From contig NZ_FOYL01000007.1 in NCBI RefSeq assembly GCF_900115955.1, positions 124,001 through 188,000 of the forward strand: DNA of 64,000 nt, given 5' to 3'. The notes below the pieces were generated by a model that saw only the letters and a list, made by a program, of their open reading frames with translations, made no database searches and was not told where the DNA came from. Source of the stretch: Lentzea waywayandensis (GTDB lineage: Bacteria > Actinomycetota > Actinomycetes > Mycobacteriales > Pseudonocardiaceae). This document shows positions 1 through 64,000 of this stretch, one piece after another (positions within the stretch are counted from its first letter, which is position 1; every line of letters starts with the position of its first letter). Position numbers and translations under genes: made by a program.

Positions 1-649
1 GCAGCGGGACTCGGACTGGGTCGCCGGACAGCGCCTTCATGACATCGCCGTCGGGGACCGGGTAGAGGTAGGCCTCGGTATAGGTGCGCAGGGCGATGAC
101 GGAGCCGTCGGGTGTGGAGGCGGCTCCGGTCACGAGGCGCGAGTCGAGGGTGCCTTCCAGGGGGCCGCCCGGGGTGTCCGTCGTCGACAGCGACACGCGC
201 GCGACCTGCTCCAACGGCACCGATATATCAGTTCGGAGCGGGGCCGTCGGGCGATATACCAGCGCGGAACCGAGGGGTTCCTTGGTGATGATGTACGGCG
301 TGCCGGACTTGTCGATGAGCAACGCCTCGGCGTCGTGCTTGCCGTCCGGATAGGTGACGCGGAACCGCTCCACGGCGCCCGAGGGCGAGACCTTGTGCAG
401 GGCGACCGTGGTGCGGGACTTGTTGTTGTCGCCGGTGTCGGACGCCCAGAGGGTGCCGTCCGGCGTCATCGCGAGGTCTTCGACGTCGTAGGGGTCGACG
501 GGCGCGGTGATCGTGCGCGTCACCACGCAGTCACGGCCCATGACCTGGATGCGCAGCGTGCCGTTGTCGCTGTCGCTGACGGCGAAGAACTGCTTGCCGT
601 CGGACGTGAGCCCGGAAAGCTCCTGCATGGCTACCGGGCACACGTCCAC
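1..649 (-). CDS. Beta-propeller-like protein of unknown function (3' end outside window)
   Basis: The reverse strand is open from the start region to base 1, so the C-terminus is missing. Visible segments include CPVAMQELSGLTSDGKQFF, DPYDVEDLAMTPDGTLWASD, TGDNNKSRTTVALHKV and YPDGKHDAEALLIDKSG, the repeated blade pattern of a calcium-type beta-propeller, as in esterase-like or SMP-30-like proteins. No signal peptide is visible in the part I can read. The start is uncertain: GTG at 649, ATG at 628 and a TTG at 667 overlapping the hflX stop are all possible, and none has a clear ribosome binding site. It lies directly downstream of hflX on the same strand and is probably co-transcribed. Two ATA-rich motifs (220-231 and 251-262) lie inside it. 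Confidence 0.6.
   Translation of the reverse strand, partial: MDVCPVAMQELSGLTSDGKQFFAVSDSDNGTLRIQVMGRDCVVTRTITAPVDPYDVEDLAMTPDGTLWASDTGDNNKSRTTVALHKVSPSGAVERFRVTYPDGKHDAEALLIDKSGTPYIITKEPLGSALVYRPTAPLRTDISVPLEQVARVSLSTTDTPGGPLEGTLDSRLVTGAASTPDGSVIALRTYTEAYLYPVPDGDVMKALSGDPVRVPL
220..262. repeat. Pair of GATATATC-family motifs inside a CDS
   Basis: CCGATATATCAG (220-231) and GCGATATACCAG (251-262) lie 31 bases apart centre to centre. They bring rare ATA codons into a GC-rich reading frame. They belong to the dispersed family described in the findings. Confidence 0.6.
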
Positions 650-663
650 GGGTGGAGGCGGGA

Positions 664-2124
664 TCAAGCAGGCGTCCCGTTCGTCGCGAACTCCTCGAGC
701 GCGTTGGCGAGGTCCGGGCGCACGCGGGCGCTGAGCAGCGTGCCCGACTCCGTGTGCTTCTCAGACAGGATCTCGCCGTCGCGGTGCACGCGAGCGACGA
801 CCTCGCCGCGCGCGTACGGCACGAGGGCCTCGACCACGACCTCGGGACGGGGCATCAGCTCGGCGATGCGGACCCGCAGTTCCTCGATGCCGAGGCCCGA
901 GTGCGCCGACACGAACGACGCGTCCGGGAACAGGTGCCGCAACCGGGCCATGCCCAGGTCGCCGACCGCGTCGATCTTGTTCACGACGAGCAGCTCACGC
1001 GGCATCGGCGTGTCGGTCTTGTCGTTGATCTCGGAGAGAACCTCGCGCACGGCCTTGACCTGCTTCTCCGGCATGCCGTCGGAGCCGTCGACCACGTGCA
1101 CGAGCAGATCGGACTGGCCGACCTCCTCGAGCGTGGAGCGGAACGCCTCGACCAGCTGGTGCGGCAGGTGCCGGACGAAGCCGACCGTGTCCGTCAGCGT
1201 GTACGGCAGGCCTTCCGGCGTCAGCGCGCGGCGCGTCGTCGGGTCGAGGGTGGCGAACAGCGCGTCCTCCACCAGGACACCGGCGCCCGTCAGCGCGTTG
1301 AGCAGCGACGACTTGCCCGCGTTCGTGTAGCCCGCGATGGCGATGCTCGGGATCTCGTTCGCCGTGCGGCGGCCCCGCTTGGTCTCGCGGATGACGCCGA
1401 TCGCGGCGATCTCACGACGCAGCTTGGAGATGCGCGCGCGGATCCGGCGGCGGTCGGTCTCGATCTTGGTCTCACCGGGACCGCGCAGACCCACACCGCC
1501 GTTGCCGCCACCGGCACGACCACCGGCCTGCCGCGACAACGTCTCACCCCAGCCGCGCAGGCGCGGCATCAGGTACTGCAGCTGGGCCAGCTCGACCTGC
1601 GCCTTGCCCTCCTTGGACCGCGCGTGCTGCGCGAAGATGTCCAGGATGAGCGCGGTGCGGTCGATGACCTTGACCTTGAGCTTCTCCTCCAGCTGACGCA
1701 GCTGGCCAGGCGAGAGCTCGCCGTCGCAGATCACCGTGTCCGCGCCGGTCGACTGCACGACGTCACGCAGCTCGGAGACCTTGCCGGAGCCGATGTACGT
1801 CGCGGCGTCCGGCTTGTCACGACGCTGCACGACGCCTTCGAGCACCTCGGAACCGGCGGTCTCGGCGAGGCGGGCGAGCTCGGCCATCGAGGCGTCGGAG
1901 TCCGCGGCCGTGCCCTCGGTCCACACCCCGACGAGCACGACCCGCTCCAGGCGGAGCTGCCGGTACTCGACCTCGGTGATGTCCTCGAGCTCGGTGGACA
2001 GTCCCGCGACACGGCGCAAAGCGGCGCGCTCGACGCGTTCGTAGTCACCTGTGGAGAAGTCGTCCTCTTCCCAGGTGGCGTCGAACTCCGGGTCGAACTC
2101 TGTGCTCTGGATGTTTTCCGTCAT
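664..2124 (-). CDS. hflX: GTPase HflX
   Basis: Ribosome-associated GTPase of 486 residues that binds the 50S subunit and, in characterised bacteria, splits stalled or stressed 70S ribosomes. The N-terminal HflX domain (VYIGSGKV-like segment TYIGSGKVSELRD, and the glycine-rich GGRAGGGNGGVGLRGPGETK) precedes a G domain with P-loop GYTNAGKSSLLN, switch DTVGFVRHLPHQLVEAF and NKID. The ATG at 2124 (MTENIQSTEF) was chosen over longer upstream extensions because those are arginine-rich and unlike the family. The winged-helix gene ends 25 bases upstream on the same strand. The order hflX, dapF, miaA is the one seen in mycobacteria. Confidence 0.95.
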   Translation of the reverse strand: MTENIQSTEFDPEFDATWEEDDFSTGDYERVERAALRRVAGLSTELEDITEVEYRQLRLERVVLVGVWTEGTAADSDASMAELARLAETAGSEVLEGVVQRRDKPDAATYIGSGKVSELRDVVQSTGADTVICDGELSPGQLRQLEEKLKVKVIDRTALILDIFAQHARSKEGKAQVELAQLQYLMPRLRGWGETLSRQAGGRAGGGNGGVGLRGPGETKIETDRRRIRARISKLRREIAAIGVIRETKRGRRTANEIPSIAIAGYTNAGKSSLLNALTGAGVLVEDALFATLDPTTRRALTPEGLPYTLTDTVGFVRHLPHQLVEAFRSTLEEVGQSDLLVHVVDGSDGMPEKQVKAVREVLSEINDKTDTPMPRELLVVNKIDAVGDLGMARLRHLFPDASFVSAHSGLGIEELRVRIAELMPRPEVVVEALVPYARGEVVARVHRDGEILSEKHTESGTLLSARVRPDLANALEEFATNGTPA

Positions 2125-2149
2125 TTGCCCTTCATCGTCCCACGGACAG

Positions 2150-2656
2150 TTAGTCCCCCGGATACACCGCGAGGTAGATCGCCACACGGGGAACATCCGG
2201 CTTGACCGGTTGCGCGGCCAGCTCATCCATCAACGACGCGAGCCGCTGCTTTAGTTCCTCGGGGTCGACGGTGACGACCAGACGGCTCTGATCCACGTCA
2301 CTGAGCCCGATGTCGGCAACCTCGCCGAGGAAAGCGTGCAACATCGCTTCGCCGACGGCGACTGCATTTTCGCTGTTGTCGAGCTCCCAGGACAGCCCTG
2401 TCGACCGATAGGGGATCTCTTTCGCTCCCCGGTTGCCCGCACGGGGCGGCATCGCCTCCAGGAATCCGGCGGCGACGAGCTTGCGCACGTGGTGCAGCGT
2501 CGTGGCCGGGTCCCTGCCCAGCCGCTGGGCCAGCTCCTTGTTGGTGAGCGGGCGGTCGAACGTCATGCGGATCATCCGCAGCCGCAGGTCAGAGCTCAGA
2601 GCCGCGGCTTCGTCGCTCGTCGCGGGACGTCGCTTCCGGGAGAGGGGCACGAGCAC
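2150..2656 (-). CDS. Winged-helix (ArsR-like) transcriptional regulator
   Basis: Predicted DNA-binding regulator of 168 residues. An N-terminal winged helix (LRMIRMTFDRPLTNKELAQR followed by GRDPATTLHHVRKLVAAGFL) has the pattern of the ArsR/HTH_20 group; the C-terminal half (ELDNSENAVAVGEAMLHAFL to the end) is probably a ligand-sensing or dimerisation region. No metal-binding cysteine pair is present, so a metal sensor is unlikely. It is transcribed divergently from an MFS exporter across a 48-base gap containing a perfect 8+8 inverted repeat, so it probably represses itself and the exporter. GTG at 2656 or 2650 are equally possible starts. hflX follows 25 bases downstream. Confidence 0.85.
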   Translation of the reverse strand: MLVPLSRKRRPATSDEAAALSSDLRLRMIRMTFDRPLTNKELAQRLGRDPATTLHHVRKLVAAGFLEAMPPRAGNRGAKEIPYRSTGLSWELDNSENAVAVGEAMLHAFLGEVADIGLSDVDQSRLVVTVDPEELKQRLASLMDELAAQPVKPDVPRVAIYLAVYPGD

Positions 2657-2662
2657 AGTCTA

Positions 2663-2686
2663 AGTGATTGACAGTTTCCAATCACT
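2663..2686. promoter_or_regulatory. Inverted-repeat operator between winged-helix regulator and MFS exporter
   Basis: AGTGATTG, an 8-base spacer, then CAATCACT form a perfect inverted repeat. It begins 7 bases upstream of the regulator start and ends 19 bases before the MFS start. Its position and symmetry suit a dimeric winged-helix repressor controlling both genes. Confidence 0.65.
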
Positions 2687-2704
2687 CAGCGCAGACTTCC
2701 CGGC

Positions 2705-3946
2705 ATGGCGCTTTGGGGGCACCCCGACTTCCGCAGGCTCTGGACCGGCGACACGATCAGCCAGTTCGGCGCGACCGTCGGCATGACGGTCATCCCGCTG
2801 CTCGCGGCGGGCGTGCTGGACGCGACACCGTTCGAGATGGGCCTGCTCGCCGCGGCGAGCACCATGGCGTTCCTCGTGATCGGCCTTCCCGCGGGCGTGT
2901 GGGTCGACCGGATGCGCCGCAAACCGCTGATGATCGCGATGGACGTCGTCCGCGCCGCACTGATGCTGAGCGTGCCGATCGCGTGGTGGCTGGGCCTGCT
3001 CGGCCTGACGCAGCTGATCGTGGTGAGCCTCGCGGTGGGCGTCTGCACGGTGTTCTTCGACGTCGCCTACCAGTCGTACCTGCCCTCCCTCGTCGGACGC
3101 GGCCAGCTCGTCGAGGGCAACTCGAAACTCCAGGCCAGCCTGTCGGTCGCGGAGGTGTCGGGACCCGCCATCGGTGGCTACGCGGCCCAGTTCCTGGGCG
3201 CGGCCAACAGCGTCCTCGCCACCGGCCTGGGCTACCTGAGCTCGGCGTTCTTCCTGGTCAGGATCAAGACGGTGGAGCCGGCGCCCGAACGTCACCCCGA
3301 CCCGCACCTGCGCCGCGAGATCATGGAGGGGCTGCGGTTCGTCTTCGGCAACGTCACGCTGCGCATGATCGTGGCCTGCACGGGCACCTCGAACTTCTTC
3401 CACGGCATCCAGAACGCCGTGTTCATCCTCTTCCTGCTGCAGACGGTGAACCTGAGCGAGGGAACCGCGGGCCTGGTGCTCAGCGCGGGCGGTGTCGGCG
3501 GTGTGCTCGGCGCGGCGTTCGCCTACCGGATCGGCCTGCTCGTCGGGCAGGCCAGGATGATCTGGCTCATCCCGGTCCTGACCTGGCCCTTCACCCTGAC
3601 ACTGCCGTTCATCTCGGACGGCTGGGGTCTGGTGCTCCCGATGGCCTGTCTGGCGGTGACCTCGTTCGGGATCGTCGTCTACAACGTCGGCCAGGTGAGC
3701 TACCGCCAGTCGATCTGCCCCGACCACCTGCTGGGCCGGATGAACGCCTCGATCCGCTGGGTGGTCTGGGGCGCGACGCCGCTGGGCGCGCTGCTGGGCG
3801 GAGTGCTCGGCTCGTGGATCGGGATCGTGCCGACGATGTGGGTGTCGCTCGTCGGCTCGGTGGCCGGGATGGTGTGGCTGCTGCTCTCGCCGTTGCGCTC
3901 TATGCGGGACCTGCCGGCCACGTCTAGCGTCGAGGCCCATGGCTGA
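2705..3946 (+). CDS. MFS efflux transporter (MFS_3/EntS-like)
   Basis: Integral membrane transporter of 413 residues with about twelve hydrophobic segments. The N-terminus FRRLWTGDTISQFGATVGMT and the loop GLPAGVWVDRMRRKPLMIAMD (split here between helices 2 and 3) are typical of the MFS_3 subfamily that includes the EntS siderophore exporter and many actinobacterial drug exporters. Substrate is unknown. It is divergent from the winged-helix regulator, probably its repressor, and overlaps the next gene by 8 bases, so exporter and SMP-30 protein are likely co-translated. Confidence 0.88.
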   Translation: MALWGHPDFRRLWTGDTISQFGATVGMTVIPLLAAGVLDATPFEMGLLAAASTMAFLVIGLPAGVWVDRMRRKPLMIAMDVVRAALMLSVPIAWWLGLLGLTQLIVVSLAVGVCTVFFDVAYQSYLPSLVGRGQLVEGNSKLQASLSVAEVSGPAIGGYAAQFLGAANSVLATGLGYLSSAFFLVRIKTVEPAPERHPDPHLRREIMEGLRFVFGNVTLRMIVACTGTSNFFHGIQNAVFILFLLQTVNLSEGTAGLVLSAGGVGGVLGAAFAYRIGLLVGQARMIWLIPVLTWPFTLTLPFISDGWGLVLPMACLAVTSFGIVVYNVGQVSYRQSICPDHLLGRMNASIRWVVWGATPLGALLGGVLGSWIGIVPTMWVSLVGSVAGMVWLLLSPLRSMRDLPATSSVEAHG

Positions 3947-4820
3947 TACCTCGGTGCTGCGGGACGGTCTCCACTTCGGCGAAGGACCGCGACGCGGTCC
4001 TGACGGTCGCCTCTACTACTCCGACTTCTACGCGGGCGAAGTGCACGCCCTCGACCTCACGACGGGCGACGACGAGGTCGTCGTCGCCTTCGACGGCCAG
4101 CCCTCCGGCCTCGGCTGGCTGCCCGACGGACGCATGCTCGTCGTGTCGATGCTCGACCGGACCGTGCGCCGCCTGGAAGGCGATGACCTGGTCCTGCACG
4201 CCGATATATCGGACATCGCGACCTTCCACGCCAACGACATGCTCGTCGACTCCGAGGGCCGCGCGTACGTCGGCAACTTCGGCTTCGACCTGCACGGCCT
4301 GATCGACGACGTCGGCATCGCACGACTGCTCGAACCCAACTTCGAACCGCCGGGCGCCGCGCTCGCGCTCGTCCAGCCCGACGGGTCCGTCAGCGTCGCC
4401 GCCGAGGACCTCAAGTTCCCGAACGGCATGGCGCTGCTGCCCGACCCGACGGGCGAGTCCGAGAGCGGCAACATCCTGGTCGTCGCCGAGACCGTTGCAT
4501 TCAAGCTCACTTCGTTTTCGGTCGACCGAAACGGATCGTTGCAAGACCGCAGGGTGTGGGCCGACGTGAAGGAGTTCGGGATCGCGCCGGACGGGATCGC
4601 GGGCGACGGGGACGGCGTCTGGGTGGCTGCCGCGTTGCAGCCCGCGGCGTTCCGGGTGACCGAGGGCGGCAAGATCACCAACAAGGTGGAGACGACGCAG
4701 ACGTGCTTCGCCGTCGCGGTCGTCGGCGACAACCTCGTCTGCCTGACCGCGCCCGACTCGAACCCGAGCGTCGTCAGGCCCGACCGGCTCGGGAAGATCG
4801 AGATCTACCCGCTCGCCTGA
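3939..4820 (+). CDS. SMP-30/gluconolactonase/LRE-like protein
   Basis: Six-bladed beta-propeller of 293 residues from the SMP-30 family, whose members are metal-dependent lactonases or esterases. Family features are LHFGEGPRRGPDGRLYYSD near the N-terminus (the Glu is a metal ligand), FHANDMLVDSEGRAYVGNFG in the middle, DLKFPNGMALLPD (metal-binding Asn) and APDGIAGDGDGVWVAA. No signal peptide, so it is cytoplasmic. Its ATG lies inside the end of the MFS gene, so it shares that operon; substrate is not predictable. A GATATATC motif at 4201-4212 encodes the Asp-Ile-Ser segment of residues 88-90. Its stop is followed immediately by another copy of the motif. Confidence 0.88.
   Translation: MADTSVLRDGLHFGEGPRRGPDGRLYYSDFYAGEVHALDLTTGDDEVVVAFDGQPSGLGWLPDGRMLVVSMLDRTVRRLEGDDLVLHADISDIATFHANDMLVDSEGRAYVGNFGFDLHGLIDDVGIARLLEPNFEPPGAALALVQPDGSVSVAAEDLKFPNGMALLPDPTGESESGNILVVAETVAFKLTSFSVDRNGSLQDRRVWADVKEFGIAPDGIAGDGDGVWVAAALQPAAFRVTEGGKITNKVETTQTCFAVAVVGDNLVCLTAPDSNPSVVRPDRLGKIEIYPLA
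4201..4212. repeat. GATATATC-family motif inside SMP-30 CDS
   Basis: Perfect 12-base palindrome CCGATATATCGG within the coding sequence of the SMP-30 protein. Confidence 0.65.
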
Positions 4821-4835
4821 TATCCGATATATCGG
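4819..4835. repeat. GATATATC-family motif filling a convergent gap
   Basis: GATATCCGATATATCGG begins in the SMP-30 stop codon and ends one base before the dapF stop, so it fills the whole 15-base gap between two convergent genes. The extended left half GATATCC is shared with copies at 56241 and, on the reverse strand, 60605-60621. Confidence 0.65.
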
Positions 4836-5639
4836 TTAAGCGAGGGCGTCCCACCAGGACTTGTCGAGCTCGCCGCGGGCGACGAGCACGGCAGGTCCGG
4901 TGAGGGTCGACGTCGTCGGCTCGATGGTGACGGACACCTGGCCGCCGAGGACGTCGACGGTCGCCGAGCCCGTCGTCCTGCCCTGGCCCGCGAGCCAGGA
5001 GGCGACGGACGCGACGGTGCCGGTGCCGCACGAGCGGGTCTCGCCGACGCCTCGCTCGTAGACGCGCATGCGCAGCGCGTCGGCACCGATGACGTTGATC
5101 AGTTCGACGTTCACGCCGTGCGGGAACATCACCGGGTCGAAGCCGGGCGGCACGGTGAGGTCGAAGTCCTCGACCGGGACCTCGGTGACGCACGCGAGGT
5201 GCGGGTTGCCGACGTCCACCGCGAACCCGCCGATGCCGGTGCCGTCGACCGCGGCGATGGACGTGCCGGTCACCCGTGCGGGGCCCATGTCGTTCGTGAC
5301 GGAGCCGTCCGGGTGCGTGGTGACCGTGCGGTCTCCCGCGCGCGTGCCCACGACGAACGAGCCCTGCGGCTGGTGGCCCGCGTCGACCAGGTAGCGCGCG
5401 AAGACGCGCAGGCCGTTGCCGCACATCTCGGCGATGGAGCCGTCGGCGTTGCGGTAGTCCATGAACCACTTGCCCTCGGAACCACCAGAGCGCACGACGC
5501 GCAGCACGCCGTCGGCGCCCAGGCCGCGCTGCCGGTCGCACAGCGCCTGCACGCGGGCGACGGTCAGGTCCAACGCGTCATCGAGGTCGGGCAGGACGAC
5601 GAAGTCGTTCTCCGTGCCGTGCCCCTTCACGAACTCCAC
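4836..5639 (-). CDS. dapF: Diaminopimelate epimerase
   Basis: Converts LL- to meso-diaminopimelate, the peptidoglycan cross-linking residue and lysine precursor. 267 residues, a normal length. The N-terminus [18 protein letters not shown] is characteristic; the two catalytic cysteines are in [13 protein letters not shown] and [12 protein letters not shown], one in each mirrored half. Pyridoxal-independent, cytoplasmic. The start overlaps the end of miaA by 13 bases, so the two are translationally coupled. Confidence 0.97.
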
Positions 5640-6535
5640 GGGACAAGGTTACCGGCGGCCTCCAAAAGATCCGGCTGAGCACCGTCGAGCCAGGTGATGC
5701 GCTGGTCACGCCGGAACCACGACCGCTGCCGGCGCACGAACCGGCGGGTGGCGCGCTTGGTCTCCTCCGCGGCGAAGTCGATCGTGCAGGCTCCGTCCAT
5801 TGCGGACAGCACCTGCTGGTAGCCCAGTGCGCGCGACGCGGTCTTGCCGTCGCGCAGGCCGAGCCGGACCAGGGCGCGCACCTCGTCCTCCAGACCGGAG
5901 GCGAACATCGCGTCCACGCGCTGGTCGACGCGGCCGTCCAGTTCGGACACCTCGCGGTCGACGCCGATCTGGACGGTGCCGTAGCGGGCGGGGCCGGGTT
6001 TGGGGAGGTTCGCCGAGAACGGTTGTCCCGTCAGCTCGATGACCTCCAGCGCGCGCACGATGCGGCGGCCGTTGGACGGCAGGATCGCGATCGCGGCGGC
6101 CGGGTCGAGCTCCTGAAGGCGCCGGTGCAACGCCTCCGAGCCCGCCGACGCCAGCTCCGCCTCGAAACGCAGGCGCACGGCGTCGTCGGTGCCGGGGAAC
6201 TTCAGGTCGTCCAGCACGGCCTGCACGTAGAGCCCCGAACCGCCGACGAGGATCGGCGGACGCCCGGCGGCGAGCAGTTCCTCGATGACGGCCCGCGTCT
6301 CGCGCTGGTAGGCGGCCACCGACGCGGTCTCGGTGACGGACAGGACGTCGAAGAGGTGGTGCGGCACGCCACGGCGTTCCGCGAGAGGCATCTTCGCGGT
6401 GCCGATGTCCATGCCGCGGTAGAGCTGCATGGCGTCGGCGTTGACGACCTCTCCCCCGAACCGCTCCGCGAGCGCGACGGCGAGGTCGGACTTGCCGGTC
6501 GCGGTGGGGCCGACAACAGCGATTGGGGTGATCAC
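5627..6535 (-). CDS. miaA: tRNA dimethylallyltransferase
   Basis: Adds the dimethylallyl group to adenosine 37 of tRNAs reading UNN codons, giving i6A37, the substrate of MiaB encoded nearby. 302 residues. P-loop [20 protein letters not shown], then [33 protein letters not shown], and a C-terminal [12 protein letters not shown] basic motif. The start is the GTG at 6535 ([10 protein letters not shown]); the open frame continues upstream but that part overlaps the preceding gene and is not family-like. The GTGA overlap with the upstream dioxygenase-like gene and the 13-base overlap with dapF show one operon. Confidence 0.96.
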
Positions 6536-7224
6536 GGGCGCTCCCAGACTGCGACGTGGTAGCCCACGCCGAAAGGTGCGAAGAACTCGGCGCCCAGGCT
6601 GCGCCACGGTCCGGGCACGCCCGCGAGGACCTGCCACGCCGCACGGCCCTGCGCACCCAGCTCGTGGGCGAGGCCGGCGTCGAGACCGAGCAGGCCCTCC
6701 ACGTCGGCGGTGGCCAGCAGAGTGTGGACCAAAGAATCAAAAGGTCCCGAACGCTCGTCGTCGGAACCCGGCGAGCGCGGACCGTGCCGGGTGGAGCCGT
6801 CGCCGAGGAACAAGAGTCCAACGTCCTCAGATTCCGACGACGCGGCGAGTTGTTGTCCAAACGAGACACAGTCGGAAGCAGGCAGGTCAGGCGGCACGAG
6901 TTCGACGCGTGACACCTCGACTCCGCAGTGTTCCCGCAGCCACGCGGTGATTAGCACTGGCAACGGAATCCGGGCATCCGGCGGCAGGTCACCGCCGAGT
7001 GACACAGGTACATCGACCCCATAACCGAGAAAAGTTCCCGACAACGGCGGCAAGTACGTCGAGGGCCCGCTGTCGTCCACGGCAACCGCGACCCACGGAC
7101 CGGGCAGTTTTCCTGCTGCGGCAAGGGTTGCGGCCCGCACGGGCTCGGTTTCTGCGGCGGCTCCCACGACCAGTTCTGGGACCAGAAGAGGTGGGTGCGG
7201 CACCACCGCGGCACGGGTGATCAC
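6532..7224 (-). CDS. Class III extradiol dioxygenase-like protein
   Basis: 230-residue cytoplasmic protein beginning [19 protein letters not shown], which matches the class III extradiol dioxygenase B-subunit/MEMO-like fold found next to miaA in many actinobacteria. The N-terminal HPP sequence and a later [15 protein letters not shown] segment carry histidines, but whether a full metal site exists cannot be judged by eye, and no aromatic catabolism genes are nearby. Probably not an aromatic-ring dioxygenase; function unknown. It is the first gene of the miaA-dapF operon, overlapping miaA by 4 bases (GTGA), and starts with GTG. Confidence 0.75.
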
Positions 7225-7335
7225 GACCGACGAGGCTACCTATCGTGGACTCCCAGTACCGAGTCGAGCTCTGACCTGTTTGAATGCGCGCGGGGAACTG
7301 GGGACGGGAGACCCTCCAGCGCCCGTATTGCATCG

Positions 7336-7373
7336 GCCCCGCCAACGGCGGGGCGCCCGTGGCAGGCACGGGC
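7336..7373 (+). promoter_or_regulatory. Two adjacent hairpins in the leader of the DUF349 gene
   Basis: GCCCCGCC-AAC-GGCGGGGC (7336-7354) is followed without a gap by GCCCGTG-5-CACGGGC (7355-7373). Both stems are perfect and end 21 bases before the start codon. They could affect mRNA stability or translation; I cannot match them to a known riboswitch. Confidence 0.45.
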
Positions 7374-7394
7374 GTCAGATGGGAGGAACCGGCG

Positions 7395-8744
7395 ATGTCG
7401 GAGCAGGACAGCACACCGGAGGCCGTGGCCGTGACCGCCCCAGTCGCGGACGCAGCCGAGGGTGGGGTCGAGGAAACGCCGAAGGAGACCGCACCGCAGG
7501 CGACGCCTCCGGCCGTCCCCGTGGCGTCGGACCACCCTGACCGCTGGGGGCGCGTGGACGCCGACGGCACCGTGTACGTGAAGACCGAGGACGGCGAACG
7601 CGCTGTCGGGTCGTGGCAGGCCGGTGAGCCGGTCGAGGGCCTCGCGCACTTCGCGCGGCGCTTCGACGACCTGCGCACCGAGGTCGAGCTGCTCGTGTCA
7701 CGGCTCAAGTCCGGCGCCGGCGACCCCAAGCACGCCCTGACCAGCGCGAAGCACGTCAAGGAGCAGCTCGCCGAGGCCGCCGTCGTCGGCGACCTCAAGG
7801 CGCTGGCCGCCCGCGTCGAGCACGTGCTGGTCCAGGCGGAAGCCGGCATGGAGAAGGCGAAGGAGGCCAAGGAGGCCGCCCGAGCCCAGTCCGTGGCGCG
7901 CAAGCAGGCGCTGGTCGACGAGGCCGAGTCGATCGCGAACGAGTCGACCCAGTGGAAGGTCGCGGGCGACCGGCTGCGGCAGATCCTCGACGAGTGGAAG
8001 ACCATTCGCGGCGTCGACCGCAAGACCGACGAGCAGCTGTGGCGCCGGTTCTCGAAGGCGCGCGACGCGTTCAACCGCCGTCGCGGCTCGCACTTCGCGG
8101 ACCTCGACCGCCAGCGTTCGGTGGCGAAGACCTCCAAGCAGTCGCTGGTCGAGGAGGCCGAGAAGCTCGTCGACTCCGACGACTGGGGCACCACGGCCGG
8201 TCGCTACAAGGAGCTGATGGTCGAGTGGAAGGCCGCCGGGCGTGCGCCCAAGGAGGCCGACGACGCGCTGTGGCAGCGGTTCCGGGCCGCGCAGGACGCG
8301 TTCTTCCAGAAGCGCTCTGAGGCGTTCAGCGAGCGGGACGCCGAGTTCTCGGCCAACGCGAAGCTGAAGGAGGAGCTGCTCGCCGAGGCCGAGGGCATCG
8401 ACCCGTCGGGCGACCTCGAGTCGGCGCGCAACGCCCTCTACAAGATCCAGGAGCGCTGGGACGCGATCGGCAAGGTGCCGCGCGAGCGCATCCGCGAGCT
8501 CGAGGGCAAGCTCCGCGCCATCGAGGAGAAGGTCCGCGGCGCGGTCGACGCCCAGTGGCGCCGGTCCGACCCCGAGGCCGAGGCCCGCGTGGCCCAGTTC
8601 CGCGAGCGCGTGGAGCAGTTCGAGGCGCAGGCCGCGAAGGCCCGTGCCGCGGGCGACAAGCGCCGCACCGAGCAGGCCGAGGCGCAGGCCGCCCAGTGGC
8701 GCGAGTGGCTCGCCGCGGCTGAGCAGGCCCTGGCGACCCGATAG
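7395..8744 (+). CDS. DUF349 domain protein (Rv2731-like)
   Basis: 449-residue, highly charged, mostly alpha-helical protein. After an acidic, alanine-rich N-terminus and the segment HPDRWGRVDADGTVYVKTED it contains tandem DUF349 units, recognisable by repeated W(K/R)-x(n)-LWxRFxxAxDAF patterns (EQLWRRFSKARDAFNRRR; DALWQRFRAAQDAFFQKR), ending in a coiled coil rich in Glu, Ala and Arg. Function unproven; members of this family occur next to miaA/miaB in actinobacteria. ATG 7395 was chosen because GGGAGGAACC precedes it at the right distance. It is divergent from the dioxygenase-like gene and followed by a strong terminator. Confidence 0.85.
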   Translation: MSEQDSTPEAVAVTAPVADAAEGGVEETPKETAPQATPPAVPVASDHPDRWGRVDADGTVYVKTEDGERAVGSWQAGEPVEGLAHFARRFDDLRTEVELLVSRLKSGAGDPKHALTSAKHVKEQLAEAAVVGDLKALAARVEHVLVQAEAGMEKAKEAKEAARAQSVARKQALVDEAESIANESTQWKVAGDRLRQILDEWKTIRGVDRKTDEQLWRRFSKARDAFNRRRGSHFADLDRQRSVAKTSKQSLVEEAEKLVDSDDWGTTAGRYKELMVEWKAAGRAPKEADDALWQRFRAAQDAFFQKRSEAFSERDAEFSANAKLKEELLAEAEGIDPSGDLESARNALYKIQERWDAIGKVPRERIRELEGKLRAIEEKVRGAVDAQWRRSDPEAEARVAQFRERVEQFEAQAAKARAAGDKRRTEQAEAQAAQWREWLAAAEQALATR

Positions 8745-8755
8745 GTCAGCAAGAC

Positions 8756-8792
8756 CTGAGGGCCCCTCTCCGCACGGGAGAGGGGCCCTCAG
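8756..8792. terminator. Bidirectional intrinsic terminator
   Basis: A perfect 16-base-pair stem (arms 8756-8771 and 8777-8792, left arm CTGAGGGCCCCTCTCC) with a 5-base loop, followed by a T-rich stretch. It lies between the convergent DUF349 and Rv2732c-like genes. Confidence 0.9.
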
Positions 8793-8832
8793 ACGTTTCT
8801 GGCGGGCAATGCGCCCGTTCACAGCTGTGACG

Positions 8833-9300
8833 TCAGAGCTGCGGCGGACGCGAAGCCGCGATCTGCACCCACTTCACCAGAAGCACGATCACGGCGATCA
8901 CGGCGATGATCAACCCGACGCCGGGGCCGGGCCCGATCGCCTTGTTGCTCGTGGTGGTCTGCTGCGTCCAGATCGACAGCACGCCGATGATCGACCCCGC
9001 GAACAGCCCCAGCGAGCACACCCAGGTGAGACCCCAGCGCCGCACCGCGAGCGTGATGCCGGAGCCGAGCACGCCGACGCCGAGAGCGAGGTACGAGAAC
9101 AGCTTCGGGAGGAACAGCGACGTCTCACCCAGCACGACCTGAAGGCCGGTGTGCTCGCCGATCCACGGCAGGATCAGCGACACCAGGATCGCGAGCACCG
9201 CGATCGAGATCGTCAGCGCGCCCCTTCCGGGGTCGATGCGCTTGGCCGCCTCGTGCTCCACCGCGTCGATCTCTTTGCGCAAGAAGTCCTCATCACTCAC
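8833..9300 (-). CDS. Rv2732c-family membrane protein
   Basis: 155-residue membrane protein. A charged cytoplasmic N-terminus ([20 protein letters not shown]) is followed by about four hydrophobic segments ([75 protein letters not shown]). It matches in position and character the conserved Rv2732c protein between the DUF349 gene and miaB in mycobacteria. Function unknown. The GTG at 9300 overlaps the miaB stop by 4 bases (GTGA), so it is translated with miaB. Confidence 0.85.
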
Positions 9301-10778
9301 TGGGCCGCGCACCCTGACACAACGGGCAACGGCTCGGGCGCTCCGAACGACGGCAGACCGAGGCCGATACCGGCGGTCTTGGGCTTGATGCCGGCCTCGG
9401 AACGGTCACCGGCCTTGGTGCGGCGCCACGACAGCGGTTCGCCGTCCGCGACGAGGTAGTGCGGGGCCGCGTACGTCACGACGGTCTCCACGACGTCACC
9501 AGGACGCGGAACGATCGCACCGGGCGCGAAGTGCACGAGGCGTCCGTCGCGCGCACGGCCGCTCATGCGGTGGGTCTCGGCGTCGCGCTTGCCCTCACCC
9601 GTGGCCACGAGGACCTCGACCGTGCGGCCGACCTGCTCGATGTTCAACGAGTGCGTCATCTCGTTCTGCAGCGCCACGAGCCGGTCGAAGCGCTCCTGCA
9701 CGACGGCCTTGGGCAGCTGGTCCGGCAGGTCCGCAGCCGGGGTGCCGGGGCGCTTCGAGTACTGGAACGTGAACGCCGACGAGAACCGGGCCTGGCGCAC
9801 CACGTCGAGCGTGCCCTGGAAGTCCTCCTCGGTCTCGCCGGGGAAGCCGACGATGATGTCGGTGGTGATCGCGGCGTCCGGCATGGCGGCGCGGACCTTG
9901 TCGATGATCCCCAGGTACTTCTCGGTGCGGTACGAGCGGCGCATCGCCTTGAGCAGGCGGTCCGAACCGGACTGCAGCGGCATGTGCAGGCTGTGGCACA
10001 CGGCGGGCGTCTCGGCCATGGCGGCGATGACGTCGTCGGTGAAGTCCTTGGGGTGCGGCGAGGTGAAGCGCACGCGCTCCAGTCCGTCGATCTCACCGCA
10101 GGCGCGCAGCAGCTTGCCGAACGCGAGCCGGTCGCCGAACTCGACGCCGTAGGAGTTGACGTTCTGTCCCAGCAACGTCACCTCCAGCACGCCCTCGTCC
10201 ACGAGCGTCTGCACCTCGGCCAGCACGTCGCCGGGACGGCGGTCCTTCTCCTTGCCGCGCAACGACGGCACGATGCAGAACGTGCAGGTGTTGTTGCAGC
10301 CCACCGAGATCGACACCCAGCCCGAGTAGGCCGAGTCCCGCGCGGCCGGCAGCGACGACGGGAACGTCTCCAGCGAGTCGAGGATCTCGACCTGTGCCTC
10401 GGAGTTGTGGCGGGCGCGTTCGAGCAGCACCGGCAACGACCCGATGTTGTGCGTGCCGAACACGACGTCCACCCACGGGGCGCGCCGGACGATCTCGCTG
10501 CGGTCCTTCTGCGCGAGGCAGCCGCCGACCGCGATCTGCATTCCGGGGTTCGCCGTCTTCTGCGGGGCGAGGTGGCCGAGCGTGCCGTACAGCTTGTTGT
10601 CGGCGTTCTCGCGGACCGCGCAGGTGTTGAAGACGACGACGTCGGCCTGCTCGTCCTCGCCGGCACGCGCGTAGCCCGCGTCCTCCAGCAGACCGGCGAG
10701 CCGCTCGGAGTCGTGCACGTTCATCTGACACCCGAACGTGCGGATCTGGAAGCTCTTGCCCACCTGCGCGGTACTCAC
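9297..10778 (-). CDS. miaB: tRNA-2-methylthio-N6-dimethylallyladenosine synthase
   Basis: Radical-SAM methylthiotransferase that converts i6A37 to ms2i6A37 in tRNA. 493 residues. The N-terminal UPF0004 domain has [33 protein letters not shown] and [16 protein letters not shown] (cluster cysteines); the radical-SAM motif is [21 protein letters not shown] (CxxxCxxC) and a TRAM domain ends near the C-terminus ([20 protein letters not shown]). The GTG at 10778 ([10 protein letters not shown]) fits family length; the longer open frame upstream is not homologous-looking. With miaA 2.8 kb away the whole ms2i6A pathway is present. Confidence 0.96.
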
Positions 10779-10908
10779 ACGAACACGATAACCCCTGGTC
10801 AAACGCCCGAGTTTCGCGGACCGCACAAAGGCCGTCCCATTCGCACCGTGACCAGGCAGGACCTTCGTCGGGTGCAAGGGCCGGGCACCCCCGTGGCACG
10901 ATGCGCTG

Positions 10909-11823
10909 GTGCTGGGACGACTGCATGCCGCCGTGAGCCTGTTGACCGCCGCAACGGTCCTGACGGGCTGTAGCAGCACGGTGACGGACATCAAGATCAC
11001 GATGGCCACGGGCAGCGAGGGCGGCGTCTACTACTCGCTCGGCAACGGTCTCGCGGACATCTGGAGCGGGCGTCTCGGCATCGCCCGGCCCCAGGTCGTG
11101 CAGACGGCCGGATCCAAGGACAACGTCACCCGGCTGATCAACGACCAGGCCCAGGTCGGCTTCTCCCAGGCGGACGCGCTCGAGGGCATGCCCGGCTCGG
11201 ACCGGTTGCGCGCCCTGGCCCGCATGCACGACGACTACCTCCAGGTCATCGTCCGCGCCGACCTGCCGGTGACGAAGCTGCGCGACCTGTCGGGACTGCG
11301 CGTGTCGATCGGCGCGAAGGAGTCCGGCGTCGAGATCATCGCGACCAAGCTGCTCCAGTCCGAGAACGTCACCCCGCAGGCCGTGAACCTCGGCCTCGAC
11401 GACTCCGCCGGGGCCATGCAGGAGGGCAGGCTCGACGCGTTCTTCTGGTCGGGCGGCCTGCCGACGCGCCGGATCACCGACCTCACCAAGGGCCTCGGCG
11501 TGCGGATGCTCGACCTCAAGGACGAGCTGCTGAAGTTCCGCCAGCAGTACCCCGTCTACGGATCGGCGACCCTGCCCGCCTCCACCTACAACCTGCAGTC
11601 CGGTCCGGTCATCACGCTCGTCGTGCGCAACTTCCTGCTCGTCAACGAGTCGATGCCCGACGACGTGGCCGAAGCGCTGGTGCGGCAGCTGTTCGAGGGC
11701 CAGCCCGATCTCGTGAAGGCCCACTCGGCGGCGCGCACGATAGAGCAGCGGTCCGCGATCGAGACATCACCGGTGCCGCTGCATCCCGGCGCCATGCGCT
11801 ACTACCGCGAGACCAAGGTCTAG
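10909..11823 (+). CDS. TAXI-family TRAP solute-binding lipoprotein
   Basis: 304-residue exported lipoprotein: [14 protein letters not shown] is a signal peptide with lipobox LTGC. The mature part starts [24 protein letters not shown], the hallmark of TAXI (TRAP-associated extracytoplasmic immunogenic) proteins, with [17 protein letters not shown] and [20 protein letters not shown] following. TAXI proteins usually deliver small organic acids to TRAP membrane subunits, but none is encoded here. The gene is convergent with a sensor kinase gene only 10 bases away, so it may work as a periplasmic co-sensor for that kinase (inference). Starts with GTG. Confidence 0.85.
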
Positions 11824-11833
11824 CCGGAGAGTC

Positions 11834-13219
11834 CTAGACGGCCGGCAGTTCGATCACGACCTTGAGCCCGCCGTCCTCCGGCGACTCCAGCGCAACGGTG
11901 CCGTCGACGCGTTCGACCACCAGCCGCACGATCGAGAGCCCCAGCCCGGAGCCGGGCACGTTCTGGTGGGCCGGGCTGCGCCAGAACCGGTCGGTGGCCC
12001 GGTCGAGCTCGTCGGGCTGAAGCCCGGGCCCGTGGTCGGCGACGGACAGCCGGATGACGCCGTTGGACTTGCGCGCGTCGACCACGATCAGCGTGCCCTC
12101 GGCGGTGAACTTCAACGCGTTGTCGAGCAGCGCGTCCAGGATCGTCTCGACCCCGCGCGGCGGAACGAGGGCCATGCCGACGCGTTCCCCGTCGAGCACG
12201 AGGTGGACCTCCTTCGCCGCCGCGGCCGCCGACCACGCGGACAGGCGCGCCGCCACGGACTTGTCGACGTCGACCGGTACCGGGTCCACGGAACTGGACT
12301 CGGCGCGCGCCATGGCGAGCAGCTCGTCGAGGATGCGGTTGAGCCGGTCGGTCTCGCTCAGCGCCTCGACCTGGTGCACCTCCGCCTCGGAGTCGACGTG
12401 TCCCTCCAGGTTGGACAGCCGAAGTTTCAGTGCTGTCAACGGGTTGCGAAGCTGATGTGACGCGTCCGCGACGAAGGCCCGTTGCGCGGCAAGCACATCG
12501 CTCACGTTCGCGGCCATCTGGTCGAACGACCGCGACAACTGCCGCAGTTCCGGCGGCCCGGACTCCGCTCCCACCGGCGGCACCGGCCGGCCCGACACCA
12601 CCGCGGCGAGCAGCTTCCCGGTCGCCTCGTCCAGCGCCTGCACCGGGCGCAACGTCCAGCGCACCACCGGCAGCGCCAGCAGCACCGCGAGCGCCAGCAC
12701 CAGCAGGCTCCCCGCGAGCAGCAGCGCCCACCACGCGAGCACCTCGAAGCGGGTCTTGGCCGTCGGCGAGAACGTGATCACCGCGCCGCGCACCTCGCCG
12801 TCGACCAGCACCGGTTCGGCGAGCACGACCTTCGCGTCGCTCCACGGCGCGAACAACGGCGGCGCGACCGGCAGGCGCCCGGCCAGCGCCTTGCTGATCA
12901 GGTCCTGCACGGCCGGGTCACCGAGCGCGAGGTCGTTGCGCGAGGCCACCAGCGGCACGGTCGGCGCGTCGCGGGCCACCACGGCCACGCCGATGTCGTA
13001 CAGCTCGTCGTAGCGCTCCAGCTCCGGCCGCAGCAGGTGCGGGCTGTCGTCGATCAACGGCCGCTGCGCCAGCGACGCGAACCGGCTGGTGTCGGTGAGC
13101 CGGTCGAGGAACATCTCCTGCTGCTCCGCGGCCGCCACACCGCGGCCCAGCGGCAGGCCCAGGCCCACCAGCACCAGCACGATCAGGGCGAGCACCACGC
13201 CCAGCAGTCGGGACCTCAC
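11834..13219 (-). CDS. Sensor histidine kinase (OmpR-partner type)
   Basis: 461-residue membrane kinase. Order: transmembrane helix 1 (LLGVVLALIVLVLVGLGLPL), an extracytoplasmic sensor region to about residue 160, helix 2 (WALLLAGSLLVLALAVLLAL), HAMP, dimerisation domain with phosphoacceptor His255 in VADASHQLRNPLTALKLRL, and an HATPase_c domain with N-box LLDNALKF, G1 VADHGPGL and G2 GSGLGLSIVRL. The partner response regulator gene ends 57 bases upstream on the same strand, so the pair is an operon. The architecture resembles TctE-type kinases that sense carboxylates with a binding protein, which fits the neighbouring TAXI gene. Confidence 0.93.
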   Translation of the reverse strand: MRSRLLGVVLALIVLVLVGLGLPLGRGVAAAEQQEMFLDRLTDTSRFASLAQRPLIDDSPHLLRPELERYDELYDIGVAVVARDAPTVPLVASRNDLALGDPAVQDLISKALAGRLPVAPPLFAPWSDAKVVLAEPVLVDGEVRGAVITFSPTAKTRFEVLAWWALLLAGSLLVLALAVLLALPVVRWTLRPVQALDEATGKLLAAVVSGRPVPPVGAESGPPELRQLSRSFDQMAANVSDVLAAQRAFVADASHQLRNPLTALKLRLSNLEGHVDSEAEVHQVEALSETDRLNRILDELLAMARAESSSVDPVPVDVDKSVAARLSAWSAAAAAKEVHLVLDGERVGMALVPPRGVETILDALLDNALKFTAEGTLIVVDARKSNGVIRLSVADHGPGLQPDELDRATDRFWRSPAHQNVPGSGLGLSIVRLVVERVDGTVALESPEDGGLKVVIELPAV

Positions 13220-13276
13220 AGCCCGTCACCCCACCCGATCGCGACACGCCGACGACGAAAGATCACCCAATCGAGA

Positions 13277-13951
13277 TCACACCTGCCCCAGCCGATATCC
13301 GACGCCGCGCACGGTCTCCAGCAACGAGGGCCGGCCGAGCTTCGTCCGCAGCGTGGCGACGTGCACGTCCAGCGTCCTGTTCGCGCCGGACCAGGTTCGG
13401 CCCCACACCTCGGCGAGGATCCGCTCCCGCGTGCACACCGCGCCACCCGCCGCCATCACCAGCGCGAGCACCTGGAACTCCTTGCGCGACAAAGCGACCG
13501 ACTCCCCCGCGACCGTGACCTCGTGACGCCCCAGGTCGACCCGCACGTCGCCGGTCTCGAACACCTCCGTGGACACCGCGCCCACCCCGACCGGATCAGC
13601 GCCGCGACGGCGCCGGACGGCGTGCACGCGCGCAACGAGTTCGCCCACGTCGTACGGCTTGACCAGGTAATCGTCGGCCCCGGCGTGCAGGCCGAGGATC
13701 CGGTCGTCGATCTCCCCTCGCGCGGACACCACGATGATCGCGACGTCCGACGCGGCCCTGATGGCACGGCACAGCGTCACGCCGTCCATGTCGGGCAGGC
13801 CGAGGTCGAGCAGCACCACGTCGACGCCGCCGAGGCGGTCGAGCGTACCTCGGCCCGTGGCCTGCCGGTCCACGTGGAAACCCCGTCTGGTCAGGGCTGG
13901 GACCAAGGCCTCGGCGACCCTGTCGTCGTCCTCGACGAGCAGCACGCGCAC
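13277..13951 (-). CDS. OmpR-family response regulator
   Basis: 224 residues: receiver domain with acidic pocket VEDDD, phosphoacceptor Asp49 in VVLLDLGLPDMDG and the conserved Lys in YLVKPYDVGEL, then a winged-helix Trans_reg_C domain ending RTLDVHVATLRTKLGRPS and VRGVGYRLGQV. It is first in the operon with the sensor kinase. The GTG at 13951 is preceded by GGGAGG at good spacing; the longer open frame upstream is not conserved in type. It faces gluABCD across a 135-base divergent promoter region, so control of glutamate uptake is possible as well as of the TAXI gene. Confidence 0.93.
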   Translation of the reverse strand: MRVLLVEDDDRVAEALVPALTRRGFHVDRQATGRGTLDRLGGVDVVLLDLGLPDMDGVTLCRAIRAASDVAIIVVSARGEIDDRILGLHAGADDYLVKPYDVGELVARVHAVRRRRGADPVGVGAVSTEVFETGDVRVDLGRHEVTVAGESVALSRKEFQVLALVMAAGGAVCTRERILAEVWGRTWSGANRTLDVHVATLRTKLGRPSLLETVRGVGYRLGQV

Positions 13952-14086
13952 TTTCGCTACCTCCCGGGCAACCGATGTCTGCCTGTGACAGAGTTGAGAC
14001 CCTAAGTCTTGCTCAATGTCCTGGACTGGTGTGGTGGCGGACACCTAGGTTTCCGCCAACGCCGACGACCCCAAATGGAGGACTGG

Positions 14087-14839
14087 ATGACTGCCGCCTC
14101 TGCACCGCCGATGATTCGCGTGGCGGGTGTGGACAAGTTCTTCGGCCCGTTGCACGTGCTCAAGAACGTGCAGCTGGAAGTGCCGAAGGGGCAGGTCGTG
14201 GTCGTGCTGGGGCCGTCGGGTTCCGGTAAGTCGACCCTGTGCCGGACCATCAACCGCCTCGAGCCGATCGATTCCGGCGTCATCGAGGTGGACGGGCAAC
14301 CGCTTCCCGCCGAAGGAAAAGAACTGGCCCGACTTCGTGCCGATGTCGGCATGGTGTTCCAGTCCTTCAACCTTTTCGCGCACAAAACCATCGTCGAGAA
14401 CGTGATGCTCGCACCGGTGAAGGTCCGCAAGACCCCTGCCGCCGACGCGCGCAAGACCGCGATGGAACTGCTGGAGCGGGTCGGGATCGCGAACCAGGCC
14501 GACAAGTTCCCCGCTCAGCTCTCCGGTGGGCAGCAGCAGCGTGCGGCGATCGCCCGCGCGCTCGCCATGAAGCCCAAGGTGATGCTGTTCGACGAGCCCA
14601 CGTCCGCGCTCGACCCGGAGATGGTCCAGGAGGTCCTGGACGTCATGACGGGCCTGGCCAAGGACGGGATGACGATGCTGGTCGTCACGCACGAGATGGG
14701 CTTCGCCCGCAAGGCCGCGGACCGGGTGATCTTCATGTCCGACGGCGAGGTCGTCGAGGATTCCACCCCGGAAGCGTTCTTCTCGGCGCCGAAGTCCAAC
14801 CGCGCGAAGGACTTCCTTGGCAAGATCCTGACTCACTAG
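14087..14839 (+). CDS. gluA: Glutamate ABC transporter ATP-binding protein
   Basis: 250-residue cytoplasmic ATPase of a polar amino acid importer. Walker [20 protein letters not shown]-loop [17 protein letters not shown], signature [15 protein letters not shown], Walker [15 protein letters not shown] and H-loop [15 protein letters not shown] are all intact. ATG 14087 is preceded by ATGGAGG. It begins a four-gene operon with the binding protein 39 bases downstream and two permeases. The order matches gluABCD of corynebacteria. Confidence 0.95.
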
Positions 14840-14878
14840 TAGTCAGCCCACTTTCGAACGAATGGCAGGAGAAGGACG

Positions 14879-15769
14879 ATGAGGGTTCGCACCCTTGCGG
14901 CAGTGCTGCTGGCGGGCGCACTCGCCCTGACCGCGTGTGGCAAGGAGGGCAGCCCGACCGACACGGCGGCTCCCGCCGGCCTCTTCGAGGTCGCCAAGGA
15001 CGTCAAGGTCGACGGCTCGCCCACGTTCGAGAAGATCAAGACGCGCGGCTCGCTGATCGTCGGCGTCAAGGAGGACCAGCCGGGTCTGGGCTACAAGGAC
15101 CCGACGACGAACAAGTACAGCGGCTTCGACATCGACATCGCGCGCCTGATCTCCGCGAAGCTGGGCTTCGACCCCGAGAAGATCCAGTTCAAGACGATCC
15201 AGTCGGCCGCGCGCGAGCAGGCGCTGATCAACGGTGACGTCGACTACTACGTCGGCACCTACACGATCAACGCCGGCCGCAAGGAGAAGGTCTCGTTCGC
15301 GGGCCCGTACTTCGTCGCCGGCCAGGACCTGCTGGTGAAGAAGGACAACACCGACATCACCGGCAAGGACACCCTCAAGGGCAAGAAGGTGTGCTCGGTG
15401 ACCGGCTCCACGCCGGCCAAGCGCATCAAGGACGAGAAGCTGACCGAGGAAGGCAACGTCCTCGAGTTCCAGGGCTACTCGCAGTGCGTCACCAAGCTCC
15501 TCAACGGTGAGGTCGACGCGGTCACCACGGACGACGCGATCCTCAAGGGCTACGCGGCCGCCGAGGACGGCAAGCTGAAGGTCGTCGGCAAGACGTTCTC
15601 CAGCGAGCCGTACGGCATCGGCCTGCCCAAGGACGACAAGGCCCTGCGCGACAAGGTGAACGACGTCCTGCAGGCCTCGCTGGACGACGGCACGTGGCAG
15701 AAGATCTACGACGGCACGCTGGGCAAGTCCGGCTCGACCGCCGAGAAGCCGAAGATCGACCGGTACTGA
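14879..15769 (+). CDS. gluB: Glutamate-binding lipoprotein
   Basis: 296-residue extracellular substrate-binding lipoprotein: signal VLLAGALALTACGKEG with lipobox LTAC. The SBP_bac_3 fold is shown by TRGSLIVGVKEDQPGLGYKD, YSGFDIDIARLISAKLGF, FAGPYFVAGQDLLVKKD and [15 protein letters not shown]. The ligand is inferred from operon order and similarity in type to GluB; other polar amino acids remain possible. AGGAGAAGGACG precedes the ATG. A stable hairpin lies just after the stop. Confidence 0.93.
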   Translation: MRVRTLAAVLLAGALALTACGKEGSPTDTAAPAGLFEVAKDVKVDGSPTFEKIKTRGSLIVGVKEDQPGLGYKDPTTNKYSGFDIDIARLISAKLGFDPEKIQFKTIQSAAREQALINGDVDYYVGTYTINAGRKEKVSFAGPYFVAGQDLLVKKDNTDITGKDTLKGKKVCSVTGSTPAKRIKDEKLTEEGNVLEFQGYSQCVTKLLNGEVDAVTTDDAILKGYAAAEDGKLKVVGKTFSSEPYGIGLPKDDKALRDKVNDVLQASLDDGTWQKIYDGTLGKSGSTAEKPKIDRY

Positions 15770-15782
15770 CGGTTCCTCACGT

Positions 15783-15820
15783 GGCCGGTGGATCCCACGT
15801 GGGTCCACCGGCCGTTCCTT
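15783..15820 (+). terminator. Intercistronic hairpin between gluB and gluC
   Basis: GGCCGGTGGA (15783-15792) pairs perfectly with TCCACCGGCC (15804-15813), followed by TTCCTTT. Placed between the binding-protein gene and the permeases, it probably acts as a partial terminator or 3' stabiliser that keeps binding protein in excess. Confidence 0.6.
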
Positions 15821-15848
15821 TGAAGGCGGACGGACGGCAAGGAAACCG

Positions 15849-16496
15849 ATGAGCGTCCTCACCAACAACCTAGATCTGTTCCTGCGCGCTTTTGGCCAGA
15901 CTCTTCAACTCTTCGCGGTCTCCGCGGTGCTGTCTCTGGTGCTGGGCACGCTCCTCGCGGCGCTGAGGGTCAGCCCGGTGCCGGTGTTCCGCGGCGTCGG
16001 CACGACGTACGTGACGGTCGTGCGCAACACGCCGTTGACGCTGGTCTTCGTGTTCTTCGTGTTCGCGTACCCGCTGCTGGAGATCCTGAAGATCGACGAG
16101 TACACCGCGGCGGTGGTGGCGCTGACGCTCTACACGGCGGCGTTCGTCTGCGAGGTCGTGCGCTCGGGCATCAACACGGTGCCGGTCGGGCAGGCCGAGG
16201 CCTCCCGCGCGCTGGGTCTCACGTTCACGCAGATGCTCGGCAACGTGGTGCTGCCGCAGGCGTTGCGCTCGGTCGTGCCGCCGATGACGAGCACGATGAT
16301 CGCGTTGCTGAAGAACACGACGGTCGCGTCCGGCTTCGCCGTCTTCCAGGCGGGCAACATCCGCGAGACGCTGGCGGACCAGGGTGACAACGTCCTCATC
16401 GGACTCCTGTGGGTGGCGCTCGGGTTCGTCATCCTGGTGATGCCGCTGACGTACGTCCAGCAGGTCTTCGAGAAGCGGTGGAGCGTGGCCCGATGA
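15849..16496 (+). CDS. gluC: Glutamate ABC transporter permease
   Basis: 215-residue inner-membrane permease with about five hydrophobic segments. It has the HisMQ-family features: VVRNTPLTLVFVFFVFAYPL, TAAFVCEVVRSGINTVPVGQ and the EAA-loop EASRALGLTFTQMLGNVVLP that contacts the ATPase. Its TGA overlaps the next ATG (ATGA), so the two permeases are made together, as expected for a heterodimeric channel. Confidence 0.93.
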   Translation: MSVLTNNLDLFLRAFGQTLQLFAVSAVLSLVLGTLLAALRVSPVPVFRGVGTTYVTVVRNTPLTLVFVFFVFAYPLLEILKIDEYTAAVVALTLYTAAFVCEVVRSGINTVPVGQAEASRALGLTFTQMLGNVVLPQALRSVVPPMTSTMIALLKNTTVASGFAVFQAGNIRETLADQGDNVLIGLLWVALGFVILVMPLTYVQQVFEKRWSVAR

Positions 16497-17368
16497 GCAT
16501 GGTGCTGTTCGACGTCCCGGGTCCGAAGGCCCGCGTCCGTCACAAGATCATGGCCGTCGTCGGCATCGCGGCCGTGGCCGCGGCGCTGGTGTACGTGGTG
16601 ATGCGGTTCGTCGTCACCGACCAGTTCACCGCCCGCAGGCTCGACTGGATCAACTACAAGCAGATCCAGCTCTCGCTGGTCGAGGCGATCGGCAACACGC
16701 TGTCCGCGTTCGCCGTCGGCGCGGTGCTGGCACTGCTGTTCGGCGCGATCTTCGCGGCGGCGCGGCTGTCCGACCACGCGTGGGTGCGGGTTCCCGCGGC
16801 GGTGATCGTCGAGGTCTTCCGCGCGATCCCGCTCGTGATCATGATGTTCTTCTTCTACTACGGCCTTCCCGTGGCCGGGGTGAAGCTGAGCGCGTTCACG
16901 GCGGTCGTGGTCAGCCTGATGCTGTACAACGGCTCGGTGCTCGCGGAGATCTTCCGCGCGGGCATCAACTCGCTGCCGAAGGGCCAGAGCGAGGCCGCGT
17001 ACGCGCTGGGCATGCGCAAGACGCAGGTGATGACGTTCGTGCTGCTGCCGCAGGCGTTGCGGGCGATGCTGCCGACCATCATCAGCCAGCTCGTCGTGCT
17101 GCTGAAGGACACCGCGCTCGGCTTCCTCATCACCTTCGAGGAGCTGCTGCGGTGGGGTACGCGCATCGGTGGTGACGCGGTCAACTTCGGCCGCCCGATG
17201 ATCCCGGTGATGATCGTGGTCGCCCTGGTCTACATCGGACTGTGCCTGTTGCTGACGTGGCTCGCGACCTACCTCGAGAAGCGCAACCGTCGCAACAAGA
17301 AGGTCATCAAGACCGACAACCCCGACGCGCAGAAGCCCGTCCTGATGGACGCCTCGGCCGCCGGCTGA
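16493..17368 (+). CDS. gluD: Glutamate ABC transporter permease
   Basis: 291-residue second permease subunit. A longer N-terminus than GluC (VLFDVPGPKARVRHKIMAVV) precedes a first helix and the HisMQ domain: VEVFRAIPLVIMMFFFYYGL, GSVLAEIFRAGINSLPKGQ and EAAYALGMRKTQVMTFVLLP (EAA loop). The C-terminus is hydrophilic and basic. ATG 16493 overlaps the gluC stop; the ATG at 16499 is an alternative. A strong terminator follows. Confidence 0.93.
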   Translation: MSMVLFDVPGPKARVRHKIMAVVGIAAVAAALVYVVMRFVVTDQFTARRLDWINYKQIQLSLVEAIGNTLSAFAVGAVLALLFGAIFAAARLSDHAWVRVPAAVIVEVFRAIPLVIMMFFFYYGLPVAGVKLSAFTAVVVSLMLYNGSVLAEIFRAGINSLPKGQSEAAYALGMRKTQVMTFVLLPQALRAMLPTIISQLVVLLKDTALGFLITFEELLRWGTRIGGDAVNFGRPMIPVMIVVALVYIGLCLLLTWLATYLEKRNRRNKKVIKTDNPDAQKPVLMDASAAG

Positions 17369-17381
17369 CGGAGCACGAGCG

Positions 17382-17416
17382 GAACGGGGCGCGTCCACAT
17401 CGGACGCGCCCCGTTC
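17382..17416. terminator. Bidirectional intrinsic terminator
   Basis: A perfect 15-base-pair stem (GAACGGGGCGCGTCC at 17382-17396, its complement at 17402-17416) with a 5-base loop. It sits between the end of gluD and the end of the convergent lipoprotein gene. Confidence 0.9.
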
Positions 17417-17417
17417 G

Positions 17418-17885
17418 CTATTTCCACAGCACGGACTCGCAGTTGTTCGCCACGTAGTCCGCCGCCAGTGAGCCGTCCCCGGCCTTGGCCTTCGCGGCCG
17501 TCTCACGGGCGTAGCGCTGCCCGTCCGGATCCTCCGGCGAGAACGTCGGCAGAACCTCGTCCATCACCTTCAACGCGGCCGTCTGCGCGGTCTGGTCACC
17601 GCGCTTGCGCGCGTCCTCCCAGCCGAGGTACCAGGCGCACGAGTTGGTGATCTCCAGGACGATCCGCTCGCTGCCGGCCGGTGCCTTGTCCGGGCCCGGT
17701 CCCGACTTCTCGGCGAGCACGCCCAGGTCGGGGTTCCGGCCGTCCGGCCAGCTGAACTTCGCGGAGCCAGCCCGCATGTCCTGGGTGTACCGCTGCTGGT
17801 CGACGAGCTGGGGCGGCGCCGGTGGTGACGCGCATCCGGCCAGCAGGGCGAGCACGAGCAGTCCGGTCAGTTGCCGCTCCACCAC
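17418..17885 (-). CDS. Small lipoprotein of unknown function
   Basis: About 155 residues. The N-terminus RQLTGLLVLALLAGCASPPA is a lipoprotein signal with lipobox LAGC. The mature part is hydrophilic (YTQDMRAGSAKFSWPDGRNP; LEITNSCAWYLGWEDARKRG) with a few Cys and Trp and no domain I recognise. The start is GTG at 17885 or 17882; either overlaps the end of the upstream secreted-protein gene by 16-19 bases, so both are probably co-expressed. Last gene before the terminator shared with gluD. Confidence 0.75.
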   Translation of the reverse strand: MVERQLTGLLVLALLAGCASPPAPPQLVDQQRYTQDMRAGSAKFSWPDGRNPDLGVLAEKSGPGPDKAPAGSERIVLEITNSCAWYLGWEDARKRGDQTAQTAALKVMDEVLPTFSPEDPDGQRYARETAAKAKAGDGSLAADYVANNCESVLWK

Positions 17886-18232
17886 AGCGTTCCTCCGACG
17901 GTGCCCGAGGTGTACGGGCTGTTGGAGGCGAGGCAGAACTTGGTGCCCGCCTTGAAGTTCGTGCCGACGTGCTTGCGGGTCTCCTCCATCCGCACGAACG
18001 CGCCGCGGGTGTTGCGGTCGCCGCACTTGTACCAGGCGAGCTGCATGACACCGCCCAGCGCGACCTGGGCGTCGATGTTCGACCCGGCGACGGTGATCGT
18101 GCGGGCGGTGGTGAACCACGTGATCTGGTTCTCCTTGAACGGCACCGTGATCGTCGTCGAGGCCGCCTGGGCGGGCGTCGCCGACAGCATCGCGAAGCCC
18201 ACGGCGAGCAGGCCGGCGAGAGCGCGTTTCAT
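17867..18232 (-). CDS. Small secreted protein, paralogue of the next gene
   Basis: 121 residues with a classical signal peptide (KRALAGLLAVGFAMLSATPAQA, cleavage after AQA, given here in two overlapping pieces: MKRALAGLLAVGFAML and SATPAQA). The mature domain of about 98 residues has FTTARTITVAGSNIDAQVAL, YKCGDRNTRGAFVRMEE and VGTNFKAGTKFCLASNS. The last segment matches LLGTNFRAGTTFCLDVV of the neighbouring gene, so the two are diverged duplicates. Two cysteines may form a disulphide. Function unknown. Confidence 0.75.
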   Translation of the reverse strand: MKRALAGLLAVGFAMLSATPAQAASTTITVPFKENQITWFTTARTITVAGSNIDAQVALGGVMQLAWYKCGDRNTRGAFVRMEETRKHVGTNFKAGTKFCLASNSPYTSGTVGGTLWWSGN

Positions 18233-18252
18233 CGCAAGTCCCCTTCGGAAGG

Positions 18253-18528
18253 TCAGACGTTCCAGTCGACGACACCGCACCAGTCCTGGCCCGCCTGCCC
18301 CACCACGTCGAGGCAGAACGTGGTGCCGGCGCGGAAGTTCGTGCCGAGCAGCCGGCGCGAGCGATCCCCGGCCGGGAACAGCACGGGGCTGCCCGCCACC
18401 CGGTGGTCGCCGTCGCGGGACCACCGGATCTCCAGGTCGACGGGACTGTTCGTGACCCGGAGGTAGACGTCCGAGCCGTCCACGGTGATCGTCCGGACGG
18501 CGAGCAGGTCGGCCGATGCGGTTCGCAT
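18253..18528 (-). CDS. Small protein paralogous to the adjacent secreted protein
   Basis: 91 residues from ATG 18528. It shares RTITVDGSDVYLRVTNSP and LLGTNFRAGTTFCLDVVGQ with its downstream neighbour but lacks a recognisable signal peptide. Extending to a start at 18591 adds 21 residues and still no clear export signal. It ends QDWCGVVDWNV. Either it is cytoplasmic, or the true start is mis-assigned or the gene has lost its signal. 20 bases separate it from the paralogue, on the same strand. Confidence 0.6.
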   Translation of the reverse strand: MRTASADLLAVRTITVDGSDVYLRVTNSPVDLEIRWSRDGDHRVAGSPVLFPAGDRSRRLLGTNFRAGTTFCLDVVGQAGQDWCGVVDWNV

Positions 18529-18652
18529 GGCGCCGAACGTAGCGACGCGGGCGGAACCGGGTCGTCTCACGAAGAGTGGATCTCCCGTCAACTTTCGCGG
18601 TACGCTCCTGGTGGGGGATCTACCGCGGTGACGTCACAAGAATGAGGGCATT

Positions 18653-19309
18653 GTGACGCGCGTACTCGTTGTCGACGACCAGCCGTTGTTCCGTGCCGGC
18701 CTGGTCGCTTTGCTGAACGCCGCACCTGATCTGACCGTTGTCGGCGAAGCCGGGGACGGCGCTACCGCCTGCGCTCTGGCCGAGGCGTCGAGACCGGACG
18801 TGATCCTGCTGGACATCCGCCTGCCGGGGCTGGCGGCGCTCACCCGCGTCGCGACGTCCGCGCGCGTGCTGGTGCTGACGACCTTCGACCTGGACGAGTA
18901 CGTCCACGAGGCGTTGCGGCTGGGCGCGGCCGGGTTCGTGCTGAAGGAGTCCGAGCCGGCCAGGCTGATCGCCGCGATCAGCGCTGTCGCGTCCGGGGAG
19001 ATGCAGTTCGGCCCCACGGTGATGCGCAGGCTCGTGGCGGCCTATCTGAGGGGCGACACGGCCGTCTCGCCGTGGAGCTCGGTCGGGCTGGACGAGCTGA
19101 CCGACCGCGAACGCGAGGTGCTCCGGCTCGTCGGCACCGGGCTGACGAACACGGCCATCGCGACCAGGCTGACGGTCACGGAGGGCACGGTGAAGACGCA
19201 CCTCAACCGCGTGATGACGAAGCTGCGGCTGACCAGCCGGGCTCAGGCCGTCGTGATGGCCTACGAGTCCGGGCTGGTCATCCCGCAGACCGTCGCTAAG
19301 ACCGCTTGA
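18653..19309 (+). CDS. Orphan LuxR-family response regulator
   Basis: 218 residues, NarL type: receiver with VDDQPLFRAGLVALLNAAPD, phosphoacceptor Asp54 in VILLDIRLPG, and the conserved Thr/Lys pair in VLVLTTFDLDEYV and GFVLKESEPARLI; then a C-terminal LuxR helix-turn-helix (LDELTDREREVLRLVGTGLT, NTAIATRLTVTEGTVKTHLN). No histidine kinase gene is adjacent. The gene starts with GTG. Its end overlaps the convergent sdhB end by 14 bases. Confidence 0.92.
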   Translation: MTRVLVVDDQPLFRAGLVALLNAAPDLTVVGEAGDGATACALAEASRPDVILLDIRLPGLAALTRVATSARVLVLTTFDLDEYVHEALRLGAAGFVLKESEPARLIAAISAVASGEMQFGPTVMRRLVAAYLRGDTAVSPWSSVGLDELTDREREVLRLVGTGLTNTAIATRLTVTEGTVKTHLNRVMTKLRLTSRAQAVVMAYESGLVIPQTVAKTA

Positions 19310-20045
19310 ACAGCTTGTTGCCGAGCCAGACGATCGGGTCGTACTTGCGGTCGGCGACGCGCTCCTTCATGGGGATGAGCGCGTTGTCGGTGATGTGGAT
19401 GTGCTCGGGGCACACCTCGGTGCAGCACTTGGTGATGTTGCAGAGGCCGAGCCCGTGGTCGTCCTGCGCCTGGTCGACGCGGTCCGCGGTGTCGAGCGGG
19501 TGCATCTCGAGCTCCGCGACCCGCATGAGGAACCTGGGCCCCGAGAACGCCTCCTTGTTCTCCTCGTGGTCACGCACCACGTGGCAGGTGTTCTGGCACA
19601 GGAAGCACTCGATGCACTTGCGGAACTCCTGCGAGCGCTCGACGTCGACCTGCTGCATCCGGTACTCGCCCGGTGCCAGGTCCTTCGGCGGCGCGAACGA
19701 CGGAACCTCGCGCGCCTTGGTGTAGTTGAAGGACACATCGGTCACGAGGTCGCGGATGATCGGGAACGTCCGCATCGGCGTGACCGTGATCGTCTCCGCC
19801 TCCTCGAAGATCGACATCCGGGTCATGCACAGCAGGCGCGGGCGTCCGTTGATCTCCGCCGAGCACGAGCCGCACTTGCCGGCCTTGCAGTTCCACCGCA
19901 CCGCGAGGTCCGGGGCCTGCGTGGCCTGCAGCCGGTGGATGATGTCGAGGACGACCTCGCCCTCGTTGACCTCGACGGTGAAGTCCTCCAGCCCACCGCC
20001 GGAGTCGTCACCGCGCCACACCCGGAACTTCCCCTGGTAGCTCAT
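19296..20045 (-). CDS. sdhB: Succinate dehydrogenase/fumarate reductase iron-sulfur subunit
   Basis: 249 residues carrying the electron relay of complex II. The [2Fe-2S] site is WNCKAGKCGSCSAEINGRPR with a later CMTRMS; the [4Fe-4S]/[3Fe-4S] sites are CIECFLCQNTCHVVRDHEE and LCNITKCCTEVCPEHIHITD. The ATG at 20045 overlaps the flavoprotein stop (ATGA). Subunit order membrane-flavoprotein-FeS matches the Rv0249c-Rv0247c (Sdh1) enzyme of mycobacteria rather than the classical sdhCDAB order. Confidence 0.94.
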   Translation of the reverse strand: MSYQGKFRVWRGDDSGGGLEDFTVEVNEGEVVLDIIHRLQATQAPDLAVRWNCKAGKCGSCSAEINGRPRLLCMTRMSIFEEAETITVTPMRTFPIIRDLVTDVSFNYTKAREVPSFAPPKDLAPGEYRMQQVDVERSQEFRKCIECFLCQNTCHVVRDHEENKEAFSGPRFLMRVAELEMHPLDTADRVDQAQDDHGLGLCNITKCCTEVCPEHIHITDNALIPMKERVADRKYDPIVWLGNKLFKRS

Positions 20046-21916
20046 GACAACTCCTCGGCGGTGAGGTACTTCTCCAGCTCGGCGCGGTCGAACAGGTCCA
20101 GCAGGTCGTTCCGGATCGGGATCTGCGGCTTCTCCGTCACCTCGGCCCCGTCGCCGGACACCTTGCACACCAGCAGTTTGCGGCGCCACTCGGCGTCCAT
20201 CACGGGATGGTCGTCGCGGGTGTGGCCGCCGCGGGACTCGGTGCGCAGCAACGCCGCCTTCGCCACGCACTCCGACACCAGCAGCATGTTGCGCAGGTCG
20301 AGGGCGAGGTGCCAGCCGGGGTTGAACTGCTGGTGTCCCTCGACGGTCAGCGCCTGCGCGCGTTCCTTGAGCTTCTCCAGCCGCTGCAACGCCTCTTCCA
20401 TCTCACCGGCCTTGCGGATGATGCCCACGAGGTCGTTCATGGACTGCTGAAGCTCCATGTGCAGCGTGTACGGGTTCTCGCCGCCTTCCTGCTGGAAGGG
20501 TTTGAGCGCCGTCGCCCGTGCCTCGGTGACGAGTTCCTCCGGCACCACAGGACGTTCGGCCATCGCCCGCACGTACTCCGAGGCACCGGCTCCCGCCCTG
20601 CGCCCGAACACGAGCAGGTCCGACAACGAGTTGCCGCCCAGCCGGTTCGAGCCGTGCATGCCACCGGACACCTCGCCGGCGGCGAAAAGCCCTGGCACGG
20701 AGGAGGATCCGGTGTCCGGGTCGACCTCGACGCCTCCCATCACGTAGTGACAGGTCGGGCCGACCTCCATCGGCTGCGCGGTGATGTCCACATCGGCCAG
20801 TTCCTTGAACTGGTGGTGCATGGACGGCAGCCTGCGCCGGATCTCCTCGGCGGGCAGACGTGTCGACACGTCGAGGAAGACGCCGCCGTGCGGTGACCCG
20901 CGCCCGGCCTTGACCTCGGAGTTGATCGCGCGGGCGACCTCGTCACGCGGCAGCAGTTCCGGTGGACGCCGGTTGTTCGCCTGGTCGGTGTACCAGCGGT
21001 CGGCTTCTTCCTCGTTGTCGGCGTACTTGTCCTTGAACACCTCGGGGATGTAGTCGAACATGAACCGCTTGCCGTCGGAGTTGCGCAGCACGCCGCCGTC
21101 ACCGCGCACGGACTCGGTGACGAGGATGCCCTTGACGGACGGCGGCCAGACCATCCCGGTGGGGTGGAACTGGATGAACTCCATGTTGATCAGCGAGGCC
21201 CCCGCACGCATCGCGAGCGCGTGACCGTCGCCGGTGTACTCCCAGGAGTTCGAGGTGACCTTGAACGACTTGCCGATGCCGCCGGTCGCGAGGATCACCG
21301 CCGGCGCCTCGAACAGCACGAACCGGCCGGACTCGCGCCAGTAGCCGAACGCGCCGGCCACCTTGTCGCCGTCCTTGGCCAGATCGGTGACGGTGAACTC
21401 CTGGAACACCCGCAGGCGTGCCTCGTAGTCGCCGAACTCCTTGAAGTCCTCCTGCTGCAACGACACGATCTTCTGCTGCAACGTGCGGATCAGTTCGAGG
21501 CCGGTGCGGTCGCCGACGTGCGCGAGACGCGGGTACTCGTGGCCGCCGAAGTTGCGCTGCGAGATGCGGCCGTCCTTGGTGCGGTCGAACAGCGCGCCGT
21601 AGGTCTCGAGTTCCCAGACCCGTTGCGGTGCCTCCTGGGCGTGCAGTTCGGCCATGCGCCAGTTGTTGAGGAACTTGCCGCCGCGCATGGTGTCGCGGAA
21701 GTGGACCTGCCAGTTGTCGCTCTCGTTCGCGTTGCCCATGGCGGCGGCGATCCCGCCCTCGGCCATGACGGTGTGGGCCTTGCCGAACAACGACTTGCAG
21801 AGAACGGCGGTGCGCAGGCCGTGCTCACGGGCCTCGATCGCGGCACGCAGACCGGCACCACCCGCGCCGATCACGAGAACGTCGAACGAATGCCTTTCCA
21901 GCTCGGGCAAAACCAC
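20042..21916 (-). CDS. sdhA: Succinate dehydrogenase/fumarate reductase flavoprotein subunit
   Basis: 624-residue FAD subunit. FAD-binding DVLVIGAGGAGLRAAIEAREH, covalent-flavin histidine region FGKAHTVMAEGGIAAAMGNA, NMEFIQFHPTGMVWPPS near the active site, and the FAD C-cap GLFAAGEVSGGMHGSNRLGG are visible. GTG at 21916 overlaps its own AAGGAG, so the TTG at 21910 is a possible alternative start. Three bases separate it from the membrane subunit gene, and it overlaps sdhB by 4 bases. Confidence 0.94.
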   Translation of the reverse strand: MVLPELERHSFDVLVIGAGGAGLRAAIEAREHGLRTAVLCKSLFGKAHTVMAEGGIAAAMGNANESDNWQVHFRDTMRGGKFLNNWRMAELHAQEAPQRVWELETYGALFDRTKDGRISQRNFGGHEYPRLAHVGDRTGLELIRTLQQKIVSLQQEDFKEFGDYEARLRVFQEFTVTDLAKDGDKVAGAFGYWRESGRFVLFEAPAVILATGGIGKSFKVTSNSWEYTGDGHALAMRAGASLINMEFIQFHPTGMVWPPSVKGILVTESVRGDGGVLRNSDGKRFMFDYIPEVFKDKYADNEEEADRWYTDQANNRRPPELLPRDEVARAINSEVKAGRGSPHGGVFLDVSTRLPAEEIRRRLPSMHHQFKELADVDITAQPMEVGPTCHYVMGGVEVDPDTGSSSVPGLFAAGEVSGGMHGSNRLGGNSLSDLLVFGRRAGAGASEYVRAMAERPVVPEELVTEARATALKPFQQEGGENPYTLHMELQQSMNDLVGIIRKAGEMEEALQRLEKLKERAQALTVEGHQQFNPGWHLALDLRNMLLVSECVAKAALLRTESRGGHTRDDHPVMDAEWRRKLLVCKVSGDGAEVTEKPQIPIRNDLLDLFDRAELEKYLTAEELS

Positions 21917-21919
21917 TCC

Positions 21920-22684
21920 TTAGTTGATGAAGCGGAGGTCGGAGATCGTTCCCGAGGCGACCAGCGCGACGTACAGGTCCGTGAGGCAGACGAAGATCAG
22001 CGAGGCCCACGCGAGTTGCATGTGCCGGTTGTTCAGCTTCGAGATCTGCGTCCACGTCCAGTACCGGACCGGGTGCTTGGAGAAGTGCTTGAGCCGCCCG
22101 CCCGCGATGTGGCGGCACGAGTGGCACGACAGCGTGTACGCGCCCAGCAGGGCGACGTTGACCAGCAGGACCAGGTTGCCGAGGCCCACGCCGGTGCTGA
22201 ACGCGGAGACCGCGTCGTAGATGTTGACCAGCAGCAGGAGCGAGGCCGCGTAGAAGAAGTAGCGGTGCAGGTTCTGCGCGATGAGCGGGAACCTGGTCTC
22301 GCCGGTGTACTTGCTGTGCGGCTCGGCCACGGCGCACGCGGGCGGTGACGCCCAGGCCGCGCGGTAGTAGGCCTTGCGGTAGTAGTAGCAGGTGATCCGG
22401 AATCCCAGCAGGAACGGGATGATGAGCAGCGGCGGGGTCAGGAAGCCGGGCAGCGCCGGAAACCACTGGCCGAAGTGCGAGGCCGCCGGGACGCACTCCT
22501 CCGTGAGGCACGGCGAGTACATCGGTGTGAGGTAGTGGTACTGGTCGACCCAGTAGTAGTCCCCCTGGAACGTGCGGAACGCCGCGTAGATCGAGATGAG
22601 CAGCAAGCCGACGAATGTCGTCAGCGGCGGCAACCACCATCGGTCCGTGCGCAGAGTCCTGGCGGCGATCTCTGCCCTCGCCAT
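21920..22684 (-). CDS. Succinate dehydrogenase membrane anchor (Rv0249c-like)
   Basis: 254-residue integral membrane subunit. About five hydrophobic segments, including WLPPLTTFVGLLLISIYAAF, PGFLTPPLLIIPFLLGFRIT, YFFYAASLLLLVNIYDAVSA and LVLLVNVALLGAYTLSCHSC. Several histidines (QNLHRYFF, CHSCRHIAGG) could ligate haem. Unlike classical SdhC/SdhD it is one long polypeptide, as in the Sdh1 enzyme of mycobacteria. First gene of the sdh operon, starting at ATG 22684. Confidence 0.88.
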   Translation of the reverse strand: MARAEIAARTLRTDRWWLPPLTTFVGLLLISIYAAFRTFQGDYYWVDQYHYLTPMYSPCLTEECVPAASHFGQWFPALPGFLTPPLLIIPFLLGFRITCYYYRKAYYRAAWASPPACAVAEPHSKYTGETRFPLIAQNLHRYFFYAASLLLLVNIYDAVSAFSTGVGLGNLVLLVNVALLGAYTLSCHSCRHIAGGRLKHFSKHPVRYWTWTQISKLNNRHMQLAWASLIFVCLTDLYVALVASGTISDLRFIN

Positions 22685-22727
22685 TACTCACCTTTCTGGG
22701 GGTCCACGTCGTTGTGGAGGAACGACT

Positions 22728-22754
22728 ACGGCCCCCGCGTCAGGCGGGGGCCGT
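22728..22754 (-). terminator. Intrinsic terminator
   Basis: ACGGCCCCCGC (22728-22738) pairs perfectly with 22744-22754 around a 5-base loop. It is downstream of the small 96-residue gene on the minus strand and upstream of the sdh operon. Confidence 0.8.
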
Positions 22755-22768
22755 GTGTTCAGCTCGGC

Positions 22769-23059
22769 TCAGGTCCGGTTGCGGTAGCCACCGAGTCCTT
22801 CGTCGTCTGCGTCCTTCCAGAGCGACTCGTCGTAGGGCGTGTCTGGCACGACCACGACCTCGCGTTCCACTTGAGGCGCTTCGCGCTGCCTCGGGGTGCT
22901 CAGGTCGACGAGTTCGGTGGCGTCGATGTCCATGCGTTCCACGTCGTTGGCCAGGCGTTGCACGGCTGCCACGTCGCCATACCTGGCGCGCAGGTTGCTG
23001 ACGGCATGCCGCATCTGACCGATGACCCGGCGCAGCTCGACGATCTCCGTGGAGTTCAT
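22769..23059 (-). CDS. Conserved-looking small hypothetical protein
   Basis: 96 residues starting at ATG 23059 behind GGAGGTG. The first half is a predicted amphipathic coiled helix (TEIVELRRVIGQMRHAVSNL, VAAVQRLANDVERMDIDATE); the second half is acidic and ends SLWKDADDEGLGGYRNRT. No domain recognised and no membrane segment. It lies alone between a terminator and a 227-base region shared with the divergent edd gene; that region holds TGGTCGC...GCGACCA inverted half-sites but I see no clear gene in it. Confidence 0.65.
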   Translation of the reverse strand: MNSTEIVELRRVIGQMRHAVSNLRARYGDVAAVQRLANDVERMDIDATELVDLSTPRQREAPQVEREVVVVPDTPYDESLWKDADDEGLGGYRNRT

Positions 23060-23286
23060 GGGACACCTCCGTTCCAAGGTCGTGCCCCGCACTCTGCCCA
23101 ATCTCAAGCCATGTGACAAGCACCACACGCCAAGATTCAAAACTGGTCGCCTCCCATCTACTGAATCGTTTTTGTGTCCGCGACCAGCCATGACTTACTG
23201 TGTGTGGCGTCACGCCCGTCTGTGGGACGCCACCGTTGTCGTCTCGTAAGGGCCCCACCACGGCCCGTGATGACCCGGAGACCCCC

Positions 23287-25143
<1,857 letters not shown>

Positions 25144-25176
25144 CCCGCTGTCCGCCGTCCCCGACACCCGCACCAC

Positions 25177-25188
25177 GCAATATATTGG
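25177..25188. repeat. GATATATC-family motif, AATATATT variant
   Basis: GCAATATATTGG. Its core CAATATATTG is identical to the palindrome overlapping the GntR start codon at 51537-51546. It lies 34 bases after the edd stop. Confidence 0.6.
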
Positions 25189-25217
25189 TGCCAGCACCAC
25201 GGCTGACCTGCCTCTTA

Positions 25218-25366
25218 GCAACGAGTCTTTGGACTTCGTCCGCAAAAGACCCATTGCAAAGGGGCGGTCCAGCCCGACCAACAGCAGCCGACCGACCCGT
25301 CTCGCCGCCCCTGCCCGCCCACCTTTGCAATGAGTCTTTTGACTTCGTCCGCAAACGTTTTTTGCA
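25218..25366. repeat. Two hairpin repeats (copies A and B) in the 329-base edd-eda gap
   Basis: Copy A (25218-25257) reads GCAACGAGTCTTT, then GGAC-TTC-GTCC, then AAAGACCCATTGC, an imperfect stem. Copy B (25326-25366) reads GCAATGAGTCTTTTGAC-TTC-GTCCGCAAACG. The two are direct near-repeats 109 bases apart. The rest of the gap is GC-rich with no credible gene. The sequence left of copy A (TTAGCAACGAGTC and the GGCTGACCTGCC before it) recurs inverted beside copy C at 34.9 kb. Confidence 0.7.
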
Positions 25367-25413
25367 TCCGGGCGAGCTGGACAGGACAGGCGGGGCAGGC
25401 GCCAGGCCGGCCT

Positions 25414-25425
25414 GCGATATACCGG
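25414..25425. repeat. GATATATC-family motif, degenerate copy
   Basis: GCGATATACCGG, 48 bases upstream of the eda start region. Confidence 0.5.
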
Positions 25426-25433
25426 TTTTCGAT

Positions 25434-25459
25434 CAAGAGATCTGGCCAAGAGATCTGGC
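25434..25459 (+). promoter_or_regulatory. 13-base tandem duplication before eda
   Basis: CAAGAGATCTGGC occurs twice in immediate succession (25434-25446 and 25447-25459), directly before the ribosome binding site AAGGAG at 25460. Each unit holds the palindrome AGATCT, so this may be a regulator binding site or a recent slippage event. Confidence 0.5.
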
Positions 25460-25472
25460 AAGGAGTGCACTC

Positions 25473-26120
25473 GTGACCAACGGTGACAATCTTCGGGTGA
25501 CCACCGGGGCGGACCTGCTCGCGCTGTCGCCCGTCATCCCCGTCGTCGTGGTCGACGACGCCGACCACGCGGTGCCGCTCGCCCAGGCGCTGCTGCGCGG
25601 TGGCGTTCGCGTCATCGAGCTCACGCTGCGCACCCCTGCCGCGCTCGCCGCGATCGAGAACGTCGCGCGTGAGGTGCCGGGGATCGTGATCGGCGCGGGC
25701 ACCGTCACGGCGCCGGAGCACGCGGAGCAGGCGGCGAAGGCCGGGGCGGCGTTCCTCGTCACCCCCGGCACGACCGACCGGGTGCTCGACGCCGCCGACG
25801 CGACCGGGCTGCCGTACCTGCCGGGCGCGGCGACGGTGTCCGAGGTGCTGCGGCTGGCCGAGCGCGGGCTGACCGCGCTGAAGTTCTTCCCGGCCGAGGC
25901 CGCCGGTGGCGTCGACTACCTGAAGTCGATCGGCGGCCCGGTCCCGCACGTGCGGTTCTGCCCGACGGGCGGCATCACGCCGCAGAGCGCGCCGAACTAC
26001 CTCGCGCTGGCCAACGTCGGCTGCGTCGGTGGCTCGTGGCTGGCCCCGAAGGACGCTCTCGCGCAGGGCGACTGGGAGCGCGTCGAGACCCTCGCCAGGG
26101 AGTCCGTCCAGCTGGGGTAA
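25473..26120 (+). CDS. eda: KDPG aldolase (2-dehydro-3-deoxyphosphogluconate aldolase)
   Basis: Cleaves KDPG to pyruvate and glyceraldehyde-3-phosphate, completing the Entner-Doudoroff route begun by Edd. 215 residues. Class I aldolase TIM barrel: VIPVVVVDDADHAVPLAQAL, GVRVIELTLRTPAALAAIE (catalytic Glu), IVIGAGTVTAPEHAEQAAKA, Schiff-base Lys in LTALKFFPAEAAGG, and FCPTGGITPQSAPNYLALAN. The GTG at 25473 sits 7 bases after AAGGAG. It is separated from edd by repeats and probably has its own promoter. Confidence 0.95.
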   Translation: MTNGDNLRVTTGADLLALSPVIPVVVVDDADHAVPLAQALLRGGVRVIELTLRTPAALAAIENVAREVPGIVIGAGTVTAPEHAEQAAKAGAAFLVTPGTTDRVLDAADATGLPYLPGAATVSEVLRLAERGLTALKFFPAEAAGGVDYLKSIGGPVPHVRFCPTGGITPQSAPNYLALANVGCVGGSWLAPKDALAQGDWERVETLARESVQLG

Positions 26121-26155
26121 CCCAGATCACGGACCGGAAGTTCGGCTCACATCAC

Positions 26156-26212
26156 GAGACCGGCGTCCCACCACGTTGGATTCTTCACCCAACGGGAGGT
26201 GACGCCGGTCTC
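26156..26212 (+). terminator. Probable terminator after eda
   Basis: GAGACCGGCGTC (26156-26167) pairs perfectly with GACGCCGGTCTC (26201-26212); CACC/GGTG extends the stem after a one-base bulge and a smaller inner hairpin fills the loop. It lies 35 bases beyond the eda stop. Confidence 0.65.
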
Positions 26213-26334
26213 CAATTAACGGGGGTTTGAGGGAACGTGAACCGAACCGCCGCCAATTGAGATTTCCACCGGAATAACCCCAAACTCCTGGGTGTCACAC
26301 TTGCTCGTTGCAATGGCGCACGAGAGGAGCGGGT

Positions 26335-28302
26335 GTGGCTGTCCAGGAAGCCGACGTGGCGGGGTTGGTCGGAGAACAGCTGACTATGTCGGCATTCAAC
26401 CAGCTGTCCGGCAGTCTGGGTGGTTATTCATTCGTCAAGGTGGTGGTCGACCGGCACAACGGGACGATCCACTTCCTGAACAACGCGCGTCACGAGTTCC
26501 ACGCCATCTACATCGGCGCCGAGATCCTGGGCATCGCCGAGAGCGAGATGCGCGCGCGGATCGACGAGTTCAACCAGGGCTTCTACCACGCCTCTGACCG
26601 GCGGTTCTTCCTCGGCATCCTGTCGTTGCACAAGCGCGAGGACAGGCGGATGTTCTCGCTGGAGACGGTCGAGGTCGACACCATGTCGGCGGACATGATC
26701 GAGTTCTTCTACGCCGAGGTGCGCAAGAACGTCGACGCCGCCGTGCCGTTGTTCTTCAAGCCGGCGAACCATCTCCAGGAACAGGAGGTGGCGGAGTTGC
26801 CCGTGGAAAGGCTTCCACGGATCCTGGCGCACGAATTGTTCTCGACGGCCGAGTTCGTCGCGTTGAACCCCGGCATCACGAAGGGCCGGTTGCGCGCATT
26901 CCGCAGCGAGCAGGAGTACCGCGAGAACACGCTGGAGTGGTTCGACATCGTGGTGATGCACCGCGTTCCCGACGACATTCCGCGGCTCGCCGGCATCATC
27001 AACGCCGGGCACACCACTCCTCTGTCGCACACGAACGTCCTCGCGACCGGCTGGTCCATCCCGAACGCCATCCAGATCGGCGCGTTCGACCTGATCGACC
27101 GGGAGAACCTCGACGGCCAGTGGGTCGAGTACGAGGTGTCACCGCGCGGCGCCGAGGTCGGGCTGCGGCTGATCGACGAGCCGCAGGACGTCGGCCGGCG
27201 GCCGGCCTGGTACGCGCAGCGCGTCACGCTCGACGAGCCCGAGCACACCTACAACCCGATCCTCGACCTCGGCCGGATCCGCTACAACGACAGCCACCGC
27301 TACGGCACGAAGGCCGCGAACCTCGGCGAGCTGCACCACGTGCTCGCCTCCGAGTCGCCGCGCCGCCTGCTCGGGTTCTTCTCGGTGCCGCGCCCGCCGC
27401 GCGACAACCTCATGCCCTACCTGGCGAAGCTCCTCGGCCGCGAACACGATGACGACCTGCTCGCCGCCGCCCAGCAGCTGCTCGCGGAACGGGTGCGGGT
27501 GCCGCGCGGCGTCGCCCTGCCGTTCTCGATGCACCAGGGCTTCCTGGAGTCGTCGCCGAAGATCCAGCAGGCCATCGGCAAGCTGAAGATGGCGCTGGAG
27601 CTCAACGCCCGCGAGATCGAGCCGTTGTGCGTCGAGTTGCAGCAGCTGATCCGCAAGACCCGAGTGCCGGACTACCTGCTGTCCGAACTGGACACCGCGC
27701 TGGTCGAGAACCTCGCGGGCGTGCGGACCTTCGTGGTGCGCAGCTCGTCGAACGCCGAGGACCTCGCCGGGTTCTCCGCCGCGGGCATCTACGAGTCGTA
27801 CAACCACGTGACCAGCGCCGAGAAGATCGTGGAGTCGGTCAAGGAGGTGTGGGCGTCCCTGGTGTCCGCGCGCAGCGTCAGGCTGAGGCAACAGGCGGGC
27901 ATCTCGCTGGACGACTGCTTCATGGGCGTCGTGATCCAGGAGCAGGTCCGGGCCGACTTCGGCGGGGTCATGGTCACCACGAACCCGATGAACCGCAACG
28001 ACTTCCGCAACGTCTACGTCAACGTCTCGCCGAACGTCACCGACGTCGTCGAAGGCTCGAAGCAGCCGATGCAGTACCTCTACTCCACTGTGGAGGGTGG
28101 TGGCCGCACGGTCTCCCTCGGCGACGCGAAAGAGGACCTGGGCGTCAAGGCGCACGCGCAGTTGCAGCGGCTCGCGATCGTCGGACGGTTGCTCCAGTCG
28201 CACTTCTCGCCGGACTACACGTTCGACTCGCCGGTCGACATCGAGTGGCTCGCCACCGACGACGTCCTGTACGTGCTGCAGCTGCGGCCGTACTCGATCT
28301 GA
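26335..28302 (+). CDS. Dikinase-like protein: swivel-histidine domain followed by PEP/pyruvate-dikinase ATP-grasp domain
   Basis: 655 residues, three parts. Residues 1-160 (FNQLSGSLGGYSFVKVVVDR, NARHEFHAIYIGAEILGIAE) match nothing I know. Residues ~215-250 hold AGHTTPLSHTNVLATGWSIP, the signature of a phosphohistidine swivel domain, with predicted phospho-acceptor His232. Residues ~290-655 are a PPDK_N-type ATP-grasp domain: GTKAANLGEL, RTFVVRSSSNAEDLAGFSAA (Arg469), VVIQEQVRADFGGVMVTTNP and the terminal VLYVLQLRPYSI. Having the histidine domain before the ATP-binding domain is the order of glucan, water dikinase rather than of PEP synthase or PPDK. It likely transfers a phosphate to an unknown substrate. 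GTG 26335 follows GAGAGGAG. The next gene, an MFS transporter, overlaps its stop. Confidence 0.75.
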   Translation: MAVQEADVAGLVGEQLTMSAFNQLSGSLGGYSFVKVVVDRHNGTIHFLNNARHEFHAIYIGAEILGIAESEMRARIDEFNQGFYHASDRRFFLGILSLHKREDRRMFSLETVEVDTMSADMIEFFYAEVRKNVDAAVPLFFKPANHLQEQEVAELPVERLPRILAHELFSTAEFVALNPGITKGRLRAFRSEQEYRENTLEWFDIVVMHRVPDDIPRLAGIINAGHTTPLSHTNVLATGWSIPNAIQIGAFDLIDRENLDGQWVEYEVSPRGAEVGLRLIDEPQDVGRRPAWYAQRVTLDEPEHTYNPILDLGRIRYNDSHRYGTKAANLGELHHVLASESPRRLLGFFSVPRPPRDNLMPYLAKLLGREHDDDLLAAAQQLLAERVRVPRGVALPFSMHQGFLESSPKIQQAIGKLKMALELNAREIEPLCVELQQLIRKTRVPDYLLSELDTALVENLAGVRTFVVRSSSNAEDLAGFSAAGIYESYNHVTSAEKIVESVKEVWASLVSARSVRLRQQAGISLDDCFMGVVIQEQVRADFGGVMVTTNPMNRNDFRNVYVNVSPNVTDVVEGSKQPMQYLYSTVEGGGRTVSLGDAKEDLGVKAHAQLQRLAIVGRLLQSHFSPDYTFDSPVDIEWLATDDVLYVLQLRPYSI

Positions 28303-29537
28303 TGCTGGGTCTTCGCGTACCGGCGACTCCGGAAGTGGCGCGTGCCGTCCGCCTGACGTACGGCTTCCAGTTCTTCTTCGGGCTGCTGCTGTGGATCCCG
28401 ATCTTCTACGAGTACCAGAAGCAGCTCGGCCTGAGCGACGCCGAGATCTTCGGCATCCAGTCGATCTACTACGTCGCGTTCTGCCTGCTGGAGATCCCGA
28501 CCGGTCTGGTCGCGGACCGCTTCGACTACCGCACGTCGCTGTGGCTCGGCGCGAGCGTGCTGGTCGTCGCGAACCTGGTTCCGGTGCTCGCGGGGAACTA
28601 CACCGGCTTCCTGGTGCACTTCCTGCTGATCGCGCTGGCGAGGTCGTTGATCTCCGGCGCCCAGAGCGCGTACCTGTACGAGTACCTCCACGCGCACGAC
28701 GCCGGGCACCTCTACCTGAAGGTCGAGGGGGTCGGACGGTCGTACAGCCTGGTCGGCAAGATCGTGTACTGGCCGGTGATCGGCCTGTTGATGCAGTGGA
28801 ACATGCCGTCGCCGTACTGGCTCACGGCGATCAACGCCGCGATCGCCGTCGTGCTGGCGCTCCGGCTTCCGCCGATTCCGGGCTGGCAACGCCCGGAGGG
28901 CAAGACGTCGAAGCTGCTCGCGGGCGTCGGTGGCGCGTTCGGTTCGCTCAGGACGTCGCGCTGGCTGCTGTTGCTGATGATCCAGGGCATCGCGATGTTC
29001 ACGCTGGTGCGGATCCTCCAGGTGAACCTGTTCCAGCCGGTGCTGGAGTCGAAGGACGTCCCGGTCGGCTGGTACGGCTCGGTGCTCGCCGCGATGACGA
29101 TCTTCGAGGCGATCGCGGCCGCCCGCCCGCACTGGCTGTCGCGCAGGATCGGGCCGGCCAGATCGGTGTTCCTGCTGACGGTCGTGATGGCGCTGGCGAT
29201 CGGCTTCATCGTGCCGTCCGGCGGTGTCGTGACGATCGTGTTGCTGTGCCTGTTCTCCGTGACGGCGGGCATGAGCTTCCCCATCCAGAAGAAGCTGCTC
29301 AACGACGCGATCCCAGACTCCCGTTACCGTGCGACGCTTTTGTCCATGGAGTCCATCATGGACCGTGCCGTGTGTGCGGTCGTCGCGGTCGCGCTCGGCG
29401 CCTACCTCACCGGCGGCCGGCTCGACGAGTTCCTGGTGCTGTCGTCGGTCGTCACCGTGATCGTGATGGCGTTGCTGGCGGGCCTGCTGATCGCGGTCAG
29501 GACCACAAGGCGGCGACGAGCTCAGCTCGTCCCGTGA
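28302..29537 (+). CDS. MFS transporter coupled to the dikinase-like gene
   Basis: 411-residue transporter with about twelve hydrophobic segments. The loop LEIPTGLVADRFDYRTSLWL is the MFS motif A region; other helices include GFLVHFLLIALARSLISGAQ and SVFLLTVVMALAIGFIVPSG. The ATG shares one base with the stop of the dikinase-like gene (TGATG), so the two are translated together and may act on the same compound, for example uptake or export linked to phosphorylation (inference). The 3' end overlaps the convergent LuxR gene by 41 bases, which is long and may cause antisense interference. Confidence 0.85.
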   Translation: MLGLRVPATPEVARAVRLTYGFQFFFGLLLWIPIFYEYQKQLGLSDAEIFGIQSIYYVAFCLLEIPTGLVADRFDYRTSLWLGASVLVVANLVPVLAGNYTGFLVHFLLIALARSLISGAQSAYLYEYLHAHDAGHLYLKVEGVGRSYSLVGKIVYWPVIGLLMQWNMPSPYWLTAINAAIAVVLALRLPPIPGWQRPEGKTSKLLAGVGGAFGSLRTSRWLLLLMIQGIAMFTLVRILQVNLFQPVLESKDVPVGWYGSVLAAMTIFEAIAAARPHWLSRRIGPARSVFLLTVVMALAIGFIVPSGGVVTIVLLCLFSVTAGMSFPIQKKLLNDAIPDSRYRATLLSMESIMDRAVCAVVAVALGAYLTGGRLDEFLVLSSVVTVIVMALLAGLLIAVRTTRRRRAQLVP

Positions 29538-32037
29538 TGCCGAGCTTGCGGTAGGCGCTCGACAGGTGCAGTTCGACGGTGCGGCGGGTGAGGTGCAGGG
29601 CTTCGGCGATCTGCCGGTTCGTCAGGCCCTGCGCCGCCATCCGCGCGACCCTGTTCTCCTGCTTGGTCAGTCCCTGCACCTGATCGTCCCCGCCGCGGAC
29701 CTCGTCGCCCGCGAGCTTGGCCAGCGGGTGCGCGCTCAGGTGACGGGCCAGTTCGAACGACTGCCGCAGGTGTGCCGCGGCCGACTCGGCGCGTCCCTTG
29801 CGGCGCAGGTGGTGGCCCAGCCAGTACAACGACTGGGCATGCAGCAGACGATGCGGTGACGAGGCGAGAAGCTGTTCGGCCTCGGCGAGGACGTCGACGT
29901 CGTCGGTGCTGATGCCGACGCTCATCAACGCCGTCCCGATCACCCTCGGGGAACCCCAGCGCTTGGCCAGGTCGAGTTCCTCGTGCGCGAGCCGGGCGGC
30001 GTCGTCGCGGTTGCCCAGCGCCAGGTACGCGCGCACGGCGTGGTGCCGCCACGCGATCAGCGCGGGATTGGGCATCTCGCGCGCGGCGAGCCGCCGGCCC
30101 GCTTCCAGCAGGTCCTCCAGCCCGCCCTCCGCGTGACACGACGCGAGCTTGAGCCGGCCGCGGGCATAGACGATGTTGATGTGCTGCAACAGGTTGCCGT
30201 CTTCCGCGACGAGCGGGGCGGCCTCGTCGAACTGCCCCATCTCGATGCAGACCTCGGCCAGTTTCGCGGTCGCGAGCACGACGGCCGGGCAGTCCATGTT
30301 GCCGGTGGAGACCGGTGGCGTCAGGAACGTGTACGCGCGCGCCAGGTCTCCGCTGTTGTGGAAGGCGGAGGCGCGGGCGATCATGCTGAGCATCCCGCGG
30401 CGCAGGTGCGGGTCGTGCGAGACCGGCGCGGTGCTGTGCGAGAGCCAGAACTTGTTGATGTGCTCGGGTTTGTCGCCGAGCACCGGCACCAGGAACGTGA
30501 AGATGTAGGACGCGCCGAGGACGTCGATCCACTCACCTTCGAGGGCTTCGAGCGCGTACTCGACGGCCTCGGTGTACGAGTCGCCGCCGCGGGCGTTGCC
30601 GACCGCGAGCAGTGCCGACCTGGCGCGTTTGAGGTTCGGGTCCTGCGGGACGTCGCCGACGAGGTCCTCGAAGTACTTGCCCGCGCAGTTGGCCATGCGC
30701 GCGTCACGGTTGGCGGCCAGGAGATAGGTGGTGCACACGAGGTTCCAGACCATGTCGCGGTCCTCCGGCAGCAGCCGGGCGACGACCATGATCGCGAGAG
30801 AGACGGCGAAGTGCGCGTCCGAGCCAGTGCACATGCGCTGGATCAACGCCAGCGCGACGTTCGCGGAGAGGTTCGGGTCCTCGCACCGCATCATCGCGTC
30901 GCGGACACGGTCGCGGCCCAGTGCGTTGTCCTGCAGGTGTTCCGTGTGACCGAGCTCGACCTCGATCGCCAGGCGGTCCTCGTCGGACAAGTGTTCCTCG
31001 AGCGCTCGCTCCAGGTGCTCGACGCCGCCGACCTCGCGCAGCAGGTCGACGGACCACGGTAAGCGGACCGATCTGGCCTTCAGCACGTGCTCGGCGACGC
31101 GCCCGTCCGGGGCGTCCGACTCGAACAGCAGCCAGGCCGCGCGGGCGTGCGCGGCGGAGCGGACCGCGATCGGCATGTCGGCGAGGATGCTGTTGCGCAC
31201 GAACGGATGCCGGAACGTCAGCGGGTCGGTGTCGGCGAGCACGCCGAGCCGGACGAGCATGTCGACGGCGGGCAACGCGTCGAAGCCGGTGAGCGCGGAC
31301 AGCAGTTCGAGGCCCGCGTCGCCGTCCAGGACGGCTGCGGATCGGGCGACCTCGGCGGCTCCGGTGTACTCGCGCAGCCGCATGCCGATCATCTCGCCGA
31401 CCGCCGCCGAACCTTCGCCTTCCTCACGTAGCAACGCTTGTAGCAGGTAGGGGTTGCCGCCGGTGAGCTCGTGGCAGCGCCGCGGGTCGCGGCCGGGGAG
31501 GGCTTCGGTGAGGCTTTCGATGGCCGCGACGTCGAGGCCGTCGAGGTCGATCCGGTGCGGATGGGCGCCGGCGATCTCGGGCAGCGTGACCTCGTCGATG
31601 TTGAGGTAGCCCTGGGACGCGCCCAGCGCGATGACGACCGGCATGTGCTGTAGCCGCGGGCGCAGGTAGGCGAGTGCTCGCTTGGAGAAGGTGTCGGCGA
31701 CGTGCACGTCGTCGATGACCATGAGGATCGGCGCCTTGCGCGCGGAGTTCGCGGCACGCGCGTACAGCTCTTCCAGGTCGTGCTCGTTGGCGAGGCACGG
31801 TGCGAGCTGACGCACCACCGCGCCGGGAAGGTGGCTCTCCAGCCGGGCGCTCTTGGCCAGCCGAACGGTGAACCCGCGTTCGCGGGCCTCGGCGGCGAGC
31901 GCGTCGAGCACCGCCGTCTTGCCGATGCCGAACCCGCCGGTGACGACCACGCACGAGCCCGTCCCCTGGACAGCGTCGTCCAGCAAGCGTCCGAGAGTCG
32001 CGAGTTCCGCGTCCCGGCCGAGTAGTGGAGATGTCAC
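29497..32037 (-). CDS. LAL-type LuxR regulator with AAA ATPase domain
   Basis: 846-residue regulator of the large ATP-binding LuxR class. N-terminal NTPase: LLGRDAELATLGRLLDDAV, Walker A GGFGIGKTAVLDALAAEA, Walker B PILMVIDDVHVAD. A long central helical (TPR-like) region follows, then a C-terminal LuxR helix-turn-helix (LTKQENRVARMAAQGLTNRQ, RRTVELHLSSAYRKLGITGR). Such proteins often control specialised metabolism or sugar use, but no biosynthetic cluster is seen here; the convergent dikinase/MFS pair is the nearest candidate target. The 246 bases upstream contain no gene I can support. Confidence 0.9.
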   Translation of the reverse strand: MTSPLLGRDAELATLGRLLDDAVQGTGSCVVVTGGFGIGKTAVLDALAAEARERGFTVRLAKSARLESHLPGAVVRQLAPCLANEHDLEELYARAANSARKAPILMVIDDVHVADTFSKRALAYLRPRLQHMPVVIALGASQGYLNIDEVTLPEIAGAHPHRIDLDGLDVAAIESLTEALPGRDPRRCHELTGGNPYLLQALLREEGEGSAAVGEMIGMRLREYTGAAEVARSAAVLDGDAGLELLSALTGFDALPAVDMLVRLGVLADTDPLTFRHPFVRNSILADMPIAVRSAAHARAAWLLFESDAPDGRVAEHVLKARSVRLPWSVDLLREVGGVEHLERALEEHLSDEDRLAIEVELGHTEHLQDNALGRDRVRDAMMRCEDPNLSANVALALIQRMCTGSDAHFAVSLAIMVVARLLPEDRDMVWNLVCTTYLLAANRDARMANCAGKYFEDLVGDVPQDPNLKRARSALLAVGNARGGDSYTEAVEYALEALEGEWIDVLGASYIFTFLVPVLGDKPEHINKFWLSHSTAPVSHDPHLRRGMLSMIARASAFHNSGDLARAYTFLTPPVSTGNMDCPAVVLATAKLAEVCIEMGQFDEAAPLVAEDGNLLQHINIVYARGRLKLASCHAEGGLEDLLEAGRRLAAREMPNPALIAWRHHAVRAYLALGNRDDAARLAHEELDLAKRWGSPRVIGTALMSVGISTDDVDVLAEAEQLLASSPHRLLHAQSLYWLGHHLRRKGRAESAAAHLRQSFELARHLSAHPLAKLAGDEVRGGDDQVQGLTKQENRVARMAAQGLTNRQIAEALHLTRRTVELHLSSAYRKLGITGRAELVAALWS

Positions 32038-32283
32038 CTCTGTCTACCCCTGCCTTCGGTACCGAGAGGACCGCAGGTCGAAGGTTTCGGTGTTCCTTCG
32101 GTGGCGACCGTAGAGACCTGCGCTTCGTCGTCGGGCAAACTTACCCACAGGTAACGGTGAACGGAACTGTGAGCTGTTCGCAGTTGTGAGTGGGAGCGAG
32201 CGATGATCTTGGCCAGGCTGATGCGCGGATGGCTCCGCCTCGCCTGCCTGCTCGCTGGTGCCCACACCGTGTCGCAGCGAGAG

Positions 32284-32751
32284 TTACACGCGACCGAGCA
32301 GCCCAAACGGCTCGGCGTGAGCGGACTGCGCGCGGATGAGACTGCTGACCTCGACCGGGTTCTCGGCCTGCGAGGACAGCGAGCCCACGACCGACAGCAC
32401 CGCGGCGATGGCCACCACGACGCCCGCCGCCATCAGCAGGATGTCGCGAGCGATGGGGCACGGCTGGCGCACGCCGGGTGGGTTCTCCCGCAGCACCGGC
32501 CGCAACACCGGCGCGAACATGCCGAAGTCGGCCACGTCGCGCTTGCAGTCTTCGCACCCGGCTAGGTGCCGGGAGAACATCACGTGCTCGGCCGGGTCGA
32601 GCACACCCAGCGCATACGCCGCGACATCACCGCACGGTCCCGCCAGGCCTTCCTGGCCCACGACCGTGCGGTTTTCGTCGTCTTGATCTTGCTCTTGACC
32701 TTGTCCTGCCCCTGCTCCCACGTGCTCGTGATGTGGTTGACGGGTCACCAT
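32284..32751 (-). CDS. Anti-sigma factor with zinc-finger domain
   Basis: About 155 residues. After a His/Gln/Asp-rich N-terminus comes the zf-HC2 anti-sigma domain: CGDVAAYALGVLDPAEHVMF then SRHLAGCEDCKRDVADF with the HxxxCxxC zinc site. One transmembrane helix (ILLMAAGVVVAIAAVLSVVG) precedes a short outer tail, so it is a membrane-bound inhibitor of the sigma factor encoded just upstream. The start is ATG 32751, or GTG 32754, which shares a base with the sigma stop (TAGTG); the genes are coupled. Confidence 0.88.
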   Translation of the reverse strand: MVTRQPHHEHVGAGAGQGQEQDQDDENRTVVGQEGLAGPCGDVAAYALGVLDPAEHVMFSRHLAGCEDCKRDVADFGMFAPVLRPVLRENPPGVRQPCPIARDILLMAAGVVVAIAAVLSVVGSLSSQAENPVEVSSLIRAQSAHAEPFGLLGRV

Positions 32752-32753
32752 CA

Positions 32754-33281
32754 CTAGCTCCTGTCCTGCAGTGCCCGGCGGATCGTGTGCATCGCCTTGT
32801 ACAGCCGGGACTTGACGGTTCCTTCCGGGACTCCGAGAACGATCGCGGCCTCCTTCACCGTTCGCCCCATGACATACGTTTCGTAGATGGCTGAACGATG
32901 TTCTTCACTCAATTGGCGTACCACATCGGTAATGACCATCACTGAAAGTGTCTGTTCCGTGTCGTCCGGAGATTCGGCGATGTCCGGACGCAACAATTCC
33001 ACTTCCTGCGGGCGCGCCTGTCGGCTTCGCCATCCGTCGATCACAATGCGACGAGCCACAGTACAAAGCCAACCGCGCAACATCCCCGGTTCACGAACGA
33101 GATGTGCGGAGTTCTGCCAAGCCCTGATCAACGTCTCCTGAACGACATCTTCCGTCCACTGGCGGTCGTAGTTGGTCAGGCACAGGACCTGCGAGAACAG
33201 CATCCGCTGAAACTGCCCGTAGAGCAGCGTGAGCAATTCTTCGTCCTGGTGGGCTTGTGCGACCTTGCCCTGATCACCCAT
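32754..33281 (-). CDS. ECF RNA polymerase sigma factor
   Basis: 175-residue group 4 sigma factor. Region 2: LLYGQFQRMLFSQVLCLTNY, WTEDVVQETLIRAWQNSAHL, MLRGWLCTVARRIVIDGWRS; region 4: LSEEHRSAIYETYVMGRTVK and VLGVPEGTVKSRLYKAMHTI. ATG 33281 follows GGGGAGG. Its own upstream region and that of the divergent DUF4142 gene both contain a GAAC-N16/17-CGTAYC promoter-like element, so the factor probably drives both. Coupled to its anti-sigma factor downstream. Confidence 0.92.
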   Translation of the reverse strand: MGDQGKVAQAHQDEELLTLLYGQFQRMLFSQVLCLTNYDRQWTEDVVQETLIRAWQNSAHLVREPGMLRGWLCTVARRIVIDGWRSRQARPQEVELLRPDIAESPDDTEQTLSVMVITDVVRQLSEEHRSAIYETYVMGRTVKEAAIVLGVPEGTVKSRLYKAMHTIRRALQDRS

Positions 33282-33399
33282 GAAGCTGACGACCTCCCCA
33301 GATATCGGCGACGGGTTCGCTTCGGGCGGCAGACCTAGCGACTCGGTGGCCGAGCACGGAATCCACCAGATAGTACATCTCGAACGCGAAATCCTCTCG

Positions 33400-33426
33400 G
33401 GTACGTAAATTCAGTCCGAATGGTTC
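33400..33426 (-). promoter_or_regulatory. Candidate ECF promoter of the sigma gene
   Basis: On the minus strand GAAC (33426-33423), a 17-base spacer, then CGTACC (33405-33400). This fits the usual ECF -35 AAC / -10 CGT pattern and lies about 120 bases before the sigma start. Confidence 0.5.
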
Positions 33427-33475
33427 GCAATTGGTCGTGTGATGCACGTCACATCAGCGTCTGTGCATGTCTCGT

Positions 33476-33501
33476 GAACTTGGACCCCACCTGCGCGTAT
33501 C
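33476..33501 (+). promoter_or_regulatory. Candidate ECF promoter of the DUF4142 gene
   Basis: GAAC (33476-33479), a 16-base spacer, then CGTATC (33496-33501), about 40 bases before the DUF4142 start. It mirrors the element ahead of the divergent sigma gene. Confidence 0.5.
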
Positions 33502-33541
33502 ACCTTCGAAGGCAGCTCGATCGCGGGAGGGAACGGGCACT

Positions 33542-34771
33542 ATGCGTCACCGGTTGGGCACGCTGGGAGAGCACGCAGCGCTGTTTACCATCCTGTCCGT
33601 CGTATTTCTGGGGGCTTTCATCGGAGCCGTCCCCGCAAGTGCGCAATCGACAGAAGTACAGCCGTCGGACCGCTCATTCATGGTATCTCTGCGCCAAGCA
33701 AACTCTTGGTTGATACCGGTGAGCAAAGAAGCTCCGGCACGCACGACGAACACAGGGATAAGCAACGCCGGACGGGACATCTTCGAAGGGCATTCGCGAC
33801 TCGACATCGATCTTCTCAAATCCGCCGAAGGACTCGGCGTGGTCCTGCCGAACGACGTCAGCAGTGAGCACCAGGCCATCATCGACGAGATGGCGCAACG
33901 CACCGGGGACACCCACGACCGCGCCTACGCGACGATCGTCCGGCAGACCCAGGGCGGCCTTCTCGTCATGGCCGTGCAAACGCGGGCGACAACGCAGAAC
34001 ACCACAATTCGCACGCTCGCCCACCAGACCGTGCAAATGCTGATTCGTACAATGACGGTTCTGGAGAACACCGGCAGGGTCGACCCGTCGGCGCTCGAAT
34101 TGGTGACGGCCAAGGCTCAGGTGAACGCGGTCCGCGTCATCGGCCAGAACGTAGAACCGTCGGACCGGGAATTGCTCGTGATGCTCACCCAGCATTCGCT
34201 TTGGCAGAAACCGTCCAGCCGCGAGAGCTCGGACCGTGCCCGCGACGCGAAGGTCCGCAAGGTCGCCGGCCAGCTCGCCGCCGAGCACACCCAGCTGGCC
34301 CAGGCGGTCACCGAGGCCGCGCGGCAGGTCGGCGTGGACCTCCCGGTCGAACCGACGACGGAACAGAAGTCGTGGGCGAACGCCATCTCGTCCAGTTCCG
34401 GCGACGAGCTCGACCGGATGTACACGAACCTGTCCCGCGCCGCCGACGGCTCGCTCATCACCCAGGTCGCCCACGCCCGCGCGACGACCAAGAACGTCCC
34501 CGCGCGCATCGCCGCGCAGACGGCCCTGACCCTCCTGCTCAAGCACATGCTCCTGCTGGAGAGCACCGGCCTGGTGAAGGCGAACTCGCTGCAGATGACC
34601 AACGCCCCGGCCATCGCGCAGCCGAAGTCCAACAGCAGCCCGCCGCCCCAGCCCGACGACTCGTCCACGAGCGTCGGCTTCCTCACCGGCATCGTCGTCC
34701 TCGTCGTCGCCGGCGCGGGCACCCTCTGGCTCGTCCGAGCAGTGGGCCACCACGGCGAACACCGCCGCTGA
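33542..34771 (+). CDS. Membrane-anchored extracytoplasmic protein with two DUF4142 domains
   Basis: 409 residues. A signal peptide (ALFTILSVVFLGAFIGAVPA, then SAQ) leads into two DUF4142 (ferritin-like helical) domains, roughly residues 40-185 and 190-350: SDRSFMVSLRQANSWLIPVS and SDRELLVMLTQHSLWQKPSS begin the two copies, and each has a His/Leu-rich helical core (EGHSRLDIDLLKSAEGLGVV; AAEHTQLAQAVTEAARQVGV). A proline/serine linker and a C-terminal helix (FLTGIVVLVVAGAGTLWLVR) anchor it in the membrane facing outward. The shared promoter motif with the divergent ECF sigma gene suggests an envelope-stress output. Confidence 0.85.
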   Translation: MRHRLGTLGEHAALFTILSVVFLGAFIGAVPASAQSTEVQPSDRSFMVSLRQANSWLIPVSKEAPARTTNTGISNAGRDIFEGHSRLDIDLLKSAEGLGVVLPNDVSSEHQAIIDEMAQRTGDTHDRAYATIVRQTQGGLLVMAVQTRATTQNTTIRTLAHQTVQMLIRTMTVLENTGRVDPSALELVTAKAQVNAVRVIGQNVEPSDRELLVMLTQHSLWQKPSSRESSDRARDAKVRKVAGQLAAEHTQLAQAVTEAARQVGVDLPVEPTTEQKSWANAISSSSGDELDRMYTNLSRAADGSLITQVAHARATTKNVPARIAAQTALTLLLKHMLLLESTGLVKANSLQMTNAPAIAQPKSNSSPPPQPDDSSTSVGFLTGIVVLVVAGAGTLWLVRAVGHHGEHRR

Positions 34772-34782
34772 CCGCTCGCCCA

Positions 34783-34822
34783 CCGATATATCGGCTGTCG
34801 CCCTCGCCACCCGATGTATCAG
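34783..34822. repeat. Two GATATATC-family motifs after the DUF4142 gene
   Basis: Perfect palindrome CCGATATATCGG (34783-34794), 12 bases after the stop codon, and CCGATGTATCAG (34811-34822). They flank hairpin copy C. The 261-base convergent gap 34772-35032 holds no gene. Confidence 0.6.
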
Positions 34823-34873
34823 TGCCCGGCAGGCCTTCCGCCAGCCCGCCGGGCACACCTCACCACGCCCTTG

Positions 34874-34913
34874 GCAATGAGTCTTTTGCGGACGTCGGCA
34901 AAAGACTCATTGC
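34874..34913. repeat. Hairpin repeat copy C, possible bidirectional terminator
   Basis: GCAATGAGTCTTTTGC (34874-34889) pairs perfectly over 16 bases with 34898-34913 around the loop GGACGTCG. It lies between the convergent DUF4142 and HD-kinase genes. Sequence to its right (CTAAGCGGCAGGTCAGCA) is homologous, inverted, to sequence left of copy A at 25.2 kb. Confidence 0.75.
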
Positions 34914-34992
34914 TAAGCGGCAGGTCAGCAGGAGTAGCGGGTCGACAGGATCAGGGCGAAGGCGCGAACAGGCCGAGCGGCGCCGGACCCCG

Positions 34993-35027
34993 CCGAACCG
35001 ATATATGGATCTTGCAGAGCGGTTCGG
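34993..35027 (-). terminator. Weak hairpin with GATATATGG in its loop
   Basis: CCGAACCG (34993-35000) pairs with CGGTTCGG (35020-35027). It lies just past the HD-kinase stop on the minus strand and could be its terminator. The degenerate motif CCGATATATGGA (34998-35009) overlaps the left arm. Confidence 0.4.
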
Positions 35028-35032
35028 AGGGC

Positions 35033-36166
35033 CTACGTACGCGTCGGGGTTCGTGCCGTGTCCACCCGTTCGACGGCGTGCGCCTCGGTGGGATCGACCG
35101 CCTCCCACTTGCCGGCGAGCCGGTCGATCACCGCGGCCGGTACCGGTTCCGGGCGAGCGCGGTTGCGAGCGTGGATCACGTTCTTCGGCGCCTCGAGCCC
35201 GATCAGGGTGATCCGGGCGTGGTAGTCCGCGGCGAGTCCGATGCAACGCTCGCGCAGTTGCTGGGAGATGTTGGTCGCGTTCCAGACGAACCGCTCCCCC
35301 GCTCGCAGCAGCGTCCTGGCTTCCTCGAACGCGGCGGCGGCCACCGCGCGCTGGTCGCCGTCGGGCGCGATGCCGAGCCGGGAGCGCACCGCGTCGAGGC
35401 TCACCACGTGCCAGCCCGGCCGGTGCTGGGCGATCCAGTGGTCCTTGCCGACGCCAGGCAGGCCGGACAGCACGGTCACCTCGACGCGCGTGTCGTCGTA
35501 GGCGGCGTAGTCCGGGTCGCGGCCGGGCGTGCGGAAGTACTGGAAGCGGGCGTGGTCGGACGGGAAGGCGCGCGGCCGGTCGAGGCAGTCGCGTTCGCGG
35601 CAGTACTCCTCGAACAGCGCGATGTTCTCCAGCACCGAGTCGGCGTCGCCGCAGATCCGGCCGAGGATGTCGGCGCGGGCGAGCGTCGCCAGGTCGTCGT
35701 TGCGCGCGAGCAGGCTCACCCGGAACGCGATGCGGTCGAGGTCGGGGCGTTCCAATGCCCAGAACGGCACCTGGTGGTGCCGCACCAGCGCGGCGACGTG
35801 CTCGCGCCAGGCGATCGGGCGTCCCATCTCCCACAGCAGCTTGCGCGCCAGCAGATCGCCGGCGCGCGAGTGTCCGTGCGCGGTGACGCGGCCGTCCGCG
35901 ATCTGCGTGCGGAACGGCTTCGCGGCATCGTGCAGCAGCACCGTCGCGAACAACCGCACGCGGTCCGCTTCGGGACGCGCGCGCCATTCGGGCAGCGACA
36001 CCAGGGCCTCGCAGGCCATCCGGGTGTGCGTGGCGACGTCGCCTTCCGCGTGGTGCACGGGGTCCTGCTGTACGCCTTCCATCGCGCGCACCCAGGGGAA
36101 CGCCGAGCGCACGGCGTCCCAGTCGAGAGTCCACTGCGGACCGGCGGGGCAGAGTTGCTCAAACAC
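35033..36166 (-). CDS. HD-domain phosphohydrolase fused to P-loop polynucleotide kinase (HD-Pnk-like)
   Basis: 377 residues. Residues ~30-170 are an HD domain: HHAEGDVATHTRMACEAL, His79-Asp80 in TVLLHDAAKPFRTQ, GHSRAGDLLARKLLWEMG and VRHHQVPFW. Residues ~225-377 are a P-loop kinase: VTVLSGLPGVGKDHWIAQH (Lys241 in Walker A), HVVSLDAVRSRLG, and a lid-like FVWNATNISQQLRERC. This is the layout of the characterised Runella HD-Pnk, an end-healing enzyme that removes 2',3'-cyclic or 3' phosphates and phosphorylates 5'-OH ends. It overlaps the RNA ligase gene by 8 bases, so healing and sealing enzymes are made together. The exact substrate, RNA or DNA, cannot be read from sequence. Confidence 0.85.
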   Translation of the reverse strand: MFEQLCPAGPQWTLDWDAVRSAFPWVRAMEGVQQDPVHHAEGDVATHTRMACEALVSLPEWRARPEADRVRLFATVLLHDAAKPFRTQIADGRVTAHGHSRAGDLLARKLLWEMGRPIAWREHVAALVRHHQVPFWALERPDLDRIAFRVSLLARNDDLATLARADILGRICGDADSVLENIALFEEYCRERDCLDRPRAFPSDHARFQYFRTPGRDPDYAAYDDTRVEVTVLSGLPGVGKDHWIAQHRPGWHVVSLDAVRSRLGIAPDGDQRAVAAAAFEEARTLLRAGERFVWNATNISQQLRERCIGLAADYHARITLIGLEAPKNVIHARNRARPEPVPAAVIDRLAGKWEAVDPTEAHAVERVDTARTPTRT

Positions 36167-36926
36167 GGGTCACCACCTGGTTCGGCAGGATCGGGCGGTC
36201 CTGCCAGTGGCTGCCCGAGTCCAGCACGGCGGTGGCGAACGTCGGCCGCACCCACTTGTAGCGCTCGACCGTGCGTCCGTCCTCCTCCACCTTGATGTAG
36301 AGGCCTTCCATGTCGTCGTCCGAATCCGTCTCCGCGACAACGACTTCCGGGTCCTGCCCCGCCGCCCGTGCCGCCTCGACCAGCGCGTCACGCCACCCCG
36401 GAGTGCGGCACAGGGACGGGCCGATCAGCGCGGTCAGGTCTTTGAGCTTGCGCAACGGCCCTTCGTGCAGCACCGGCACGGACACCACCGGTGTGCCGGC
36501 GAGCACCCGGCGACGTTCCGGCGTGGACAGGAACTCGCCGGTCTCGCGGTCGAGCAGGTCGAACTCGCAGAAGTGGTGCGGCAGCGCGTCGTAGAACACG
36601 GTGTGCTTGGCGTACAACCATTCCCCGTAGAGCACGTACCGCGTGCCGAGCCTCTCCCACAGCACGCCCTGGTGCGTCGCGGCCCAGGCCTTCAGCAGCG
36701 CGAACTGCCGTTCCCGCGGCCCGCCCACCAGGAAATGGCCGCGTGACTGGAGTTTCAGCACACCGCCGGAGTCGAAGCTGATGCCCGCGTTGGCACCGTC
36801 GAGCTTCTCCTCGACGACCAGGTGCCGTCCCGCGATCGCGCGGAACGGCACCTGGTCGAGGTCCTCGTCGCCCGGTTGCAGGCGCGAGCCCTCCAGGTGG
36901 GGCGTTCGCGGGTACTTGCGCAACAT
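36159..36926 (-). CDS. ATP-dependent RNA ligase family protein
   Basis: 255 residues of the covalent nucleotidyltransferase superfamily. Motif I with the adenylated lysine is HLVVEEKLDGANAGISFDS (Lys41); later motifs are GTRYVLYGEWLYAKHTVFYD, HHFCEFDLLDRETGEF (motif III/IIIa), DDMEGLYIKVEEDG (motif IV, EG) and VERYKWVRPTFATAV (motif V, YKWVR). It is short, essentially a catalytic core like other small RNA ligases. First gene of a two-gene operon with the HD-kinase. Together they can in principle heal and seal broken RNA, for example tRNA cut by a toxin. Confidence 0.88.
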   Translation of the reverse strand: MLRKYPRTPHLEGSRLQPGDEDLDQVPFRAIAGRHLVVEEKLDGANAGISFDSGGVLKLQSRGHFLVGGPRERQFALLKAWAATHQGVLWERLGTRYVLYGEWLYAKHTVFYDALPHHFCEFDLLDRETGEFLSTPERRRVLAGTPVVSVPVLHEGPLRKLKDLTALIGPSLCRTPGWRDALVEAARAAGQDPEVVVAETDSDDDMEGLYIKVEEDGRTVERYKWVRPTFATAVLDSGSHWQDRPILPNQVVTRV

Positions 36927-36968
36927 GCCCCGATTTGTATCCCGTTCGTGCGCCCGCGAGCGAACGGT

Positions 36969-37730
36969 TTACGCCTGGCCGACGAACGCCGCCTTGTCGG
37001 AGTTGAAGGTCGGCTCGAACACGAGCTGCATCTCGCCGGGCTGCGCGCCCACCGCGTACGCGACGTGGAAGGTGTAGGTCTTGCCCGGCAGCACGGTCGC
37101 CGAGTCGAACGTGCTGTCGCAGCCGCCGCTGCTGTCGAACACCATGTCGGCCTTCTGCCCGTTGAACTGCGCGTCGGTGCCGACCGACATCAGCGCGGTC
37201 TCGAACGCGGCGCTCGTCCCGTTGGTGATGGTGATCTCGAACTTCACCGCGCGGGCGATGTTCGGCGGCGCCGCGTACTGGCCGGGCGTGCACGCGACCG
37301 GTGCGGCGACGTCGACGGAAAGGCCGTTCGCCCACGAGTACCGCTTGCCCCAGGTGGGATTCTCGGCGATCGCGTCCTGCCTGGCGGTCTCACCGGGGGC
37401 GCCGACCTGACCCTGGTTGACGTCGCCGCCGAGGATCTTGTCGAGCTCCTTGACCGCGGCCTGCTGCGCCACCACGGTCAGCACGATCGCCAGGACACAA
37501 AGGACGACACCGACCGCCGCGAGAACCTTGCGGGTGCCGAACAACGCGATGACGCCGAGCACGATCCCGACGAACGCGGCGATCGCGGTGAGGTTGTTGA
37601 GGAAGATGACCCACGAGCCGACGACACCGACGATCCCGAGGATCACCGCGGTCCAGGCGAGCGCACCGAATCTTGTGGGTCTCTGCGGTGCGGCCGGAGG
37701 CGGGGTGTAGATGGGCGTGGGGTAGGTCAT
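36969..37730 (-). CDS. Membrane-anchored DUF4352-like protein
   Basis: 253 residues. A proline-rich cytoplasmic N-terminus (PTPIYTPPPAAPQRPTRFG) is followed by three hydrophobic segments (FGALAWTAVILGIVGVVGSW; LTAIAAFVGIVLGVIALFG; VLAAVGVVLCVLAIVLTVVA) and an outer domain of about 150 residues in which FEITITNGTSAAFETALMSV and LPGKTYTFHVAYAVGAQPGE resemble the Ig-like DUF4352 fold. Function unknown. ATG 37730 was preferred over GTG 37733 because AGGAG lies 5 bases before it. The 142-base gap to the divergent protease gene holds the perfect palindrome ACTCGATCGAGT (37809-37820). Confidence 0.8.
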   Translation of the reverse strand: MTYPTPIYTPPPAAPQRPTRFGALAWTAVILGIVGVVGSWVIFLNNLTAIAAFVGIVLGVIALFGTRKVLAAVGVVLCVLAIVLTVVAQQAAVKELDKILGGDVNQGQVGAPGETARQDAIAENPTWGKRYSWANGLSVDVAAPVACTPGQYAAPPNIARAVKFEITITNGTSAAFETALMSVGTDAQFNGQKADMVFDSSGGCDSTFDSATVLPGKTYTFHVAYAVGAQPGEMQLVFEPTFNSDKAAFVGQA

Positions 37731-37875
37731 CACGGCTCCTGGCGGTTGCGATGTGTGACCACGACGTCGATTGGTCTGCTTTACCCGTTAGCCCCACCCA
37801 GCAGCGTCACTCGATCGAGTTACGATCGGCCAGTCAGCCGACTGCCGAAGGTAGCGAAGCGACTACGATCCGTAC

Positions 37876-38676
37876 ATGGCACGACGACTCGCCGGAACCC
37901 TGCTCGCCGTGATCGCGGCCCTCGGCGTGACGACGGCGCCGGCACAGGCCACTGTCGACCTCGCCGGCACGGTGAAACTGAGCAACTGCTCCGGCTCGCT
38001 CGTTCGCCTGCCTTCCTCGGCTCCCGCGGACAAGGCGCTCGTCCTCACGAACGGGCACTGCGTCGAACTGATGAAGCCAGGCCAGGTGTTCGTCGACAAG
38101 CCGGTGGACCGCACCTTCACGCTGCTGGGCGGCTCCGGCGCGGAGATCGGGAAGCTGAAGAGCTCCAGGATCGTCTACGCGACGATGACCGGCACCGATG
38201 CCGCGCTCTACCAGCTCGACGCGACGTACCAGCAGATCCAGCGGCAGCACGGCAGCCGCGCGCTCGAACTGTCGGCCTCGCGCCCCGTCGCCAAGACGGA
38301 GATCCGGATCGTCTCCGGGTACTGGAAGCGGATCTACTCCTGCCAGATCGACGGCTTCGTCCACCAGGTCAAGGAAGCGAGCTGGACCTGGCGCGACTCG
38401 CTGCGCTACACGCCCTCGTGCGACACCATCGGCGGCACGTCAGGCTCGCCGATCATCGACGACGCGAGCGGCAAGGTCGTCGGCGTCAACAACACCGGCA
38501 ACGAGAGCGGCGGCCGCTGCACGATGAACAACCCGTGCGAGGTCGACGCCGGCGGCAAGATCACCGTCCGCAAGGGCACCAACTACGGCCAGCAGACCTT
38601 CGGCTTCGTCTCCTGCTTCAGCTCCGGCACGACGCTGAACCTCGCGCTGCCCGGCTGCACGCTCGCGAAGCCCTGA
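37876..38676 (+). CDS. Secreted trypsin-like serine protease
   Basis: 266 residues with signal peptide RRLAGTLLAVIAALGVTTAP-AQA. S1-type fold: catalytic His61 in ALVLTNGHCVEL, Asp probably in TMTGTDAALYQLD, and Ser in DTIGGTSGSPIIDDASGKVV; six or more cysteines suggest disulphides. The His-Cys pairing and GxSGSP motif are like glutamyl-endopeptidase/V8-type members. Expected to act outside the cell; substrate unknown. It is followed by a strong terminator. Confidence 0.9.
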   Translation: MARRLAGTLLAVIAALGVTTAPAQATVDLAGTVKLSNCSGSLVRLPSSAPADKALVLTNGHCVELMKPGQVFVDKPVDRTFTLLGGSGAEIGKLKSSRIVYATMTGTDAALYQLDATYQQIQRQHGSRALELSASRPVAKTEIRIVSGYWKRIYSCQIDGFVHQVKEASWTWRDSLRYTPSCDTIGGTSGSPIIDDASGKVVGVNNTGNESGGRCTMNNPCEVDAGGKITVRKGTNYGQQTFGFVSCFSSGTTLNLALPGCTLAKP

Positions 38677-38685
38677 GAACGCGGA

Positions 38686-38719
38686 GAATCCGGGACGCCC
38701 CTGCCCGCGTCCCGGATTC
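38686..38719. terminator. Bidirectional intrinsic terminator
   Basis: GAATCCGGGACGC (38686-38698) pairs perfectly with 38707-38719 around an 8-base loop, between the convergent protease and hydrolase genes. Confidence 0.85.
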
Positions 38720-38744
38720 CCCGTCTATCGATTCGTCTGTCGAA

Positions 38745-39545
38745 CTACCGCGCGGCGCGCGCGATCAGGTCGGCCACGGTGTCCGGCTGCGACACCGCCA
38801 CCGAGTGCGAGGCGCCCCGGACCTCGACGACCGCACGGGCGTGGGCGCGCTCGGCCATCCACTTCTGCGCGGCGATCGGGATGTTCTTGTCCTTGCCCGC
38901 CACCACGAAGTACGACGGGATGGTGTGCCACGCGGGCTCGCCGGCCTTCTCGGTCAGCGCGGTGTCGTTGATCGGCCGCTGCGTCGCCGCCGCCAGTGTC
39001 GCGTCCTTGCGGGACACGTCGGCCGCGAACTGCTGCCAGTACTTGTCCTGCTGGATCGTCAGGTCCTTGCTGCCGTCACCGATGTCGATGACCGACAGCG
39101 TGTCGCCGAGGGTGCTGCCCGGGAACTTGTTCGACAGTTCGAGGGCGCTCTCGCCCTTCTCCGGCGCGAACGCCGCGACGTAGACGAGTGACTTCACGTT
39201 CGGGTTGCCGAGTGCCGCCTGCGACTGGACCATGCCGCCGTAGGAGTGTCCGGCGAGGATGATCGGCCCCTCGATCGAGGCGAGCACCTTGCGCAGGTAG
39301 TTCGCGTCGCCGGTGACGGACCTGAGCGGGTTCGCGACCGCGACGACCGGGAATCCCTTGCGCTGCAGGCGTTCCACGACACCGTTCCAGCTGGACGCGT
39401 CGGCGAACGCACCGTGCACCAGCACGACGGTCGGCTTCTTGGTGCCCTGCTTCTCGGTCTCCTCCGAGGCACCGGCACCGGACGGAACAACGGCAGCCAG
39501 CGCCAGCAGCGTCCCCAGAACCGCGAACACCTTACGAACTCGCAT
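38745..39545 (-). CDS. Secreted alpha/beta hydrolase
   Basis: 266 residues starting RVRKVFAVLGTLLALAAVVP-SGAGA, a signal peptide. The hydrolase fold shows PTVVLVHGAFADASSWNGVV (oxyanion region), nucleophile Ser in IILAGHSYGGMVQSQAA, an acid in VVAGKDKNIPIAAQ and the catalytic His in VEVRGASHSVAVSQPD. Similar exported hydrolases are common in actinomycetes; the substrate is unknown. The MarR regulator gene lies 113 bases upstream on the same strand; an inverted repeat in that gap may be its operator. Confidence 0.88.
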   Translation of the reverse strand: MRVRKVFAVLGTLLALAAVVPSGAGASEETEKQGTKKPTVVLVHGAFADASSWNGVVERLQRKGFPVVAVANPLRSVTGDANYLRKVLASIEGPIILAGHSYGGMVQSQAALGNPNVKSLVYVAAFAPEKGESALELSNKFPGSTLGDTLSVIDIGDGSKDLTIQQDKYWQQFAADVSRKDATLAAATQRPINDTALTEKAGEPAWHTIPSYFVVAGKDKNIPIAAQKWMAERAHARAVVEVRGASHSVAVSQPDTVADLIARAAR

Positions 39546-39584
39546 TGGTCTCTCACTCTCTCGTCGGGCACCGTGGCGGTGGTG

Positions 39585-39613
39585 CATCGTGCTCGATTAG
39601 GTCGTGCACGATG
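39585..39613. promoter_or_regulatory. Inverted repeat upstream of the hydrolase gene
   Basis: CATCGTGC (39585-39592) and GCACGATG (39606-39613) are perfect 8-base inverted arms with a 13-base spacer; the right arm sits in the palindrome TCGTGCACGA (39602-39611). A related GCACGCGATG follows at about 39637. It starts 40 bases upstream of the hydrolase start and is a candidate MarR operator. Confidence 0.5.
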
Positions 39614-39658
39614 TAAGTTACCCGACGAGTTACCTCGCACGCGATGTGTTTCAGCTCA

Positions 39659-40111
39659 CTAGCGCTCGGCGCCGTGCTTGACCCGGTTCAGCGCCTTGCG
39701 GAGAACGGTGATCTCCTCGAGGGTCATGCCGAGCGCCTTGCCGAGCTGGTTGAACATCTCGGCGCCGATCCACCGCAGGTCACGGCCCTTGTCCGTGAGC
39801 TGGACGAGCACCGAGCGCTCGTCGTCGGGGTGCGTGACGCGCACCAGCAGGCCGCTCTTCTCCAGCCGCTTGATCAACGGCGAGAGCGTGCTGTACTCCA
39901 GGTCGAGTTCGTGCACGAGCTCCCGGATCGGCCTCGAGTCCCGCTCCCACAGCAGCAGCATCACCAGGAACTGCGGGTAGGTGATGCCCGCCTTGTCGAG
40001 GATCGGGCGGTAGAAGCCGGTGACCGCTCGCGACGTCGTGTAGAGGTCGAAGCAGAGCAGGTCGGAGACCGTGGGGGTCACGGCGGACGGCGCGTCGGGA
40101 GTAGTGCTCAC
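39659..40111 (-). CDS. MarR-family regulator, OhrR-like
   Basis: 150 residues. The N-terminal LLCFDLYTTSRAVTGFYRPI has the single cysteine in the place used by OhrR peroxide sensors, followed by KAGITYPQFLVMLLLWERDS and the winged helix VHELDLEYSTLSPLIKRLEK, SGLLVRVTHPDDERSVLVQL. It may therefore sense organic hydroperoxides; no ohr gene is visible nearby, and its likely target is the downstream hydrolase or itself. GTG 40111 (VSTTPDAP) is chosen as start. Confidence 0.88.
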   Translation of the reverse strand: MSTTPDAPSAVTPTVSDLLCFDLYTTSRAVTGFYRPILDKAGITYPQFLVMLLLWERDSRPIRELVHELDLEYSTLSPLIKRLEKSGLLVRVTHPDDERSVLVQLTDKGRDLRWIGAEMFNQLGKALGMTLEEITVLRKALNRVKHGAER

Positions 40112-40198
40112 GCTTTTCAGGCTACTCGGCGCCAACCACCGCAGCGGCGTGATCGGTTACGGCACGCCAGCAGAACACGTGGGCGGACCCGCCCTGGC

Positions 40199-40708
40199 CT
40201 AAGACCAGGGCTCGTCCAGTGCCGAGGCCTCGGCACCCGCGGAGCGCAACTCGTCGCGCACCACGCGATAGGCGAGGCCTTCCGCATAACCCTTGCGCGC
40301 CAACGCACCCACGAGCCGGCGGATCTTCGCTGTCTCGTCCACGCCGGACATGGTGCGCAGGCGTTTGCGGACCAGTTCGCGGGCACGCTCTTCCTCGGCC
40401 TCGCTGTCGACCGCGGCGACGGCCTCGGCCACCACCTCGTCCGCCACGCCCTTGCGACGCAGTTCCATGGCCAGGGCACGGCGGCCCAGACCGTTGTACG
40501 TGTGCCGGGACCGCACCCACATCTCGGCGAACTGCGCGTCGTCGATCAGGCCGGCGCGGTCGAACTTGCCGAGGACGACCTCGGCGACACCGGGGCTGAT
40601 CTCCTTGCGCAGCAGGGCGTCGTACAGCTCCTGCCGGGAGCGGGCCCGAGCGGTGAGCAGCGCGTAGCAGATGTCCCGCGCCTTGCGCTGCTCCTCAGCC
40701 TCGTCCAA
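40199..40708 (-). CDS. recX: Regulatory protein RecX
   Basis: 169 residues; binds RecA filaments and limits their activity. Typical three-repeat helical features: RDICYALLTARARSRQELYD, DRAGLIDDAQFAEMWVRSRH and GRRALAMELRRKGVADEVV. TTG at 40708 is the likely start, behind GAGGG. It begins 11 bases after the recA stop and is co-transcribed. Confidence 0.93.
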   Translation of the reverse strand: MDEAEEQRKARDICYALLTARARSRQELYDALLRKEISPGVAEVVLGKFDRAGLIDDAQFAEMWVRSRHTYNGLGRRALAMELRRKGVADEVVAEAVAAVDSEAEEERARELVRKRLRTMSGVDETAKIRRLVGALARKGYAEGLAYRVVRDELRSAGAEASALDEPWS

Positions 40709-40719
40709 CCCTCACGACC

Positions 40720-41766
40720 TCAGAACTCGACCGGAGCGACGGGAACCGTCTCGTCGGCGTCGAGGGTGGCGCCGATGCCGAGCTTGTCCTTGATGCGCTT
40801 CTCGACCTCGTTGGCGATGTCCGGGTTGTCCAGCAGGAACTTGCGGGCGTTCTCCTTGCCCTGACCCAGCTGGTCGCCCTCGTAGGTGTACCAGGCGCCG
40901 GACTTGCGCAGGATGCCCTGGTCGACACCCATGTCGATGAGCGAGCCCTCGCGGCTGATGCCCTTGCCGTAGAGGATGTCGAACTCGGCCTGCTTGAACG
41001 GCGGCGCGACCTTGTTCTTCACGACCTTGACCCTGGTGCGGTTGCCGACGGGCTCGCCGCCGTCCTTCAGGGTCTCGATGCGGCGCACGTCCAGACGCAC
41101 GGAGGCGTAGAACTTCAGCGCCTTACCACCGGTCGTGGTCTCCGGGGAGCCGAACATCACGCCGATCTTCTCGCGCAGCTGGTTGATGAAGATCGCGGTC
41201 GTGTTGGAGTTGCTGAGCGCACCCGTGATCTTGCGCAGCGCCTGGCTCATCAGGCGGGCCTGCAGACCGACGTGGTTGTCGCCCATCTCGCCCTCGATCT
41301 CGGCGCGCGGCACGAGGGCGGCGACCGAGTCGATGACCAGGATGTCGAGTGCGCCGGAGCGGACCAGCATGTCCGCGATCTCGAGCGCCTGCTCACCGGT
41401 GTCGGGCTGCGACACCAGGAGCGCGTCGGTGTCGACGCCCAGCTTCTTCGCGTACTCGGGGTCCAGGGCGTGCTCCGCGTCGATGAACGCCGCGATGCCG
41501 CCGGCCTTCTGCGCGTTCGCCACGGCGTGCAGCGCCACGGTCGTCTTACCCGACGACTCCGGACCGTAGATCTCGACGACCCGGCCACGCGGCAGGCCAC
41601 CGATGCCGAGCGCCACGTCCAGGGCGATCGCGCCGGTCGGGATCACGGCGATCGGGGCGCGGCCCTCTTCACCGAGGCGCATCACGGAGCCCTTGCCGAA
41701 CTGCTTGTCGATCTGCGCCAGGGCCAGCTCGAGCGCTTTGTCCCGGTCGGGTGCTGCGGGTGCCAT
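40720..41766 (-). CDS. recA: Recombinase RecA
   Basis: 348 residues, central to homologous recombination and SOS induction. Walker [19 protein letters not shown], Walker [22 protein letters not shown]2 loop [20 protein letters not shown] and the acidic C-terminus are all intact; no intein interrupts it, unlike M. tuberculosis. ATG 41766 gives the usual N-terminus [21 protein letters not shown] consensus SOS box lies 105 bases upstream. Confidence 0.98.
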
Positions 41767-41871
41767 CTTGGGTCCACCTTTTGTCGTCTGCCGTTGCTTC
41801 GTCATGTTGGACCTGACGCTACTGGCGGGGTCTGACAATTCTGCGAAGCCGGGGGTCGGGGCCACTGTAGC

Positions 41872-41885
41872 CGAACACGTGTTCG
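41872..41885. promoter_or_regulatory. SOS box (LexA site) of recA
   Basis: CGAACACGTGTTCG, a perfect palindrome that fits the actinobacterial LexA consensus CGAAC-N4-GTTCG, located between the DUF3046 gene and recA. Confidence 0.92.
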
Positions 41886-41913
41886 AGCACACGCGACACT
41901 CCCGGCTCCTCGC

Positions 41914-42108
41914 TCAGCGGCGATTTTCCGGAACATCGAACGCTTCGCAGACCGCGATCCAGACTTCCTTGCCCCCGGTTCCGGCCTCCAGCGCCTCGTC
42001 GGCGGTACGGCCCCCGAGCGACGACAGCACGTGGTCACGGGCGATCATCTCGGCCCTGACCTGGCCGAACTCCCCCGCCATGAGTTTGCGGAACATGGTG
42101 ATGCGCAC
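41914..42108 (-). CDS. DUF3046 family protein
   Basis: 64 residues, RITMFRKLMAGEFGQVRAEM followed by ARDHVLSSLGGRTADEALEA and EVWIAVCEAFDVPENRR. It matches the small DUF3046 family found just upstream of recA in actinobacteria (Rv2738c position). Function unknown. Ten bases downstream of the MFS gene on the same strand. Confidence 0.88.
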   Translation of the reverse strand: MRITMFRKLMAGEFGQVRAEMIARDHVLSSLGGRTADEALEAGTGGKEVWIAVCEAFDVPENRR

Positions 42109-42117
42109 CGGAAGACC

Positions 42118-43380
42118 CTAACGAACGGGCCTGCGCAGTGATGCGAAGAGGCACACGACGAGCAGCGGCAGCGCGACGAACCCGACGATGAGCCCGAGCG
42201 CCGCGTACGACCACGCCGTCACGACGACGCCGGACACCGCTCCCCCGACGGCGGCGCCGACGTTCATCACCAGATCGGACAGTCCCTGCGCGGCGGGCCT
42301 GTCCTCGACCCGCACGGACTCGGTCAGCAACGCGGATCCCGCCACCATCCCGGCCGACCAGCCGAACCCGAGCAGCGCCAGTCCCGCGGCGAGCTGCGGG
42401 GCGTCGTGCGAGGGCGCCATTCCCGCGACCCCGGACGCCGCCACCACCAGCGACGCGCCGATCGCGAGCACCGGCACGCGGCCCAGCCGGTCCGCCATCC
42501 ACCCGAACAACGGGCTGGCGGCGTACATCGCGGCGACGTGCAGGCTGATCACGACGCCGACCACGCGCAACGACGACCCGGCGTGGTTCATGTGCACCGG
42601 TGTCATCGACATCAGCCCGACCATCGCGGTGTGGCACAACGTCACACCAACGAGTGCAAGTCGTGCCATCGGGCCGAGCGTCGCCCAGACCTTGAGGCCG
42701 CGGGGACTCTCGCCGCTGGCGCCACCGGCACAGCAGTCCGGGGATTCGACCGGCCGGGTGCTCTTCACGACGACCAGCGGGTCCGGTCGCAGCCCGAACT
42801 GGATCACCAGCACCGCGGCGCCGAGCACGACGGCCGCCAGCAGGAACGGCCCCACGCCGGCGGGCAGGCCCAGGGAGGCGGCCGCGCGTCCGGCCGGGTC
42901 GGCGAGGTTCGGGCCGATGATCGCGCCGATCATGGCCGCCCACACCACGCGGGAGAGTTCGCGCGCACGGCGTTGCGGATGCGCCAGATCCGTTGCGGCA
43001 TAACGAGCCGCGTAGTTCGCGCTGGACGCCCCTCCGAACAGGAGGAGGCCCACCAGCAACACCTGCCACAAACCGAGGCCCACGGCGACAGCGGCGATCA
43101 ACGCGCCGAGCCCGCCCATGCCGTAGCCGAGGACGAGCGCGGGACGACGCCCGCTGCGTTGCGCGAGCCGGGCTCCGGGCAGAGCGAGCAGCGCGGCACC
43201 GGCGACGGCCGCGGTCTGCGCGAGCCCTCCGACGGCCTCGGACCCGGACAGCGACGCGGCGATCAGCGTGCTGAACGCGAGGCCGATCGTCACCGCCGCC
43301 GACCCCAGGATCTGGGTGCCGGTCAGCACGCGGACGACCTTGCGCTGCACGCGTTCGACCTGCGGCGCGACGGTCACCAT
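42118..43380 (-). CDS. MFS transporter
   Basis: 420 residues with about twelve transmembrane helices. Motif A-like loop GARLAQRSGRRPALVLGYGM after helix 2 and its repeat FGWMADRLGRVPVLAIGASL in the second half. A hydrophilic central loop contains PVESPDCCAGGASGESPRGL with a Cys-Cys pair, unusual for these transporters and conceivably metal-binding. Substrate unknown. ATG 43380; 53 bases downstream of the Hsp70-like gene. Confidence 0.87.
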   Translation of the reverse strand: MVTVAPQVERVQRKVVRVLTGTQILGSAAVTIGLAFSTLIAASLSGSEAVGGLAQTAAVAGAALLALPGARLAQRSGRRPALVLGYGMGGLGALIAAVAVGLGLWQVLLVGLLLFGGASSANYAARYAATDLAHPQRRARELSRVVWAAMIGAIIGPNLADPAGRAAASLGLPAGVGPFLLAAVVLGAAVLVIQFGLRPDPLVVVKSTRPVESPDCCAGGASGESPRGLKVWATLGPMARLALVGVTLCHTAMVGLMSMTPVHMNHAGSSLRVVGVVISLHVAAMYAASPLFGWMADRLGRVPVLAIGASLVVAASGVAGMAPSHDAPQLAAGLALLGFGWSAGMVAGSALLTESVRVEDRPAAQGLSDLVMNVGAAVGGAVSGVVVTAWSYAALGLIVGFVALPLLVVCLFASLRRPVR

Positions 43381-43433
43381 GATCACGATCGTGGCACGGC
43401 GCGGCCTCTCGCCGACAGGTCCATCAGGGGCGG

Positions 43434-45281
43434 TTACTCCCCCGGCTGCACGGACTTCTCGAAGAAATCGGCCATTTCGTCGGCCTTGAGCTCGTCCGCG
43501 TTCTCCTCGGCGGTCTTGGTGAGGATGCCGAACATGGGACGGCCCTTGGCGGTGAACACCAGCACGCCGGTGCCGCTCGACGTGGCCGCGCGGTAGTCGC
43601 CCTCCAGGCCGTTGCCGGTCCAGTCGGCCTCGACGCGGTCGGTCTGGAACGACTTCGCGATGGAGGCCGCGTTGTTCTCGGCGCCGGTGACGCTGTCGGT
43701 GAGGATGTACTGCACCGCGTAGCCGTCGCGGATCGTGCAGCTCACGACCGTGCCCTTGATCTCCTCCATGCCGGTGATCTGCGCGGAGTCGGCCTTCTCG
43801 CAGCCGCCGCCGTCCGGCACGGTGCCCGCGAGCTGGCGCAGGCACTTCGTGAAGCCCTGCCCGTCCTGCGCGGTGTCGTCCTTGCACTCGTCGGCGCTGG
43901 GCAGGCTCGGGCCGGACAGCGCGAAGACCGCGCCGATGATGCCCGCCACCACAAGGACCGCCGCGCCGGCGCCGATGAGGACCTTCCTGTTGTCCTTCTT
44001 CGGCGCCTGCTGCGGGAAGTTCGCCGGGTAGCTGCCGCTGATGTTCGGGTTCACCGGGTACGGGCCGGTGACCGGGTAGGCGCCGCTCGCCGAGTACGCG
44101 CCGCTCGGGTACGAACCGCTCGGGTAGGAGCCGCTGACCACCGGGTTCGGGCCGCTGACGTTCGGGTTCACCGGGTGCGGCCCGGTCACGGCGGGGCTGA
44201 CCGGTGCGGTCACGACCGTGGGCGGTTCGACGTAGCGGGGCTTGTCGTCCTCGGGCTTGAGCGTGATCGCCGCCCGGTCCACGACCTGCGCGCCGGTCGC
44301 GACGATCGTCTCCGGGTGGTCGGGGTTGGTCGGGACGATGCCGACCTTCTCCGCGATGATCTGCGCGACCAGCGGCATCCGGCAGGACCCGCCGACGAGG
44401 TAGACGTGCTCGGGCGTGACGCCGGCCCGGTGCACGGTGGAGATGAGCAGCTCGGTGGTGCGGATCAGGCTCGACCGGACCAGCGCCTCCAGCTCGGCGC
44501 GCGTGATGACGACCTTCTCGAACGGCTCCGGCATCAGCACCTCGACCTGAGGCAGCTCGGAGAGGTCCTCCTTCGCGAGGCGCAGTTCCTCACGCAGGCC
44601 GAGGCGGGCGCGGTGGTCGTCCACCGTGACCGGGCGCATCAGCCGCTGCCACCCGGCCGGGTCCTTGTGGGAGACCGTGCGGCCGATGTGCTCCAGCAGC
44701 GCCTGGTCGACGTCGAGACCACCGACGTCGCTCAGGCTGCCGTCGGCGAGGATGCGGTGCTGGGCGTCGAGCACGGAGACGTCGAACGTGTCGGCGCCGA
44801 AGTCGTAGACGGCGAGCGGGCGGCCGCCACTGAGCGAGGCGACCGCGGTGGCCTCGGGAACCGGCACGAGCTCGCCGGTCATGCCCGCGAGCCTGGCCGC
44901 GGACAACAGCTTGTTGCGCCTGCTCGGACCCCACTCCGCCGGGTGCGTCAGGCGGATCTCGTCGAGGTGCTCGCCTTTGAGCAGCGCCGTGACGGCCTCC
45001 AGCACCCGGGCGTAGATGGCCGCGAGCGCGTCGTTGACCGGCAGGTTCTGCTCGCCGAGCTTGAGCGTCGCCTTGTCTATGTGGCGCTTGGGGTTCGCCT
45101 CGTAGCGCGACGGGTCCTGGCGCGAACGCCGCTCCGCTTCCCTGCCGACGCGCAGGGAGCCGTCCTCGTCGAGGTAGACGGACGAGGGCATCGTCGGCCC
45201 ACCGTCCACATCCACCACGCCGTGGTCGGACAGCACCGCAACCGTGTTGGCGGTGCCCAGGTCGACGGACAGGACGCGCAC
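43434..45281 (-). CDS. Hsp70-like protein with C-terminal membrane anchor and outer domain
   Basis: 615 residues. Residues 1-340 are an actin/Hsp70-type ATPase: VLSVDLGTANTVAVLSDHG, IRLTHPAEWGPSRRNKLLSA, LAVYDFGADTFDVSVLDAQH, HVYLVGGSCRMPLVAQIIAE. Residues ~340-430 are a Pro/Gly/Ser/Tyr linker with short repeats (GSYPSGSYPSGAYSASGAYP; NPNVSGPNPVVSG). A transmembrane helix (~433-455, VLIGAGAAVLVVAGIIGAVF) leads to an outer domain of about 160 residues with four cysteines. There is no DnaK substrate-binding domain, so it is not a classical chaperone. GTG 45281 is divergent from lhr. Confidence 0.85.
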   Translation of the reverse strand: MRVLSVDLGTANTVAVLSDHGVVDVDGGPTMPSSVYLDEDGSLRVGREAERRSRQDPSRYEANPKRHIDKATLKLGEQNLPVNDALAAIYARVLEAVTALLKGEHLDEIRLTHPAEWGPSRRNKLLSAARLAGMTGELVPVPEATAVASLSGGRPLAVYDFGADTFDVSVLDAQHRILADGSLSDVGGLDVDQALLEHIGRTVSHKDPAGWQRLMRPVTVDDHRARLGLREELRLAKEDLSELPQVEVLMPEPFEKVVITRAELEALVRSSLIRTTELLISTVHRAGVTPEHVYLVGGSCRMPLVAQIIAEKVGIVPTNPDHPETIVATGAQVVDRAAITLKPEDDKPRYVEPPTVVTAPVSPAVTGPHPVNPNVSGPNPVVSGSYPSGSYPSGAYSASGAYPVTGPYPVNPNISGSYPANFPQQAPKKDNRKVLIGAGAAVLVVAGIIGAVFALSGPSLPSADECKDDTAQDGQGFTKCLRQLAGTVPDGGGCEKADSAQITGMEEIKGTVVSCTIRDGYAVQYILTDSVTGAENNAASIAKSFQTDRVEADWTGNGLEGDYRAATSSGTGVLVFTAKGRPMFGILTKTAEENADELKADEMADFFEKSVQPGE

Positions 45282-45390
45282 CGTGCTCCCCTCGCAGACG
45301 TACTGCGGTGATCGTGCCACAGCGGGCTTCGCCGGGTGCTCGGACCTGCGCGATCGGAAATTGTCAGACCCCGGCGTCATGATGGTCGCC

Positions 45391-48300
45391 ATGGACGTGA
45401 TGGAGGCATTCTCACCGGCGACCAGGCAGTGGTTCGCCGGGGCCTTCGCCGCGCCCACCCAGGCGCAGACAGGTGCGTGGGCGGCCGCGGCGGCGGGCGA
45501 ACACGCGCTGGTCATCGCCCCGACCGGCTCGGGCAAGACGCTGGCCGCCTTCCTGTGGGCGCTGGACCGGCTGGCCGCCTCCCCGACACCGGCGGAGCCG
45601 AAACGGCGCTGCCGGGTGCTGTACGTGTCCCCGTTGAAAGCGCTGGCGGTGGACGTCGAACGAAACCTGCGCGCCCCTCTGACCGGTATCCGGCAGGCCG
45701 CTCACCGGCTGGGGGTGCCGGAACCGTCGATCACCGTGGGCATGAGGACGGGCGACACGTCCCCGGAGGAACGGCGGGCGTTCGGGCGCACTCCCCCCGA
45801 CGTGCTGGTGACGACACCGGAGTCGTTGTTCCTGCTGCTCACGTCGTCGGCGCGCGAGTCGTTGCGCGGCGTGGAGACGGTGATCGTCGACGAGGTGCAC
45901 GCGGTGGCGGGCGGCAAACGCGGCGCGCACCTGGCGTTGTCGCTGGAACGGCTGGACGCGCTGCTCGACAGGCCGGCGCAGCGGATCGGGTTGTCGGCGA
46001 CGGTGCGGCCGGTCGAGGAGATCAGCACGTTCCTGTCCGGCGGCCGGCCGGTGTCGGTGGTGCAGCCGAAGACCCCGAAGGTCATCCAGGTCGAGGTGGA
46101 GGTGCCGGTCGAGGACATGGCGCTGCTCGGCCAGCCGACGGGTGAGGTGTCGGGTTCGGCCGCCGGAGCCGAGCAACGCACCTCCATCTGGCCGTCGGTC
46201 GAGGCACGGGTGCTGGAGCTCGTGCGAGCGCACCGGTCGACGATCGTCTTCGCGAACTCGCGGCGCCTCGCGGAACGGCTGACGGCGCGGTTGAACGAGC
46301 TCGCCGAAGAGGCGGTGGAGCTGGAGTCGTTCCCCGCCGAGGCGATCGGCCAGTCAGGGCTCACGGTGCAGAAGACCGCGTCCGTCGCCCGCGCGCACCA
46401 CGGCTCGATGTCGCGAGAACAGCGCACGGCCGTGGAAGAGGACCTGAAGTCGGGCCGGCTGCCGTGCGTGGTGGCGACGTCGTCGCTGGAGCTCGGCATC
46501 GACATGGGCGCGGTCGACCTGGTGGTGCAGGTGGAGGCGCCGCCGTCGGTCGCGTCCGGGCTTCAGCGCGTCGGCCGGGCCGGGCACCAGGTCGGTGCGG
46601 TGTCGCGGGGCGTGATGTTCCCGAAGTTCCGCGGCGACCTGGTGTCGTGCGCGGTGGTGGCGGAACGGATGCGGGACGGCGCGATCGAGGCCGTGAGGTT
46701 CCCGCGCAACCCGCTCGACGTGCTGGCGCAGCACATCGTCGCGATGGTGGCGATGGAGACGTGGACGGTCGAGGAGCTGACGGCGCTGGTGCGGCGGGCG
46801 GCGCCGTTCGCCGGGCTGCCGGACTCGGCGCTGAACGCGGTGCTCGACATGCTGTCGGGCCGGTACCCGTCCGAGGAGTTCGGCGAGCTGCGGCCCCGGA
46901 TCACCTGGGACCGGGTGAACTCCGAACTGCGCGGCCGGCCCGGTTCGCAACGGCTGGCGGTCACGTCCGGCGGCACGATCCCCGACCGGGGGCTGTTCGC
47001 GGTCATGACCCCGGCCTCGGAGAACGGTCCCGGCTCCCGCGTCGGTGAGCTCGACGAGGAGATGGTCTACGAGTCGCGGGTCGGCGACACGTTCCTGCTG
47101 GGCACGTCGTCGTGGCGGGTCCAGGACATCACGCACGACCGGGTGATCGTGGTGCCCGCGCCGGGTCAGCCCGCGCGCATGCCGTTCTGGAAGGGCGACG
47201 CTCCGGGCCGTCCGCTGGAACTCGGCCGTGCGATGGGCAAGTTCCTGCGCGAAGTGTCCACGATGGAGGATTCGGCGGCGCGTGAACGGGCCACCTCCGC
47301 CGGTCTGGACGAGTGGGCGACGGACAACCTGCTCGCGTACCTGGGCGAGCAGCGGGAGGCCACGCGGCACGTCCCGAACGACAGGATCGTCCTGGTGGAA
47401 CGGTTCCGCGACGAGCTGGGCGACTGGCGGCTCGTCGTGCACTCCCCGTTCGGTGCCCAGGTCAACGCGCCGTGGGCGCTGGCGATCGCGGCACGCCTGC
47501 GGGAGAAGCGCGGAGTCGAGGTGCAGGCCGCGCACTCCGACGACGGCATCGTGCTGCGGCTGCCCGACGCCCTGGACTACGACGGCGTGGAGGTGACGGC
47601 GGGCGCGGAGGACGTGCTGCTCGATCCCGACGAGGTCGAGCAGATCGTGGTCGCGGAGGTGGGCGGCTCGGCGTTGTTCGCGGCCCGGTTCCGCGAGTGC
47701 GCCGCCCGGTCTCTGCTACTGCCGCGCCGTGATCCGCGCCGCCGCACGCCGTTGTGGCAGCAGCGGCAACGGTCGGCGCAGCTGCTGTCGGTCGCCGCGA
47801 AGTACGAGAGCTTCCCGGTGGTCCTGGAGGCGATGCGCGAGTGCCTGCAGGACGTCTACGACGTGCCGGGCCTGCGGGAGCTGATGTCGGACGTCCGTGC
47901 GCGCAAGGTGCGCGTGGTCGAGGTGGAGACGCAGTCGCCGTCGCCGTTCGCCCGCAGCCTGCTCTTCGGTTACGTCGGCATGTTCCTCTACGAGCTGGAC
48001 GCGCCGCTGGCGGAACGGCGCGCGGCGGCGCTGTCGCTCGACTCGACGCTGCTCGCGGAGCTGCTCGGCTCGGAGGCGATCCGCGAGCTGCTCGACCCGG
48101 AGGTCGTGGCCGAGGTCGAACGCAGCCTGCGGCGCCTGTCCGAAGATCGCCGCCCGCGTCATGCCGAGGACACCGCGGACCTGTTGCGGTTCCTGGGAGA
48201 TCTCTCCGACGCGGAGGCGCTCGAACGTGGCGTGCCCCGCGAGTGGCTGGACGAACTGGTGGCCGCGCGCCGGGCGATCCGCGTCCGGATCGCCGGTGAG

Positions 48301-49935
48301 GAACGCACGATCGCGATCGAGGACGCGGGCCGGGTCCGGGACGCGCTCGGTGTGGCTCTTCCGGTCGGCGTGCCGGAGGCGTTCACCGAGCCGGTGGCGG
48401 ATCCGCTGGGCGACCTGCTGAGCCGTTACGCCCGCACGCACGGGCCGTTCCCCGCCTCCGAACCCGCTGCCCGCTTCGGTCTGGGCGTGGCCGTGGTGAC
48501 GGGGGTGCTGGAGCGGATGGCGGCCACGGGCCGGTTGGTGCGCGGGGAGCTCCGTCCCGGCGGCACGCACACCGAGTACTGCGACGCGGACGTGCTGCGC
48601 CGCCTGCGCCGGGCCTCGCTGGCGCGGCTGCGGTCCGAGGTGGAGCCGGTCGAACCGGCGGCGCTCGGCCGTTTCCTGCCGCAGTGGCACGGCCTGGGCC
48701 GCCGGTTGCGTGCCGCGCCGACGGTCGACGACGTGTTCTCGGTGGTGGAACAGCTCGCCGGGGCGCCGCTTCCCGCGAGTGCCCTGGAGTCGCTGCTGTT
48801 CCCCTCCCGGTTGCCCGGCTATTACCCGGCGTTGCTGGACGAGCTGACGGCGTCCGGCGAGGTGACGTGGACCGGATGCGGCGCGCTGGCCGGAGGCGAC
48901 GGCTGGATCGCGCTCGCCCCGACCGACGTGGCCGATCTGCTGCTGCCCGACCTGGTGCCGGAGTCCATTCCGGAGTCGCCGCTGCACACGGCGGTCCTGG
49001 AGGCGTTGTCCGGCGGGGCGTTGTTCTTCCGTCAGGTGGTCGACCGGGTCTCGCTGTCCACGGCGTGCACGGACGCGGAAGTCGTCGGCACGCTGTGGGA
49101 TCTGGTGTGGGCGGGGCTGATCACCAACGACACGCTGGCGCCGCTGCGCGCGCTGGTGTCCGGTGGCGGGGCGGCGCACAAGCCTCGCCGCAGTGCTCCG
49201 CGCGGCCGTTACGCACGGCTGCGCGCCGCACGTCCCGACATGCCTTCACGCACGGGGCCGCCGACCGCCGCCGGTCGCTGGTCCCTGGCTGTCGTGCCGG
49301 TGGAGGACCCGACCCGCCGGGCGCACGCCCGCGCCGAGGCCTTCCTGGAACGCCACGGCGTGCTGACCAGGGGCGCTCTGGACACCGAGCGCGTGACGGG
49401 CGGGTTCAGCGGCGTCTACAAGGTGTTGCGGGCCATGGAGGAGTCGGGGCAGGTCATCCGCGGTTACGTCGTCGAGGGGCTGGGTGCTGCCCAGTTCGCG
49501 GCACGGGGCGCGGTGGATCGCCTGCGAGCGTTGTCCCGTCCTCCTGGTCAGCCGTCCCAGGCCGACCAGGCCGCGGTGGTGCTCGCCGCGGCCGATCCCG
49601 CCCAGCCCTACGGTGCCGCGCTGGCGTGGCCGGATCCGTTGGGCGAGGGCAAACACCGGCCTGCTCGCAAAGCCGGCGCGCTGGCGGTGCTGGTCGACGG
49701 CGCCCCGGCGCTCTACGTGGAGAGAGGAGGTAAGTCACTGCTGTCGTTCACCGACGACGAGCCGACCCTGCGCACCGCCGCGAACGCCCTGAGCCGGGCG
49801 GTCCGCGACGGCTGGCTGGGCCAGCTGGCGGTCCAGCGAGCCGACGGCGAGGTCGCGCTCACCTCGCACCTGGCGACGGTGCTTCAGGAAGCCGGTTTCC
49901 GCGCCACACCGAAGGGTCTGCGCCTGCGCGCGTGA
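45391..49935 (+). CDS. lhr: Lhr-type ATP-dependent helicase
   Basis: Large superfamily 2 3'-5' helicase, 1514 residues, close to the mycobacterial Lhr length. Walker A VIAPTGSGKTLAAFLWALD, DEVH box TVIVDEVHAVAGGKRGAHLA, motif III GLSATVRPVEEIS, and second RecA domain motifs TIVFANSRRLAERLTARL and ASGLQRVGRAGHQVGAVSRG. The C-terminal half holds the Lhr core winged-helix and beta-barrel parts plus the long extension. Start is ambiguous among ATGs at 45379, 45382 and 45391. It ends one base before the convergent ACC-deaminase gene. Confidence 0.93.
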   Translation: MDVMEAFSPATRQWFAGAFAAPTQAQTGAWAAAAAGEHALVIAPTGSGKTLAAFLWALDRLAASPTPAEPKRRCRVLYVSPLKALAVDVERNLRAPLTGIRQAAHRLGVPEPSITVGMRTGDTSPEERRAFGRTPPDVLVTTPESLFLLLTSSARESLRGVETVIVDEVHAVAGGKRGAHLALSLERLDALLDRPAQRIGLSATVRPVEEISTFLSGGRPVSVVQPKTPKVIQVEVEVPVEDMALLGQPTGEVSGSAAGAEQRTSIWPSVEARVLELVRAHRSTIVFANSRRLAERLTARLNELAEEAVELESFPAEAIGQSGLTVQKTASVARAHHGSMSREQRTAVEEDLKSGRLPCVVATSSLELGIDMGAVDLVVQVEAPPSVASGLQRVGRAGHQVGAVSRGVMFPKFRGDLVSCAVVAERMRDGAIEAVRFPRNPLDVLAQHIVAMVAMETWTVEELTALVRRAAPFAGLPDSALNAVLDMLSGRYPSEEFGELRPRITWDRVNSELRGRPGSQRLAVTSGGTIPDRGLFAVMTPASENGPGSRVGELDEEMVYESRVGDTFLLGTSSWRVQDITHDRVIVVPAPGQPARMPFWKGDAPGRPLELGRAMGKFLREVSTMEDSAARERATSAGLDEWATDNLLAYLGEQREATRHVPNDRIVLVERFRDELGDWRLVVHSPFGAQVNAPWALAIAARLREKRGVEVQAAHSDDGIVLRLPDALDYDGVEVTAGAEDVLLDPDEVEQIVVAEVGGSALFAARFRECAARSLLLPRRDPRRRTPLWQQRQRSAQLLSVAAKYESFPVVLEAMRECLQDVYDVPGLRELMSDVRARKVRVVEVETQSPSPFARSLLFGYVGMFLYELDAPLAERRAAALSLDSTLLAELLGSEAIRELLDPEVVAEVERSLRRLSEDRRPRHAEDTADLLRFLGDLSDAEALERGVPREWLDELVAARRAIRVRIAGEERTIAIEDAGRVRDALGVALPVGVPEAFTEPVADPLGDLLSRYARTHGPFPASEPAARFGLGVAVVTGVLERMAATGRLVRGELRPGGTHTEYCDADVLRRLRRASLARLRSEVEPVEPAALGRFLPQWHGLGRRLRAAPTVDDVFSVVEQLAGAPLPASALESLLFPSRLPGYYPALLDELTASGEVTWTGCGALAGGDGWIALAPTDVADLLLPDLVPESIPESPLHTAVLEALSGGALFFRQVVDRVSLSTACTDAEVVGTLWDLVWAGLITNDTLAPLRALVSGGGAAHKPRRSAPRGRYARLRAARPDMPSRTGPPTAAGRWSLAVVPVEDPTRRAHARAEAFLERHGVLTRGALDTERVTGGFSGVYKVLRAMEESGQVIRGYVVEGLGAAQFAARGAVDRLRALSRPPGQPSQADQAAVVLAAADPAQPYGAALAWPDPLGEGKHRPARKAGALAVLVDGAPALYVERGGKSLLSFTDDEPTLRTAANALSRAVRDGWLGQLAVQRADGEVALTSHLATVLQEAGFRATPKGLRLRA

Positions 49936-49936
49936 T

Positions 49937-50923
49937 TTACGCGGGGAACAGGGAGCTGTAGGCGTTGAGAGCCGGCTGTCCGCCGAGGTGGGCGTAGAGG
50001 ACCGTGCTGTCGCGGCCGATCTCGCCCGACGACACGAGGTGGATGAGCCCCGCCAGGGACTTTCCCTCGTAGACCGGGTCGGTGATCATGCCTTCGAGGC
50101 TCGCACCCAGGCGCATGGCGTCCACGGTGGACTCGTCGGCGATGCCGTAGATGCCGGCGTGGAAGCGGTCGTCGAGGAGGATGTCCTCTTCGGACACCGT
50201 GACCTCGCACAGCTTGGCGGTGTTGTGCGCGATGCGGGTGATCTGGGCGAGAGTCTCGGCCGGCTTGGCGGAGGCGTCGATGCCCAGCACGCGGCGGCCG
50301 GTGTCGTTCGCGAAACCGGCGACCATGCCCGCCTGGGTGCTACCGGTGACCGAGCAGACGACGACGGTGTCGAAGAAGACGCCGAGCTGGGCCTCCTGCT
50401 GTCGGACCTCGTCGGCCCAGTTCGCGAAGCCCATGCCGCCCAGCGGGTGGTCGGAGGCGCCGGCGGGGATCGGGTAGGGCTTGCCGCCGTTCGCGCGGAC
50501 CTCTTCGATCGCCTGTTCCCAGGCGGGTTTGACGCCGATGCCGAACTCGGCGCTCACCAGCCGGACGTCGGCTCCCATCATGCGGCTGAGCAGGATGTTG
50601 CCCACCCGGTCGCTGCCGACGTCGGCCCAGTCGACCCAGCTCTCCTGCACCAGCACGGCTTTCAGACCGGCCCGCGCCGCGGCGGCCGCGACCTGGCGGG
50701 TGTGGTTGGACTGGATGCCGCCGATCGACACGAGGGTGTCGCAGCCGGTGGCCAGGGCGTCGGCGACGAGGTACTCGAGCTTGCGGGTCTTGTTGCCGCC
50801 GTAGGCGAGGCCGGAGTTGCAGTCCTCGCGCTTGGCCCAGACCGCGGCGCCACCGAGGTGGGCGGTGAGACGGTCCAGGCGGTGCACGGGCGAGGGACCG
50901 AAGAGGAGCGGGAATCTGTTCAC
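49937..50923 (-). CDS. 1-aminocyclopropane-1-carboxylate deaminase family protein
   Basis: 328-residue PLP enzyme. [21 protein letters not shown] holds the PLP lysine; [40 protein letters not shown] and [19 protein letters not shown] are typical. ACC deaminase makes 2-oxobutyrate and ammonia from the ethylene precursor; the closely related D-cysteine desulfhydrase cannot be fully excluded, although the C-terminal [11 protein letters not shown] and the tyrosine-containing segment [19 protein letters not shown] favour ACC deaminase. GTG 50923 overlaps the GntR stop (GTGA), so regulator and enzyme form one operon. Confidence 0.85.
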
Positions 50924-51549
50924 AGTTCGTCCTCCAGGGTGCTCCAGTTCTCGTCGACCAGGGTGGCGGCCAGCGCGGTGTCGCCCTTCTCGCACGCCTC
51001 GATGATCTGCTGGTGCTGCGTGACGGAGTGGCGGGCGTCCGGTGAGGAGAACCGGCTGTGCTCGGCCCGGCGCACCAGCGGGGTGAAGCGGTCGATGGTC
51101 GCGGCGATCGCGAAGTTGTCGCAGCGGTGCACGGCCACCGCGTGGAAGTCGTCGTCGGCGGCCAGCGCGGCGACGGCGTCGTTCGCGTCGAGCGCCTTCT
51201 TGAAGGCCTTGTTCGCGGCCCGCATGGCGGCGATGTCCTCAGCCGGCATCTTCGGCACCGCGATGCCGATGGCGAGGGCGTGCATGGACTGGACGACGAC
51301 GAGAGCGTCCCGCACGGGTTCCGCTTCCAGCGCGGTGACACGGGTGTACGCGTGCGGCTTGGTCTCGACCAGGCCCTCGTCGGTCAGCGTGGCGAGCGCC
51401 TCGCGCACCGGGGTGCGGGACAGGCCGAGCTTCTCCGCCAGTTCGACGTCCTTGATGGGCGTGCCCGGCTCCAGGTCGCCGCGCACGATCGCCGACCGGA
51501 TCTCGGCCGCCGCCCGTTCCTTCAGTGACCCATATCCAATATATTGCAT
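50920..51549 (-). CDS. GntR-family (FCD) transcriptional regulator
   Basis: 209 residues. Winged-helix GntR domain [20 protein letters not shown] and [20 protein letters not shown], then an FCD effector domain with metal-type histidines ([27 protein letters not shown]). It begins at ATG 51549 ([10 protein letters not shown]). The first codons lie in an imperfect palindrome that is probably its own operator. It is upstream of, and overlaps, the ACC-deaminase gene. Confidence 0.9.
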
Positions 51550-51551
51550 AT
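51532..51551. promoter_or_regulatory. Palindrome over the GntR start codon (GATATATC family, AATATATT variant)
   Basis: ATATCCAATA then TATTGCATAT, a 20-base palindrome with one mismatched pair, covers the ATG and codons 2-6. The core CAATATATTG also occurs upstream of eda (25178-25187). Likely autoregulatory operator. Confidence 0.6.
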
Positions 51552-51588
51552 CAGTGAGCGTAGGACGCGGGCCGGGTGATCGCAACAA

Positions 51589-51623
51589 CAAGCCCCCGAG
51601 CCGCAGTGCGACTCGGGGGCTTG
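51589..51623 (-). terminator. Intrinsic terminator of the GNAT gene
   Basis: CAAGCCCCCGAG (51589-51600) pairs perfectly with CTCGGGGGCTTG (51612-51623); on the minus strand it follows the GNAT stop by 16 bases and precedes the GntR promoter. Confidence 0.85.
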
Positions 51624-51639
51624 GATGGTTCCAGGCGAG

Positions 51640-52203
51640 TTAGCTGACAGGCAGGGCGCGGCCGAGGACCGCGAACGGCCGTGGGTCGCCCGTGAACTGG
51701 TAGTGCCGCAACACGTCCACGAAGCCGACGCGGCGGTAGAGCTTCCACGCCTTGCTCGGGCCTTCGGGCGTGGACAGCAGCACGCGGGAGGACGACACGC
51801 CCTCCATCAGGCGATGCAACAGGTCCTCGCCGAGGCCACGGCCCTGGGCGCGCGGCAGCACGTGCAGTTCGGTCAGCTCGAAGTAGTCGGTGAGCCAGTC
51901 CTCGACGACGGTGGGCGGCGAGACCTGCATCAGCCCGCGCCGCACCTGCTCGTGCCACCACTGGCCGGCCGCGCCGCGGTAGCCGTAGCCGATGCCGACG
52001 AGCTCGTCCTGCTCTCCCAGCGCGACGACGCAGCGCCAGTCCTCGCGCATCATGTGCGCGAGCCACATCGGGGCGCGCTGCTCGACGGTGCCCGGCGGGT
52101 AGTTCATCGCCGTCACGTACAGCGCGAGCGCTTCGCCCAGCCGCACGTTCAGCTCCGAGGCGGTCATCTCGACGATGCGCTCCAGGCGCGGCGAGGCCGT
52201 CAT
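51640..52203 (-). CDS. GNAT-family N-acetyltransferase
   Basis: 187 residues with the GNAT acetyl-CoA site: FELTELHVLPRAQGRGLGED (beta-4 and the RxxGxG/A P-loop) and the C-terminal AWKLYRRVGFVDVLRHYQF. The N-terminal half (MNYPPGTVEQRAPMWLAHMM) is family-specific. Substrate unknown. Its ATG overlaps the stop of the upstream YbaK-like gene (ATGA). Confidence 0.88.
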   Translation of the reverse strand: MTASPRLERIVEMTASELNVRLGEALALYVTAMNYPPGTVEQRAPMWLAHMMREDWRCVVALGEQDELVGIGYGYRGAAGQWWHEQVRRGLMQVSPPTVVEDWLTDYFELTELHVLPRAQGRGLGEDLLHRLMEGVSSSRVLLSTPEGPSKAWKLYRRVGFVDVLRHYQFTGDPRPFAVLGRALPVS

Positions 52204-52688
52204 GCCGTCACCACCGCCACGCGTCCGCCCGTCAGCGCCACCAGATCCGCGAAGGTCGTGGGGTAGACGGCGTGCGGATGACCCGCGGCCGCCCAGATCT
52301 CCTCGTGGCCGGACAACGCCCTGTCCACGATGGTCTCGATCGGCGCCGGGTGCCCGACCGGCGACACCCCGCCGATCACCTGGCCCGTGTGCTCGCGGAC
52401 GAACTCGGGGTCGGCGCGCTTCACCGCGTCCGCGCCCACCAGTTCGGCCACCATCGACGTGTCCGCGCGGTGCGCACCCGAGGTCAGGACCAGCAGCGGG
52501 GCCGCGACCCCGTCGCGCACCGCGGCGAACAGCAGGCTGTTCGCGATCGCGCCGACCTGCACGCCCACCGCTTCCGCGGCGGCCGCCGCGGTCCGCACGG
52601 CGTCCGGCAGCACGACGATGCGTTCGGCGGTGGCGGGCGGCAGGGCTTCCGCGACCTTGCGGATTCCGGGGTGTTCGAGCGCACTCAC
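52200..52688 (-). CDS. YbaK/ProX-type aminoacyl-tRNA editing domain protein
   Basis: 162 residues of the YbaK superfamily that deacylates mischarged tRNAs. GVQVGAIANSLLFAAVRDGV, ADAVKRADPEFVREHTGQVI, GGVSPVGHPAPIETIVDRAL and the C-terminal HAVYPTTFADLVALTGGRVA match the stand-alone family, including the GxSP(F/V)G loop. Start GTG 52688; a long upstream extension of the frame is low-complexity and was rejected. Operon with the GNAT gene. Confidence 0.87.
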   Translation of the reverse strand: MSALEHPGIRKVAEALPPATAERIVVLPDAVRTAAAAAEAVGVQVGAIANSLLFAAVRDGVAAPLLVLTSGAHRADTSMVAELVGADAVKRADPEFVREHTGQVIGGVSPVGHPAPIETIVDRALSGHEEIWAAAGHPHAVYPTTFADLVALTGGRVAVVTA

Positions 52689-52766
52689 GTCTCCATCAGA
52701 CCACGACTCGCGCCCACGTGGTGGGGCGGGTTGAGGAATCCATCGGCCGGGAGCTACGCTGATGAG

Positions 52767-52788
52767 GACTCGAACATGTGTTCGAGTC
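52767..52788. promoter_or_regulatory. SOS box upstream of the HEPN gene
   Basis: CGAACATGTGTTCG (52771-52784) matches the actinobacterial LexA consensus; symmetry extends to GACTCGAACA-TG-TGTTCGAGTC, 10-base perfect arms. It lies 104 bases before the HEPN start and 79 bases from the divergent YbaK start. Confidence 0.85.
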
Positions 52789-52797
52789 GAACCATGC

Positions 52798-52834
52798 CTC
52801 GGAGGTGGGGTGGGGGAAGCACCCCACCTCCGAG
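52798..52834 (+). promoter_or_regulatory. Strong hairpin in the HEPN leader
   Basis: CTCGGAGGTGGGGTG (52798-52812) pairs perfectly with 52820-52834 around a 7-base loop, between the SOS box and the HEPN start. It may act as an attenuator or a stabilising 5' structure. No T-run follows, so a classical terminator is less likely. Confidence 0.55.
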
Positions 52835-52891
52835 AGCCGCCGGCTTCCCCTCGGCGGTGACGTCGTTCACCGACGCCACTAGGAGGCCGAG

Positions 52892-53311
52892 ATGACAGCC
52901 GATCTTTCGAATCCGGCAGCCTTCCCCATCCCGTTGCCACCCGCGTCCGCGCTCGCCCTGCTGCGGCAGGCCCACGACTCGCTCGCCGAGTCGGAGCGCA
53001 CGCCCGAACCCCCTGAGCGGTTCGCGACCGCTTACCTCGCCGCACTGCGCGCAGCCGCCGCGGTGCTCGCCTTACGTGGACGACCCCATCGCGGGCGATC
53101 GAGGCCGACCAGCGCGTGGGTGCTGCTCGGCGCGCTCGCGCCGGAGATGAGTGAGTGGGCAGCTTTCTTCGCGTCGTGGTCGTCCACACGGGCGGCCGTG
53201 CTCGCGGGGATCACCCGGCACGTCGACGCGCGCACGGCCGACGACCTGGTGCGCCAGACCCATCAGTTCGTGCTGCTCGTCGACCGCGTGATGAGCGAGG
53301 CGACGCGGTGA
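52892..53311 (+). CDS. SAV_6107-family HEPN domain protein
   Basis: 139 residues, mostly helical: LPPASALALLRQAHDSLAES, FATAYLAALRAAAAVLALRG, AWVLLGALAPEMSEWAAFFA, TADDLVRQTHQFVLLVDRVM. This fits the SAV_6107 HEPN family, which in many actinobacteria is found with SOS mutasome genes; no imuB or dnaE2 is seen here. I do not see the R-x4-6-H RNase motif typical of HEPN toxins, so it may be a binding rather than cleaving protein. AGGAGG precedes the ATG. Control by the upstream SOS box is likely. Confidence 0.82.
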   Translation: MTADLSNPAAFPIPLPPASALALLRQAHDSLAESERTPEPPERFATAYLAALRAAAAVLALRGRPHRGRSRPTSAWVLLGALAPEMSEWAAFFASWSSTRAAVLAGITRHVDARTADDLVRQTHQFVLLVDRVMSEATR

Positions 53312-54054
53312 ACTCTCTCGACATCTTGCGTCGTGAGGCGGAACTGCTCGCCATGTCCGCGATCGGCCAGCCACCGCACAAGGGCGTGCCGGCCTGTCCC
53401 GGACTGAACCTCGGGGAGACCGTGCGGCACGTCGGCGGCGGTTATCGCGGCGTGCTGGCGTGGATCAGGCTCGGCCGTGAGCCCAGGGCCGGCGAGTGGC
53501 AGGACTACCCGGCGGCGGGCGAGGACACGCTCGACTTCATGCGGTCGGGCGCGGAGGCCGTGATCGCGGAGCTTGAAGCGCACGACGAGGACGAGCCGTG
53601 CGCGACGTGGTGGCCTGACCGGCAGAACTACGGGTTCTGGCGGCGACGGCTCGCGCACGAGACGACGGTGCACCGCATGGACGTCCAGGGCGCCTCCGGC
53701 GTGGAACCCGGTGCCGTCGCCGACGAGGTCGCGATCGACGGCGTCGACGAGGTGCTCACGTTGTGGCTGGGGCACAAGCTGGACGTGCTCGGGGTGCGGG
53801 GGTCGCGGGAGAGCCTCGTGACCATCCAGGTCGAGGACCACCTGTGGCTCACGCGCTGCGGTCCGCACGGCGCGTCGGCGTGGCGCGTGGTCGACCCGGA
53901 GGACACCCACGTCGCCGACGCGCAGGTGTCGGCGAGTCCGATGACGATGTACCGCTGGCTGTGGGGACGGTTGCCCGACCGGATGGTCGAGGCGATCGGC
54001 GACCACGACGCCATCGCGCAGCTGTGGGCGCTACTGCGGCTCGCGACCAAGTAG
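53308..54054 (+). CDS. Maleylpyruvate isomerase/DinB-like family protein
   Basis: 248 residues. N-terminal mycothiol-dependent maleylpyruvate isomerase domain of the DinB fold: PACPGLNLGETVRHVGGGYR (metal His), then FWRRRLAHETTVHRMDVQGA with HxxxH metal ligands, and a C-terminal MDMPI_C-like part (WLTRCGPHGASAWRVVDPED). Probably a thiol-dependent detoxification enzyme. GTG 53308 overlaps the HEPN stop (GTGA), so it is in the SOS-controlled transcript. Its 3' end overlaps the convergent phoD-like gene by 24 bases. Confidence 0.85.
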   Translation: MNSLDILRREAELLAMSAIGQPPHKGVPACPGLNLGETVRHVGGGYRGVLAWIRLGREPRAGEWQDYPAAGEDTLDFMRSGAEAVIAELEAHDEDEPCATWWPDRQNYGFWRRRLAHETTVHRMDVQGASGVEPGAVADEVAIDGVDEVLTLWLGHKLDVLGVRGSRESLVTIQVEDHLWLTRCGPHGASAWRVVDPEDTHVADAQVSASPMTMYRWLWGRLPDRMVEAIGDHDAIAQLWALLRLATK

Positions 54055-55599
54055 GACGGACGCGGTCTCCTCGCCCGTTGCCGACAACAGCCGGTAGCGG
54101 GCGCGGCGGCCGTCGAAGTCCAGCAGCGCCACGGAGTTCCCGAAGTGCGGGCCGCTGGTCTTGCGCCAGTGCACCAGGTCCTCCGGCACGCCGGCCAGTG
54201 TCGCGAGGCGGCGGAACACCCACGAGGCCGCGCGGGACCACGACAGCCGGAACCCCGGTCGCAGGAACTTCGGCGCCTCGTTGTGGATGGGCGAGCACAC
54301 GAGCTGCGCGACCACTGCCTTGGTGGGCCTGGCGAACTCGGCCTCGGCGACGTAGCTGTGGTGGACGTCGCCGGACAGCACGCACACCGTCGCGGCGCCG
54401 TTGCCCGCGGCCTTCTCGATCATCCGCGAGAGCCGGTCGAACGACTCCCGGAACGCCGGCCAGTGCTCCAGGTCGACCGCCTGCCTGATCCCTTCGGCGG
54501 CCTTGCCCTGCCAGCCCGGTTTGCGCGCGCCGATCTCGTTGAGGGACTGGAAGTGACTGAGCGCGTGCGGCATCAGCCACGGCAGCGACGAGCCGATCAG
54601 CAGGTGGTCGATGTCGTCGCCGTCGGTGTTCCGCTCGATCCACTCAAACTCGGCGTCGCTGACCATCTGCCGCTTGCCCTCGTCGAGGATGCGGCCCGAG
54701 CGCGTGTCGACCATGAGCAGCCGGACGCGGCCGAAGTCGCGGCGGAAGCTCCACCACGTCGACTTGCGGCCCTCCACCTCCCTGTCCGCCTCCTCGGCGA
54801 ACTCCTCCAGCAACGGCAGCACGTCCGTGTCCTGGGCCTTCACCTTGGCGTACAAGGGATCCCGCGCGAGCTCGTTCGGGCCGAGGTTGCCCAAGTGCTG
54901 ATAGACCCAGTACGAGGAGAGGGCGCCGCGGATCCTGTCGCGCCACCACGGCTTGTCCGCCATCTCCGCGCGCCACACCGCGGACGTGTTCCAGTCGTCG
55001 CGCACGTCGTGGTCGTCGAAGATCATCGCCGTCGGCACGACCGACAGCAGCCAGCGGATCTCGGGGTCGCCCCAGGTCTCGTGGTAGAGGCGGGCATACT
55101 CGCCGAAGTGCACGACCTCGCCGTCGGGCTCCTCCGTGCCCTGCCTGCGATCACGCAGCCACTGCTTGGTGGCCTCGGTGGGTTCGTCGGCGTAGACCTG
55201 GTCTCCCAGCAGGACAAGCGCCTGCGGCCACTCGTCCTCGGACGTCTCCATGAGCCGTTGCGCGAACGCGTCGAGGGCGTCGGGCCCGACCGGCTGGGTC
55301 GGCGCGGCACGGCACGACCCGAAGGCGATCCGGCGGACCTCACCGGTGCGGATGACCGGCGTCGGGAACCCGCTGCCGGGTTCCGGCCAGACCGTCTCGC
55401 CGTCGAGCCTGACGTCGTATTCCGTGCGCGGGCCGAGGTTCTCGAGTCTGACGAGCGCGAAGTGCTGCCGGCCGGCCTGGAACGTGCGCGCGATGTGCCC
55501 GGCGATCACGACCTCGCACGAGGCGTCGGTCTCGACCCACACCGTCGCGGACGATTCGTCGACATGCCTCAGGAGCGGTCCGAGCACCAGCTTCGCCAC
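54031..55599 (-). CDS. PhoD-like alkaline phosphatase family protein
   Basis: 522 residues. N-terminal Ig-like domain (GPLLRHVDESSATVWVETDA) and a metallophosphatase domain: IAFGSCRAAPTQPVGPDAL, ALVLLGDQVYADEPTEATKQ, TAMIFDDHDVRDDWN, LLIGSSLPWLMPHALSHFQS and VCVLSGDVHHSYVAEAEFA supply the metal-binding Asp, Asn and His residues. Unlike classical PhoD it has no Tat signal, so it is likely intracellular and the substrate is uncertain. Start GTG 55599; 24 bases separate it from the divergent VOC gene. Confidence 0.88.
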   Translation of the reverse strand: MAKLVLGPLLRHVDESSATVWVETDASCEVVIAGHIARTFQAGRQHFALVRLENLGPRTEYDVRLDGETVWPEPGSGFPTPVIRTGEVRRIAFGSCRAAPTQPVGPDALDAFAQRLMETSEDEWPQALVLLGDQVYADEPTEATKQWLRDRRQGTEEPDGEVVHFGEYARLYHETWGDPEIRWLLSVVPTAMIFDDHDVRDDWNTSAVWRAEMADKPWWRDRIRGALSSYWVYQHLGNLGPNELARDPLYAKVKAQDTDVLPLLEEFAEEADREVEGRKSTWWSFRRDFGRVRLLMVDTRSGRILDEGKRQMVSDAEFEWIERNTDGDDIDHLLIGSSLPWLMPHALSHFQSLNEIGARKPGWQGKAAEGIRQAVDLEHWPAFRESFDRLSRMIEKAAGNGAATVCVLSGDVHHSYVAEAEFARPTKAVVAQLVCSPIHNEAPKFLRPGFRLSWSRAASWVFRRLATLAGVPEDLVHWRKTSGPHFGNSVALLDFDGRRARYRLLSATGEETASVLLGREPQ

Positions 55600-55623
55600 G
55601 CGCGAGACAGTACCCTCGTACGC

Positions 55624-56118
55624 GTGGAAATCACGTTCGAGGCAGCGGATCCCCCGGCCCTGGCCGCGTTCTGGTCCGAGTTCGCCGGTGACGAGCTCGA
55701 GCTGACGTTCGTGTGGAGTGACGCGCCGAAGATCGAGAAGAACCGGGTGCACATCGACCTGGCCTCGTCGTCGCCCGAACACCAGGCGGACATCGTGGCG
55801 CGCGCGTTGAAGCTCGGCGCCGAACTCGCCGACGTCGGTCAGACCGACGTGCCGTGGGTGGTGCTGCGCGATCCGCAGGGCAACGAGTTCTGCGTCCTCG
55901 AACCCCGCCACGAATATCCCGGCGTGATCGCCGCCGTCGTCGTCGACTCGCGTGATCCGCTGGCGTCGGCCCAGGCGACCGGGCATCCGGTGGTGCGCAG
56001 CGGGGACGGCTTCGCCTCGGTCCGGCCCGAGCCGGGTCCGTGGCTCGAGTTCGTGCGGACCGATGACGCGGAGCCGATCACGAACCGCGTGCGCGTCCGG
56101 TGGGCCGATCCGGCGTAA
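55624..56118 (+). CDS. VOC (glyoxalase/bleomycin-resistance fold) protein
   Basis: 164 residues. EITFEAADPPALAAFWSEFA, NRVHIDLASSSPEHQADIVA, PWVVLRDPQGNEFCVLEPRH match a VOC module of the glyoxalase-like domain type common in actinomycetes; the last 50 residues repeat part of the fold (VVVDSRDPLASAQATGHPVV, PGPWLEFVRTDD). It could bind a metal through His and Glu, but the substrate is unknown. Starts at GTG 55624 with no clear ribosome binding site, so it may be leaderless. Confidence 0.82.
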   Translation: MEITFEAADPPALAAFWSEFAGDELELTFVWSDAPKIEKNRVHIDLASSSPEHQADIVARALKLGAELADVGQTDVPWVVLRDPQGNEFCVLEPRHEYPGVIAAVVVDSRDPLASAQATGHPVVRSGDGFASVRPEPGPWLEFVRTDDAEPITNRVRVRWADPA

Positions 56119-56141
56119 CGGGTCGAAAGAAGGCCCGCGAG

Positions 56142-56242
56142 GCGCTCAGCGGATCAAGGACGCCGAACCGTTCGACAACAGCCTCACGGACACCGGCTTC
56201 GACGTCTCGATGTTCCGCCCGCGCCGCACCGGCACCCACTGA
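56142..56242 (+). pseudogene. Possible 3' remnant of a gene
   Basis: One frame reads QRIKDAEPFDNSLTDTGF, DVSMFRPRRTGTH and stops at 56242. It has protein-like composition, unlike the Arg/Pro-rich shadow frames around it, but there is no start codon after the VOC stop. Its TGA runs straight into TATCCGATATATCAG, the same geometry as the SMP-30 gene end at 4820. It may be the end of a decayed gene; I do not recognise a family. Confidence 0.3.
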
Positions 56243-56257
56243 TATCCGATATATCAG
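56240..56257. repeat. GATATATC-family motif beside hairpin copy D
   Basis: TGATATCCGATATATCAG; the core CCGATATATCAG spans 56246-56257. Sixteen of its first seventeen bases match the copy at 4818-4834. Confidence 0.65.
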
Positions 56258-56278
56258 CCCCCTCGCCACACCGGCTTG

Positions 56279-56318
56279 TGCAAAAGACGTTTGCGGACGT
56301 CCGCAAACGTCTTTTGCA
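56279..56318. repeat. Hairpin repeat copy D, 40-base perfect palindrome
   Basis: TGCAAAAGACGTTTGCGGAC is followed at once by its exact reverse complement, with no loop. It lies between the convergent VOC and DUF885 genes, so it may terminate both, and shares TTTGCGGACGTC and the outer CTTTTGC with copy C. The 246-base gap 56119-56364 otherwise holds only the motif and the possible remnant. Confidence 0.75.
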
Positions 56319-56364
56319 TAAGGGTGGATCGGCGCAGTTCAGAAGGTTGCGCGGCGGGCGTGGA

Positions 56365-58017
56365 TCAGAGGGCGGCCAACCGTTCACGAAGGGTGTCGAG
56401 GCCCATCGCGCCCATCTCCAGGGCCTCCTTGTGGAAGCGCTTGAGGTCGAAGTCGGCGCCCTTGCGGGTGCGTGCGTCCTCGCGGGCGGCGAGCCACAGG
56501 CGCTCGCCGATCTTGTACGCCGGTGCCTGGCCCGGCCAGCCGAGGTAGCGGTCGATCTCGTCGCGGATGTGGGCGGGTTCCGAGAGCGTCCTGGTCATCA
56601 TGAACTCCAGGCCGAGCTCGGGCGTCCAGCGCTCGCCGGGGTGGAAGCCGGTGCCGGCCGGGATCTCCAGCTCCAGGTGCATGCCGATGTCGATGATCAC
56701 GCGGGCCGCGCGGAACAGGTGCGCGTCGAGCATGCCGAGCAGGTCGCCGTCGTCGTCGAGGTAGCCGAGTTCGCGCATGAGGCGTTCCGCGTAGAGCGCC
56801 CAGCCCTCTCCGTGGCCCGAGACCCAGCACATCAGGCGCTGGAAGTCGTTCAGCGTCTCCGACTGGTACACGGCCGTCGCGCACTGGAGGTGATGGCCCG
56901 GCACGCCCTCGTGGTAGACCGTCGAGGTCTCGCGCCACGTCGGGAACACCGACTTGCCCTCGGCGATCGACCACCACATGCGGCCGGGCCGGGAGAAGTC
57001 CGCGGTCGGCGGCGTGTAGTAGGCGCCGACGGCACCGCCGGGCGGGGCGATCTTGCACTCGAGGCTCATCAGCGCGTCCGGCAGGTCGAAGTGCACGTCG
57101 CGCAGGTCGAGCAGGGCCTTGTCGGACAGTTCCTGCATCCACGTCTGCAGGCCGTCCTGGCCGTGCACCTGGTAGCGCGGGTGCTCGTCGAGGAACGCCG
57201 CGGTCTCCGCCAGCGAAGCGCCCGGCTTGAGCCGCGCGGCCACCTTCTTCATCTCGGCCTCGATGCCGAGGAACTCCTCCCAGCCCCACGCGTAGGCCTC
57301 GGCCAGGTCGAGCCGCGACCCGGTGAAGTAGCGCGAGCCGAGGCGGTAGCGCTCCTCGCCGACCGCGTCCTTCTGCGGTGCTTGCGGGGCCAGCGTCGTG
57401 CGCAGGAACGAAGCGAAGTCCGCGTAGGCGGCGGCAGCGGCGGTGGCGCCGGCGTCGAGAGAGGAACGCACCGAGCCGTCCACGTCTGCGGACGCGGCGA
57501 ACGGACCGAAGAAGGTCGTCGCGAAGGTGTCGCACTGCTTGGCGACCTGAGTGACCTGACGGATCGCGGAGACGTGTCCGCGGGAAGCGGCGTGTGAGAG
57601 AGAGGCGCGCAGGCCGTCGAGAGCGGCGGGCACGGCGGAGAGACGACGGCCGATCGTGGCCCACTGTTCCGGCGTGTCGGTCGGCATCTGGTCGAAGATG
57701 TCGCGCACCGACTGGATCGGGCTCGCGATGACGTTCAGCGAGGACTCGGTCTCACCGGCCTCGTACAGCTCGTGCTCCAGGCCCGTCCGTTCCAGGAAGA
57801 CGGCGCGTGCCGCCTCCTCCGAGGCATCCGCGGGCTGTGCGGCGGTGATGGCGGCGAGAGCGCGGACGGCGAGTTCGTCGCGCGCCGCGTGCCCTTCCGG
57901 AGAGAGGTCCGTCAGCTGGTCATCGGCTCCCGCGAAGCCCAGACTGGTGGCGGTGATGGGGTCCAGCGCCACGTAGTCGCTGACGAATTTGTTGCTGATT
58001 TCGTGCACGGATGCCAT
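56365..58017 (-). CDS. DUF885 family putative zinc peptidase
   Basis: 550 residues, predicted cytoplasmic. The zinc-site motif is YHEGVPGHHLQCATAV (HExxxxH-like, in the order HEGVPGHH), with downstream Glu in SGHGEGWALYAERLMRELGY, as in the DUF885 peptidase-like family. N-terminal segments VSDYVALDPITATSLGFAG and LERTGLEHELYEAGETESSL are also typical. A dipeptidase or carboxypeptidase role is likely but unproven. ATG 58017. Confidence 0.87.
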   Translation of the reverse strand: MASVHEISNKFVSDYVALDPITATSLGFAGADDQLTDLSPEGHAARDELAVRALAAITAAQPADASEEAARAVFLERTGLEHELYEAGETESSLNVIASPIQSVRDIFDQMPTDTPEQWATIGRRLSAVPAALDGLRASLSHAASRGHVSAIRQVTQVAKQCDTFATTFFGPFAASADVDGSVRSSLDAGATAAAAAYADFASFLRTTLAPQAPQKDAVGEERYRLGSRYFTGSRLDLAEAYAWGWEEFLGIEAEMKKVAARLKPGASLAETAAFLDEHPRYQVHGQDGLQTWMQELSDKALLDLRDVHFDLPDALMSLECKIAPPGGAVGAYYTPPTADFSRPGRMWWSIAEGKSVFPTWRETSTVYHEGVPGHHLQCATAVYQSETLNDFQRLMCWVSGHGEGWALYAERLMRELGYLDDDGDLLGMLDAHLFRAARVIIDIGMHLELEIPAGTGFHPGERWTPELGLEFMMTRTLSEPAHIRDEIDRYLGWPGQAPAYKIGERLWLAAREDARTRKGADFDLKRFHKEALEMGAMGLDTLRERLAAL

Positions 58018-58124
58018 GTTTCGAGACGCTACCTCGCGCCCCTCCACACCAAAAGGTAGTTAGTCAAGCTCACGACCTTCGGAGGGGACCTGCGTCGTTT
58101 GGGCCGTGCTGGCAGGATGTCCGC

Positions 58125-58778
58125 GTGCGTCGTTCCCGGGCACTTCTGCTGCCGGTCTTCTTGCTGCTCACCCTGTTTTCGTTGAGCGGCTGCGTTCGCG
58201 TGTACGCCGCCATGGCCGTGTCGGACGACGACCGCATCTCCGGCGAGATCGTCGCGGCCACGCCACCGACCCAGGACAACGACCCCGGACCACAGCTCAA
58301 GGTGCCGCCGGAGCTCGCGAGCCGCGTCACCACCAAGCCGTACCGGGTGGAGTCGTACGCGGGCACGCAGCTGTTCTTCAACGGCCTGTCGTTCGACGAG
58401 ATGCGGACGCTGTCGACGTCCACCAGCTCGTCGAACAGCCGCTACAGCCTCAGCTTCCGCCGGTCGGGTGATCTTGTCACGCTGTCGGGGTCGGTCGACC
58501 TGACCCAGGTTCCGGTGGAACGCGCGGACATCCAGGTGAAGGTCAGCTTCCCCGGCAAGATCGTGAACACCAACGGCCGCGAGGAGGAGAACAACACGAT
58601 CGCGTGGTCTCCGAAACCCGGTCAGGCGTCGATGCTGCAGGCCACCGTGCAGTACGCGGGCGAGAACTCCAGCTCGTTCTTCGGCTGGGCGCTGCTGGTC
58701 GCCGGGCTCACCGGCGGTGCCGCGCTGATCGTCGTCGTGCTCGCCCTCATCGCGCACAAGCGCAACGTCACGCTCTAA
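58125..58778 (+). CDS. LppM-family lipoprotein (DUF3153)
   Basis: 217 residues. Signal LLLPVFLLLTLFSLSGCVRV with lipobox LSGC; mature domain YRVESYAGTQLFFNGLSFDE and LVTLSGSVDLTQVPVERADI fit the LppM/DUF3153 domain; a C-terminal helix (WALLVAGLTGGAALIVVVLA) anchors it again. It corresponds in position to lppM (Rv2171), which in M. tuberculosis affects phagocytosis. Start GTG 58125. Its end overlaps the convergent metF by 4 bases. Confidence 0.85.
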   Translation: MRRSRALLLPVFLLLTLFSLSGCVRVYAAMAVSDDDRISGEIVAATPPTQDNDPGPQLKVPPELASRVTTKPYRVESYAGTQLFFNGLSFDEMRTLSTSTSSSNSRYSLSFRRSGDLVTLSGSVDLTQVPVERADIQVKVSFPGKIVNTNGREEENNTIAWSPKPGQASMLQATVQYAGENSSSFFGWALLVAGLTGGAALIVVVLALIAHKRNVTL

Positions 58779-59656
58779 GCGCGCGTCACCAGGCCCAGGC
58801 GCCCCAGCACTTCCTTCGTCGCCTTGGACCTGTTCATCGTGTAGAAGTGCAGCGCGGGAACGCCCTCGTCGAGCAGCCGCTGACACATCTCGGTCGCGAT
58901 GTCGATGCCGGTCGCCCGGAACCCCGCGACGTCGTCCGCGTACGGCTCCAACCGGCGCGAGACGTCGAGCGGCAGGTCGGCGCCGGACAGCTCCACGATC
59001 TTGGCCAGGCCGCGCGGCGAGAGCATCGGCATGATTCCAGGCAGGATCGCCGCGGAACAGCCCGCGTCCGCCACCCGGTCCCGCATCCGCAGGAACGGCT
59101 CCGGCGCGTGGAACAGCTGGGCCACCGCGTAGTCCGCGCCCGCGTCGAGCTTGCGCAGCAGGAACTTCAGGTCGGTGTCGAGGTCGCCGGAGCGCGGGTG
59201 CCCGTACGGGAACGCCGCCACGCCCACGCAGAAGTCGCCGAGCTCGCGGACCAGACGCACCAGCTCGTCGGCGTAGTTCAGGCCCTCCGGGTGCGCGACC
59301 CACTCGCCCATCGGGTCGCCGGGAGGGTCGCCGCGCAGCGCGAGGATGTTGCGCACGCCGATGGCCGCGTACCAGCCGATCACGTTGCGCAGCTCGGCCA
59401 CCGAGTGCTCGACGGCGGTGAGGTGCGCGACGGGAAGCAGTGTCGTCTCCTGCGCGATGCGGCCGGTGGCGCGGATCGTGCGGTCCCGGCGCGACCCGCC
59501 GGCGCCGTAGGTGATCGACACGAACGCCGGGTCGAGGCCTTCCAGCTCGCGGACGGCCTTCCAGAGGATCTTCTCGTCCTCCGCGTCCCGAGGCGGCAGG
59601 AACTCCACCGAGAACTTGGGTGACTCTCCCCGGAGCCGCTCCACCACCGACGTCAT
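58775..59656 (-). CDS. metF: Methylenetetrahydrofolate reductase
   Basis: 293-residue FAD-dependent TIM barrel reducing 5,10-methylene-THF to 5-methyl-THF for methionine synthesis. FSVEFLPPRDAEDEKILWKA (catalytic Glu), PAFVSITYGAGGSRRDRTIR, NILALRGDPPGDPMGEW and GADYAVAQLFHAPEPFLRMR are typical. It occupies the Rv2172c position; the M. tuberculosis protein is only distantly MetF-like, so methylene-THF specificity is likely but not certain. Confidence 0.88.
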   Translation of the reverse strand: MTSVVERLRGESPKFSVEFLPPRDAEDEKILWKAVRELEGLDPAFVSITYGAGGSRRDRTIRATGRIAQETTLLPVAHLTAVEHSVAELRNVIGWYAAIGVRNILALRGDPPGDPMGEWVAHPEGLNYADELVRLVRELGDFCVGVAAFPYGHPRSGDLDTDLKFLLRKLDAGADYAVAQLFHAPEPFLRMRDRVADAGCSAAILPGIMPMLSPRGLAKIVELSGADLPLDVSRRLEPYADDVAGFRATGIDIATEMCQRLLDEGVPALHFYTMNRSKATKEVLGRLGLVTRA

Positions 59657-59760
59657 AGGACCAACCCTAGTGGGTCTTCCGCTAGGTGAGACTCCAGCTC
59701 ACCATGTGGTACGCGGGCCCCGGCATGCGGGTGGTCCCGGACACAGCGGACCATGGACGT

Positions 59761-60828
59761 GTGTCCCACCACCCCATCGACGTCGCGTTGCCCCAGCACG
59801 TCGAAGCAGCACTGACCACCTATCTGGCCTCCCGGCGCGCGTCCGGGGAGGCGATGGACCCGAGCTTCGCGAGCGCGGTGGACGCGCTCTCCGATTTCGT
59901 GCTGGGCGGCGGCAAGCGCATCCGCCCGACCTACGCGTGGTGGGGCTGGCGAGCGGCCGGCGGCGACCCCGACGGTGAGCTCGCGGACGAGGTGCTCACG
60001 GCGGTCAGCTCGCTGGAGCTGATCCAGGCGTGCGCGCTGATCCACGACGACCTGATGGACGCCTCGTCGGTGCGCCGGGGCAAGCCGACCGTGCACATCG
60101 CGTTCGGCGCGCGGCACCGCGAGCAGGGCTGGCTCGGTTCGTCGGAGCGCTTCGGCATGTCGGCGGCGGTGCTGATCGGTGACGTCGCGCTGGCGTGGGC
60201 GGACGACATGCTCTTCGCCGCCGGGCTGCCGTCGGAGGTGCTGCGCCGGATGAGCGAACCGTGGCGGGACATGCGCACCGAGATGCTCGCGGGCCAGTAC
60301 CTCGACGTGCTGACGCAGGCGCGGGGCGACTCGTCCGCGGACGCCGCGCTGCGCATCGACCGGCTCAAGACCGCCGCCTACACCGTCGAACGGCCGCTGC
60401 ACATGGGTGCGGCGATGGCGGGCGGCTCGCCCGAGCTGATCGACGGCCTGCGCGCGTTCGGTGCCGACATCGGCGTCGCGTTCCAGCTGCGCGACGACCT
60501 GCTCGGCGTGTTCGGCGACCCCGAGGTCACCGGCAAGCCCGCGGGCGACGACCTCGCCGAGGGCAAGCGCACGCTGCTCGTCGCGCTCGGCATGCAGTTC
60601 GGCGCCGATATATTGGATATCGCCCTGGGCAAGCCCGATCTCGACCTCGACACCGTCGAAGAGGTCCGGCGCACGCTCGTGAAGGTCGGCGCCGTCGACG
60701 CCGTCGAGGAACGCATCGAGGAGCTGACGAAGAGCGCGCTGGCCGCCCTCGACGCCGCTCCCGTGGCCGAACCGGCCGCCGCCAAGCTCGCCGGCCTCGC
60801 GATCAGCTCCACCAAGCGCGCGTTCTGA
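59761..60828 (+). CDS. idsA2: Polyprenyl diphosphate synthase
   Basis: 355 residues. First aspartate-rich motif LIQACALIHDDLMDASSVRR, second FQLRDDLLGVFGDPEVTGKP, with GGGKRIRPTYAWWGWRAAGG (IPP-binding Lys/Arg). Makes a short-chain prenyl diphosphate, probably farnesyl- or geranylgeranyl-PP. GTG 59761 gives a length like IdsA2 (Rv2173); earlier starts at 59686, 59704 and 59725 are possible. A phytoene synthase two genes downstream could use its product. A GATATATC-family motif lies at 60605-60616 in the coding sequence. Confidence 0.9.
   Translation: MSHHPIDVALPQHVEAALTTYLASRRASGEAMDPSFASAVDALSDFVLGGGKRIRPTYAWWGWRAAGGDPDGELADEVLTAVSSLELIQACALIHDDLMDASSVRRGKPTVHIAFGARHREQGWLGSSERFGMSAAVLIGDVALAWADDMLFAAGLPSEVLRRMSEPWRDMRTEMLAGQYLDVLTQARGDSSADAALRIDRLKTAAYTVERPLHMGAAMAGGSPELIDGLRAFGADIGVAFQLRDDLLGVFGDPEVTGKPAGDDLAEGKRTLLVALGMQFGADILDIALGKPDLDLDTVEEVRRTLVKVGAVDAVEERIEELTKSALAALDAAPVAEPAAAKLAGLAISSTKRAF
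60605..60621. repeat. GATATATC-family motif inside idsA2
   Basis: CCGATATATTGGATATC; read on the minus strand it is GATATCCAATATATCGG, intermediate between the extended copies at 4819 and 51532. Confidence 0.6.
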
Positions 60829-60931
60829 AGTTGATCACATTTCCCGGGCGGACGGCTTGATTAAGTCCACGTGACCAGTGTGGCCCGTTGCTTGCCGACG
60901 CTTCAGCGCCTTGTGCAACGATGTTCGGGCG

Positions 60932-62446
60932 ATGGCAGCAACTCCGTCCCTCCCCCGCACGAGCTCCGAGGCACCTCTACAGGAGCTTGATCCAGTCGTG
61001 CGCACGAACACCTACGCCATCCCCATCCGCACGACCATGCTCGGCCTGCTGGGCGTGGCTCTGATCGCGCTCGGGGGCATGGGTGCCGGCGCGATCCTCG
61101 AGCGCGACCCACTGCTCGCCCAGGTCGGGCTGAGCTGGCTGCGCTACGGCCACGGCCGCGACCTCGCGAGCATGGTCCTGTACCTCGGGCTCGGCCTCGT
61201 CATCTGGGCGTGGATCCGGCTCGGCCGTCTCGTGCGGTGGGGCGAGATCGGCGACTTCGCGGTGCTGGTCGCGGTGACGGTCTGGACGTTGCCGCTGCTG
61301 TTCGCGCCGCCGCTGTTCAGCAAGGACATCTACAGCTACCTGGCCCAGGGCCAGCTCGCGCTGAGCGGTTACGACCCGTACACGGTCGGGCCGGCCGTCC
61401 TGCAGAGCACGCTGAGCGAGAACGTCAGCTGGGTGTGGCAGCACACGCCCGCGCCGTACGGGCCGTTGTTCATCCTGGTCGCCAAGGCGATCGTGTGGAT
61501 CACGGACGCGAGCGTCATCCTCGGCGTCGTCGCCATGCGCCTCTCCCTCGCGGGCGGGCTGGTGCTGCTGTGCTGGGCGCTGCCGGGCCTGAGCAGGCAC
61601 CTGGGCGGCAAGTCGGCGATCGCCTTGTGGCTGGTCGCGGCGAACCCGCTGGTGCTGGTCCACCTGATCGGTGGCGCGCACAACGACCTGCTGATGATCG
61701 GGCTGATGGCGGCCGGTGTGCTGCTGGTGCTCGACCGCAGGCACGTGCTCGGCTTCGTACTGCTCTCCCTCGCGTTCTCGGTGAAGGCGACGGCGGTCGT
61801 GATCGTGCCGTTCCTCGTCTGGATCTGGGCGGCGCGCCTGGAGGGCGACAAGCGCGCCCAGTTCCGCAAGGCGCTGCTGCCGGGCCTGGCCACGTTCCTC
61901 GGGACGTTCCTCGTGTGCACGCTGATCGCCGGGGTGAGCCTCGGCTGGATCCCGGCCCTGCGCAGCTCGTCGATGATCATCAACTGGTTGTCGCTGCCGA
62001 GCGCGGTCGGTGACTTCGTGCGCATGGTCGTGAACTGGTTCGTCTACGTCGACGGCGGCATCTTCATCGGCGTGGCGCGGGCGCTGGGCTCCGTGGTGCT
62101 GATCTGGATCGCGTACACGCAGTGGTGGGCGTCCCGCGACGGTGAGGTGCGCGACGCCGTCCGGCGTGGCGCGCTGACGTTGCTGGCCGTGGCGCTGCTG
62201 TCCCCCGCGACGCTGCCCTGGTACTTCACCTGGGCGCTGGCGCTGGCCGCCGGGTTCGCGTGGAGCACGGGCGCGCTGGTCACGGTGACGACCGCGTCGC
62301 TGTTCCTGCTGCTGGTGACGTTCCCGAACGGCGACACGGCGCTGTACTCGTGGGGCTACCTGGCCTTCGCGCTGGTGGTGTCGGCGCTCGCCGCGCGTTC
62401 TTTGGTGAAGCCGGACCCGTTCGGCCTGTCCTCTCGTTACGAATGA
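60932..62446 (+). CDS. mptA: Alpha-(1->6)-mannopyranosyltransferase (MptA/MptB family)
   Basis: 504-residue GT-C glycosyltransferase with about eleven or more membrane helices. It uses polyprenol-phosphomannose to extend the alpha-1,6 mannan backbone of lipomannan. LLFAPPLFSKDIYSYLAQGQ holds the acidic catalytic loop (Asp-Ile after SK), followed by SGYDPYTVGPAVLQSTLSEN, TPAPYGPLFILVAKAIVWIT and AANPLVLVHLIGGAHNDLLM. Its place between idsA2 and the Rv2175c/pknL pair matches mptA (Rv2174), although MptB-type activity is possible. ATG 60932. Confidence 0.88.
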   Translation: MAATPSLPRTSSEAPLQELDPVVRTNTYAIPIRTTMLGLLGVALIALGGMGAGAILERDPLLAQVGLSWLRYGHGRDLASMVLYLGLGLVIWAWIRLGRLVRWGEIGDFAVLVAVTVWTLPLLFAPPLFSKDIYSYLAQGQLALSGYDPYTVGPAVLQSTLSENVSWVWQHTPAPYGPLFILVAKAIVWITDASVILGVVAMRLSLAGGLVLLCWALPGLSRHLGGKSAIALWLVAANPLVLVHLIGGAHNDLLMIGLMAAGVLLVLDRRHVLGFVLLSLAFSVKATAVVIVPFLVWIWAARLEGDKRAQFRKALLPGLATFLGTFLVCTLIAGVSLGWIPALRSSSMIINWLSLPSAVGDFVRMVVNWFVYVDGGIFIGVARALGSVVLIWIAYTQWWASRDGEVRDAVRRGALTLLAVALLSPATLPWYFTWALALAAGFAWSTGALVTVTTASLFLLLVTFPNGDTALYSWGYLAFALVVSALAARSLVKPDPFGLSSRYE

Positions 62447-63330
62447 GCCCCGGGACCGTGGACCTGGGCTCCGCCTATGCCGCCTGCCGTCGCGTGAACG
62501 CGCGGTACGGCAAGACGTTCTTCCTGGCCACGACGTTGCTGCGGCCTGACCAGCGGCCCGCGGTGCATGCCCTGTACGCGTTCGCCCGGTGGGCCGACGA
62601 GATCGTCGACGCGGCCGGGGTGACCGACCGCGCGGGTGAGCTGGACCGGGTGGAGCGGCTGCTGGAGAAGGCGCCGTCGAACCCGATCCTGCACGCGCTG
62701 GCCGACACGATGCATCGCTACGACATCGACAGGTCGCTGTTCACGGACTTCCTCGCGTCGATGCGGATGGACCTCGACGTGACGGAGTACGCGGACCTCG
62801 ACGCGCTCGGCGTCTACGTGCACGGCTCGGCGGAGGTCATCGGGCTGCAGATGCTGCCGGTGCTCGGCACCGTCGTGCCCCGCGAGGAGGCCGAACCGTA
62901 CGCGGCCCGGCTCGGGGCGGCGTTCCAGCTCACGAACTTCCTGCGCGACGTCGGCGAGGACCTCGACCGCGGCCGCGTGTACCTGCCGCAGGACGTCCTC
63001 GGCGCGCACGGCGTCGACCGCGACCTTTTGCAATGGTGTCGTCGTCATCGTCGCGCAAACGACCGGGTGCAACGGGCGCTCGACGACCTCGTCGCGCACT
63101 CGTATGCGATATATCAGTCCGCGGAGCCCGGCATCGGGATGCTGTCCGCGACGTCCCGGCCCTGTATGCAGACCGCATACACCCTGTACCGCGACATCCT
63201 CGGGCTCGTTGGCTGCGAGGTGTTGTGGCGACGTGTGGCCGTGCCGAACTCACGGCGGCTCGCCGTGGCGGCGCCCGGCGTCGGCCGAGCCCTCCTCGCC
63301 CGTGTGACGACTCACGGGATTCCGGGGTGA
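62443..63330 (+). CDS. Phytoene/squalene synthase family protein
   Basis: 295 residues. YGKTFFLATTLLRPDQRPAV, first Asp motif ARWADEIVDAAG (DxxxD), QLTNFLRDVGEDLDRGRVYL with the second Asp motif DVGED, and LGVYVHGSAEVIGLQMLPVL are hallmarks. It condenses two prenyl diphosphates head to head, most likely GGPP to phytoene. ATG 62443 overlaps the mptA stop (ATGA). No desaturase gene is in view; the locus in mycobacteria lacks this gene. A GATATATC motif lies at 63106-63117. Confidence 0.9.
   Translation: MSPGTVDLGSAYAACRRVNARYGKTFFLATTLLRPDQRPAVHALYAFARWADEIVDAAGVTDRAGELDRVERLLEKAPSNPILHALADTMHRYDIDRSLFTDFLASMRMDLDVTEYADLDALGVYVHGSAEVIGLQMLPVLGTVVPREEAEPYAARLGAAFQLTNFLRDVGEDLDRGRVYLPQDVLGAHGVDRDLLQWCRRHRRANDRVQRALDDLVAHSYAIYQSAEPGIGMLSATSRPCMQTAYTLYRDILGLVGCEVLWRRVAVPNSRRLAVAAPGVGRALLARVTTHGIPG
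63106..63117. repeat. GATATATC-family motif inside phytoene synthase
   Basis: GCGATATATCAG encodes Ala-Ile-Tyr-Gln, using a rare ATA codon in a GC-rich gene. Confidence 0.6.
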
Positions 63331-63357
63331 GCCCCGCTCTTTTAGCCTCGCGCAGCG

Positions 63358-63394
63358 GTTCCGGACGTCTCTCACCTGCGGAGACGTCCGGAAC
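63358..63394. terminator. Bidirectional intrinsic terminator
   Basis: GTTCCGGACGTCTC (63358-63371) pairs perfectly with GAGACGTCCGGAAC (63381-63394), 9-base loop, between the convergent phytoene synthase and Rv2175c-like genes. Confidence 0.88.
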
Positions 63395-63410
63395 AGCTGT
63401 GATCGGTGAC

Positions 63411-63785
63411 TTAGAAGCCCATGGCCTGCGCGCGGCGCTTTACCTCACGCCCACGGTCTCCGCGCAATGCTTCGATCGGAGTGCCAGGGAGGCTTTCGTC
63501 CTCCGTGAAGAGCCAGCGCAGGATCTCGTCCGTGGAGTAGTTCTGGTCGCGCAGCACCGTGATGGTGCCGGGCAGACCCTTCACCACCCCTCCGGCAGCG
63601 AGAAACGCCTCGGGGACGACGAGAACGCCGGCCCGCCGCTCGGCGAGCAGTTGCCCGTCGCGCAACATTTGGTGGACCCGGGTGACCGGAAGTCCCATTC
63701 GGTCGGCCACCTCGGGGAGAGGAAGAACCTCCAGGTCGGCAGCCAATACATCCGCAGCGGCAGGAATCGCACTCACGGGGGTCAC
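63411..63785 (-). CDS. Rv2175c-family DNA-binding protein
   Basis: About 124 residues from GTG 63785; the frame is open to ATG 63845, which would add 20 residues. A winged-helix part (EVLPLPEVADRMGLPVTRVH, QMLRDGQLLAERRAGVLVVP) is followed by the family C-terminal domain (TVLRDQNYSTDEILRWLFTE, LPGTPIEALRGDRGREVKRR). In M. tuberculosis this protein is a substrate of PknL, whose gene is divergent here exactly as there, so kinase-controlled DNA binding is expected. Confidence 0.9.
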   Translation of the reverse strand: MTPVSAIPAAADVLAADLEVLPLPEVADRMGLPVTRVHQMLRDGQLLAERRAGVLVVPEAFLAAGGVVKGLPGTITVLRDQNYSTDEILRWLFTEDESLPGTPIEALRGDRGREVKRRAQAMGF

Positions 63786-63874
63786 GATGCCATAACCGAA
63801 CTGGGAACGCCCTTCCGCCAACCGGGTCATCCTGAGCTTTACCATCTCGCACTGTGGAGAGGTCGGTTTCGAAC

Positions 63875-64000
63875 GTGATGGGTGGACTGCTGGAGCAGCG
63901 CTACCGGGTGGACTCCGTGCTCGCGCGCGGTGGCATGTCCACCGTCTATCGAGGTCGCGACACTCGCCTCGATCGCGATGTGGCCATCAAGGTGATGGAT
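63875..64000 (+). CDS. pknL: Serine/threonine protein kinase PknL (5' end only)
   Basis: The first 42 codons are in the window. GGLLEQRYRVDSVLARGG then MSTVYRGRDTRLDRDVAIKV shows the glycine-rich loop (ARGGMSTVYRG) and the catalytic lysine of subdomain II (VAIKV). Start is GTG 63875 or ATG 63878. It is divergent from its likely substrate gene; the order is that of Rv2175c-Rv2176. Confidence 0.9.
   Translation, partial: MMGGLLEQRYRVDSVLARGGMSTVYRGRDTRLDRDVAIKVMD

Follow-up and report, generated by a model that had tools for sequence, protein, structure and literature searches.

RNA repair by Pnkp/Hen1 brings kinase, phosphoesterase and ligase activities together; Pnkp is a single chain, and its phosphoesterase differs from that of HD-Pnk. 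The HD-Pnk of Runella slithyformis reportedly has its HD domain before its kinase domain, the order also found in the Lentzea HD-Pnk described here, and Burroughs and Aravind are said to have surveyed RNA repair systems. This type of cassette is already in print. The Lentzea pair itself is named in no title or abstract opening found by our literature search.

The closest described system is the DRB0100-DRB0099-DRB0098 operon of Deinococcus radiodurans, which Blasius et al. described as radiation-induced (accessible part of PMC1997131). According to the same text, DRB0098 is a working 5'-OH kinase whose HD activity was not proven: the 3'-phosphatase signal was no lower with the HD pair mutated and may come from a contaminant. 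Purified DRB0100 is reported there to adenylate itself at K40 and to ligate neither DNA nor RNA in vitro, nor DNA when combined with the other operon proteins, and it is described as seeming to have no motif V. Disruption of DRB0100 left radiation resistance unchanged (PMC1978522, accessible part). The middle gene, DRB0099, encodes a PARG, and bacterial PARGs strip ADP-ribose from nucleic-acid ends (PMC11833690, accessible part); ddrP is named among the radiation-induced genes (PMC5552922, accessible part). The title of Schmier and Shuman (2018), as cited in PMC9146567, states that the D. radiodurans HD-Pnk abets resistance to ionizing radiation and mitomycin C.

The ligase/HD-Pnk locus and its proteins

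The window, that is, the whole stretch of 64,000 nucleotides of Lentzea waywayandensis DNA that was analyzed (host genome, 10.15 Mb), contains a ligase gene followed by an HD-Pnk gene (Table 1). A preliminary description of this DNA had claimed an 8-base overlap between the genes for a 255-residue ligase and a 377-residue HD-kinase protein, with which the open reading frames agreed; the same overlap was found in 10 of 10 Lentzea loci, the window's own genome included. Upstream, a 254-aa ORF on the − strand (36969-37733), for which no Pfam match was found at E 0.001, stops 42 bases short of the ligase. On the downstream side, the first ORF to match Pfam runs convergently (33467-34771, + strand). 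No promoter- or terminator-like sites were found at 34700-37200, and a tRNA and Rfam search of the whole window at default thresholds returned none. The pair had been placed away from core genes; this was wrong, since recA sits at 40720-41892.

Table 1. Features of the ligase/HD-Pnk locus (positions in the window)
Feature	Position	Strand	Support
RNA_ligase-family nucleotidyltransferase (first gene, 255 aa)	36159..36926	-	ORF, ATG start; Pfam
Ligase motif I, KLDG, nucleophile K41	36795..36806	-	K41 in 33/33 pairs and 120/120 listed homologues
Ligase motif IV, EG (207-208)	36303..36308	-	33/33 pairs
Ligase motif V, YKWVR (223-227)	36246..36260	-	K224 in 33/33, R227 in 32/33 pairs
Ligase conserved C-terminal tail, H240 ... 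N249	36180..36209	-	both in 33/33 pairs and 120/120 listed homologues
Overlap of ligase and HD-Pnk genes, 8 bases	36159..36166	-	ORF coordinates
HD-Pnk, 377 aa, GTG start	35033..36166	-	ORF, PF01966 and PF13671, model, fold matches
HD domain, residues 1-194, ligand candidates H47, H79, D80, D166	35585..36166	-	
P-loop kinase domain, residues 226-376, K241, D258, R261, R305, R338	35039..35491	-	
Perfect palindromic repeat, in the gap between the convergent genes after the pair	34876..34911		

The ligase matched the Pfam RNA_ligase family (E 3.1e-37), and its confident structural model matched the folds of RNA ligases, with nick-sealing RNA ligases nearest. The KLDG motif at Lys41 and the EG and YKWVR motifs, which had been listed earlier for a 255-residue ligase core, were all present, correctly numbered and conserved. 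The family consists of a single nucleotidyltransferase domain with a conserved His...Asn tail. The fold alignment with 2hvq covers residues 1-234 of that 317-residue chain, and the tail lies beyond model residue 237, where the alignment with the Naegleria ligase ends. Rnl5 ligases, to which we take the Naegleria RNA ligase and Deinococcus DRB0094 to belong, are defined by an N-terminal OB-fold domain before the nucleotidyltransferase domain, and T4 Rnl2-type ligases by a separate C-terminal domain after motif V. Membership in either type was rejected: the OB-fold domain (PF21189) was found in DRB0094 and not in the window protein, which has only 40 residues before K41 and no more than 28 after motif V. 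Relative to these Rnl5 ligases, the Lentzea ligase also carries the extra conserved C-terminal tail, and the ligase family profile scored DRB0094 at only 7.6 bits.

For HD-Pnk, the Pfam matches to HD (PF01966, E 1.4e-5) and AAA_33 (PF13671, E 5.9e-21), the model (pLDDT 96.0) and the fold matches agreed on an N-terminal HD domain followed by a C-terminal P-loop kinase in one chain. For the HD region, the nearest match was that of a tRNA-processing enzyme; the kinase part matched polynucleotide kinases, with the kinase domain of Pnkp as the nearest solved structure. An H...HD...D metal-ligand signature, a P-loop GK and a DxxR were present by sequence. Both the HD motif at His79-Asp80 and the P-loop Lys241 of the preliminary description were found and are conserved, and the models of the two proteins bore out its domain assignments. 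The protein was rejected as a Pnkp (TIGR04075), scoring 40.3 bits against a cut-off of 750. A separate complete Pnkp (TIGR04075, 1309 bits) is encoded elsewhere in the host genome (contig C10:295030-297495), and therefore the ligase/HD-Pnk pair is not its only end-repair set. PADLOC returned no match for the ligase and matched the HD protein just weakly, to Cas3-HD (E 0.0096), and a known defense system was rejected for want of PADLOC support.

Conservation was read from two sets, both collected by similarity: 33 ligase/HD-Pnk pairs from fetched loci, which include two from Lentzea and three from one other actinomycete genus, and 120 homologues per protein, the best 120 each of the 7694 and 1161 proteins matched. 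All 33 pairs retained K41, D43, E207, G208, K224, H240, and N249 of the ligase and H47, H79, D80, D166, K241, D258, R261, R305, and R338 of HD-Pnk, and G44, R62, E102, and R227 of the ligase were kept in 32 of the 33. Among the 120 listed homologues, K41, D43, E207, and K224 of the ligase and H47, H79, D80, D166, K241, and D258 of HD-Pnk were again invariant, so that the candidate HD metal ligands, read by sequence conservation, were intact in both sets; R261 (119/120) was the lone exception among the invariant residues of both proteins. Because the catalytic residues are invariant in 33/33 pairs and 120/120 listed homologues, the observation is not due to chance; since the sets were collected by similarity, they show an intact family and are not on their own proof of activity. 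The distance matrices of the two proteins correlated at r 0.878 across the 33 pairs (0 of 5000 permutations as high), a value that common host descent alone could yield. Judged by its sequence, the pair is real and conserved and looks functional.

The Lentzea pair is the two-gene form of the DRB0100-(DRB0099)-DRB0098 operon. In both operons the ligase comes first and HD-Pnk last, on the same strand and with overlapping genes, and the nucleophilic lysine lies at position 40 or 41; like DRB0100, the Lentzea ligase has a nucleotidyltransferase domain only, with its motif I lysine, and is encoded upstream of HD-Pnk. In D. radiodurans, a PARG gene (PF10021) lies between the two, whereas the Lentzea pair has none, and DRB0100 has 210 aa compared with 255 aa in Lentzea. 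Deinococcus sp. QL22 and KNUC1210 have a two-gene form with a 4-base overlap, the layout nearest to the Lentzea pair. Profiles built without Deinococcus rows recognized DRB0100 (143.8 bits) and DRB0098 (255.4 bits), and BLASTP aligned the window's HD-Pnk with the biochemically tested DRB0098 over most of its length (E 4.5e-18, window residues 19-347); identity between the Lentzea and Deinococcus proteins is only 27-29%. DRB0100 has an AKWVR, which the wider alignment placed under YKWVR and the smaller alignment shifted. The Lentzea pair is a well-preserved further example of the Deinococcus-type pair and no new system.

Linkage across chromosomes, plasmids and viral contigs

In a sample of 296 actinomycete genomes, for each of which no more than 6 or 9 candidates were scored, HD-Pnk (E up to 1e-30) was found in 6, the ligase in the same 6, and the two were adjacent in 6/6. 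Some HD-Pnk match at E 0.001 was obtained in 45 of 60 relatives; the full-length protein was present in 24/24 Lentzea genomes searched and in 0/36 others, the remaining matches being partial, to the kinase or HD regions. The ligase was found beside HD-Pnk in every one of the 24, and the distance from HD-Pnk to recA was 2301-5540 bases throughout. Because the pair occupies the same recA-proximal place in 24/24 Lentzea genomes, a mobile or accessory island was rejected there; outside Lentzea, the pair occurs on plasmids and viral contigs. In one of the 24 genomes (G010, C24:297144-298259), the HD-Pnk copy has one in-frame TGA and is either decayed or an assembly error.

A scan of named genomes with one HD pattern, in which 80 of 227 confirmed loci were kept, yielded 19 full-length HD-Pnk loci (profile positions from <130 to >300). 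The ligase lay upstream on the same strand at 17 of these 19, in cyanobacteria, Pseudobacteroides, a clostridial MAG, proteobacteria, and Lentzea, with a spacing of −17 to +1085 bases by the start codons chosen here. At the other two (a Thermoguttaceae and an Acidobacteria MAG), no ligase was found in the stretch around HD-Pnk. HD-Pnk matched 46 plasmid records, of which 18 regions were read and 12 had a ligase beside it. The first 8 regions, which were partly chosen for a nearby ligase match, have one in 8/8; the 10 later regions have one in 4, upstream in three (one at just 66.3 bits) and downstream in one. The remaining 6 showed no ligase beside HD-Pnk, which in one of them is cut short beside an IS3 element. 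Among the plasmid matches listed, the closest ligase lay ~73 kb away in Miltoncostaea, ~378 kb in Rhizobium leguminosarum and ~8-11 kb in Vibrio records. On viral contigs, a ligase lay beside HD-Pnk at 6 of the 28 loci counted full-length, some of which are near-identical to each other (5 upstream, 1 downstream), and no ligase was found within the stretch around HD-Pnk at the other 22; two of the upstream cases are on contigs of over 380 kb.

On the named-genome, plasmid and viral counts, the pair is a recurrent rather than an obligatory unit, and the late plasmid count (4/10) led us to call the linkage frequent and not general. Universal linkage was rejected because of the ligase-free loci in all three samples.

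On P. aeruginosa plasmid p4782_002, the pair and three small genes are flanked by two IS21-family copies, a layout suggesting that the pair is able to move. In Pseudomonas sp. FeN3W, the plasmid gene after HD-Pnk encodes a 360-aa RNA_ligase-family protein of another architecture (ligase domain 167-318), and HD-Pnk lies near RecX and umuD genes. The Miltoncostaea oceani plasmid, where no ligase adjoins HD-Pnk, has an NTP pyrophosphohydrolase-family gene before HD-Pnk and an S1 RNA-binding-domain gene after it.

Possible functions of the pair

We read the locus as a cassette of two enzymes that heals and seals ends and corresponds to the Deinococcus DRB0100/DRB0098 set in two-gene form, with a probability of about 0.75 that rests mainly on the domains and conserved residues. 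A heal-and-seal pair is likely because of the HD-Pnk domain order, the conserved active-site residues and the frequent linkage. The HD domain would most likely generate a 3'-OH by clearing a 2',3'-cyclic or 3' phosphate, the kinase domain would phosphorylate the 5'-OH, and the ligase would take AMP at K41 and then join the healed ends. For the Lentzea HD-Pnk, the kinase and phosphoesterase chemistry is predicted from the family; sealing by the Lentzea ligase, on RNA, DNA or both, is only a predicted step. Of the complete heal-and-seal pathway claimed earlier, the domain order, active sites and linkage stood, while sealing was set in doubt by the absence of ligation with DRB0100. Also weighing against the cassette reading are the result of mutating the HD pair of DRB0098, the unchanged radiation resistance after DRB0100 disruption, the low identity to the Deinococcus proteins, and the loci where the ligase lies downstream of HD-Pnk or was not found beside it.

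A general role in strand-break repair is probable, because the pair is present in every Lentzea genome searched and lies next to recA. The recA proximity and the title on the Deinococcus HD-Pnk favor such a role; the fold relatives of the ligase and HD domain, together with the viral copies, favor an RNA substrate. DNA ends are at least as likely as RNA ends, because that title ties the Deinococcus enzyme to radiation and mitomycin C resistance. The stricter view that the cassette serves chromosomal DNA strand-break repair, with RNA not its main substrate, is plausible at slightly under even odds. It is consistent with recA lying within 2.3-5.5 kb in 24/24 Lentzea genomes searched, with radiation induction of the Deinococcus operon (PMC1997131, accessible part) and with the resistance title (cited in PMC9146567); however, the folds closest to that of the ligase belong to nick-sealing RNA ligases, the DRB0100 knock-out was not radiation-sensitive (PMC1978522, accessible part), and recA has an exact SOS box that the 250 bases upstream of the ligase lack in 15 loci. 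Repair of RNA cut by toxins or phage-defense nucleases is possible, at appreciably less than even odds. Pointing that way are the 6/28 viral loci with a ligase beside HD-Pnk, as expected for phage counter-defense, the tRNA-processing enzyme that has the nearest HD domain, and the published repair of cleaved tRNA by phage kinase/ligase sets (PMC7824862, accessible part). PADLOC offered no support for it, though, the chromosomal place is fixed in Lentzea, unlike that of a mobile defense gene, and the genome already carries a full Pnkp. An RNA-only role, and the ribotoxin or phage-defense role that had been suggested, are not supported.

The sealing step itself may be read in other ways. That the 255-aa protein adenylates ends or another target without joining strands would fit a family with no second domain, the occurrence of HD-Pnk without a ligase, and a closest tested member that merely self-adenylates in the reported assays (PMC1997131, accessible part). 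We think this improbable: K41, D43, E207, and K224 are kept in 33/33 rows and R62, E102, and R227 in 32/33, which indicates selection on the step-1 and later ligase motifs, and the common pairing with an end-healing enzyme suggests sealing. A more speculative form of the sealing reading, which we also consider unlikely, places the ligase in a minimal OB-less family, with the conserved His240...Asn249 tail replacing a second domain; it would seal only nicks freshly healed by HD-Pnk, as a two-protein complex, on RNA and DNA. If true, this would explain why isolated DRB0100 did not ligate the substrates tried; against its simple version, DRB0100 with the two other operon proteins gave no DNA ligation (PMC1997131, accessible part). 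Publications on the Deinococcus operon date back to at least 2007, and the accessible parts of these sources report no sealing activity. The interest of the pair lies in the putative sealing step of the ligase family, and the Lentzea pair, with its tight overlap, its place beside recA and its longer ligase, is another pair for probing ligase joining and the coupling of healing to sealing.

Palindromic sites and a regional repeat

An exact SOS-box-like palindrome, CGAACACGTGTTCG, was found at 41872-41885, just inside the start of the listed recA ORF; the true recA start is probably further in, so that the palindrome lies upstream of it. A second exact SOS-box-like palindrome, CGAACATGTGTTCG, occurs at 52771-52784. 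Within 250 bases upstream of the ligase, an exact SOS box (GAAC-N4-GTTC) was found in 0/15 loci (10 from Lentzea and 5 from the other genus), and SOS control of the pair was rejected. A search for the RecA-NDp-like TTGTC[AG]GTG at up to one mismatch found none in these upstream regions, and none in the recA control stretch. CCGTTCG...CGAACGG stands directly before the ligase in 8 of 10 Lentzea loci; we gave it no weight because the same loose pattern occurs 27 times in the window.

The palindromic repeat downstream of the pair is of ~40 bases with the core CAATGAGTCTTTTG, and has further window copies at 25242-25256 and 25328-25342. The cassette had been placed between repeat elements; one palindrome does adjoin it, but the other window copies are ~10 kb off, and the repeat has no part in the pair's function. 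Its arm, at up to one mismatch, has 14 copies in the 10.15-Mb genome, compared with 0 for a reversed-letter control, and 13 of the 14 are on the window's own 476-kb contig (C14:15470-301889), the other being on C31. A looser pattern at up to two mismatches gave 37 matches against 26 for the control; at 0-1 mismatch it gave 20, of which 17 are on C14 and 3 on C31. The distribution of the repeat is strikingly regional.
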